34,649 nt of DNA from a virus, in the IMG/VR virus record IMGVR_UViG_3300044712_001518, positions 1-34,649 of that record, one strand, 5' to 3'. The position numbers were made by a program, and so were the translations under genes. The notes under the pieces are model-generated. The model was given only the letters and a program-made list of their open reading frames with translations, had not been told where the DNA came from and did not search any database. Shown here piece after piece: positions 1 to 34,649 of this stretch (position 1 is the stretch's first letter; every line of letters starts with the position of its first letter).

Positions 1-127
1 TGCTTTGTCATTGATATAATCCGGAAATCTTTTTTAACCTTGGTGCTTTCTCCAAAACTATATACGTCATAAACTCCCGGAACTTGGGAAAATGCTTCCG
101 AAACATGTAGTTGCGTATAATTCCCCG
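1..127. repeat. Left copy of 127-bp terminal direct repeat
   Basis: These bases are identical to 34523-34649. The repeat has no sequence features of its own and lies inside the coding region of the tail-tip gene, which stays in frame from one copy to the other. An exact overlap of odd length 127 is typical of a short-read assembler closing a circle at its largest k-mer, so it is probably one locus written twice. The true unit would be 34,522 bp. Confidence 0.95.
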
Positions 128-2627
128 CAGAGTCTGACACTGTTTTTTCCACGATGGTATCATCAGCGAAGCGCACGCGTAATTTATAGGTTTTAGCGTT
201 TTCAATAGTGACTGTGCGATCAAGTTTTATTAAGGTTGTACTGCTACCGGATTTAATGCGTCCTGACATTCCCCACTGAGGCACATCGTGAGCAACGCTT
301 ATCAGATCGCCGGCCTGGCAAGCCACAGCCTCAATCGCAACTTTAAAATTTACTGTACGATTTACATATTTAGAATTTTTCAGCGCATATCTTCCGGCGC
401 GCAATGCATAACTTGATCTGGTTACAAATAGCTGAACTGACTGCTTGCGCATCGGCTCCCCGGCTGCAAGCGCATCTTCGTCTATTACGGCTATTGTTTC
501 CTGCATATAATCTTTCTCTGAGTCAAGATATGAAACCTCAATTACATTCGGAACATCTTTTTTGCTCTTCCAAGACTGGGAGAAGCTTCCCGCAATTATA
601 TTACCCATACCAAACAGCTGTACCGGTACTTCGGCCCGGTCAATCTTTATCTTTATATATCCACCTGAATAAAAAGCAAACCCATGAAAAGTGCTGCACA
701 TTTGGGTTATTAAATCAACCGCTTTACCAGTACCGTCAATTACTATGTCTATTCTGTGCCGCTTTTCATAACCACCATTTCCGTCTGATATTTTCTCGTC
801 ACAATATTGCGACATCAAAATAAAATCCGGGTCGGATATAGCAAGTCCGTCTATAAACTCGCCAAGCCCATACCGAGTATTCGTTAACAGATCCCGCAAG
901 CACCACACAGGGTTTGCTGTCCAGCGATCAACATAAGTGGTTCCATCCCATGTGCATACAGCGTCATCCTCAAATCGTTTGTATTGCGAAGTCGCGCTAT
1001 CATAATAATAATCCTCCCAAAGCACTTCCGCGCTGTCATACATTATTTTGGGTTGGCTGACTTTCCTGCCTTTAACAACTGCTGTGATTTTTGGGACAGT
1101 GCCACTTAGTTGTTCTGTGGCCAGCACCTTGATTCCAAGCAGCGCAGTGTTGGGGTAAACAAGATCATCATTTTTGATTTCGCCAATACTCTGGATATAC
1201 AGATCTCCGATATGGTTAAAATCACTATCGTTTGATACCTTGGTAACTTTAATATCATACTGCCCTGCGGCCATCGAATCTTTACGGAAGATTTTATTTG
1301 ATGTTGTACGCGTTTTGTTGCTGATAGTAAACGTGCCAAGGTCAGAATATACACTGTCGGAATGCAGTTTATATTCGACTTTATACATAATTTGCCATGA
1401 TGATATATTGCCATTATCGTCCACAGCGTAAAGACCGTTAGGCATGTGGAATATAAGCTCAAAAGCTTCAACATCATTATCCTGAGTAGTGTATATATAA
1501 GGGACGTCTTTAAGCAGCTGCGTATTTACGCCATAGATGTTTTCCAAATCGTTAAAGTTAGGGATTATGCCCTGGTTGTTTGTCCCAAACCTCCGGGAAA
1601 CCTCTATTTCTCTGTAATTGTTTATAGGGTTGTCGTTTATGTTGATGTTCTCAATGCTTTCGATTTCGCCCTCACACAAAGAAATAAGCATGTTTGCGAC
1701 TCTGTCATCTGTTCGTGTTGTTGATACACGCTTAATATTTGCGCACAGTCCAGAATAATACCTGGTATTCTTTGGGCAATCTCCCGGGTATAAATTATCA
1801 ATTGCGCCCAATGTAATACGGAAATCATATATACCTTCGGCCAGTTCCAACACAAAATTTAACCCTTGTAATGCATAATATCCCGATCCAACACTGCCGT
1901 ATAATGTCCAGGTTGAATCAGATGCAAGCTTATATTCTATTATGTAGGAATAAACGAACCCGCGTTGGGTATCATATGGATTACTGCTTTGGAATGTATG
2001 TGAGTAAGAATTCAAATTAAACTTTATACCCTTTATTGCCTCGCTTGTCCTGAATGTGTTTACATATCCGCTTGCGGTTTCATTTATGGCAGATATAGCC
2101 TGATAAATATATTCATACTGTTTATTCGCGTCCACAAACAAGTTGATTATATTGCCGCCAATACGATGCTCGCCATAAACTATAGGCACAGGCAATCCGA
2201 CATCCTGAGTCGTCTGTATTCCGTTCCAGGAGTATGTTGGGCTGCTCTCTTGAAAATTACCTGTAACCGAGGCAGTGCCATAATTTGGCCGGGTTGCCAT
2301 GGCTTGCGTTAAACCCATCAACCCCATCATCACCAGCGCCGGATTTGATGTTGCTATTCCTAATACTGTCGTAATTACTGCGCCTATTATTGAGCCGTTA
2401 TTTTCACCATCTCTAATTTCAGGGGTGATGATTATTTCGTCTCCGTCTACTATTGAGACGTTAAAATCAGTTATCTGTTTTCCGGACACAATAACCCGGT
2501 TTCCGTTGACGTCAAATCCGGACATCGCAATATAATCCGCTACACTCTGTGACGCAATATAATCAAATATCTTTGTTTCCCGGCCTTTATCGTCTAATAT
2601 GTTCGGTATCCATTTAATAGTTATCAT
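1..2627 (-). CDS. J: Tail tip / host specificity protein (gpI-gpJ-like), N-terminal part
   Basis: This is the 5' two-thirds of a tail-tip protein whose gene runs off the left edge and continues in the same frame from 34522 down to 33019. The joined product is 1376 residues. It starts with ATG at 2627, overlapping the stop of the NlpC/P60 gene as ATGA. The first 75 residues look like the beta-grasp region of lambda gpI, ending in DGDEIIITPEI. A hydrophobic stretch follows, then a segment (GLPVPIVYGEHRIGG) resembling the C-terminus of lambda gpI, so gpI and gpJ appear fused. The last residues before the edge (KKDFRIISMT) match the end of the gpJ core domain. In the family, gpJ forms the tail tip and contacts the host receptor. 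Confidence 0.9.
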   Translation of the reverse strand, partial: MITIKWIPNILDDKGRETKIFDYIASQSVADYIAMSGFDVNGNRVIVSGKQITDFNVSIVDGDEIIITPEIRDGENNGSIIGAVITTVLGIATSNPALVMMGLMGLTQAMATRPNYGTASVTGNFQESSPTYSWNGIQTTQDVGLPVPIVYGEHRIGGNIINLFVDANKQYEYIYQAISAINETASGYVNTFRTSEAIKGIKFNLNSYSHTFQSSNPYDTQRGFVYSYIIEYKLASDSTWTLYGSVGSGYYALQGLNFVLELAEGIYDFRITLGAIDNLYPGDCPKNTRYYSGLCANIKRVSTTRTDDRVANMLISLCEGEIESIENININDNPINNYREIEVSRRFGTNNQGIIPNFNDLENIYGVNTQLLKDVPYIYTTQDNDVEAFELIFHMPNGLYAVDDNGNISSWQIMYKVEYKLHSDSVYSDLGTFTISNKTRTTSNKIFRKDSMAAGQYDIKVTKVSNDSDFNHIGDLYIQSIGEIKNDDLVYPNTALLGIKVLATEQLSGTVPKITAVVKGRKVSQPKIMYDSAEVLWEDYYYDSATSQYKRFEDDAVCTWDGTTYVDRWTANPVWCLRDLLTNTRYGLGEFIDGLAISDPDFILMSQYCDEKISDGNGGYEKRHRIDIVIDGTGKAVDLITQMCSTFHGFAFYSGGYIKIKIDRAEVPVQLFGMGNIIAGSFSQSWKSKKDVPNVIEVSYLDSEKDYMQETIAVIDEDALAAGEPMRKQSVQLFVTRSSYALRAGRYALKNSKYVNRTVNFKVAIEAVACQAGDLISVAHDVPQWGMSGRIKSGSSTTLIKLDRTVTIENAKTYKLRVRFADDTIVEKTVSDSAGNYTQLHVSEAFSQVPGVYDVYSFGESTKVKKDFRIISMTK

Positions 2628-3022
2628 TGTTTTAACCTGTAAATTCCGTCAATGCGCTGGCCCCATGGCTTCTCGTACAAATTCGAGACAATAACACCAT
2701 GCCTGCAGCAATGAATAAATTTTCCTCCGCCGAGATATATCCCACAATGGTTTGCAACATCAATGCTGTTTTTAAATAACACAATATCCAATGGCTTAGA
2801 AACAGCAACATGTTCCCACTGCTTTGAATAGTTTTCAATGAAATAGTTTCCGCCCTGCCAGCTCCAGCGCTCAGCATAGTCAGATATATCAAGCAGCTCA
2901 TAACCCATATCACGATAAACCAAAATAACAAATCCCCAGCAATCCAGCCCGGACATATCGCGCCCATGATGCTTATATGGTATTCCCAGATACTTGTTGA
3001 TTATTTCCTTTGCTGCTATCAT
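2624..3022 (-). CDS. K: NlpC/P60 tail-assembly peptidase (gpK-like)
   Basis: This 132-residue protein is a C40-family cysteine peptidase of the kind found in tail tips. The catalytic residues are visible: C28 in LDCWGF, H92 in ANHCGIYL and H104 in FIHC. Lambda gpK carries an additional JAB domain that is absent here, so this is the short, peptidase-only form. I chose ATG 3022 because it overlaps the upstream gpL-like stop as ATGA; a longer in-frame start at 3094 would run back over the gpL-like gene. It lies between gpL-like and tail-tip genes, as in lambda. It is thought to act in tail maturation or in local peptidoglycan digestion during infection. Confidence 0.9.
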   Translation of the reverse strand: MIAAKEIINKYLGIPYKHHGRDMSGLDCWGFVILVYRDMGYELLDISDYAERWSWQGGNYFIENYSKQWEHVAVSKPLDIVLFKNSIDVANHCGIYLGGGKFIHCCRHGVIVSNLYEKPWGQRIDGIYRLKQ

Positions 3023-3627
3023 AGACCCATTACCTTCCGCATTGGTATTGCCGGGAAGCCGCCAAACCGCTCCTGATTTGACAGATCGCGGCACCGCTGA
3101 AACGTTTTATTGCAAGATGTTTCGGCGCCCCCATATCCGCACTCGGTTGACTTAAATTTCCATGCGCAGTAATTCCGGCTATACCTACGCCCAGGCAAAT
3201 CAACATTTAACACGTCAAACTTGCTGGTTAACGTAAATTCGGCCACGGCCTGATTAGCCGTGATGGTATCGATATAATATATATCGTCTATCTTGGCATT
3301 CACGTCTGACAACTGGTTGGCCCATACCATCGTTATTTTTACTTTTTTTCCGCGCAGGTCATTTGTTTCCAGATACCCCTGTATTTCGCGCGAGACATTA
3401 CTGACGCTTATTTTAATGCTGTCAATCTGTCCATTTATATTCTCGCTTATGTAATCATGCTTGATCGGGAATTTGGTGTATGTTATATCATCAAATACAA
3501 CGTCAATATCATATTCTGCGAAATACAGGTTATTGCTGCCGTCATACGCATAGATTGTGTAAAGGAATATCGGGCGGTTGCTGGCTTTATTTTTCTCTGC
3601 CTTGAATGTTGAATTAATACTACGCAT
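3019..3627 (-). CDS. L: Minor tail protein L-like, probable Fe-S protein
   Basis: This 202-residue protein matches the lambda gpL minor tail protein family. The N-terminal 140 residues are beta-rich, and the C-terminal region carries four cysteines (C154, C163, C172, C179) followed by the typical NQERFGGFP segment. In lambda-type gpL these cysteines bind a 4Fe-4S cluster; that the same holds here is inference. GAGGTGA lies just before ATG 3627, and the gene overlaps its neighbours by one to four bases, so it is translated in the tail operon. It belongs to the tail-tip complex with the gpM-like, gpK-like and gpJ-like proteins. Confidence 0.88.
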   Translation of the reverse strand: MRSINSTFKAEKNKASNRPIFLYTIYAYDGSNNLYFAEYDIDVVFDDITYTKFPIKHDYISENINGQIDSIKISVSNVSREIQGYLETNDLRGKKVKITMVWANQLSDVNAKIDDIYYIDTITANQAVAEFTLTSKFDVLNVDLPGRRYSRNYCAWKFKSTECGYGGAETSCNKTFQRCRDLSNQERFGGFPAIPMRKVMGL

Positions 3628-3965
3628 TATCTCACCTCAATGAATGTGAACTCGAATGAGTATATGTTTGCAAATCGCCTTATTAGAGCAATTTCATCTT
3701 CAGCAAACCGAACTGTGTATTCTGTGTTGTCTGCCGGATTTGTCCAGGTAAACGATGCATAACGTCCGCGCTTCGTCTCAAAGAATGATTTAACCGTGTC
3801 ATATGTTGTTTTCGTACGGTTCTCGAATTTAATCCTCCAGGAGCGCACAGGATTTTCATATAAACTACGCCTTTGCTCAGCCCCGTTTTCAAACTCTGAT
3901 ACAGCAGTTTTATACTTGGACCTCAGTTCGATTGCGTTATCCGGAGATATTGTAAAATCACTCAT
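3627..3965 (-). CDS. M: Minor tail protein M-like
   Basis: This 112-residue protein resembles the phage minor tail (lambda gpM) family. The recognisable pattern is WRIKFENRTK, then FF.TKRGRYASFTW.NP, then VRFAED, and a C-terminal FTFIEVR. Lambda gpM sits at the distal end of the tail between the tape measure and the tip. The start at 3965 has GAGGAG upstream, and the tape-measure stop lies four bases before it. The order TMP-M-L-K-J is the same as in lambda, which supports the assignment. Confidence 0.85.
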   Translation of the reverse strand: MSDFTISPDNAIELRSKYKTAVSEFENGAEQRRSLYENPVRSWRIKFENRTKTTYDTVKSFFETKRGRYASFTWTNPADNTEYTVRFAEDEIALIRRFANIYSFEFTFIEVR

Positions 3966-3968
3966 GGC

Positions 3969-5777
3969 TTAACTCCTCTTAACTATACTGCGCAGCGGAG
4001 TATTCTTTTGCAGCGCGTTTGCGATTATAGCCTCGATAGTCTTTGAATTACGCATTATATCGGAAGTGTCCCATGCCTGTATAACAACCATGTTCCCGCC
4101 GGATCCGGCAGCAGCCGGCGCCATCCCGCGGTTAATCCGCGCAAAGTTTTCCGGGCCAAGGGTGCGCATACCGGCTTCAGACATTATCCCCTCGCCCTGC
4201 TTGACTACAAGCCCTTCATTGAGCGCCATTCCGGAGTGGGCGCGAATAACGCCTCCGTCGTGCTTGCTCATTACTCCTGATATCCATTGCATTACACCAG
4301 AAAAGGCTCCGCCTTTCTCTGCCATTCCAGACAAACCTTCAATTATCTTCTTTGTGGCAAGCTGCGCCATTACGTCAGTAATTATGCGTAGCAGGGATTC
4401 TGAGAATCTTTTAAAAACGTCACCTAAATCATCCAGCTTCCCAGTGAAAACGTCAAAGAACAAATCAGAAAATGTCCGATTCATCGCTGAAGCCATATCG
4501 TGCGCAACTTTTACACCAAGTGCACCGAAGTCCCCAAGCTGTTCTTTTATGTCTTCTAGGCCTTTTTTAAATCCTTCAAAAAAGTTACCGGGCTTTTTTT
4601 CTGAACTTAAAGACTTAAACTTTTCTATCATTTCTAAAACATTTTTGTATACTTCGATCAACTTCTTAATGGATGAGTCAAGAATATTGTTGCCTATCTT
4701 TTCACCCTTAAACACCTTTGTTATTAAATCTGCGGCTTCTTTCAGGTTTTTATTTGCCAATTCATCGGTTGATTTTGACAGCCCGTCCATGTTACCCTTT
4801 GCTTCGTTTAACCAAATTGACAGATCTTTAAATTCGTTTTTAAATGGAAGAAAAGGTATTTTGCTACCCCAATCACTTAACTTAGATAGCCACCATAATG
4901 CGTCGCTTATCATGGAAAATATTGTGCTACTGATTTTTTCCAAGACCCCAACAGCACCCTGCATAATACCAGTTGCAATATTTACAATATCACCTATCAT
5001 CTTAAAATATTTGCTTATACCATTAATTATTAATTCAATAAATTTAATATAAATCTCAATGGGTTTAAATAATGGTGATATTAATTCAAAAAATATAGTT
5101 ACTGCTTTCACAACCGCACCAACAAGTGAACCAACGACATAAATTATCGATTCAATCAGTTTTTTAAATGCGGTTTTTATAATATCCAAATTTCCGCTTA
5201 CTTTAAAGAAAAAATCCTTTAGTATATCCCAGTTTTTAATTATTAATCCAGCTGCTATACCTATCGCTAATATGGCAGGTAAAAACCCAATTAGTCCAGA
5301 TGTTACACTGACAATTGTTGATGCCAATATTATTAAGCTTCCAGTAAATCGAGCCACAACTCCAACAGCTGTTAATGACACTCCTCCTAATAAAGTAAAC
5401 TGCAATATTGTGTCTCGTGTAGATTTTGGCAGTCTTTCAAACCAATCAACTAACCCAGACAATATTTCGACTAACGATTCAAATATTGGAGTAACGGATT
5501 TTGATATCGTAATACTAATATTGTCAAAAGTGTTTTTTAATTTGTTCATGGTTCTTGTAGCATCTGCAGAGTATTGCGATGCTCTAGCCATGGCCAGGCC
5601 CATGGGGCCAGCAATTGCAGCACCAACGAAAATAGCCTTTTCACTTACTTCCCTCAAAGCAGAACCTGCTTTTCGCATACTCTCGCCCATGCTCTCAATG
5701 CTTTTTTTTACCCCTGACATCGCCCTGGTAAACTCATCTTTCAACCGCAAATGTACGTTCAGTTCCTTATCTGACAT
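3969..5777 (-). CDS. Tail tape measure protein
   Basis: This 602-residue protein has the usual tape-measure build: an N-terminal coiled-coil region, a central hydrophobic part with several predicted membrane-compatible helices (roughly residues 60-80 and 130-290), and a Gly/Ala-rich C-terminus with HDGGVIRAHSGM, common near the end of phage tape measures. ATG 5777 is chosen because AGGAGG lies upstream and the gene then overlaps the end of the frameshifted chaperone frame by 11 bases. It sets tail length and is probably ejected into the envelope with the DNA. By simple scaling (about 1.5 angstrom per residue) the tail would be near 90 nm; that figure is an estimate. Confidence 0.92.
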   Translation of the reverse strand: MSDKELNVHLRLKDEFTRAMSGVKKSIESMGESMRKAGSALREVSEKAIFVGAAIAGPMGLAMARASQYSADATRTMNKLKNTFDNISITISKSVTPIFESLVEILSGLVDWFERLPKSTRDTILQFTLLGGVSLTAVGVVARFTGSLIILASTIVSVTSGLIGFLPAILAIGIAAGLIIKNWDILKDFFFKVSGNLDIIKTAFKKLIESIIYVVGSLVGAVVKAVTIFFELISPLFKPIEIYIKFIELIINGISKYFKMIGDIVNIATGIMQGAVGVLEKISSTIFSMISDALWWLSKLSDWGSKIPFLPFKNEFKDLSIWLNEAKGNMDGLSKSTDELANKNLKEAADLITKVFKGEKIGNNILDSSIKKLIEVYKNVLEMIEKFKSLSSEKKPGNFFEGFKKGLEDIKEQLGDFGALGVKVAHDMASAMNRTFSDLFFDVFTGKLDDLGDVFKRFSESLLRIITDVMAQLATKKIIEGLSGMAEKGGAFSGVMQWISGVMSKHDGGVIRAHSGMALNEGLVVKQGEGIMSEAGMRTLGPENFARINRGMAPAAAGSGGNMVVIQAWDTSDIMRNSKTIEAIIANALQKNTPLRSIVKRS

Positions 5778-6075
5778 CTTTGTTTTCCTCCTTCTCAAAT
5801 CTACGAACCCATTGTTCAACCAGATAGATTGCCTGGCATACTTTAGCCGGTTGATCCAACCACCCGCCGGAATTCGGGAGCAGTGACTTTTCCCACATCT
5901 TGTAAGATTCCAAATACGCTGAGCTTTTGGAAGTTACGGACTTTACCGGACAGCGGGTAAATTCCATGCCCATGCTGTCCGGTATTCCATGCAAAGTATA
6001 TGCTTCCACATCCTTAACGCATCCCTGCTCCGCGCGCATCTGCGGTGTACAATCGCGGCAGCTTACGCCATTCAT
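5767..6075 (-). CDS. Tail assembly chaperone, frameshifted C-terminal part (gpT-like)
   Basis: This 102-residue reading frame follows the first tail chaperone and has no Shine-Dalgarno site before its ATG at 6075. Its frame stays open upstream to the slippery site at 6099-6105, where a -1 shift joins it to the first frame. The expected product is a fusion of the 119-residue chaperone with this part, like lambda gpGT. It contains a CRDC...C cluster near its start and a helical C-terminus ending in an acidic/basic tail. It probably bridges tail tube subunits and the tape measure during tail assembly. Free expression from ATG 6075 looks unlikely. Confidence 0.8.
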   Translation of the reverse strand: MNGVSCRDCTPQMRAEQGCVKDVEAYTLHGIPDSMGMEFTRCPVKSVTSKSSAYLESYKMWEKSLLPNSGGWLDQPAKVCQAIYLVEQWVRRFEKEENKDVR

Positions 6076-6095
6076 GTTGACGTAAACTGCCAGTA

Positions 6096-6455
6096 TCAGT
6101 TTTTTTCTTCTTCTCCTGATACGAAATTGTATTTAACCACCGCTTCTAACAGCTCGGACAACACTTCAAATGGGATAATGTCAATTGTGGAATCGTCCAC
6201 GTTGTCCAGGTTAATCACTTTGTTGCCAACTTTTATCCCGTGAATTTCCTTCACTCCGGCCTTTAATATTTCCGGAAGTTTTGCGAACATCTTATTCACG
6301 TCAACCGCTTCGCCTTTGCCTTCAAATGCTCCATCGAACAGCTTAATCTTCTGCCGGTTACTTAGCGGGCGTAAAATAAACTTCGTAGGCGTTTCGCCTG
6401 AATCCTTTTTACTGACAAACTCTTGCGTTTCATGAATATCTATACCATTAAGCAT
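6096..6455 (-). CDS. Tail assembly chaperone (gpG-like)
   Basis: This 119-residue helical protein lies between the major tail protein and the tape measure, the invariable place for the tail assembly chaperone. GGGAGG lies upstream of ATG 6455. The frame ends with codons GAA AAA AAC TGA, so a classic A AAA AAC slippery heptamer touches the stop codon. The unshifted product is the gpG-like form and the -1 shifted product the gpGT-like form. The family coats the tape measure until tube polymerisation displaces it. The protein sequence is not strongly conserved, so the call rests mainly on position and the frameshift signal. Confidence 0.85.
   Translation of the reverse strand: MLNGIDIHETQEFVSKKDSGETPTKFILRPLSNRQKIKLFDGAFEGKGEAVDVNKMFAKLPEILKAGVKEIHGIKVGNKVINLDNVDDSTIDIIPFEVLSELLEAVVKYNFVSGEEEKN
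6099..6105 (-). other. Programmed -1 ribosomal frameshift site
   Basis: On the minus strand the bases read A AAA AAC in the zero frame, followed directly by TGA (6098-6096). Slipping back one base opens a frame reading LILAVYVN and then the ATG at 6075 of the second chaperone frame. This matches the known X XXY YYZ rule and the conserved tail-chaperone frameshift of long-tailed phages. No clear downstream stem-loop or pseudoknot was found by eye. Confidence 0.85.
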
Positions 6456-6494
6456 TTAAAACCTCCCTGTTGATAACATGTGGATAACTATGGA

Positions 6495-7445
6495 TTACCT
6501 GAATTTAAACTGTACCTCGTCATTGCCTGTGTTGCGATTAAACCGAAGAGGAATATTCAAATAACCTAAACCATTCTGCTGCTCTTCTGATATAGACTCG
6601 ATTTGCGCCTTTGGCATCGTTACTTCGATTATATTGCCATCTGCTGAGCCAACTGTAATTGAAACTGCGCTTTCAGTTCCGGCAACAAGCAATGATCTGA
6701 AATTCTTTGTGCCAAGAGCAACCATTGAGGGCGTATATGTGCCAGACGGTTTACGGCCGGAAATATGCACCGCCGCAACTCCGCCTGCAGCATTTGCGCT
6801 TTCTTCGTCCGCCAGGCTATTGTTCAGCGCAAATGTCAACCCGCGCGCGGAAAGCTGCGTCCCGCCAAAAGACAGTCCTGAGCTTTGGACAATGGGCGGC
6901 TTGGTTGTCTCGAAAGACATGCCTGAAGGATTGGCGATGTCCACCGGATCATTAACAAGCCCACGCATAAGAAATTCAATACGCGCCACTTTTCCGGCTT
7001 CCATTACCAAATTGGTAATTGTCCCGCGGCACCCGGTTAACTTCTCAAGTATTGAACTTGCGTCGCCGAGCTTGTAATAATAAACTGTTACTGCACTGCA
7101 CCCATCGCTGAGGCTTGCCGGTGTGTAAATAACACTTGAACCAGCGCTTACCGTTTCTGCGAATCCGCATGCCTGAAATAACGCTCCTATACGCGGGGCA
7201 GTACCTTTTGTGCCGCTTCCCTTAAGGTCAACTGTGAATTTAATCTCCTGCATTCTTTTCCCGGACACAAACCCGGAAGGAGACAAGTCGGCCTGAAATG
7301 TATCAAGCTCTTCCTGGTCAACAGGGGCAGAGTGCTGAATATCCCGGGCCTCAATTGCGTTTGCAGCCGGCGTTGGTGTCGGATCAGTACCGTAAACGCT
7401 TTCAAGCTTTGCCAACAACACTTTCTTCTTCCACAAAAAAACCAT
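6495..7445 (-). CDS. Major tail tube protein
   Basis: This 316-residue protein begins with LLAKLESVYGTDPTPTPAANAI, the usual opening of long-tailed phage tail tube proteins. It is beta-rich and has a Gly/Ser-rich C-terminal half that could form an extra surface domain. TAGGAGG lies upstream of ATG 7445. It is placed directly upstream of the chaperone pair and downstream of the tail terminator, as expected for the tube subunit. It polymerises around the tape measure to form the tail tube. Confidence 0.88.
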   Translation of the reverse strand: MVFLWKKKVLLAKLESVYGTDPTPTPAANAIEARDIQHSAPVDQEELDTFQADLSPSGFVSGKRMQEIKFTVDLKGSGTKGTAPRIGALFQACGFAETVSAGSSVIYTPASLSDGCSAVTVYYYKLGDASSILEKLTGCRGTITNLVMEAGKVARIEFLMRGLVNDPVDIANPSGMSFETTKPPIVQSSGLSFGGTQLSARGLTFALNNSLADEESANAAGGVAAVHISGRKPSGTYTPSMVALGTKNFRSLLVAGTESAVSITVGSADGNIIEVTMPKAQIESISEEQQNGLGYLNIPLRFNRNTGNDEVQFKFR

Positions 7446-7462
7446 AAAACTGTACCTCCTAT

Positions 7463-7900
7463 TTAAGTTCTAACCCCGCGGGTTAATTGGTACTGCACAA
7501 CTACCGGCAAAGTAAATGTGAACGCCGGATTATCTATCTCAAACAAGGCAGTACCGTAGGTTAAATGCACGGCTCTGCCATTCAGCATGCGGTTGGCATC
7601 AAGAGCGTTTTTAACATCGTTCAACAGGTCAACTATACCCTTATTTGTGACATCTCCAACAACCTGATGATCATCGTCATACAATTGTACTGCACCAACA
7701 AGAATTACCCGGCATGTCATTTCCTGCAGGGGATATGTTTCTTCACTTTCTGCTTCCTCTGCCGGATTTATGCATATAACCGGGAAACTAAGTATTCTTT
7801 CCCTGGGCCCGAGTAAAACTTTAACGCCTGCGGCTGTTAATGCCGCATTTGCTTCAAGCACCGCCTTGATCTGTGTTATAATATCCGCAGTATTGCTCAT
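7463..7900 (-). CDS. Tail terminator-like protein
   Basis: This 145-residue protein lies between the HK97 gp10-like protein and the tail tube, the position of the tail terminator (lambda gpU-type). It has a predicted alpha/beta fold with an N-terminal helix (DIITQIKAVLEANAALTAAGV) and a C-terminal strand region ending in VVVQYQLTRGV. The family caps the tube and joins it to the neck. ATG 7900 overlaps the upstream stop as ATGA. The call is by position, length and secondary-structure pattern. Confidence 0.68.
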   Translation of the reverse strand: MSNTADIITQIKAVLEANAALTAAGVKVLLGPRERILSFPVICINPAEEAESEETYPLQEMTCRVILVGAVQLYDDDHQVVGDVTNKGIVDLLNDVKNALDANRMLNGRAVHLTYGTALFEIDNPAFTFTLPVVVQYQLTRGVRT

Positions 7901-8526
7901 TTCCTTCCCTCCAAAACATCTTCAACAACCTGCCCAAGTATGCTCATAACCCGCGGCTCCATCTGTTCTAAAGTCCTGGTCAAATAATGATGCGGTTTAA
8001 TCGTTACTTTCTTGCGAAGAATGAACAACGCCTGTGCTTTCGTTTTGCCTACTTTCTGCATTATTATCGGTCGCCCCATCCCGTCACGGCTCATCCATGT
8101 GTTGGGATACATCCTTGCCGTAGGATACTTCATCACTCCGGCGCGCGTTAATGCTGCGGCCAGAGGTATTGTCAACCATGCGGACTTTACCGGGCGTATA
8201 TCGCCGCCGTCTTCAAGAATATCGGCGTAAGGCGCTCTTTCTCCGCTACGCACTCCGCTGCCGATCACGTCCTCGATGTTATCTTTATGGTTTACTGTTA
8301 CGCTGCTAATAGTTTTTTGCAGATATCCGCTGCGTTTCTGTAAGTCTTTGTTATTTACGCGCTCGCGCATTATGCCTTCGGTTTCGATGGCTATAGCCTC
8401 CATACCCTTAATAAGGGCCGAAGCCTGCTTTTCAATGCTCAGCTGCCCAAGCCGCCGGTCAAGTTCCTCGCGGTCTTTCTCGTCGATTGTAAACGACAGC
8501 CGGTTATCTACTTTTTCAAATGGCAT
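7897..8526 (-). CDS. HK97 gp10-like neck / tail completion protein
   Basis: This 209-residue basic protein shows the HK97 gp10-type pattern: an N-terminal helical region, RSGYLQKTIS, then YADILEDGG. It is somewhat longer than usual, with a Met/Arg-rich insertion around residues 130-160. Proteins of this family lie at the head-tail joint and are needed for neck completion. The start overlaps the preceding stop as TAATG, showing translational coupling with the connector gene. Confidence 0.8.
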   Translation of the reverse strand: MPFEKVDNRLSFTIDEKDREELDRRLGQLSIEKQASALIKGMEAIAIETEGIMRERVNNKDLQKRSGYLQKTISSVTVNHKDNIEDVIGSGVRSGERAPYADILEDGGDIRPVKSAWLTIPLAAALTRAGVMKYPTARMYPNTWMSRDGMGRPIIMQKVGKTKAQALFILRKKVTIKPHHYLTRTLEQMEPRVMSILGQVVEDVLEGRK

Positions 8527-9107
8527 TAGAGTCCACCGCCAGCATAATTTATGTACTGGTCCAGTGTTTCATATGCAGATTTTCTCATGCTGGCCGGGGT
8601 ATAGCTGATACTTTCTCCAGGTTGAGCATTAACGGACGTGCGGCCCTGCAGGAGATCTGCTGCAACAAGCTTGCAAATCGCAAGTTTTAAACTTTCCGGA
8701 ACAGCAGTTCCACCAGTGCCGTATCCTCCCGAGTATGCAACTTTAACAGTCTGTTGACCTTCAAAAAAACAAGCTCCGTTAATCAGTACAAGCTTGCCTG
8801 TTTTGAGGTTGTCCAACGCAAGAATATCGGAAGATGAAAGCTGTGTCCCGGCCCCAAATACGTGTAGGCTGTCCACATATATACCAGTTATAGCCTTTAC
8901 CGGATAGCGCTTAACCTGTGCAATATCAGTACCGTCGCCGTCAAGATATTCAACCTCTGTGGCATTGTAATCAAATAGCCTGTCGCAATACTCTTCTGCT
9001 TTTGCCTGCGCCTGCGGAATTAGCGCATCAATGGCCGCATCCTGGCTTGTGTCCGCGCTCTTTATGCCAAGAAATGATTTTACGTCTGCTTTAACTATTA
9101 AAGCCAT
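8526..9107 (-). CDS. Head-tail connector (gp6-like adaptor)
   Basis: This 193-residue protein resembles the HK97 gp6/SPP1 gp15 adaptor family: an opening ALIVKADVKSFLGI, helices with AIDALIPQAQAKAEEYCDRLF, and a C-terminal helical segment with VPESLKLAICKLVAADLLQGR. ATG 9107 is chosen because AGGAG stands eight bases before it. The adaptor forms a ring under the portal to which head-closure and tail proteins dock. Confidence 0.82.
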   Translation of the reverse strand: MALIVKADVKSFLGIKSADTSQDAAIDALIPQAQAKAEEYCDRLFDYNATEVEYLDGDGTDIAQVKRYPVKAITGIYVDSLHVFGAGTQLSSSDILALDNLKTGKLVLINGACFFEGQQTVKVAYSGGYGTGGTAVPESLKLAICKLVAADLLQGRTSVNAQPGESISYTPASMRKSAYETLDQYINYAGGGL

Positions 9108-9267
9108 TGGACTGCTCCTTACCAAAAATATCATCGTTAATTTGCTCGAGCGTCTTTACCGTCTGAGGTCTATCATCAATAAGCGCCCCGCCCATTGTTA
9201 TGGTATCTTTAACAATCGCGCAGGGCAATTTAATTGCAACGTTAACAATAGCGTTAAATAGTTTCAT
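9091..9267 (-). CDS. Small head-tail region protein, 58 residues
   Basis: This short protein starts at ATG 9267 with GGAGGTG well placed upstream. It overlaps the glycosyltransferase end by 14 bases and the connector start by 17. It has an amphipathic N-terminal helix (FNAIVNVAIKLPCAIV), then VKDTITMGGAL and a C-terminal helix. Similar small proteins are common next to head-tail connectors in long-tailed phages, but I know of no proven role. The longer version from 9312 has no ribosome site and runs into the glycosyltransferase. Confidence 0.75.
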   Translation of the reverse strand: MKLFNAIVNVAIKLPCAIVKDTITMGGALIDDRPQTVKTLEQINDDIFGKEQSNGFNS

Positions 9268-10456
9268 TGCGTAACACCTCCCGAAGTATATCATCCAATC
9301 TTTCAGCGGCATGCCTCCAAGTCATAGTGCGATGGATACGCCCGCTTGCATACTTGCTTTTCTGCAATGCTTCCCGGTAGTGGCTGACAACATAAAACAT
9401 TTTTTCAGCCATATCTACCGCCCTGGGGACATATACGCGGGCAGTCAAATCATAATTACGCATAGCAGTTGCCTCAATGTCGTAATCAATGGGATACCCA
9501 CACTTTTCATCAAAGAACTCTGTAACACCTGTTACGGCGGTTGATATAGCAGGGCATCCGGTAGCTAACGCCTCGCATAGTGTCAGCCCCCAACCTTCTC
9601 CGGATGTGGGGAATAGAAAACAGTGGGCATCATTGTAGAGGCTAACCAACTGATCTATGGGCAGCTTCCTGGTATCAAAGAATATGTTCTTGTATTTGCC
9701 ATACACTTTGAGTTTGTCTGCTTTATCCGGAGTCGGCAGCTTTTGCAGTATACGCCACAGGGCCGCACGTCCGCCTTCTGTTGAAAATATCTGTTTGCGG
9801 TGCCTCCATGTGTTCCGTATGGTTTCCTTAAGCTTTGTTTTCGGCATTGTAGTTTTTATGTAGAGTTCACATTCAGGCATTTGTTCAATAAGGTTGATTA
9901 CTTGCAGTATCTGTTGATAACCTTTTCTGGGGTTAGGCGCTCCACTCCAGAAGAATCGAAAACGCTTAGGCTTACTCCACCATTTTAAATGCCGGTTTGT
10001 TATCCTGTCTAATATATTCCTTGGTTTTGGAGGAACATACGAAACATTTGGTCTTAATGGAAAACTGCGCTCATGGTACTTAAACACATCCGGATCAATT
10101 CCTTCATTACAAACGTAGATTGGCTTTCGAGTGTACCGGGAAAATAAATCCTTGCACCAGCGGCATGGGACAATAATTGCGTGTAAGCCCTCCATGTTAA
10201 ACGCATCAATATATGACTGCGGCACATCAAGCGCTTCCCACATTGTAAACAGCACGTTTATTTTCCCGCGGATTGGCTGAAAATGGTCCGCTGATACTAT
10301 GTGTAATGCGATAGGACCGCTATCATCTAAATCCATTATCTCGCTGCTGTATTTGCGCATAAAAGAATTATGGGTGTCATATCCCAGGGCATTACCTGCC
10401 CGGGAACCTTCTGGCCTAACCCAAAATACTTTTACCCTGTCGCGCTGTTTCTGCAT
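9254..10456 (-). CDS. GT4-family glycosyltransferase
   Basis: This 400-residue protein has the GT-B layout of family 4 glycosyltransferases, which transfer a sugar from a nucleotide-sugar to an acceptor. The C-terminal donor-binding half is clear: FFWSGAPNPRKGY around residues 168-180, FLFPTSGEGWG near 280-290, and the EX7E motif as E287 and E295 followed by ALATGCP and TGVTEFF. The N-terminal half includes CNEGIDPDVF. There is no signal peptide, so it acts in the cytoplasm. AAGGAG precedes ATG 10456. It lies in the late operon between capsid and connector genes, so a virion protein or the host surface is a likely target; this is inference. Confidence 0.88.
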   Translation of the reverse strand: MQKQRDRVKVFWVRPEGSRAGNALGYDTHNSFMRKYSSEIMDLDDSGPIALHIVSADHFQPIRGKINVLFTMWEALDVPQSYIDAFNMEGLHAIIVPCRWCKDLFSRYTRKPIYVCNEGIDPDVFKYHERSFPLRPNVSYVPPKPRNILDRITNRHLKWWSKPKRFRFFWSGAPNPRKGYQQILQVINLIEQMPECELYIKTTMPKTKLKETIRNTWRHRKQIFSTEGGRAALWRILQKLPTPDKADKLKVYGKYKNIFFDTRKLPIDQLVSLYNDAHCFLFPTSGEGWGLTLCEALATGCPAISTAVTGVTEFFDEKCGYPIDYDIEATAMRNYDLTARVYVPRAVDMAEKMFYVVSHYREALQKSKYASGRIHRTMTWRHAAERLDDILREVLRNETI

Positions 10457-10485
10457 CTGTTCGCTCCTTGCCGCTATTCTGCGGT

Positions 10486-10698
10486 TTATTTGCTTTCCAT
10501 ATCCTCAGGCTTAACGGCCTTATTGTATATGTCTTTGGCTGTCCTTTCGCTCACGCACTCGCGCCCACAATCGCAATACGTGCGTATGTCAGTGCGCGCC
10601 ATGCGAGATTTACGACAATTTGGGCCCGGGCAAAATACTCGCGCCATTGTCGGCTGCTCCTTGTCATTCTGCGTCTGCTGTCTTGTTCCACCTGCCAT
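10486..10698 (-). CDS. Small zinc-ribbon-like protein, 70 residues
   Basis: This protein has two cysteine clusters, CPGPNC near residues 23-28 and CDCGREC near 42-48, that could bind one zinc ion as a ribbon or treble clef. The rest is basic and polar. AGGAGG lies well placed before ATG 10698. It is between the radical SAM and glycosyltransferase genes with short gaps (27 and 29 bases). It could be an accessory or DNA/RNA-binding protein, or even a substrate of its neighbours. I do not recognise the family. Confidence 0.65.
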   Translation of the reverse strand: MAGGTRQQTQNDKEQPTMARVFCPGPNCRKSRMARTDIRTYCDCGRECVSERTAKDIYNKAVKPEDMESK

Positions 10699-10725
10699 AA
10701 TACGTTACCTCCTATCTATTCGTTA

Positions 10726-11538
10726 CTACCGCTTGTTAACGGTTACCTTATCACGATCACAACCCGCGCATCCGTTGTAATTATCGCACGGCGTCATCTG
10801 TCTATTGAGAACAAACCCCGGATCAAGGATATTGCCCAGGGCTGGAGCGCCTTTGTGCATATCGTTTACGCATCGGAATGCTGTGCCGTCCGGGTAAACT
10901 TGTAAATGACTCATCCCTGCAGAGCAGGTAACTGGCACAACATCGTTGCTCAATGCGTTAGACCGGTCGCTACCGATATACCGAGCAATTAACTGCCGTT
11001 CCGCTTCGGTATATTTGAAATCTCCATCCTCATCGTTGCGGCGGCCGTAGTAATCGACATGGAACCGAAACCCTTCACGCGTAAACGCATCTTTATAATC
11101 CTGGAGCATATACAACTGTTCCGGCCATGTAACAAAATTAACTGTTACAGGATACTTGCGTGCGCGCAGGAGCTTTGCCTTGCCAAGAAACCGGTCGTAA
11201 TCCATTTGCGATGGATGGAAACTGATTGTCATTGAGAGTATGCGCTCGCGCGGTACGCGCTGCACAAACTCGGACAGATCACACTTTACGTTGGTGGTAA
11301 TGGCAACACGCGTACTTTCCGGAAGCATCGTTAACAAATCCACGAATCCCGGAACGAGGAATGGTTCTCCCCCTGTGATATCAAGTACCTGGGGAGAGAG
11401 GCGAGACCATGCCGCGGACCACTCTTCCGGATTAATATTTGTTTTGGGGTGAAACTTTTCGAGAGAGTGCCAAGCCCAACAATATGGACATTTCATATTG
11501 CACACATCGGTAATAAACCAAACTGCTGATCTTAACAT
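10726..11538 (-). CDS. Radical SAM enzyme with SPASM/twitch-like C-terminus
   Basis: This 270-residue protein carries the radical SAM signature C13-x3-C17-x2-C20 (CNMKCPYC), which holds a 4Fe-4S cluster that cleaves S-adenosylmethionine, followed by the GGEP motif at 56-59. The C-terminus has five more cysteines (C205, C223, C251, C257, C260) in a pattern like twitch or SPASM domains, which bind auxiliary clusters and often act on peptides. I chose ATG 11538 because GAGGAATCA lies before it; ATG 11559 has no such site. It is the first gene of the three-gene cassette behind the capsid gene. The substrate cannot be read from sequence; a peptide or protein modification is the likeliest guess. 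Confidence 0.85.
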   Translation of the reverse strand: MLRSAVWFITDVCNMKCPYCWAWHSLEKFHPKTNINPEEWSAAWSRLSPQVLDITGGEPFLVPGFVDLLTMLPESTRVAITTNVKCDLSEFVQRVPRERILSMTISFHPSQMDYDRFLGKAKLLRARKYPVTVNFVTWPEQLYMLQDYKDAFTREGFRFHVDYYGRRNDEDGDFKYTEAERQLIARYIGSDRSNALSNDVVPVTCSAGMSHLQVYPDGTAFRCVNDMHKGAPALGNILDPGFVLNRQMTPCDNYNGCAGCDRDKVTVNKR

Positions 11539-11570
11539 TGATTCCTCACTGTTTAACATTTTCTACTAAA

Positions 11571-11613
11571 CCCCAGAGATGGGGCCCACCTGGACAGGGA
11601 CAGGCAGGCCCCA
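11571..11613 (-). terminator. Paired alternative hairpins after the capsid gene
   Basis: The 91-base gap between the capsid stop and the radical SAM start holds two overlapping inverted repeats. One pairs 11580-11586 with 11607-11613 (TGGGGCC with GGCCCCA). The other pairs 11571-11575 with 11580-11584 (CCCCA with TGGGG around a four-base loop), followed on the minus strand by GTTTAG. Both use 11580-11584, so they exclude each other. The U-run is short, so this may be a partial terminator or attenuator lowering expression of the cassette relative to capsid. Confidence 0.5.
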
Positions 11614-11629
11614 AGCTCGATATTTTCTA

Positions 11630-12925
11630 TTATGCAGCTGTAACTATGCGCCCAAATGCTGCTTCCATCGCCCTGGCTAAGGCCCAGCGTGAGAATACAG
11701 CAAGACGGGTTTCGTTATAATCCATACGTGTGTATGGGTCAACTTTGAGCGACAACGTACCCATACGACGGCCGATATAGTAATAATCGAAGTTCCCGAA
11801 CGCAATAAATCCCTTATTTGCTCCAGTTGCGGACTTTGCAACGCTTTTAGCGCTCTGGAAGTATGGATATTCCCATATCATTCCGGGTTTGGATTCGCCG
11901 GGCCGCGCATAAACATATGCTCCATTGTTGTCTTTAAGGACTTTAACGAGATGCATTATTGTGCGGTGGAGTATCCAACGAGCATTGGCGGCATAACCTT
12001 CAGGTATAAGAGAGGCCAGCTCGTCCAGATCGTCAGCAGTTACCGATGAGAAGTTAACCAGTCCGGATGCAAGAACAACCGAGTATCCAGCAGCAGCAGT
12101 AAGAATACCGCTTACCGGGTCGCCAGTGCCGTTGAGTATCTGGTTATCAATCTCCTGGTTAATTGCATAGCTCATAGCGTTGGCAATTTCGCTGGTTAAG
12201 TCAACATTAGCATCTGCCAGCAGGTCATTATCAACTGTGCCGTAGCAATCCAGATGCTTTGCCGTAAGAGTCAACTGCCCATAAGTGTTTTTGCTTCCGG
12301 TCCTCTGCTCATTTGCAGTACGCCATGAGGACGAGAAAAGCGCGGTTTCACGCGGCACTTTCTTCACGTCGCTGGACATATCAACCACTTTGCAGAATTG
12401 CAGACCGAAAAACATATCACGATTAAGCCTGATGATGTCCGGGGAAAACTCGTCCGGGATTAAGAAACCACCGTCCGCGTCAACTCCGCTCGACATATCC
12501 GCTTTGCGATAAAACTCCATCAAATCGGCTTTCGCCTGCATGTCTGGGTTTACTGGACGCGAAGATTTCACCAAATCAATGAAAAATTTGGATAGCTCTT
12601 CTACTTTTTCGGGCTTCGAAAGAGTTTTAAGACCTTTTGCCTTGCCTTCGCTCCCAAGGAACGCTTCCCCAAGGTTGCAAAGTTTATAACCTTTATACTC
12701 GCCTGAGCGTACAATTCCAGGCGCGCCAAATAGTTTTTCAGTAGGCAATGCCTCAATCTTTTTAAGCCGTTCTTCTATGGCTTCCACTTTCGCTGCCTTC
12801 TCTTCAACCGCCGTTACCTTTTCGGCAACGGTTTTAATCTGTGCGCCAAGAGTATCAGTTACCGACTTTATGCCGGACTGTACGCTTTCTTTGACCTTCT
12901 CCAACATCTTTTGGAGTTCGTCCAT
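11630..12925 (-). CDS. Major capsid protein, HK97 fold
   Basis: This 431-residue protein has the HK97 type layout: an N-terminal coiled-coil delta region (residues 1-60, rich in Lys/Glu/Val) that is usually removed by the protease, then a capsid domain with SSGVDADGGFLIPDEFS, LTLTAKHLDCYGTVDNDLLADA and a C-terminal FAFGNFDYYYIGRRMG-like strand with DPYTRMDYNETRLAVFSRW. GGAGG precedes ATG 12925. It lies five bases after the protease gene. It forms the icosahedral shell. The N-terminal MDELQK is shared with the protease. Confidence 0.95.
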   Translation of the reverse strand: MDELQKMLEKVKESVQSGIKSVTDTLGAQIKTVAEKVTAVEEKAAKVEAIEERLKKIEALPTEKLFGAPGIVRSGEYKGYKLCNLGEAFLGSEGKAKGLKTLSKPEKVEELSKFFIDLVKSSRPVNPDMQAKADLMEFYRKADMSSGVDADGGFLIPDEFSPDIIRLNRDMFFGLQFCKVVDMSSDVKKVPRETALFSSSWRTANEQRTGSKNTYGQLTLTAKHLDCYGTVDNDLLADANVDLTSEIANAMSYAINQEIDNQILNGTGDPVSGILTAAAGYSVVLASGLVNFSSVTADDLDELASLIPEGYAANARWILHRTIMHLVKVLKDNNGAYVYARPGESKPGMIWEYPYFQSAKSVAKSATGANKGFIAFGNFDYYYIGRRMGTLSLKVDPYTRMDYNETRLAVFSRWALARAMEAAFGRIVTAA

Positions 12926-12929
12926 TGTT

Positions 12930-13736
12930 TTATACCTCCGCTTTAGTATCTGGCGTGTTAAACGCCGTTTTTATTGTATCGAGCACCGCATCCCCTACTT
13001 TGGTCGTTTCTATGGTCGCCTTATGGCCTTTGGCCAGGTCGCCCAAAACGTCCGTAGAGTAGTGCTGCTCGCTACTTGTATTATGATGCCCACTTGGAAG
13101 CGTCCCCTCTGCGCTTTTATTCCCAGTGGTAGATTTCTGCGGAACACTTGCTACGCCTTTGCCCTGGTGGGGCAACATCTCTTTTAAAACTCCCTCTTCT
13201 ATTGCCTTCACTGCCAATGACAGCAGGCTTGTTTCCAGTGCCATTGCATTACTGCGGGCCTGTAAGGCTTGGCGGCATGCCGGCACAAGCACCTGAGATA
13301 CTTCGAGTAGCTCAATGTCGGTATAAATGCGCCCGGTAATATAGCCCTGTTCATCTGTCTTATTAGCCCAATCGTAAGGATAAAACCCAATGGAGTATGC
13401 GGCGATTTTCTGCTTTACCAACTGCCAAGCCCAATCGGCCTCGGGGTTGCCCATACCCACGTAATACTTAAACGTGCAGTCAAGTCCACTATCAGTTACT
13501 TTCACGTCTATTGCCTCGCCGATCTGCCGCAGCAAACTGCTGTAGCTATGGCTCGAGAGTAGAACTGGGTGCGCCAAATAATATTGCAACCGCTTTGCAA
13601 ATGACGATGGGATCACCTCATCATCCTGCCGGTCATTGTCTTTTGTAGATACCGTAACTGTTACGGTATAGTTTTTCTCATCAAAGCTTTTTACGGTCCC
13701 CAGGAACGTTTTTAAAACTTTCTGCAATTCATCCAT
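12930..13736 (-). CDS. Prohead maturation protease (S78-like)
   Basis: This 268-residue protein resembles caudovirus prohead serine proteases. The conserved parts are DDEVIPSSFA, the catalytic histidine region with H63 in LLSSHSY followed by IGEAIDV, and the serine region AAYSIGF with S115, then ELLEVSQVLVPA. The C-terminal 90 residues are low complexity, rich in Ser/Thr/His, and may be a scaffold-like or self-cleaved tail. GGAGGG precedes ATG 13736. It is placed between portal and capsid as usual. It trims the capsid N-terminus during head maturation. Confidence 0.9.
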   Translation of the reverse strand: MDELQKVLKTFLGTVKSFDEKNYTVTVTVSTKDNDRQDDEVIPSSFAKRLQYYLAHPVLLSSHSYSSLLRQIGEAIDVKVTDSGLDCTFKYYVGMGNPEADWAWQLVKQKIAAYSIGFYPYDWANKTDEQGYITGRIYTDIELLEVSQVLVPACRQALQARSNAMALETSLLSLAVKAIEEGVLKEMLPHQGKGVASVPQKSTTGNKSAEGTLPSGHHNTSSEQHYSTDVLGDLAKGHKATIETTKVGDAVLDTIKTAFNTPDTKAEV

Positions 13737-13753
13737 TTTTTATTGCCCTCCTC

Positions 13754-15904
13754 TTATGATGGCTGTCTCATTATAGGCCGCTTTGTACAGCGGCAGTTAA
13801 TTATCTCTTTTGCCGGTCCGTTAATGTCGCCGGGATACAATAGTCCATTGCTGAATACTATTCCGATTGGGCGTATTTCAAGCCCGACTCCTGTGCCTGG
13901 CATATGGCTGGTTCTTGTGGCCTCATCTCCTGCGTTAAGCCATTGTCCTCCCCAAACATCAAAAGCAGCATAAAACTGGTCACTGCCACCGTTTAGCGCG
14001 CCGGTTGTTTCGGTTCTGGCAATAGTCATTGCCCTATTGCCAGCCATATTGTACACTTCCCGGATCTGATCTGGCAGGATAGATTGAGCAAGTTCTGAGA
14101 TAGTCGCTCCGGATGCAGTTGCGCTTTCAAGAATTTCTCTGATCTGATTCCGTACTGTATCCGTTATGTTTGTAATCTTGTCTGCCCTGATTTGAATATA
14201 ACTATCAAGCATTCTTTCAAACTCTTCAGGCGTTAACGCTTTTTGGGGCATCCATGATTTGCCGTATCCGGTTAATTCCCTCGCCAACTGAGCTCCCTCG
14301 TTCACAATTGATGCAAATACCGGCTTAGAATATTTGTGTAAGGATGCTTTTTCATCATCCCAATTAATCATTTTCATCAGGTCAATTTGTCCATCTTTCA
14401 ACAAAGAAAGGCATTGGGCACGCTGCTCCATAAAAAAGCGGGACACTTTTTTTTCGAGTATGGGTTCAAACCGGGAGTGTCGGACAAGGAAGCGTTTCCA
14501 TGTCGCCAAGTCTGCAAAATCTCGTACAACCTCCACAACTTGGCTTGCCGACTTTGCAGGCTCAGAAGACGCCGCCGGCTCTGCTGGAGCTACTGCAGGT
14601 TCGTCCGGTTTCTTTGGGTCGCTCGCGGGCGGCTGTGACTGTCCGTTGGCGTACATATCGTATTGATCTGCCGGGATAACCGACAGCGGCAACCATGCCG
14701 TATTTCCCCAGGGATAAGGTTTAAATCCGAGGTTTAGCTTTTCGTTAATGTCATTCAGTGGCACATTGAGCTGCTGCATCTTAAGCGCAACGTCAATTTT
14801 TGCGTAAAAATCTTCAAGGAACGCAGGGACATTGGATAAATCAAAAAAGAACTCTATAGATGCATCAATCTGATTTACAAGCCCACGGTTAAACCCTGCC
14901 TCAAATTTCTTTAAAATTGGCACCAACGCATATAGCCAGAAAACTTTCATTTGCCCTTGGAATGTAGCATAGTTAATGCCATCGGTGATATTAAGTAGAG
15001 CTTTTGGAACTCGCCATATGCCGAGTATCTCCTCGCGCGTATACCGCTTTTGCTCAATGAAATCCATATCTTTATGGCTCGGCGTCATGCCTCCCGGCTT
15101 AAGTCCACTGTCAAACACTGCGGCATTAAATGCACGACTTGCCCCGGAATGCTGCTTTTTATACCAGGTTAATAAATCTTTTTTCTGCTGAGCGGTCAGC
15201 CGCTTGTCGGTTGACAAATAGAACCCCGGGGTTGCATCGTTATCAAAGAATGCCTTGTTAAAAATCAGTGTCGCGTAATCAATATCAATCTCGTTTTTTC
15301 CGGCCGCAGTTGGTGCAAATCCGCGGAAGTCGTCATATGGATTAAAACTCTTGATATGGATAACGTCTTCTTTGGGAAAAAAGAAGTTGCTGTTATATCT
15401 CCACCCCTGAAATACTTTATTCTCAACTACGCGCTCAAACCGTTTCGGGTTAAATGTCCATAGTTCTGCCGGCATTTTAGATGTTCCCGCCACCTGCCCC
15501 AAACTGCGTTGCTTTACAATAAAGCATTCTCCATACAGCGCATAGAACCCGGTACACGCCTGTATAAAATCGCTACCGCTCATCAACGGATTAGGCGTTT
15601 GCATTAACCGAAGCAAGTCCTCAGGGTAAATCTCTTTTTTCGTCTTCTTCTCCCGGAATGCTAACTCTGCCTGAGGCACATTGTCTGCCAATGCCATGAT
15701 GGCTTTATAAACACTTGCGGACTGCTCAAACGGTTTTGATACATACGTACCAAGCTGCGCGCCTTGGATAATTGCGGCCAACTTATCCATTTGCCCGAGA
15801 TCTCCAAATTCATTTGCCTTGCTTCGGGCCGCACGTTTTCGCGCCATTGGCTCCGGCGCAGGTGCTGTTCTTTTTTTGCGTTTGAGTAGCTGAAATAAAC
15901 CCAT
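13754..15904 (-). CDS. Portal protein fused to a MuF-like head morphogenesis domain
   Basis: This 716-residue protein joins two normally separate parts. Residues 1 to about 435 are an HK97-type portal (SVYKAIMALADNVPQ, then LMQTPNPLMSGSDFI, and KRYTREEILGIWRVPKALL). A Pro/Ala-rich linker follows at about 435-465. The rest is a helical region and a Mu gpF-like domain near the end: IARTETTGALN, then WLNAGDEATRTSHM and INCRCTKRP. ATG 15904 is chosen because GGAGG precedes it and the terminase stop is five bases upstream; the longer in-frame version is an Arg-rich read-through of the terminase gene. The portal forms the DNA channel, and MuF domains act in head assembly or are ejected. Confidence 0.9.
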   Translation of the reverse strand: MGLFQLLKRKKRTAPAPEPMARKRAARSKANEFGDLGQMDKLAAIIQGAQLGTYVSKPFEQSASVYKAIMALADNVPQAELAFREKKTKKEIYPEDLLRLMQTPNPLMSGSDFIQACTGFYALYGECFIVKQRSLGQVAGTSKMPAELWTFNPKRFERVVENKVFQGWRYNSNFFFPKEDVIHIKSFNPYDDFRGFAPTAAGKNEIDIDYATLIFNKAFFDNDATPGFYLSTDKRLTAQQKKDLLTWYKKQHSGASRAFNAAVFDSGLKPGGMTPSHKDMDFIEQKRYTREEILGIWRVPKALLNITDGINYATFQGQMKVFWLYALVPILKKFEAGFNRGLVNQIDASIEFFFDLSNVPAFLEDFYAKIDVALKMQQLNVPLNDINEKLNLGFKPYPWGNTAWLPLSVIPADQYDMYANGQSQPPASDPKKPDEPAVAPAEPAASSEPAKSASQVVEVVRDFADLATWKRFLVRHSRFEPILEKKVSRFFMEQRAQCLSLLKDGQIDLMKMINWDDEKASLHKYSKPVFASIVNEGAQLARELTGYGKSWMPQKALTPEEFERMLDSYIQIRADKITNITDTVRNQIREILESATASGATISELAQSILPDQIREVYNMAGNRAMTIARTETTGALNGGSDQFYAAFDVWGGQWLNAGDEATRTSHMPGTGVGLEIRPIGIVFSNGLLYPGDINGPAKEIINCRCTKRPIMRQPS

Positions 15905-15909
15905 AATAA

Positions 15910-17448
15910 TTATTCCTCCGCGGGTATTGGTGCCGTTTCCGCTTCTTCTATTGTAGCCGCGGCTTCCTGCTCTTCTTCTGCGGCCTCGTCTGCCATACTC
16001 CAAACCATATCGCCTGTATTTTGCTTCCATGCAGCAATTCCAAGCAGGGTAGAATAAAAGCAGTCGCCATGCCCGTCTGCTGTTTGTACTGCGTCAAGGT
16101 CGTTATCAACTACACGCATCTGCTTTTTTTGCCGCTCGTCCGGAACAAGTTCAAACGCCTTGTTGGTAACGAGGATGTCCATCTCCGTTGCCATTGCATA
16201 TTGATTTTTGCCAAAGGTAATCGGCTGCATCTCTTCCGGCAACTCACCGCGCTCATCAAATGCTTCGAACTCTCCCCGGGTGTTATCGTAGAGCAGCAAC
16301 CCGATATTGAAATGCTCTATTGCCTGTTTGAGCATGCGCAACTGGTCGCCATAATCCTTATGGTCAAACCACCGTGAACATATTTGCCGGAGCCCCTTGT
16401 AACCATTGGGATATTTAAACGGCACAAAAACGCCCAAATGGCTTGGGTGACGGCGTTTCCCTATATCGAACCCGGCAAATGCGGTCTCTTTCGCTTCATA
16501 ACGATCACGCAGCCAGTAGTTGGCTAAATGCGGGTTTACTATCTGCTTTATATCTTCCAGGGAGAGGTATGCCTCTTCACTTGCTGCCGGGCTGTTCCTG
16601 TATTCTTTGGCAAACGCCTTGCGTCCAATTTCATTTTCTTTTGCCTGCAGCGCTTCAAACGGCCACTTCTCTGGCCATAAGACAATTTTATTCCGCAAGT
16701 CCAGATAACAATCTTTAACGCTGCATTTATACTCCGGCATTGATTTTACGCGCGAAAGCAGGTCGTCCTCGGTTTGAGGTGTCCCGGTAAGGTGCAGTTC
16801 CTCTGTTGGCATGTTGCTTATTTCTTGCAGGAAGATGTCGGTTACTTTGTGAACAGTTGAAAGGTCAAGTTTTTTGCGCTCGCGCGAATCGCTAAGTAAG
16901 TCGTCACAAATCATGCCTTTAGGATGTAACCCGCGTTTCCCTCCAAGAACACCCTCAGGAGTGCATACAAATTCTTTTCCGGCTATGCGGTAGTGCATTG
17001 CAGTTTCGGCTTCGGTCATATCTTGTAATCCGGGGTAAGCCTCAGGGATTGACTCAATATACCGTTTAACCTCTTTGATATGGTGTGACGCCAATGCTCG
17101 TTTATAGCTCATGTACATAAAATCCGTGTATAGTCTCTGTTCCATCTCTAACCGGTAAATCCGCCAAGCTAAATACGCCTTGTGAAGCGTTGTTTTTAAA
17201 TGGTACCTTGGGCCCTCAATCAGTGTTTTCGGGTACGCCTGTATCAGTGTTGCCCAGTCCCATAGATGTTTGCCCCACTGGAAGTTTCCATCTACCCTAT
17301 GTATGGCGATTGAAAACACGTTAAACAAAAACTCCCGGAAATAGTGTTTATTCTTCCACTTTTGAGATTTCGCCCCGGAGTTTTTCAATAAGCTTTTTGT
17401 CTTCATCCCCTGTAAATGGATTGTCTTCCGTTCCGCCGGTCTTTGCAC
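15910..17448 (-). CDS. terL: Terminase large subunit
   Basis: This 512-residue protein is the packaging motor and nuclease. The ATPase half has a Walker A-like PRYHLKTT at residues 80-87, which departs from the usual PRGHGKT, and a Walker B-like GMICDDLL near 178-185. The nuclease half has acidic motifs in AFAGFDIGKR, LLLYDN and a C-terminal TADGHGDCFYS. The C-terminal 30 residues are Glu/Ala-rich. Two starts are possible: GTG 17448 with GAGGCGG upstream, giving a 101-base overlap with the small subunit, or ATG 17406 with a closer AGGGG. I give the longer. The order small subunit, large subunit, portal is standard. Confidence 0.9.
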   Translation of the reverse strand: MQRPAERKTIHLQGMKTKSLLKNSGAKSQKWKNKHYFREFLFNVFSIAIHRVDGNFQWGKHLWDWATLIQAYPKTLIEGPRYHLKTTLHKAYLAWRIYRLEMEQRLYTDFMYMSYKRALASHHIKEVKRYIESIPEAYPGLQDMTEAETAMHYRIAGKEFVCTPEGVLGGKRGLHPKGMICDDLLSDSRERKKLDLSTVHKVTDIFLQEISNMPTEELHLTGTPQTEDDLLSRVKSMPEYKCSVKDCYLDLRNKIVLWPEKWPFEALQAKENEIGRKAFAKEYRNSPAASEEAYLSLEDIKQIVNPHLANYWLRDRYEAKETAFAGFDIGKRRHPSHLGVFVPFKYPNGYKGLRQICSRWFDHKDYGDQLRMLKQAIEHFNIGLLLYDNTRGEFEAFDERGELPEEMQPITFGKNQYAMATEMDILVTNKAFELVPDERQKKQMRVVDNDLDAVQTADGHGDCFYSTLLGIAAWKQNTGDMVWSMADEAAEEEQEAAATIEEAETAPIPAEE

Positions 17449-17926
17449 TTTGCCGCCTCTTGCCCCTCAAAGCCCTGTTAAACTCTTGCACTGCCCTTAA
17501 CTTCAGCCGCATATCATCGCACTGCATTAAGCACAGTAACAGTTGACTATCTGCAACCTCTTCCGTCAGTCCTCTGGCGTCCAATAGCTCCTGTATGCGC
17601 GAACATATGTAAGCATTGGTAAGCAGCCGGCAGGCATTTGCCTTTGCCGTGTCGTACTGGCTTTTGTCTTGCAGTTTAAGCCCATATGCTTTGCTGTATG
17701 CTCGTACTCCTATGCCAAAATACTCCGGATTCTCTGATGTGAATAACCTGCAAAACTCTTCTTGGCGCGGGGTTAGCCGTTCTGCGATCTTCTCCGGGGA
17801 TGTTTTCCGGGCTGAATTATCGCTCTTGCGCTTCGCGCGCTTACGTTCGCCATTTTTACGAGTTTTTGCAGGTTTCCGGTGTACAGCTTTTTTTTTACCA
17901 TTCTGGGGCCCCTGTTGCCGCCTCAT
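17348..17926 (-). CDS. terS: Terminase small subunit
   Basis: This 192-residue protein matches the Terminase_2-type small subunit: a very basic N-terminal 45 residues, then LTPRQEEFCRLFTSENPEYFG and AYSKAYG, a helix-turn-helix-like DNA binding part, and a C-terminal helical and acidic region. It recognises the packaging site and regulates the large subunit. The start at 17926 has only a weak AGG upstream. It is the first gene after the putative late promoter and hairpin, and overlaps the large subunit gene. Confidence 0.88.
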   Translation of the reverse strand: MRRQQGPQNGKKKAVHRKPAKTRKNGERKRAKRKSDNSARKTSPEKIAERLTPRQEEFCRLFTSENPEYFGIGVRAYSKAYGLKLQDKSQYDTAKANACRLLTNAYICSRIQELLDARGLTEEVADSQLLLCLMQCDDMRLKLRAVQEFNRALRGKRRQSAKTGGTEDNPFTGDEDKKLIEKLRGEISKVEE

Positions 17927-18023
17927 AGTTAATAACCTGTCTATTTAAAGTTGAAATTTCGGGCACTGATTCCCCTTTGAACAATCCGGTGATGTCAACG
18001 AAATGATGCTTTTAAAAAACAAA

Positions 18024-18074
18024 AAACCAGGGGGGCCCATGACTATACATCTGGTGGTTGGGCCCACCTGGTTT
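18024..18074 (-). terminator. Long stem-loop terminator between ParB-like and terminase genes
   Basis: Arms 18024-18039 and 18059-18074 are 16 bases each and complementary except for one position, with a 19-base loop. On the minus strand the stem is followed by a run of Ts broken by one G (from 18026 down to about 18014). On the plus strand TTTAATTTTT follows, so it could work both ways. It stops early transcripts leaving the ParB-like gene, or transcripts starting at the promoter at 18098-18127. Confidence 0.85.
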
Positions 18075-18097
18075 AATTTTTACTGCGTTATGGCATA

Positions 18098-18127
18098 AGT
18101 ATAATATTTTTGTATCTAATACGTCAA
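18098..18127 (-). promoter_or_regulatory. Candidate late promoter
   Basis: On the minus strand TTGACG (18127-18122) and TATACT (18103-18098) are 18 bases apart, each one mismatch from the sigma70 consensus. The -35 part overlaps the stop codon of the ParB-like gene. Transcription would begin near 18091 and meet the long stem-loop at once. It is the only good promoter seen upstream of the terminase genes. Confidence 0.5.
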
Positions 18128-19530
18128 CCTTTTTTTTGTCTTCCTTCCAATGCTAAATTTATTGCTTTTAAGTCTTCAATATCAATACGGCTCCATGTAT
18201 CAGTAATATAATCTTTACTGACTTCAATCATGATTTCATACAGTACTTCCTGTTCTAATTGTAGGAAGTATTTTAAATTAATAGCGCCCTCTGGTTTGAA
18301 TTTTTCGGATACGATTTCAGATGCAGTTGTGTCTTCGCAAAGCACATTTAAAATTATGCACAAAGCAATATGACTATCTATGTTTTTACACACTTCACTT
18401 CGTAAACGTACATCTTCTTTTTGTTCTTTTAGCGCATCTTCTCGGGCTTTTGATTCTTCTTCCTTGATTCTTTCCTGTTCCGGGTCAGGCGGCGGGGTTG
18501 TTAATTTGCTGCAGCAGGAGAGTTTTAAACACCGTTCAGTTATAACTTTAGAAGAATCTTCATTCCAATACTGTAAAGGCTCTATTGCAAAAACATGGTT
18601 TTTACACTTAAGACATTTATTTTTATAATTATCACCCAATCGCAGTTTGATTTCATTACATATTTCTGCCGTTTCATGCCTGGAATAATTATTTATCCGG
18701 CTTTTTAGCTCGGATTCTAACTCAACTTTATTCCCTTTCTTTTTAAGCTCTTTAATTTTACGCGCAAATTCTTCTTCGCATTTGCCATCGAAGCATTTAG
18801 TATTAAGACATCTGCCAGATATGCTTGTGTCAGAGTCAAATAGGTCCTTTTGCGTGGTCCCATTATGCGGGCACGTTTCACAATCTGCTGTATTAAATGG
18901 CGCACCAGATATTTCTTTGCCTTGGTATTTAAGCATATTTTCCGCGGCCCGGATGCTAAGTTTTTCGCGCACAATAGTATCCAGCATTCGCAGTTGAGCC
19001 TCCGGATCCTGAACACGTACCATCACCAGCCCGTGTCCTGGGCTGATTGTCTCTTCCGCGATAGCCAGCTTTACTTTATCCGGCAAATCCAACAACTTCA
19101 ATCTTCCGGAAATGTATGATTCTGTCTTACCAGTTTTACTTGCGATTTCAGCAATACCCATACCTTTTGTTTCGTACTGCATTAATAACCTTTTGAAAGC
19201 CTCTGCCTCGTTAATGGCATTCACATCCTGCCGCTGGAGATTTTCAATTATTGCTATTTCCAGCGCTTCCTGGTCATCTACTTTACGAACAATGCATGGT
19301 ACATTATCCAGGCCTAGAGAACATGCTGCAACATACCTGCGTTCACCACAGACTATCTCAAACTTCTTTGGATTTCCTTTAAACGGACGAACAATTATTG
19401 GTTGCAATATACCATGCTCTCTTATAGATTCTTCCAGCTCGTAAATACTTTTATTTTTTACTACCCTTCTTGGGTTAATATCTGATTTAATAATATAGCC
19501 AACATTTATGTTTAGTATTTCTGTAGTCAT
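18124..19530 (-). CDS. ParB/Spo0J-like DNA-binding protein with Cys-rich insert
   Basis: This 468-residue protein starts with a ParB N-domain: ELEESIREHGILQPIIVRP, the CTP-binding motif GERRYVAA (residues 62-69) and ENLQRQDVNAINEAEAF. A helix-turn-helix follows at about 123-146. Cysteines C217, C220, C241, C246 and C251 suggest a zinc site, with more cysteines near 310-345. A charged coiled coil and a C-terminal helical region end the protein. GGGAG precedes ATG 19530. There is no ParA partner in the genome, so plasmid-type partition is doubtful. A regulator of late genes or a DNA-organising role is possible; the function is open. Confidence 0.82.
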   Translation of the reverse strand: MTTEILNINVGYIIKSDINPRRVVKNKSIYELEESIREHGILQPIIVRPFKGNPKKFEIVCGERRYVAACSLGLDNVPCIVRKVDDQEALEIAIIENLQRQDVNAINEAEAFKRLLMQYETKGMGIAEIASKTGKTESYISGRLKLLDLPDKVKLAIAEETISPGHGLVMVRVQDPEAQLRMLDTIVREKLSIRAAENMLKYQGKEISGAPFNTADCETCPHNGTTQKDLFDSDTSISGRCLNTKCFDGKCEEEFARKIKELKKKGNKVELESELKSRINNYSRHETAEICNEIKLRLGDNYKNKCLKCKNHVFAIEPLQYWNEDSSKVITERCLKLSCCSKLTTPPPDPEQERIKEEESKAREDALKEQKEDVRLRSEVCKNIDSHIALCIILNVLCEDTTASEIVSEKFKPEGAINLKYFLQLEQEVLYEIMIEVSKDYITDTWSRIDIEDLKAINLALEGRQKKG

Positions 19531-19554
19531 TTTGTTTTATTCTCCCTGGTATTT

Positions 19555-19773
19555 TTATATCTCTTTAGTTTTATAATTATTTCTAATGAACCTTGCAAAA
19601 AATTTGCCTTTGCTGTCTGATGCCATTAATGACTGATGAACGCATTCTGGCACGCCAAAATAATCATATACCATCCCACTTTTAAACTCCACCCGGAGCT
19701 TTTCATCCTCTTTACTGTATCCGATTTTTACAATATTGCTGCTTTCTACTGGTACCATTTCAATTCTTTGCAT
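19555..19773 (-). CDS. KTSC-domain protein
   Basis: This 72-residue protein matches the KTSC domain: VESSNIVKIGYS, then LRVEFKSGMVYDYFGVP, and a C-terminal FFARFIRNNYK. Such proteins are found alone in phages and bacteria or joined to lysyl-tRNA synthetase; their role is unclear. ATG 19773 is chosen for the GGGAG eight bases before it and the 14-base overlap with the preceding gene. Longer in-frame starts lack a ribosome site. Confidence 0.85.
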   Translation of the reverse strand: MQRIEMVPVESSNIVKIGYSKEDEKLRVEFKSGMVYDYFGVPECVHQSLMASDSKGKFFARFIRNNYKTKEI

Positions 19774-19960
19774 GATTGTTCTCCCGTTCTTTAATTTCAT
19801 AATTCCATCTTCTGGCCGCATAAGTAATCCCGGCATTATGTTCTATTTCAAAATTACACTTCGCGCATTTTATAATTGCATGTATCTGCGTATCAATTAT
19901 TAAATCCGAAGACTTACAGATCGGGCACGGCTTTAACTTTGGACTCCGAATATTCATCAC
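19760..19960 (-). CDS. Lar-like zinc-ribbon protein (restriction alleviation family)
   Basis: This 66-residue protein has CPICKS near residue 12, then IKCAKC near 30 and a final AARRWN, the pattern of the Lar family. Lar of the Rac prophage modulates type I restriction, but many relatives are untested. It begins with GTG followed by ATG (19960 or 19957), with a TAG stop directly before. No separate strong ribosome site is seen, so it is probably coupled to neighbours. It lies among several other small Cys-rich proteins. Confidence 0.78.
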   Translation of the reverse strand: MMNIRSPKLKPCPICKSSDLIIDTQIHAIIKCAKCNFEIEHNAGITYAARRWNYEIKERENNHAKN

Positions 19961-20028
19961 CTATTATGTTTTTTACTTTCCGTAAACTGGTTTCATTTTG
20001 TGTTCTTTCTCCTATTCTATCACCATCA

Positions 20029-20169
20029 CTATTTTGGCTGATACAAACTGCCCGTGCATACAGGGCACGGTGAATTGATATAACACAAACATGATTTGCT
20101 CGCCGTAGGGCATGTGTCGCACACTTCAGTTCCGTTATGTTTACAATCTTGACAAATTTCATTTTTCAA
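20029..20169 (-). CDS. Small Cys-rich protein, 46 residues, TTG start
   Basis: Starting from TTG 20169 this frame encodes 46 residues with eight cysteines, six of them in three CxxC pairs: CQDC near residue 6, CDTC near 17, CLC at 27-29 and CPVC near 35. They could bind two zinc ions. The choice of TTG is supported by a 14-base Shine-Dalgarno match nine bases (core) upstream. An ATG at 20162 opens another frame of 82 residues that keeps few cysteines and is probably a shadow. The function is unknown. Confidence 0.7.
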   Translation of the reverse strand: MKNEICQDCKHNGTEVCDTCPTASKSCLCYINSPCPVCTGSLYQPK

Positions 20170-20172
20170 CTC

Positions 20173-20186
20173 GGATCACCTCCTTT
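20173..20186 (-). promoter_or_regulatory. Unusually long Shine-Dalgarno site
   Basis: On the minus strand these 14 bases read AAAGGAGGTGATCC, matching the complement of the bacterial 16S rRNA 3' end over their whole length. The GGAGG core is nine bases from TTG 20169 and so decides that start. The first base overlaps the stop codon of the gene upstream. Confidence 0.85.
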
Positions 20187-20536
20187 TAATCATCTGGAAT
20201 TGCTCTGTCTTTTCCGGATTTATAATTATCTATTGGACCGCAAAATTTGTGCCTTATTTCCTGTATTTTCTTTTGAATTTTTACCCTCCGGCACACCTCA
20301 CACTGGTAGCTATTGTATTCTGCAGGCCTGCCACATGCGCAGCGCTTTTCTCGTGTGTCGTTTAAAATTGCATCTTGCTCAAGCATAAAAAACAGCTCAC
20401 AGTCCGGGCATTCTCCAAGCGGCAGCTTTGTTTTATCAATTCCGGAAATCTTATCCTCAGGGTGAATCTGCTTCCCGGCTTTTGAGTCATATGCAACAAT
20501 AGCCCAGCACCTGCGACAGATCGTTAACATGGCCAT
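20186..20536 (-). CDS. Cys-rich zinc-ribbon protein, 116 residues
   Basis: This protein has CRRC near residue 8, CPDC near 43, CACG near 66 and CEVC near 78, enough for two zinc ribbons. The part between 10 and 40 is polar, and the C-terminus is basic then acidic (IPDD). ATG 20536 overlaps the stop of the replication gene as TAATG, and GGAG lies before it, so translation is coupled. Zinc ribbons of this size in replication regions may bind nucleic acid. I do not recognise the family. Confidence 0.72.
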   Translation of the reverse strand: MAMLTICRRCWAIVAYDSKAGKQIHPEDKISGIDKTKLPLGECPDCELFFMLEQDAILNDTREKRCACGRPAEYNSYQCEVCRRVKIQKKIQEIRHKFCGPIDNYKSGKDRAIPDD

Positions 20537-21555
20537 TAACTTGCTCCTATTCCGCGCTGCTGCATCATCTTTGCGGCTTCAGCTATTATGTCCGGATCAT
20601 TTGTGTGCAGCAGATAGCTGTGTTTGCCATGCTTTTTTATAGCGGCCGCTTTACGGCAATCCCACTCCTGCCAGGCGACGTCGTTTATTTTGTCGTTGAT
20701 TGCATCGCTTTTCATACCCTGATCTTCCATCTGCCTACGGATTATCGGTTTTACTTGACGTGTTGCCTGCGCCCTGGCAGCCTGCTCGTAATACTTGGGG
20801 AATTTTGACGGCCGGAAAAGCGTATCCGGGCATAAATACTCTGACATCTCACTGCGGTCTTCAGGGAAATCCAATTTGCCTGTAATCTTGTCGCGCCAAC
20901 GCTCTTGCCAGTCCCATACTTTTTGATCAATTGCTGCCTTCATCATATCGGCAGTGTATCCATCCTTGTAGCGGTCAAGTATTACCTTGCGGTATGGTTT
21001 TGTCTTTGGATCAAATTTCCTGCCGGCTTTTTTGTTGAGGTAAAGAATAATCTCACCAGGGTCAAACTCCATCTCCATTGCTGTTGGCTCAAAAGAAACC
21101 GGCGGGCAATCCCCCTGTGGGGGTAAGGGGGTTTCTTTCCTTTCTTTCCTTTCTTTAGGCTCGTCGGTAATCGTTAGCACTTTTGTAAACTTTTGTTTAC
21201 ACTTTTGTAAACTTTTATTAGCACTTTTGTAAACGGCTTTTTCTGTTAGCACTTTTGTAAACGGTTTCCATTTGGTAAAGTCCTTCTGAAAACCATATTC
21301 ACCGTTAGCACTTTTGTAAATCAAACTATGTTCCATTGCTTTGCGTATTGAACGTATAATTGAGGGCTTTTTTAAACCCGTCATTGCTGCAAAACGCTCC
21401 AGGGTGATAACATCTATTTTCCGCTGCCAGCCATACGTTTGCCGGATAACAACATCAACTATCTGGCGCACTTCACCAGGTATCCTGTTTCGGCAAAGAG
21501 CCTCCAGTATCTCGTTTGACAGTGCTGTAAATTTGTCAGGCTGTGGATTTGCCAT
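20536..21555 (-). CDS. Replication initiator (O-like N-domain with Phg_2220_C-type C-domain)
   Basis: This 339-residue protein starts with a winged-helix domain of the phage replication protein O type (residues 1-85, with TYGWQRKIDVITLERFAAMTG). A repetitive basic linker follows at about 78-150. Residues 165-255 match the conserved phage C-terminal domain: ILYLNKKAGRKFDP, then RYKDGYTADMMKAAIDQK and YLCPDTLFRPSKF. In lambda, O binds iterons inside its own gene and recruits helicase. Here five iterons lie in the linker-coding DNA. No helicase or loader gene was found in the genome, so the host helicase is probably used. AAGGG precedes ATG 21555. Confidence 0.88.
   Translation of the reverse strand: MANPQPDKFTALSNEILEALCRNRIPGEVRQIVDVVIRQTYGWQRKIDVITLERFAAMTGLKKPSIIRSIRKAMEHSLIYKSANGEYGFQKDFTKWKPFTKVLTEKAVYKSANKSLQKCKQKFTKVLTITDEPKERKERKETPLPPQGDCPPVSFEPTAMEMEFDPGEIILYLNKKAGRKFDPKTKPYRKVILDRYKDGYTADMMKAAIDQKVWDWQERWRDKITGKLDFPEDRSEMSEYLCPDTLFRPSKFPKYYEQAARAQATRQVKPIIRRQMEDQGMKSDAINDKINDVAWQEWDCRKAAAIKKHGKHSYLLHTNDPDIIAEAAKMMQQRGIGAS
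21131..21321. other. Candidate replication origin: five 18-bp iterons and a pyrimidine tract
   Basis: Five copies of an 18-base unit (GTTAGCACTTTTGTAAAC) begin at 21173, 21195, 21217, 21245 and 21304. Copies 1 and 4 are identical, copies 3 and 5 differ by one base and copy 2 by two. The first three are spaced by 22 bases, about two helical turns. A pure C/T run on the plus strand (21131-21157) lies next to them and could melt easily. The whole lies inside the O-like gene, the same arrangement as the lambda origin. Confidence 0.8.
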
Positions 21556-21838
21556 TGTTTAACCCTTGATTGAATTTATGCCGCTCTGCTGCCTTAAACG
21601 CTTCTCTATAAGTCCGGTAGCGCATTGAATTCCCAAACCTATCTTTTTCAACCGAATTCCCGAATTGGCGATATGTTTTACCGCCCGTTTTAAAATCCGC
21701 CTTCACAAAACAAAATATATGCCTGCCGTCTTTAAAATCCGGAGAGCCTTTCCCATAATTTACAACGTGATATTCACCACAATCGGAATAAAAACACTTT
21801 CCAGACCCATCCTCGTAAGACCATTTTTTAAACTTCAT
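21536..21838 (-). CDS. Hypothetical protein, 100 residues
   Basis: This protein is rich in aromatic and basic residues (KFKKWSYEDGSG, then YGKGSPDFKDGRHIFCF and RYRTYREAFKAAERH). It looks like a small alpha/beta fold with a C-terminal helix. ATG 21838 overlaps the VRR-NUC stop as ATGA, with AAGGA upstream. The end overlaps the replication gene by 20 bases. It has three cysteines but no zinc pattern. I do not recognise it. Confidence 0.75.
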   Translation of the reverse strand: MKFKKWSYEDGSGKCFYSDCGEYHVVNYGKGSPDFKDGRHIFCFVKADFKTGGKTYRQFGNSVEKDRFGNSMRYRTYREAFKAAERHKFNQGLNNGKSTA

Positions 21839-22332
21839 TTCCTAAATCCTTCCTGCTCGAGCGCGTTTTCAAGATCTCGAACGTTGCGGCAGATATAGTA
21901 TTTGTAACCAAGCGACTCCACAAAATGTTGAAACTGTGCTTGCTCAGGGGTTTGCTCCCCTGACGCATCCTTTGCTTCAATAAAAAATGTGTGGTTTCCG
22001 GATAAGAATATAACCAAATCAGCAGTGCCGCGCCTGGCCAGCTTTATATACCGGCTGCGAAACTGCCCTGCTTTAGTTTTGTAATCCGCCTTTATTTTGC
22101 CTGAGTTTAAGCGGATATACTCAAGCCGCCGTGCAAGGCGGTACATCTCTAACCGGTCAAGCATAAACTTAAGTATCTGTGCTTCGCTAAACCCTTTTTC
22201 GGACTGTTTCAACTTCCGGGCAATCCTTACCCCATCGGATAACGTTTTTCGGCTTTTTTTCGGCTTTCCCTGACCAACTAGCTCACCAGGAAATATCCCT
22301 ATTGCTCGAGCCTGCTCTTCGCTTATCCGCAT
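21835..22332 (-). CDS. VRR-NUC domain nuclease
   Basis: This 165-residue protein ends with a VRR-NUC domain of the PD-(D/E)XK superfamily: RRGTADLVIF with D105, then FIEAKDASGEQTPEQ with E119, K121 and Q127, and a final LGYKYYICRNVRDLE. The N-terminal 80 residues are basic and helical and may bind DNA. Phage proteins of this family cut branched or flap DNA and may resolve recombination intermediates. GAGG precedes ATG 22332, and the start overlaps the preceding gene by ten bases. Confidence 0.88.
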   Translation of the reverse strand: MRISEEQARAIGIFPGELVGQGKPKKSRKTLSDGVRIARKLKQSEKGFSEAQILKFMLDRLEMYRLARRLEYIRLNSGKIKADYKTKAGQFRSRYIKLARRGTADLVIFLSGNHTFFIEAKDASGEQTPEQAQFQHFVESLGYKYYICRNVRDLENALEQEGFRK

Positions 22333-22550
22333 ATAATTGTTTCCTCTCCAGAATATTCCTTTTTGAATTCTCTACCCTCAATAACCTGTGTTGAGCCCTT
22401 AATCGGCCCGGCAAGTATAATACGTTCCGGAATAGTATCTGTTATGGTTTCCCGGAGGTATTCTATTAATAAGCCACTCTCCCGTTTCTGCTCAATTTCT
22501 TTCGGGTTTTCATCTAAAACAAATGTCACAATCATGTGTACTTTGGCCAT
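22323..22550 (-). CDS. Hypothetical protein, 75 residues
   Basis: This small acidic protein begins with a strand (KVHMIVTFVLDE), has a helix (LLIEYLRETITDTI) and further strands, suggesting a ferredoxin-like alpha/beta fold. GGGAGGG lies well before ATG 22550. It is in the early operon between two other small genes, two bases after the preceding stop and overlapping the VRR-NUC start. No family is recognised. Confidence 0.72.
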   Translation of the reverse strand: MAKVHMIVTFVLDENPKEIEQKRESGLLIEYLRETITDTIPERIILAGPIKGSTQVIEGREFKKEYSGEETIICG

Positions 22551-22552
22551 AA

Positions 22553-22723
22553 TTATTTCCCTCCCGGGTGGCGCTCAACTAACTGGCTTTCGTCAAGTAT
22601 TCCAACAGTTTCAATCATTTTTTTCTGCTGGTGATATGCTGTGTTTTTGCGCTTCCAATACATATTAAATTTATAAAGAAAACTCACATACCAGCTTTCA
22701 GGTTTTACACTATGTACTTTCAT
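22553..22723 (-). CDS. Hypothetical protein, 56 residues
   Basis: This basic, Trp/Tyr-rich protein starts at ATG 22723, which has GGAGG eight bases before it. A longer in-frame start at 22825 lies inside the preceding gene and is disfavoured. It has a likely helix around FLYKFNMYWKRK and a short Gly/Lys end. The gene is two bases from its downstream neighbour. The function is unknown. Confidence 0.65.
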   Translation of the reverse strand: MKVHSVKPESWYVSFLYKFNMYWKRKNTAYHQQKKMIETVGILDESQLVERHPGGK

Positions 22724-22743
22724 CCGTTTATTCCTCCACTCCC

Positions 22744-22758
22744 CAGGGCCGGGCCCTG
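22744..22758 (-). other. GC-rich hairpin in the gap before the 56-residue gene
   Basis: CAGGGC (22744-22749) pairs with GCCCTG (22753-22758) around a three-base loop. No T-run follows on either strand. It could stop RNA decay or separate expression of neighbouring genes. Significance is uncertain. Confidence 0.35.
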
Positions 22759-22784
22759 TCACCGCAGCCCCGGGGATAAATGGT

Positions 22785-23324
22785 TTAACCGTATTTAACT
22801 TTCTTTCGTGCCGGTTTATATTCAACGCTTACCGGCTCGCCTTCAACCAATATTGCTGTGCGAGTAGGTTTCCCCTCATCAATTAATCGGTTGTTGTTTT
22901 CATCCATTTCCTGCACAAATGCGCGTTCCAGTTTCTCAAGCTCATTTTGTGCATCTTTAACCTTTGCCCTGGCAAGCATACACTCCCGGGCGCGCACTTC
23001 AAGCGGATCCGGCTTAAATCCCGGGAGCATTGGATCAGGCATTTTGGATTCATCCGGAGGAGCTACTGGCGGAGAAACCTGAACGATACCTGTTCCAATA
23101 TCATTCCCGGGTTCAATTATCTCCGGTTCAATAACATTCCCCCCCCCATTTTCACTAACTACCGGATCAGTATTTTGCTCCATTTCATCTTTTTGAGTTC
23201 TTGCTTTGACTGTTAATACCTGTTTCATGCCCAATTTCTTACGAACGTTTGCCTTTTTTAAAGCGCCTCTTAAAACTCCTCCAATTTGCTTAGATCCTCC
23301 GGACACTTGCGAATGTGCGCGCAT
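22785..23324 (-). CDS. Hypothetical early protein, 179 residues
   Basis: The N-terminal 45 residues are basic. Residues 45-110 are Pro/Gly/Asn-rich and probably disordered. A coiled-coil helix follows (roughly 110-145), then a strand-rich basic end with TRTAILVEGEPVSVEYKPARKK. AAAGGAGG precedes ATG 23324. It is in the recombination operon with other coiled-coil proteins. The coiled coil and C-terminus could serve DNA or partner binding. I do not recognise the family. Confidence 0.75.
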   Translation of the reverse strand: MRAHSQVSGGSKQIGGVLRGALKKANVRKKLGMKQVLTVKARTQKDEMEQNTDPVVSENGGGNVIEPEIIEPGNDIGTGIVQVSPPVAPPDESKMPDPMLPGFKPDPLEVRARECMLARAKVKDAQNELEKLERAFVQEMDENNNRLIDEGKPTRTAILVEGEPVSVEYKPARKKVKYG

Positions 23325-23341
23325 TTCTTTATATCCTCCTT

Positions 23342-23731
23342 TTATTTTTTAAGCCTGGAATGTTCAGGCGTTAATGATTCATACTCCCATCCGATAAACT
23401 TTACGTTGCTTTTTAACCTGGCATACCCGCCTATTGTGAAAACATGCCTTGGGACAGAGTCGTAAACAAAAAGCACAGCATCTGCGCCATCTTTGCTATG
23501 GGTTTTATATATCCGGGCACGTGATAAGTTTTTTTCAAAAATAATCCGTTTCCCAAGGTTAACCATATCATCAATGTCCGGGCCGCAAAAACTATAGTGG
23601 ACAATGTTGCCCCAACTGCCTTTTTTAATCTGCCGCTTTATATTCTTTTCATTCTCTGTAGCGGATGGGTTATGCAACTTTATACTTTCAGTTTCGTTAT
23701 CGTAAATCTGCCTTACCATATCCTCAAACAT
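23342..23731 (-). CDS. Hypothetical protein, 129 residues
   Basis: This protein looks alpha/beta: an N-terminal helix, IKKGSWGNIVHYSFCGPD, a helix with DDMVNLGKRI, and strands with DAVLFVYDS and KFIGWEYESLTPE. GGAGG lies before ATG 23731. It is inside the early operon with short gaps. No domain can be named. Confidence 0.74.
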   Translation of the reverse strand: MFEDMVRQIYDNETESIKLHNPSATENEKNIKRQIKKGSWGNIVHYSFCGPDIDDMVNLGKRIIFEKNLSRARIYKTHSKDGADAVLFVYDSVPRHVFTIGGYARLKSNVKFIGWEYESLTPEHSRLKK

Positions 23732-23744
23732 AAAATATCCTCCA

Positions 23745-24110
23745 TCAATATAATCCGCGCGCCTCGTCAGCGTGCATCGGTAAACGTTTTTTCAGTGCCT
23801 GGATAATCTCGCGCACAGCCTCAAATTTGCGGTCATACCGGATTTTAGAGCGGTATTCATTTGATTGTTTTGCTATGCGTTCAGCCTCGGTTTCGGTTTT
23901 TGCAAGCCCTGATATACGTATACTTTCAATCTTGTTGTAATACTCAACTTCTGTATCAGCACACACATCAGATAGCGTGGATAGGTAAACCGAAAGTTGT
24001 GCCGCATAATCTGCGCAATCTCTGGGATTTAGTGTTTTTAGATTTCGTTTAACGTTGGATATTATCAACTCTATATCTTCCAAATCCTGTTTGTATTTTT
24101 CATTGTCCAT
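23745..24110 (-). CDS. Coiled-coil hypothetical protein, 121 residues
   Basis: The sequence is mostly helical with heptad-like spacing (LEDIELIISNVKRNLKTL, then YAAQLSVYLSTLSDVCADTEVEYYNKIESIRISG). The second half is basic (YRSKIRYDRKFEAVREIIQALKKR). Phages with Bet-type annealing proteins often carry such helical proteins nearby. GGTGA lies near ATG 24110. The function is unknown. Confidence 0.74.
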   Translation of the reverse strand: MDNEKYKQDLEDIELIISNVKRNLKTLNPRDCADYAAQLSVYLSTLSDVCADTEVEYYNKIESIRISGLAKTETEAERIAKQSNEYRSKIRYDRKFEAVREIIQALKKRLPMHADEARGLY

Positions 24111-24122
24111 TATTTCACCGGG

Positions 24123-24833
24123 TTATCTTGATGCGCTTCCGATTATTGTTTCTTCGTAAAACTCTACTCCTGGTATAGGCGGATTCCCATGTGTAGCAGT
24201 GGCGTATCCGTCAAGCTTTGTTTGGTCGGGTAATTTATATGCGTCAGGCAATATTGCAAAGTTAACTACCCTGGCTTTCCATTTCTTGCGTTGATTTAAA
24301 CCCGGTATTTTTGGCATGGCAACAGACGGCGGAACTGGAGGGGCAGGAACAAACACCTGCTCTTTCTGAGCGTCAAACTGCTGGGCTGATTCTGTATCGC
24401 CAAGCAACGCGGCCTGCTCTGCTTGTTCTTCCAATCTTTTACGTTCAGCATCCTCTTGTTTCTTTCGCTCTTCATCAGCTTTTTTCTGCGCCTCTCTACG
24501 CTCTATTTCTTTTTTTTCAAGGTAAGCCCGTGTGGCGTTTTTAAGTATAACCTCGGCCTGAGTTAACCGGTCAACAGCGGGACGGAAGAAATCCATAACA
24601 GCTTTTTTTGCCTGGTCAATCGGGCCGGTTATTTTTTTCCGCGCCTCTTCTGCTCGATTAAATGCGCCCTTTATTCTTGCCAATGCCTCAGCAGTCTCCT
24701 GTAACTGTTCATCGGTGGTAATCACATACGTTTGATAGCTTGTGGCTAATTCAACAGCTTCCTGTACAATCTTTTTATCATCGGCCGTAATCTCTTTCGG
24801 CAACTGCGCTGCTTTTGTTTTTGTGGTAACCAT
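24123..24833 (-). CDS. Coiled-coil protein of the recombination operon, 236 residues
   Basis: Residues 10-155 form a long helical, charged coiled coil with a Lys/Glu-rich centre. A Pro-rich link follows (FVPAPPVPPSVAMPKIPG), then a C-terminal part WKARVVNFAILP..YKLPDQTKL and IPGVEFYEE. This layout is common in phages next to exonuclease and annealing protein genes, and the C-terminal pattern is familiar from them, but its role is not established; host nuclease inhibition or a bridge in recombination has been suggested for position-equivalent genes. GGAGG precedes ATG 24833. Confidence 0.8.
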   Translation of the reverse strand: MVTTKTKAAQLPKEITADDKKIVQEAVELATSYQTYVITTDEQLQETAEALARIKGAFNRAEEARKKITGPIDQAKKAVMDFFRPAVDRLTQAEVILKNATRAYLEKKEIERREAQKKADEERKKQEDAERKRLEEQAEQAALLGDTESAQQFDAQKEQVFVPAPPVPPSVAMPKIPGLNQRKKWKARVVNFAILPDAYKLPDQTKLDGYATATHGNPPIPGVEFYEETIIGSASR

Positions 24834-24852
24834 TTGATTCCTCCATTATTTT

Positions 24853-25494
24853 TTATGCAGACTTTTTTAAAAGTCCTTCGTCACGCTTAAATCCATACGA
24901 CACAATGAGAGACTTTGCTACCTGGTCATGTTTGGCATTATCCGCAACGCTATACCAATGTATCCGGTAATCGTAATCAAGTACCTGCAGCACTGCTCTT
25001 TGATTTACAACCATATCCGGATGCCGCTCGTTCCATGCAATGCGATAAAATGCTGTTTGAATCTTTGCTGCAGGCCTTATTGATGATGGACTCTTTAAGT
25101 CAAACAGCATTAACTTATTATTTATTCGAAATATCCGATCAAGCGTACCCGCAAACCACCATGCTAAAGAACACACTGAACATTCATTCGCCACAACTTC
25201 CGGCTGGCAATCCCGAAGAAACTTTTTGTATCCTTCAAGCCTTGGGATAAGTGGTACCGTTAAAGGATTTTCGGCAAGACGCGGCTCGTCCAGTATGCCT
25301 TTGTCATATGCCTCGCAAGTTTTATGCACATTTGTCCCAAACTCCTGCGCAGCTGCCAGCGTAGCGGAAGGAATCATTGAGAAGTCAGACAACCCTCCGG
25401 CCTCAATTATCCCCGAAACTCCAGGTATAACTTTGCCATCGTAGTAGTACGTATGTGTTGCAGGGTCAAATATAAACAGCTCCGGATTATACAT
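24853..25494 (-). CDS. PD-(D/E)XK exonuclease (RecB/Cas4-like)
   Basis: This 213-residue protein shows the RecB-type nuclease motifs in order: GTNVH with H57, a possible acidic E104, AGTLDRI with D119, LFDLKS with D132 and K134, and Q146-x3-Y150. These bind the metal ions that cut DNA. It probably resects double-strand ends to give single strands for the annealing protein encoded just upstream, a pair like lambda Exo and Bet. AGAGGTG precedes ATG 25494, nine bases after the preceding stop. Confidence 0.85.
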   Translation of the reverse strand: MYNPELFIFDPATHTYYYDGKVIPGVSGIIEAGGLSDFSMIPSATLAAAQEFGTNVHKTCEAYDKGILDEPRLAENPLTVPLIPRLEGYKKFLRDCQPEVVANECSVCSLAWWFAGTLDRIFRINNKLMLFDLKSPSSIRPAAKIQTAFYRIAWNERHPDMVVNQRAVLQVLDYDYRIHWYSVADNAKHDQVAKSLIVSYGFKRDEGLLKKSA

Positions 25495-25503
25495 TCGGCA
25501 CCT

Positions 25504-26586
25504 CTAAAATCCAATATCAATTACAACTTCTTTGGCAGTTGCGCGCCATATCTCGTTTTGGTAAATGATAGAGACATTATTGCCTTGAACTATATCGCCC
25601 TGTTTATATTTTTCGTCAGGGTTTTTGTTCCAAGCCGACAGAACCAGACTCTGAGCATTAGGAGCATCGCTATCCGCAATTAAATAATCAACAATCTGGT
25701 CCGGCTTCCCATTATGCGGACGAGTTGAGCGCGATATAAGATAACCCCACACTGAAGCCACAGTTTCATTCGGGTGAGTCTTCGCCTGGGATATAGTTAA
25801 TGGCACCTGTTTAGCAGACGACTCTGCAGGCGGCGGGGTTGCTGGTGCTGGTATGGGTGCGGGAGCTGCGGACGGAGCAGGTTTGCTGGCTGCAGCATTT
25901 ACCGGAGTTATCGGAATGTTTGCAGGAGCTGGCGCATGAACTGTTTGCTGCTGCGCTGGTTGCGACTTAAGCGGCGGCTCTGCCGTTGCCGGCTTCGCTC
26001 CAAATGAAGGTGCATCAGACATCTCTTCGCCCGCAACAATACGTTCTCCTTCGTCCGGATCATAAATTCCGCTGAAACCGTGCGCTATACGTGCACCTTG
26101 TATATATGCCTTATGACGCAGCATGCGGCGCGGCCATTTCTTCCAGGTATCCGTTCCTTTATTGCACTCGTCAAGATATTCGGTTACAACAACCGGATGA
26201 TCTGTGTTCTTTAAATAAAATGTAGCTGTGACGCTTTTTAATTTTCCGTCTTTGTCCTCGTTCTCAATTAAGCTCACGCCATTATTATTATCCTGACGAT
26301 TAACCAGCGATATCCATCCATCAATGGGGACTATCGGGACAACGCCTTTCTGCGATGGAAATGCATATATCTCTTTCAGTATTGGATTGAGATTATACGT
26401 GTTTGCAATGATAACCGCTGCCATAAACTCCGCATCTGTTTTGCATTCCTTGAACGCTGTTGCCTTTAATGTCTCTTTAAGTTCAGCCGGGTCAACTTGA
26501 AGCCGTGCCGCCAATGCTGTTAATGCATCCGATTTCTTTGTTGCCAAAGCCGTGCCGCCTGTTTGAGTACTTTTATTCCCTGCCAT
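25504..26586 (-). CDS. Bet/RecT-type annealing protein with C-terminal OB-like domain
   Basis: This 360-residue protein has a Bet-family core in residues 35-190: FLNPILKEIYAFP-type segment at 66-76, VPIVPIDGWISLVNR at 83-97 and RRMLRHKAYIQGARIA at 153-168. A Pro/Ala-rich linker spans about 198-257. Residues 265-360 alternate strands (VASVWGYLISRS, DYLIADSD, SLVLSAWN, GDIVQGNNVSIIY) like an OB fold that binds single-stranded DNA. Bet proteins of about 260 residues usually lack such an extension. It anneals single strands during recombination and genome circularisation. No separate SSB gene was found, so the extra domain may take that role. GGGAGGT precedes ATG 26586. Confidence 0.87.
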   Translation of the reverse strand: MAGNKSTQTGGTALATKKSDALTALAARLQVDPAELKETLKATAFKECKTDAEFMAAVIIANTYNLNPILKEIYAFPSQKGVVPIVPIDGWISLVNRQDNNNGVSLIENEDKDGKLKSVTATFYLKNTDHPVVVTEYLDECNKGTDTWKKWPRRMLRHKAYIQGARIAHGFSGIYDPDEGERIVAGEEMSDAPSFGAKPATAEPPLKSQPAQQQTVHAPAPANIPITPVNAAASKPAPSAAPAPIPAPATPPPAESSAKQVPLTISQAKTHPNETVASVWGYLISRSTRPHNGKPDQIVDYLIADSDAPNAQSLVLSAWNKNPDEKYKQGDIVQGNNVSIIYQNEIWRATAKEVVIDIGF

Positions 26587-26610
26587 TTGATTTGTACCTC
26601 CCTGAATTTA

Positions 26611-26739
26611 TTAAAATGCAATCAGCTTAACGCCAAAAATTGAAACTCGCTTTTTGTTACGGCGCTTGGGAGATATGATTTTGTTTATCGCCCAAGTACC
26701 CGGAACTTTTATTGCCTGATAATACTCTTTTTCGGTCAC
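26611..26739 (-). CDS. Small basic protein, 42 residues, GTG start
   Basis: GTG 26739 overlaps the stop of the preceding gene as GTGA, and AGGAGG stands eight bases before it. The 42-residue product is basic, with PKRRNKKR in the middle and a hydrophobic end (VSIFGVKLIAF). The strong ribosome site and the tight overlap argue that it is real. The function is unknown. Confidence 0.6.
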   Translation of the reverse strand: MTEKEYYQAIKVPGTWAINKIISPKRRNKKRVSIFGVKLIAF

Positions 26740-26888
26740 CGTTTTTTCCTCCTGTTTTCCCTGGGCAGATACATCGGCCCATTGTTTTTTAAAACATCCG
26801 CATATTTATTCCATACCCAAAAAACCAACGGGGCACAAAGTACATAAATTAAAATCGCAATGGCCACATCATTCGGTTCGGGATTCAT
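26736..26888 (-). CDS. Small membrane protein, 50 residues
   Basis: ATG 26888 has GGGAGGTG well placed upstream. The product has one membrane segment (VAIAILIYVLCAPLVFWVW, about residues 8-26) and a basic C-terminus (RENRRKKR), so the tail likely faces the cytoplasm. Longer in-frame starts overlap the excisionase-like gene and lack a ribosome site. It lies in the early operon; early membrane proteins may alter the host envelope, but this is a guess. Confidence 0.65.
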   Translation of the reverse strand: MNPEPNDVAIAILIYVLCAPLVFWVWNKYADVLKNNGPMYLPRENRRKKR

Positions 26889-26889
26889 A

Positions 26890-27186
26890 TTAAGCACCTC
26901 CCTGATTGAATATCTCTTCCCGGCTCTTTTCCTCACAGGCATCAACAAACCGCTGATATTCATCCCAACGAATCCTCCAGGATCTGCAGCTGGTCTGGAA
27001 TGCCTTTATTTTCCCCTCCATTATCCAGTTATAAATCGTCTTGTAATCATGTTTTACAAGCTTGCTGAACTCGTCAATGGTCAACAGATCCTGCCGGGCA
27101 GATACTACCGGCAAAACATCCATTATCACCCTTTGCACAATCCCGCTTAATTCTCTTTCGGTAAATGTTAATTTGCGCTCATTCAT
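26890..27186 (-). CDS. Excisionase-like helix-turn-helix protein
   Basis: This 98-residue protein contains a MerR/excisionase-type helix-turn-helix: LLTIDEFSKLVKHDYKTIYNWIMEGKIKAFQTSCRSWR-like, with W and R in the usual places (about residues 34-72). Such proteins bend DNA for prophage excision or act as repressors. The start overlaps the CII-like gene by eight bases. Its place in the early operon opposite the integrase fits an excisionase (Xis) role, but a regulator is also possible. Confidence 0.75.
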   Translation of the reverse strand: MNERKLTFTERELSGIVQRVIMDVLPVVSARQDLLTIDEFSKLVKHDYKTIYNWIMEGKIKAFQTSCRSWRIRWDEYQRFVDACEEKSREEIFNQGGA

Positions 27187-27685
27187 TGTTTTTCCCCTGC
27201 GCAGCGTTTTTAAAATATGCTTTAATCGTCATTAGAGCAGCGATTGCTTCATCGCACTCGCGCTGTACCTGCTCAGACTCAACCGGAGTTACTTTTTTGT
27301 CAGACACGGCTTTTATTGCCTGTTCTGATGCGTTGGCTGTTTCTTTAATAGCACGGCATACATCAACTGTTATGTTGGTATTGTATTTTGCGTGCTTTGA
27401 TGGCGCCGGGATGCATATCTGGCCGCACTCCTGGCTTATATACTTCAGCAATGTTAAATCTCCGGTTATATTGGTATTAAGAATGAGGTTTGTTACCGGC
27501 AAAAGCACTCCGGATGTATCCGGATTTTCGGCATGCCTGTAAATCGTGCTTTCAGACTGGCCAGTAATCATTGCTGCGATTGTGGTCAGTTTTCGCGGGA
27601 ACCGGTTGTTCATTTCCTTGGCAAGAATCCAGATCATTTGACGATGCTTCTCATACCCATGCTTTAATTCTTCTATTGATTTCAT
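27179..27685 (-). CDS. CII/CP76-like phage regulatory protein
   Basis: This 168-residue protein resembles the phage regulatory CII (CP76) family: an N-terminal helix-turn-helix-like part (TTIAAMITGQSESTIYRHAENP), then NITGDLTLLKYISQECGQICIPAP, matching the family's GD-x-TLL...IP-x-P pattern. The C-terminal 60 residues are helical and charged. ATG 27685 is preferred because GGAGGTG precedes it; a start at 27730 has none. It is the first clear gene of the early transcript and probably helps to choose between lysis and lysogeny. Confidence 0.72.
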   Translation of the reverse strand: MKSIEELKHGYEKHRQMIWILAKEMNNRFPRKLTTIAAMITGQSESTIYRHAENPDTSGVLLPVTNLILNTNITGDLTLLKYISQECGQICIPAPSKHAKYNTNITVDVCRAIKETANASEQAIKAVSDKKVTPVESEQVQRECDEAIAALMTIKAYFKNAAQGKNNE

Positions 27686-27740
27686 TGCTGCACCTCCATC
27701 ACTTGCGAAAACTGTATATTGTGTTCGCACTTTCTTTCAG

Positions 27741-27803
27741 ATAAAATAAAAGCGCAAGAGGTAGGATGCCCGGCCCAACGGACAAGGAAAACCCTCTTGC
27801 GCT
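27741..27803 (-). terminator. Terminator-like hairpin in the early leader
   Basis: AGCGCAAGAGG (27751-27761) pairs perfectly with CCTCTTGCGCT (27793-27803), a stem of 11 with a 31-base loop. On the minus strand it is followed by TTTTATTTTAT (27751-27741). It stands about 300 bases after the early promoter and before the CII-like gene, so it would stop early transcription unless overcome. Confidence 0.68.
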
Positions 27804-27887
27804 TGTACATATAATTTAATGAATTTGTAACCCTGAAACGGGTCATATCGCACCTCGGATGCCTTGCCAAATCCTGCTAAAAATGGT

Positions 27888-27975
27888 AAAAGTAGAGCGG
27901 AGCAGGTAAAACGAAGGGTGCGAAGCTACGTTTTCCGAAATTTTGGGGTTCCGGTCTGTCCGCTCTACTTTTTTT
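27888..27975 (-). ncRNA. Structured leader RNA element with 14-bp inverted repeat
   Basis: Bases 27888-27901 and 27959-27972 form a perfect inverted repeat of 14 enclosing 57 bases. Inside, AAAACG (27908-27913) can pair with CGTTTT (27929-27934). A T-rich run follows the stem on both strands (seven T from 27969 on the plus strand). No protein gene is convincing here. It could be a leader element acting on RNA polymerase or a small RNA; the strand is taken from the early promoter. Confidence 0.5.
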
Positions 27976-28091
27976 AAATTGGTTGGATACTACGCTCGCA
28001 CCGTTCATTGAATTTAAGCCTCGTTTATTTTGAGGCAAGTTATAATTTGTTAAGTTGAGATTTCGCACCGCGTATTAAAATGTTATCACTG

Positions 28092-28119
28092 TTATCATTA
28101 TTACCACTACGATTATAAT
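28092..28119 (+). promoter_or_regulatory. Candidate repressor promoter
   Basis: TATAAT (28114-28119) has TTATCA (28092-28097) 16 bases upstream as a poor -35 (four of six matches). It would drive the repressor and the rest of the lysogeny block. The -10 overlaps that of the opposing early promoter, so the two probably exclude each other. Confidence 0.45.
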
Positions 28120-28140
28120 AATTATCATTTATTATGTCAA
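28112..28140 (-). promoter_or_regulatory. Early lytic promoter, consensus sigma70
   Basis: On the minus strand TTGACA (28140-28135) and TATAAT (28117-28112) are both perfect and 17 bases apart. RNA would start near 28105 and run through the leader into the CII-like gene and beyond. Operator-like repeats cover and flank it. Confidence 0.85.
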
Positions 28141-28185
28141 GTGTTTTTATTTTTATTATCACAATTTAATTCATTGGCGGAAAGA

Positions 28186-28806
28186 ATGAACTGGGACGAG
28201 TTGCTAAAATTAATTCATACTTTGATCGACGAACACAAAATTAATCAGCGATGGATTGCAAACCATATGGGAACCAGTCCCGGTTTAGTTAGCAACTGGC
28301 TCAAGGGCTTGAGAATACCGCAAGATAGAACAATAGGTAAACTTGAAAAGGTTTTACGCGAAAGTAATTTAATTAAGGCAGAAGAACCAAATATCGACAT
28401 AAAATCATCTGTCCCAATGACTGGAGAAAATATAATTAATGTGCCAATTCTTGCTGACATACCAGCAGGCTTGCCGGATTATTCAGAAAAGGACGTAGAA
28501 TTCTTTTTTAACATCCCAAGATTTATGTACCCCGGAGCGGACTTTGTCATCCGATGCGTCGGGGATAGCATGTATCCGGAAATACCAAATGGGGCCTATT
28601 GTGTTATACGTAAAGAATCAGAACCAATTAACAAAGCAATAATGATTGTAAAAACTGAAGAAGGCTTCACAATGAAGCGCATTGTAAAAAAAGAAGCAGG
28701 AATCGAACTGCATCCGGCAAACGGGGATCACAAAATCATCCGGCCAAAGGAATTGCGAATTGTAGGGGAAGTAATAGGTACTTTTAATAAAATAAAACGG
28801 GGTTAA
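28186..28806 (+). CDS. LexA/CI-type prophage repressor
   Basis: This 206-residue protein has an N-terminal helix-turn-helix (RWIANHMGTSPGLVSNWLKG, residues 22-41) and a C-terminal S24 peptidase domain. The self-cleavage site is A94-G95, with S128 in GDSM and K164 in TMKRI as catalytic pair. DNA damage signalled by RecA would make it cut itself and release the lytic genes. ATG 28186 is chosen over an upstream GTG at 28141 because GCGGAAAG precedes it and the family's helices start there. It controls the promoter pair at 28081-28161. Confidence 0.92.
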   Translation: MNWDELLKLIHTLIDEHKINQRWIANHMGTSPGLVSNWLKGLRIPQDRTIGKLEKVLRESNLIKAEEPNIDIKSSVPMTGENIINVPILADIPAGLPDYSEKDVEFFFNIPRFMYPGADFVIRCVGDSMYPEIPNGAYCVIRKESEPINKAIMIVKTEEGFTMKRIVKKEAGIELHPANGDHKIIRPKELRIVGEVIGTFNKIKRG

Positions 28807-28823
28807 ATGGAGGGTAAATATAT

Positions 28824-29294
28824 ATGAAAAAGCTGCTTCTTTTGCCAATTTTATCTATTTTATTTTTTGGTTGCGCAACTATGAGTAGTTTAAGCTTTGA
28901 TGAAAAAGAAGCAATGCAAACGCGGATTTACAACGGTGGTTATGATGATATTTTTAATGCCGTTTTTAATGTCCTTGATAAGCCACGCATATTTGTATTT
29001 AACATAATTGACAAACCAAATGGATACATCGCAACCGACTGGACAAGCGCAGAGCAAGCATTTGGCAGCATGAACCGCTATAAAATGACAGCGCGCATAA
29101 TAAAAATCGATGATATTTCTACGCGTGTTAATTTAAAGATAATTTCAGAAATAAGATACGATGGTTTTATTGTACCCAGTCCAGATTGGCAAGATAATAC
29201 AGAAAATCTTTTTGTTGATGACATAAGTGATTTATACTCAAAAACATTTAACGCCATTCAAAAATATTGTAATGACAACAAGGCAATCAAATGA
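28824..29294 (+). CDS. Lipoprotein of the lysogeny block
   Basis: This 156-residue protein starts with a lipoprotein signal (MKKLLLLPILSILFFGC), with the lipobox cysteine at residue 17 after FFG. The mature part is alpha/beta with FNAVFNVLDKP, a TDWTSAEQAF segment and later strands and a helix. GGAGGG lies before ATG 28824, 17 bases after the repressor stop, so it is probably expressed in the prophage state. Lipoproteins in this place often block superinfection (as Cor or Llp do), though a role in host fitness is also possible. It resembles no named family to my eye. Confidence 0.75.
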   Translation: MKKLLLLPILSILFFGCATMSSLSFDEKEAMQTRIYNGGYDDIFNAVFNVLDKPRIFVFNIIDKPNGYIATDWTSAEQAFGSMNRYKMTARIIKIDDISTRVNLKIISEIRYDGFIVPSPDWQDNTENLFVDDISDLYSKTFNAIQKYCNDNKAIK

Positions 29295-29488
29295 AAAAGA
29301 AGCGAGCCAGCGAGTACAGCCCAATACTAAAGCGGATTCTGGCAGAAGAAAATCAAGAAATGGTCGTTGAAAGCGCAAAAGGTGAAGGCAAGGTGCGCTT
29401 TAGATTATCGTTACGAGACTTCTGCGGAGGAAAAACAAACCTGTTTAAGGAACTGCCGGACAACACCCCAAAAGAAAAACAAAATTAA
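29291..29488 (+). CDS. Small basic protein, 65 residues
   Basis: This protein overlaps the lipoprotein stop as ATGA and ends two bases before the integrase start, so all three are coupled. It is basic and polar, with KKKRASEYSPILKRILAEE, then VRFRLSLRDFCGG. There is no membrane segment. It could be an integrase helper or a second immunity protein. The function is unknown. Confidence 0.7.
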   Translation: MKKKRASEYSPILKRILAEENQEMVVESAKGEGKVRFRLSLRDFCGGKTNLFKELPDNTPKEKQN

Positions 29489-29490
29489 CC

Positions 29491-30597
29491 ATGTCATACA
29501 TTTACCGTCACGGAAAAAAATGGATGTTAGCCGATAATATACAGGTACCACTTAAGGATAAACAAAACAATCCGGTTACTGATAAAGATGGCAACCCTCT
29601 GTTTAAATGGAAAAAACTCTATATTGGTTCATCCCCGCTTAAGGCTTTAATTGAAAAAAAGAAACGTGATTATGACGAGGAAAAAGACAAAAAGAAACTC
29701 GGCATAAAAACACCTTCCGACATATCATTTAATGATTTCTGCAACAAATACCTTGAATACTCCCGCGGAAACAAAAGCGGCAGCACTCCATCTACTGATG
29801 AGAGGGCTATACGCAATTTTCGTGCCAAAGTGCCTATTGATAAGCTTTCGGAGCTTGGGCCGTATTCCCTGGAGCAGTTTAAAGCCGCATTAAAGACAGA
29901 GGGACGCAAACCTGATGGAATAAATACGGATCTGCGCGTTATCAAAAACCTTGGGTCAAAAGCGGTTGATTGGGAGTTCTGGGATGTAAACAAGTTGGGT
30001 CGGGTTAAAAATGTACCTGGAGGCCGGTCAAAGAAGATTAGATACCTATCCCCTGAGGAATGCACAGAAATTGTAACCAAGACAAAGGGATATTATAAAA
30101 GACTGGTGATGGTTGGATTGTTTACCGGTATGCGCTTAAGCGAAATGCTGCACATCTATATACCCACAGATCTGCATTTGTCACCTGGCAACAGTTATGT
30201 TGATGTAACTGAAAAAGAAAACTGGCACCCGAAAGGCTATAAATTCCGCAGGATCTACTTTGCGGACGGCCTTTATAATTATCTTGCTGAGGAAATAAAA
30301 CAACATAAATCTGAATGGTTGTTTGCCAGGGATGATGGTAAGGTTCCGGATGCAAAGGTTATCTCTGCAGTATTCCGTCAAAAGATATGCACCCGGCTTG
30401 GCATAGATGGGTTTACATGCCATTGCTTAAGACATACTCATTCCGCGTATTTTCTTATGCAGTACAAGGACATATACGGTTTAAGCAAGAGATTGGGCCA
30501 TAGCAGCGTTAAAACAACCGAAAGCCGGTATGGGTTCCTTTTACCAGGACACATCGAAGAACAGGGCATACAGTTCAAATTCCCGCATCTCCCATAA
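29491..30597 (+). CDS. int: Tyrosine integrase
   Basis: This 368-residue protein is a tyrosine recombinase. An N-terminal arm-binding-like part is followed by a core-binding domain (ISFNDFCNKYLEYSR onward, residues 78-165) and a catalytic domain with R215 (TGMRLSE), H311-x2-R314 (CHCLRH), H337 (LGHSS) and the nucleophile Y347 in ESRYGFL. The order and spacing are complete, so it should be active. It inserts the phage at an attachment site, probably in the non-coding DNA just after it. Confidence 0.93.
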   Translation: MSYIYRHGKKWMLADNIQVPLKDKQNNPVTDKDGNPLFKWKKLYIGSSPLKALIEKKKRDYDEEKDKKKLGIKTPSDISFNDFCNKYLEYSRGNKSGSTPSTDERAIRNFRAKVPIDKLSELGPYSLEQFKAALKTEGRKPDGINTDLRVIKNLGSKAVDWEFWDVNKLGRVKNVPGGRSKKIRYLSPEECTEIVTKTKGYYKRLVMVGLFTGMRLSEMLHIYIPTDLHLSPGNSYVDVTEKENWHPKGYKFRRIYFADGLYNYLAEEIKQHKSEWLFARDDGKVPDAKVISAVFRQKICTRLGIDGFTCHCLRHTHSAYFLMQYKDIYGLSKRLGHSSVKTTESRYGFLLPGHIEEQGIQFKFPHLP

Positions 30598-30884
30598 AAA
30601 CTAAAAACCGGACCTTTTAAAGTCCGGTTCATAGTCACTTATAGTTACAACTTGGTTACAATCTTAACGCGTTCCGTCGAGGATTTTACTATATTTCCTC
30701 CGGGACCAGGATTCCTATATATAAAATTATAGCAATCTTTATACCGTTGAAAATACAATAATTTTTACAATTTGCCAACAAAATCAATGACAATTTGAAA
30801 ATGCCCAGATTGGGCGGTATTGGGTATCATTTCTACGTTTAGTTACAATATGGTAGCAAAAAAACGAATTTTTGTAAAACAGCA
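30598..30884. other. Non-coding stretch between integrase and endolysin, likely attP
   Basis: No convincing gene is found here. Three GTTACAA sites lie at 30644-30650, 30655-30661 and 30842-30848, the first two eleven bases apart. The sequences starting with TAGTTACAA at 30642 and 30840 match at 16 of 21 positions and could be integrase-binding sites. The A+T-rich centre (about 30715-30800) suits a bent attachment site. A weak hairpin is at 30803-30815. The crossover core cannot be fixed without a host junction. Confidence 0.5.
30606..30629 (-). terminator. Terminator at the end of the late operon
   Basis: AACCGGAC (30606-30613) and GTCCGGTT (30622-30629) form an 8-bp stem with an 8-base loop. 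On the minus strand it is followed by TTTTTAGTTTTTA. It would end leftward late transcription coming through the lysis genes before it runs antisense into the integrase. The plus strand has no T-run after it. Confidence 0.75.
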
Positions 30885-31250
30885 TCAGTATTTCCATATA
30901 ACGCGCTGGGCATATGGATATCCGTCTGCGGGCGTTGCTATATCTATATGCACAAATCCACGTTCAAGGCAAATACCAATACGTACAATGCCCATATTGT
31001 AACATACTTCCATAAACTCGTAAAGCCAGTGGCTATCCGGATATTTAACATCAGCCGCAAGCCCTAAAGGATGCGAGCTGTTTGGCTTTCCGCCAACAGA
31101 GGCATTGTGCTTTTTACAGCGGGCTGCGCTTGTAAATTCAAGTCCTTTGCTTGTGCGCACAATCATTTCACGGTTTATTTTATCCAGCACCGTGCGAAAT
31201 CTGGGCTGAATATCAAATCCGCAGCCACATTTACATTTTGTGTCATCCAT
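30885..31250 (-). CDS. Endolysin, M15-type D,D/L,D-peptidase
   Basis: This 121-residue protein matches the small M15 peptidase endolysin family: CKCGCGF near the start, FTSAARCKKHNASVGG, the zinc ligands H60 and D67 in SSHPLGLAAD, and H101 in GFVHIDI. It cuts peptide cross-links in peptidoglycan at the end of infection. There is no signal peptide, so it relies on a holin. It is the last gene of the late operon, with one base between it and the preceding small gene. Confidence 0.9.
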   Translation of the reverse strand: MDDTKCKCGCGFDIQPRFRTVLDKINREMIVRTSKGLEFTSAARCKKHNASVGGKPNSSHPLGLAADVKYPDSHWLYEFMEVCYNMGIVRIGICLERGFVHIDIATPADGYPYAQRVIWKY

Positions 31251-31251
31251 G

Positions 31252-31404
31252 TTAGAACCTCATTGTTATACGTATTCCGCGATACGTAGTTTGTGTTATT
31301 GGGGTTTTAAACGTTCCGAACTCAATTGTGGGCCTGGAGCGGGCAATACCTTTACCAATACGCTGCACTTCAAAACACATCCGGAGCGCAGGTATTACCC
31401 ACAT
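31252..31404 (-). CDS. Small lysis-cassette protein, 50 residues
   Basis: ATG 31404 overlaps the stop of the preceding gene as TAATG, and the stop TAA (31252-31254) is one base from the endolysin start. The product has 50 residues, starts with WVIPALRMCFEV and is basic (about seven Arg). There is no clear membrane segment. Its tight place in the lysis cassette argues that it is real. The function is unknown. Confidence 0.62.
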   Translation of the reverse strand: MWVIPALRMCFEVQRIGKGIARSRPTIEFGTFKTPITQTTYRGIRITMRF

Positions 31405-31844
31405 TAGTTTTTTGCTTTCGGAGACACCTCCGCCATTTTTTGAAACTGTCTTTTCGCAAAATCAATTACATTTTCATCTAAGCTTTTGCCATGTTCTGCC
31501 TCATAGGTTTTTACAAGCTCTTCAAGGCATCTGTCAACATAGGCAAGGGATGTGATTTGCACATTATTCGGGATAATTGTCTCGATTGAGTGTGCCACAG
31601 GTATAATATACCTGCCAATCTTCTCAACCATTGCATCATCCGATTTTGTGCTGGTTTTTTTTACTACAAACAGCGCCACTGCAATTACTATGCCAAATAG
31701 AACGGCCACCCCAGTTACAGTATTGCTTAAATCAGCAATAACTTGCCCGAATTGACCTATACTTCCAGGAATACTGCATCCAGCAAACATAAACATAATT
31801 AAAGCCATTATTAACATTCCAATAAACCCTAATACTTTTTTCAT
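31404..31844 (-). CDS. Membrane/lipoprotein of the lysis cassette (holin- or spanin-like)
   Basis: This 146-residue protein starts with a hydrophobic signal ending in FMFAGC, a fair lipobox, followed by a second membrane segment (VAVLFGIVIAVALFVV, about residues 46-61). The C-terminal 85 residues are helical with ITSLAYVDRCLEELVKTYEAEHG and FAKRQFQKMAEV. If the lipobox is used, it resembles an outer-membrane spanin partner with an extra membrane segment; if not, it is a two-pass holin of LLH type. It lies just before the endolysin pair. The choice is open. Confidence 0.65.
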   Translation of the reverse strand: MKKVLGFIGMLIMALIMFMFAGCSIPGSIGQFGQVIADLSNTVTGVAVLFGIVIAVALFVVKKTSTKSDDAMVEKIGRYIIPVAHSIETIIPNNVQITSLAYVDRCLEELVKTYEAEHGKSLDENVIDFAKRQFQKMAEVSPKAKN

Positions 31845-31868
31845 AATAGTACTCCTCCTATTGTTTTT

Positions 31869-32306
31869 TTAATGTCTTTCTCCGACATACCCATTGATTC
31901 TGCCTACTGCTTCCTGAAGACCTTTTGTGCTATCTTTCAGCCCCTCCGTGGCATTCACTAAGTTCCCAAGCACTTCACAGGTTTTTGTTTGGTGCTCAAG
32001 TATCTGCTTTGTTTTTTCCTCCTGGGCCTGATGCTCTTTAAACTGATACGCATGCGCCTGCGTAACAGTATCGTGGAAAACCCTTGCCTGCTCGGTATGT
32101 TCTTTAAGCGCTCCGGACAGGTCTGCTATCAGTTTTACAAATGCCTCCTCTCTTGCTTTCGCTGCGGCAAGAATCGCATCGTTTGTTTCCTTCTGCTGCT
32201 GCCGGGTACTTTTCAATTCTTCCCGGTATATATAGATCATTACTGCTGACATCGCCACGCCAAGCCCAACCTGTTTAACCAATTCAACAAACGCTGCCGG
32301 ATCCAT
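31869..32306 (-). CDS. Membrane plus coiled-coil protein (BhlA/UviB-like holin or inner spanin)
   Basis: ATG 32306 is chosen because GGGGGAG lies before it; a longer start at 32351 overlaps the collar gene. The 145-residue product has one membrane segment near its start (VGLGVAMSAVMIYIYREEL) and a long coiled coil (about residues 30-140) without proline. That resembles BhlA/UviB-type holins in the first 40 residues and inner spanins in general layout. With the next gene's lipoprotein signal, the two could form a spanin pair across the envelope. Confidence 0.65.
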   Translation of the reverse strand: MDPAAFVELVKQVGLGVAMSAVMIYIYREELKSTRQQQKETNDAILAAAKAREEAFVKLIADLSGALKEHTEQARVFHDTVTQAHAYQFKEHQAQEEKTKQILEHQTKTCEVLGNLVNATEGLKDSTKGLQEAVGRINGYVGERH

Positions 32307-32325
32307 TAAGATACTCCCCCTTTTG

Positions 32326-33003
32326 TTAATACTTAATGTGAAATGCCACATAAGCGTTTATGGGACGTGTTTCTGATGCTGTGCGGGGTGTGCCGTTTGT
32401 TCCGTCGGCAATAGGGGCGCGAACACTGTCGTCAGCTATATGGCTCGTATTGGCACCTGTGTTGTACGTTCTGGAGCCGGATCCAGTAGCAGCATTGTCA
32501 TTCGCATGTTCCCAGGTTTCATGCCAATGACCCTGCATCGCATCCGTCTGCACAGACCCAATATTGTCTCCAGTAGCTCCACCAGTTGCCATGGCGGTGC
32601 GGCTTGCGCTGTTCGGATCACGTGACTGAGAATCATCTTTTCCCCTCAGAAATCTACCACGTAAATCCGGAACATTGAAATGCGTACCATCTGCGGCACC
32701 AAAAGATGTTCCAATTGCAGTAAACAAATCAGCATAATCCGCGCGCAATAGAGATTGTCCATTACAATACAAATATCCGCTCGGTGGAGTTACTGCACTA
32801 AATGCAATAATCGTGCCGGCAGGGACAAGATTCCTTCCAAAATCAATCCATGTACCTGCAATTGCGCAAAAGTACAGCCTTTTGGTATCTGTAGCGTAAT
32901 ACCAATTGTTTACGCTTGGGCTTGCGGCTTTGTTTGCGTCAAGCCCGGAGTTAAACGGAACGTGCAGTTCCGAGCCTGTCATCGAGCTGTGCTGTTTACT
33001 CAT
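32326..33003 (-). CDS. Tail fibre protein with collar domain
   Basis: This 225-residue protein carries a phage tail collar domain: PAGTIIAFSAVTPPSGYLYCNGQSL-like opening near residue 77, then DLFTAIGTSFG, FNVPDLRGRFLRG and a C-terminal RPINAYVAFHIKY. GHWHETWEH near the middle may bind metal as in other short fibres. The N-terminal 60 residues probably attach it to the tail tip. AGGAGG precedes ATG 33003. It follows the tail-tip gene and likely helps to bind the host surface. Confidence 0.88.
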   Translation of the reverse strand: MSKQHSSMTGSELHVPFNSGLDANKAASPSVNNWYYATDTKRLYFCAIAGTWIDFGRNLVPAGTIIAFSAVTPPSGYLYCNGQSLLRADYADLFTAIGTSFGAADGTHFNVPDLRGRFLRGKDDSQSRDPNSASRTAMATGGATGDNIGSVQTDAMQGHWHETWEHANDNAATGSGSRTYNTGANTSHIADDSVRAPIADGTNGTPRTASETRPINAYVAFHIKY

Positions 33004-33018
33004 TGTGGGTTCCTCCTG

Positions 33019-34649
33019 TTAATATCCTTTTGCTTTCCAGTCTATTGCTCCGGTAGTCAATGCGCCAGTGCCATCAGCTCTTACTTCAACGGTGAACCCT
33101 GTCAGGCTCTTCGCCGTTACCCTTGCATACTTTGCCCCCTGAGCAATAACTTGAAGGTTTACGGTATTGTAAAACGCCTTATTAAATGTAATATTGGACG
33201 AGTTTACTACGTTTACATCATTTCCATTATCCTCTATAAGATATATCGTTGCGTGTCCCGTAATGTTGAATAGACTTGCATTTACATCTGTGTTATTATT
33301 TATCATCTCAAATTTAATTTGATAATACCGGCAAGTGTGTTCTCCTGGTGCATATAGTTGCCAGTCTTCCCATGTCGCATTATCAAGAGATGTGCGGATA
33401 TAAATGTTATATGCACAATCAGATCCGGAATAATTGACATTTACCACAAGCCGCGCACGTACTATACTGCCCAAATTAACTTTCTTTGATATATATATTC
33501 CGCGACTGGCGTAATGGTCTCCAAAATATTTAAGACGTAAATATGACAATATTGTTTCCGTATATACCACAGGTATGCCCTCATCATCAGTAACCTGATT
33601 ACCTATACTATCTATTACAGGCGCATCAGTTATCTCGACAGTTTCTTCAAATCCTTTAAGACCGGTCTGTATGACAGTGTCGCCAGCATTGTCAACTATC
33701 GTATCTCCGGAATCATCAACCACTGTTTCAGAGTTTTCGCTTGATTCTACAATTTGGCCATCTCCCCAGGTATCCAGCAATGTGCTCTGTAAAGCAACAA
33801 TCTGTTCTACTCCGGTTATTTCAATTACATGCACTGCCTCAGATAGGGAGTAATTACCGGTTGTATCAATGGCTTTTATCATATATCTGAGCTCACCAAA
33901 TGCATAAACCGGCATACGACAAATGTTTGACTGTACATTTGTAGCAACAATTGTTCCACGGTCCCAGCTATCGCCTTCGCGTATCTCGTATCCAAATATA
34001 TCAACGTCAGAGTTAGGCGCCCAGGAAAACACTATATCGCTGCCATCTTTCATAACTGAAAAACCGGCAACTATTGTGGGAGGAGCTTTCTTCCCAATTA
34101 TCTGTATGGTTGCCTGAGGGCTTGCAGATATTGCCTTTTCTCTTCCGAAATCGTCAACGCTCACTACTGCGATTGTGTAAGATACGAGATCAACAATGCC
34201 ACCTACAATTGAATAATTATTGTCGTTTGTCTCGCCTTTATATGCCCAAGACTTCCCGGAATCGTCTGATATATATATGCGGGCCTTCGCATAAGGTTTA
34301 AGATTATAAGCCGCGCTAACCGGCTTGTTAAACCATATATCAATGACGTCTTCAATTCGTCCATCAGATTGCTTTACTATCCTTTCGGTAAGCCATAGAT
34401 CCGTGACATCCGGAACGTCTACACGCAGCATGCTTTGACTTGCTGAAGGGATAATAACTGCACTGTCGTCAAATACGTTCTCGTTGTATTCAACAGCAGA
34501 GATCTCAACTTCATGTTCGCCTTGCTTTGTCATTGATATAATCCGGAAATCTTTTTTAACCTTGGTGCTTTCTCCAAAACTATATACGTCATAAACTCCC
34601 GGAACTTGGGAAAATGCTTCCGAAACATGTAGTTGCGTATAATTCCCCG
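33019..34649 (-). CDS. J: Tail tip / host specificity protein, C-terminal part
   Basis: This is the 3' part of the gene whose start is at 2627; the frame is open to the right edge and continues at the left edge. It begins in the end of the gpJ core (KKDFRIISMTKQGEHEVEI). A fibronectin type III-like domain follows (AGFSVMKDGSDIVFSWAPNSDVDIFGYEI). Then a repetitive acidic stretch has TVVDDSGDTIVDNAGDTVI, and two beta-rich parts follow, probably the receptor-binding end. The stop is at 33019. Annotating it as a separate gene from the internal ATG at 34533 would be wrong. Confidence 0.88.
   Translation of the reverse strand, partial: GNYTQLHVSEAFSQVPGVYDVYSFGESTKVKKDFRIISMTKQGEHEVEISAVEYNENVFDDSAVIIPSASQSMLRVDVPDVTDLWLTERIVKQSDGRIEDVIDIWFNKPVSAAYNLKPYAKARIYISDDSGKSWAYKGETNDNNYSIVGGIVDLVSYTIAVVSVDDFGREKAISASPQATIQIIGKKAPPTIVAGFSVMKDGSDIVFSWAPNSDVDIFGYEIREGDSWDRGTIVATNVQSNICRMPVYAFGELRYMIKAIDTTGNYSLSEAVHVIEITGVEQIVALQSTLLDTWGDGQIVESSENSETVVDDSGDTIVDNAGDTVIQTGLKGFEETVEITDAPVIDSIGNQVTDDEGIPVVYTETILSYLRLKYFGDHYASRGIYISKKVNLGSIVRARLVVNVNYSGSDCAYNIYIRTSLDNATWEDWQLYAPGEHTCRYYQIKFEMINNNTDVNASLFNITGHATIYLIEDNGNDVNVVNSSNITFNKAFYNTVNLQVIAQGAKYARVTAKSLTGFTVEVRADGTGALTTGAIDWKAKGY
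34523..34649. repeat. Right copy of 127-bp terminal direct repeat
   Basis: Identical to 1-127. It should be removed when counting unit length. No packaging site or integration scar is seen at its borders. Confidence 0.95.

What the first reader, a model, noticed from the sequence alone, without database searches (positions are those of the whole stretch)
9254..11538. Radical SAM, zinc-ribbon and glycosyltransferase cassette inside the head operon
Three genes of enzymatic or metal-binding type are inserted between major capsid and head-tail connector genes. The radical SAM enzyme has extra C-terminal cysteines typical of enzymes that modify peptides or proteins. Together with a GT4 glycosyltransferase and a 70-residue Cys-rich protein, this looks like a late-expressed modification system for a virion protein, or for the small protein itself. 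I know of no described phage system with this trio.
Basis: partly seen in the sequence, partly recalled or inferred. Interest (0 to 1): 0.75.

Follow-up and report, generated by a model that had tools for sequence, protein, structure and literature searches.

The report
Capsid-side sugar-decoration cassette in phages
Just after its capsid gene this phage carries a small set of genes (a sugar-transferring enzyme, a tiny zinc-binding protein and a radical enzyme) that many distantly related, uncultured phages keep in the same place, most likely to build and attach an unusual sugar to the virus particle.

Summary
Three genes sit on the minus strand between the major capsid protein (MCP) and the head-tail connector: a radical SAM enzyme with a twitch-type C-terminus, a small Cys-rich protein and a GT4 glycosyltransferase. 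The trio is not chance. In 14 distinct contigs, whose capsid proteins are typically about 43% identical, rSAM, small zinc-ribbon (ZnR) and GT4 occur together in that order; capsid and connector flank the set wherever the contig reaches them. The finding's own refutation test (genes scattered, never together) therefore fails.

Comparison changes the reading. The conserved core is ZnR+GT4 (23 of 27 close GT4 loci). rSAM is present in 16 of 27 and comes from two separate clades. Other members of the slot are sugar enzymes: GT2, GT9, PIG-L deacetylase, epimerases, aminotransferase, LicD, cytidylyltransferase, methyltransferases, sulfotransferase and a fold most like sialyltransferase Cst-I.

Best explanation: a capsid-side glycan cassette in which rSAM oxidises or epimerises a sugar and GT4, with ZnR, transfers it to a virion protein. 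The ZnR is probably not the rSAM's substrate. Virion decoration (precedents: Corndog, Che8) is more likely than host-surface modification, but neither is shown. New variant of a known kind.

The parts
10726..11559 (-). radical SAM enzyme with twitch-type C-terminal Cys motif; start probably at 11538
   Evidence: Pfam PF04055 1.9e-8; Cys pattern CX3CX2C and C-x12-G-x4-C...C-x5-C-x2-C invariant in 13 sequences; model pLDDT 78.5, VIA-align Z 15-17 to SkfB, SuiB, PqqE, MoaA, BlsE
10486..10698 (-). small four-Cys zinc-ribbon-like protein (ZnR); start possibly at 10647
   Evidence: Aligns with small proteins directly upstream of GT4 in relatives; 33 of 37 ZnR-profile hits among 4506 small ORFs lie directly upstream of GT4, about 20 of the 37 being profile members
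9254..10456 (-). GT4 (GT-B) glycosyltransferase
   Evidence: Pfam PF00534 2.9e-11; GEGWxLxLxEA(ML)ATG (E-x7-E) motif in 25 of 27 loci and GAPNxRKGY motif in the window and most loci; phrog_2170 glycosyltransferase 1e-30
11630..12925 (-). major capsid protein (HK97 fold), upstream flank of the cassette and candidate acceptor
   Evidence: Pfam PF05065 1.8e-47
8526..9134 (-). head-tail connector, downstream flank
   Evidence: Pfam PF05135 1e-7; phrog_442 2.4e-18
9091..9312 (-). small ORF overlapping GT4 and connector (58 aa from inner Met at 9267); probably not part of the cassette
   Evidence: phrog_33676, unknown function, 4e-4; no counterpart found between GT4 and connector in the other loci
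11580..11613 (-). 13-bp hairpin between MCP and rSAM, no U run; possible attenuator or processing site
   Evidence: -30.3 kcal/mol, z -2.6, 4 of 200 shuffles as stable

Best explanation
A capsid-side glycan cassette. The three genes lie in the late head operon and are therefore presumably made with the capsid (inferred from gene order). The GT4 enzyme, working with the small zinc-ribbon protein as a dedicated partner (adaptor or acceptor-recognition subunit), transfers a sugar to a virion protein, most simply the neighbouring capsid protein. The twitch radical SAM enzyme changes the sugar, by oxidation or epimerisation in the manner of BtrN-like enzymes, before or after transfer. In related phages the same slot is filled by other sugar-building or sugar-capping enzymes, so the glycan differs between phages while the transferase pair stays. 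Shown here: gene identities, synteny, which gene tracks which, and the sugar-enzyme content of the slot. Inferred: expression timing, the chemistry of rSAM, the role of ZnR, and the virion acceptor.
For: rSAM relatives: 15 viral contigs; those with head genes have MCP upstream and GT4 plus connector downstream. Among 27 distinct GT4 loci above 400 bits: ZnR in 23, rSAM in 16, both in 14. Identity within the 14: GT4 median 50%, minimum 40%; MCP median 43%, minimum 35%, so the synteny is not recent common descent. Two rSAM clades occupy the same slot (second clade 100/100 support). Pfam on 51 further slot proteins: GT2, PIG-L, DUF6625, epimerase, Polysacc_synt_2, DegT aminotransferase, LicD, CTP_transf, GT9, sulfotransferase and methyltransferases; none of the 25 families listed is a flippase, polymerase or membrane translocase. 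The ~185 aa protein directly before rSAM in five loci (and present in one locus without rSAM) is closest to Cst-I sialyltransferase (Z 10.5 over 163 of 182 residues; next row 9.5). A second group of phages pairs the rSAM with Mannosyl_trans3+FkbM methyltransferase, and L002 with GT25 and methyltransferase. Precedent: Corndog O-methyltransferase, two GTs and a GlcNAc-transferase between portal and protease (PMC4351075); capsid glycosylation by Che8 gp110 and Corndog gp38 (reported in PMC12363180). No membrane segment in GT4 or rSAM.
Against: No acceptor, donor or product is known and nothing was measured. The GT4 is not related to Che8 gp108 by profile comparison, and Che8 GTs are GT2 and GT25. 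GT4 and slot enzymes could equally serve host-surface glycans, as was argued for pelagimyophage glycosyltransferases (PMC7029224). Twitch and SPASM enzymes include peptide-modifying ones, and the best structural matches are RiPP maturases. All cassette relatives are uncultured contigs, some of them fragments.
Confidence: 0.6

Rival explanations
1. Host-surface modification: the cassette alters a host cell-surface glycan during infection (receptor masking, superinfection exclusion) and merely sits in the late operon.
For: Slot proteins are LPS/capsule-type sugar enzymes. Pelagimyophage glycosyltransferases in the host-recognition region, where radical SAM cassettes also vary, were read this way (PMC7029224). 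The window phage is temperate (integrase).
Against: None of the Pfam families listed for the slot (25 of 29 shown) is a flippase, polymerase or membrane-anchored translocase. GT4 and rSAM have no membrane segment. The position between MCP and connector is held across deep divergence, and late head-operon timing suits virion proteins better.
Confidence: 0.2
2. Peptide or protein modification by rSAM: the enzyme cross-links or epimerises the small protein or a virion protein (RiPP-like), with GT4 glycosylating the same protein.
For: Structural matches to SkfB, SuiB, CteB and EpeE; small Cys-rich neighbour.
Against: ZnR is present without rSAM in 9 of its 23 loci and absent in 2 of the 16 rSAM loci, so it is not an rSAM-specific substrate. 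Its cysteines form an ordinary CxxC...CxxC ribbon. No precursor-like peptide is conserved with rSAM, and rSAM neighbours in other phages are sugar enzymes.
Confidence: 0.13
3. Unlinked morons: each gene has its own role and the slot between MCP and connector is only a tolerated insertion point.
For: Gene content of the slot varies; loci with MCP followed directly by connector exist (L112, L114, L119, L123).
Against: Fixed order and repeated co-occurrence in 14 diverged contigs, ZnR-GT4 start/stop overlaps in several, and nearly one functional theme.
Confidence: 0.07

Closest known systems
Mycobacteriophage virion-glycosylation genes (Corndog gp35-38; Che8 gp108-110)
   Same: Phage-encoded GTs and methyltransferases; in Corndog they lie inside the head operon, and capsid glycosylation is reported.
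   Different: Corndog: between portal and protease. Che8 GTs are GT2 and GT25 and lie in a block near the right end with no head gene in the region read. GT4 profile not related to Che8 gp108. No rSAM is mentioned in the Corndog paper or annotated at the Che8 block.
SPASM/twitch radical SAM enzymes (BtrN, SpeY, BlsE, MoaA; SuiB, SkfB)
   Same: CX3CX2C core, C-x12-G-x4-C plus three further Cys, same fold.
   Different: Below every NCBIfam family cut-off; best is STM4011 at 57.7 bits against 200; substrate unknown.
Pelagimyophage host-recognition clusters (PMC7029224)
   Same: Glycosyltransferases and radical SAM cassettes in a hypervariable phage region.
   Different: T4-like myophages with the cluster around tail fibres; no described ZnR-GT4 core at the capsid gene.
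GT4 enzymes of phages and algal viruses (Streptomyces phage Belfort gp20; chlorovirus B736L)
   Same: GT4 sequence similarity.
   Different: About 23% identity to Belfort, whose GTs lie beside ribonucleotide reductase and not the capsid gene.

Membership tests
Radical SAM superfamily | CX3CX2C cluster motif and Radical_SAM domain | tested here: met
   C20, C24, C27; PF04055 above cut-off
SPASM/twitch radical SAM | C-x9-15-G-x4-C motif and further C-terminal Cys for an auxiliary cluster | tested here: met
   C212-x12-G225-x4-C230, C258, C264, C267, invariant; cluster itself not observed
SPASM/twitch radical SAM | fold match over core and C-terminal part | tested here: met
   Z 15-17 over 236-252 residues to SkfB, SuiB, PqqE, MoaA, BlsE
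SPASM/twitch radical SAM | auxiliary [4Fe-4S] cluster | not testable with these tools
   needs spectroscopy
STM4011, MoaA, viperin or QueE families | NCBIfam curated cut-off | tested here: not met
   57.7/200, 42/284, 38.5/180, 35.4/260 bits
GT4 glycosyltransferase | Glycos_transf_1 domain with E-x7-E motif | tested here: met
   PF00534 above cut-off; GEGWGLTLCEALATG
Phage virion-glycosylation cassette | sugar enzymes encoded in the head operon | tested here: met
Phage virion-glycosylation cassette | sugar present on virion protein | not testable with these tools
   needs mass spectrometry
Phage virion-glycosylation cassette | homology of GT to Che8 GT gp108 | tested here: not met
   hhalign probability 0.2%; gp109 and gp110 compared only by Pfam family
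RiPP system | small precursor encoded specifically with the rSAM | tested here: not met
   the only small neighbour (ZnR) follows GT4, not rSAM
LysW-type carrier protein | C-terminal EDWGE attachment motif (defining motif from own knowledge) | tested here: not met
   tail is G-(I/V)-(V/I)-T-K in most members; LysW is only a weak ribbon match

The most novel reading that the evidence does not exclude
A new, widespread capsid-glycosylation system of phages in which a dedicated zinc-ribbon protein, with a conserved G-(I/V)-(V/I)-T-K tail, guides or carries for a GT4 transferase, and a radical SAM enzyme supplies a sugar chemistry (keto- or epimerised sugar) not known on any virus particle, with the sugar-tailoring genes swapped between phages.
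Probability: 0.25. Interest if true: 0.8.

Novelty: new variant of a known kind. Interest (0 to 1): 0.6.

Why it matters
Phage virion glycosylation has been shown in only a few mycobacteriophages. A conserved, swappable sugar cassette at the capsid gene of many uncultured phages would suggest that decoration of phage particles is common and chemically diverse, would give a sequence handle (ZnR+GT4 after the capsid gene) to find it, and would put radical SAM chemistry on a virus particle for the first time to my knowledge. It makes the question of why phages coat their capsids directly testable.

Tried and rejected
Single-sequence GT4 scan of viral contigs found nothing; an alignment query was needed. 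ZnR as a LysW-like carrier: only a generic ribbon match, no EDWGE tail. Conserved ZnR tail as a by-product of the GT4 start site: rejected, since the motif also occurs well before the stop codon in L060, L061 and L073. Viperin, QueE, MoaA and STM4011 membership: below cut-offs. Homology to Che8 gp108: none. Corndog records AY129335 and NC_004685 are not held. Foldseek alone gave no significant match for the ~185 aa protein; VIA-align gave Cst-I, with the next row only 1.0 Z lower, so GT42-like is a lead. Insertion signal by GC: the cassette does not stand out. Freeman 2023 itself is not held; it is cited through PMC12363180.

Full report
The window is a 34,649-base IMG/VR virus record of a temperate siphovirus-type phage: integrase, RecT, ParB and Rep_O at one end and an HK97-type head and tail operon on the minus strand. 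Between the capsid gene (11630-12925) and the first connector gene (8526-9134) lie rSAM (10726-11559), a small Cys-rich protein (10486-10698) and a GT4 enzyme (9254-10456), about 27-70 bases apart. Relatives suggest the rSAM starts at 11538 and the small protein possibly at 10647.

Is it chance? A scan with the rSAM protein found 15 convincing viral relatives. Every one whose contig carries the same head genes shows MCP upstream and GT4 downstream, with the connector behind it where the contig reaches that far. A scan with the GT4 alignment gave 49 contigs. After removing duplicate contigs and near copies, 27 loci have a GT4 above 400 bits. Of these 23 have the small four-Cys protein directly upstream, 16 have an rSAM, 14 have both, 9 have the small protein without rSAM and 2 the reverse. 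One of the 14 lies in a Verrucomicrobiota MAG contig, L018. Capsid proteins among the 14 have median identity 43% and GT4 50%, so the arrangement has been kept over long divergence. Of 37 profile hits for the small protein among 4,506 small ORFs, 33 lie directly upstream of a GT4; about 20 of the 37 are profile members, but several (L062, L071, L073, further copies in L063 and L069) are not.

What the comparison shows. First, the small protein belongs with GT4, not with rSAM (Fisher p = 1 for association with rSAM), and in several loci its stop overlaps the GT4 start. It is a generic CxxC...CxxC ribbon with a conserved G-(I/V)-(V/I)-T-K tail that is not explained by the start site of the next gene. 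Second, the rSAMs form two clades, one of them with 100/100 support on a long branch, and both occupy the same slot. Third, other proteins of the slot are sugar enzymes: GT2, GT9, PIG-L deacetylase, DUF6625, epimerases, Polysacc_synt_2, DegT aminotransferase, LicD, cytidylyltransferase, GNAT, methyltransferases, a sulfotransferase and transketolase halves. A ~185 aa family directly before rSAM in five loci has Cst-I sialyltransferase as its best structural match (Z 10.5, 163 residues, 3.4 A; next row 9.5), which is a lead only. Fourth, relatives of the rSAM outside this operon type again sit beside sugar enzymes: Mannosyl_trans3 fused to an FkbM methyltransferase, or GT25 with a methyltransferase.

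The rSAM itself. It has the CX3CX2C core and C-x12-G-x4-C...C-x5-C-x2-C, all invariant in 13 sequences. This meets the twitch/SPASM motif; twitch enzymes bind one auxiliary cluster, and BtrN, a twitch enzyme, oxidises an aminocyclitol (PMC9012708). The AlphaFold model (mean pLDDT 78.5) matches SkfB, SuiB, PqqE, MoaA and BlsE at Z 15-17 and also, lower, BtrN and SpeY. Structure does not separate peptide from sugar substrates; gene neighbourhood does favour sugar. It falls below every NCBIfam cut-off.

Mechanism proposed. GT4 with ZnR transfers a sugar, tailored by rSAM, to a virion protein, most simply the MCP. Precedents are Corndog, with methyltransferase and GT genes between portal and protease and poorly recovered capsid peptides (PMC4351075), and the reported capsid glycosylation in Corndog and Che8 (PMC12363180). 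The profile of our GT4 is not related to Che8 gp108, so this is the same kind of system built from other parts. Host-surface modification remains possible (PMC7029224 argues this for pelagimyophage GTs); against it are the absence of any flippase, polymerase or membrane translocase among the Pfam families listed for the slot and the fixed place beside the capsid gene.

Novelty. No annotated phage genome in the held collection has a close relative of the rSAM (five Campylobacter phages at 26% over half the protein), and GT4 relatives among annotated phages are about 23% identical. Paper searches for phage radical SAM with glycosyltransferase and capsid terms found no description of the trio. 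I file it as a new variant of a known kind, phage virion-glycosylation cassettes, with the virion sugar untested.

Noticed in passing
window 11580-11613, minus strand: Strong 13-bp hairpin without U run between MCP and rSAM (-30 kcal/mol, z -2.6); may attenuate or process the transcript after the capsid gene.
   Followed up: partly
L009 5442-6746 and L014 1863-3164: Capsid proteins of two relatives begin with their own CxxC...CxxC ribbon-like motif in the N-terminal (delta) region; the window capsid protein does not.
   Followed up: no
L004, L005, L007, L008, L010, L011, L013: A second phage group has a ~572 aa protein like the Mannosyl_trans3+FkbM methyltransferase of L019 before the rSAM, preceded in several of them by a long Ser-Gly repeat protein and a Cys-rich protein; Ser-Gly repeats could be sugar acceptors.
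   Followed up: partly
L080 4748-5768: A phage slot carries transketolase split into N-terminal and pyrimidine-binding halves as two adjacent genes, next to an epimerase and a PIG-L enzyme.
   Followed up: no
L108: Two separate MCP segments with a 207 aa ORF between them, possibly an intron or inserted gene in the capsid gene.
   Followed up: no
window 9091-9312, minus strand: Small ORF overlapping GT4 end and connector start, weak match to phrog_33676 (unknown function).
   Followed up: no
window 18124-19530: Phage-encoded ParB-like protein between terminase and replication genes.
   Followed up: no
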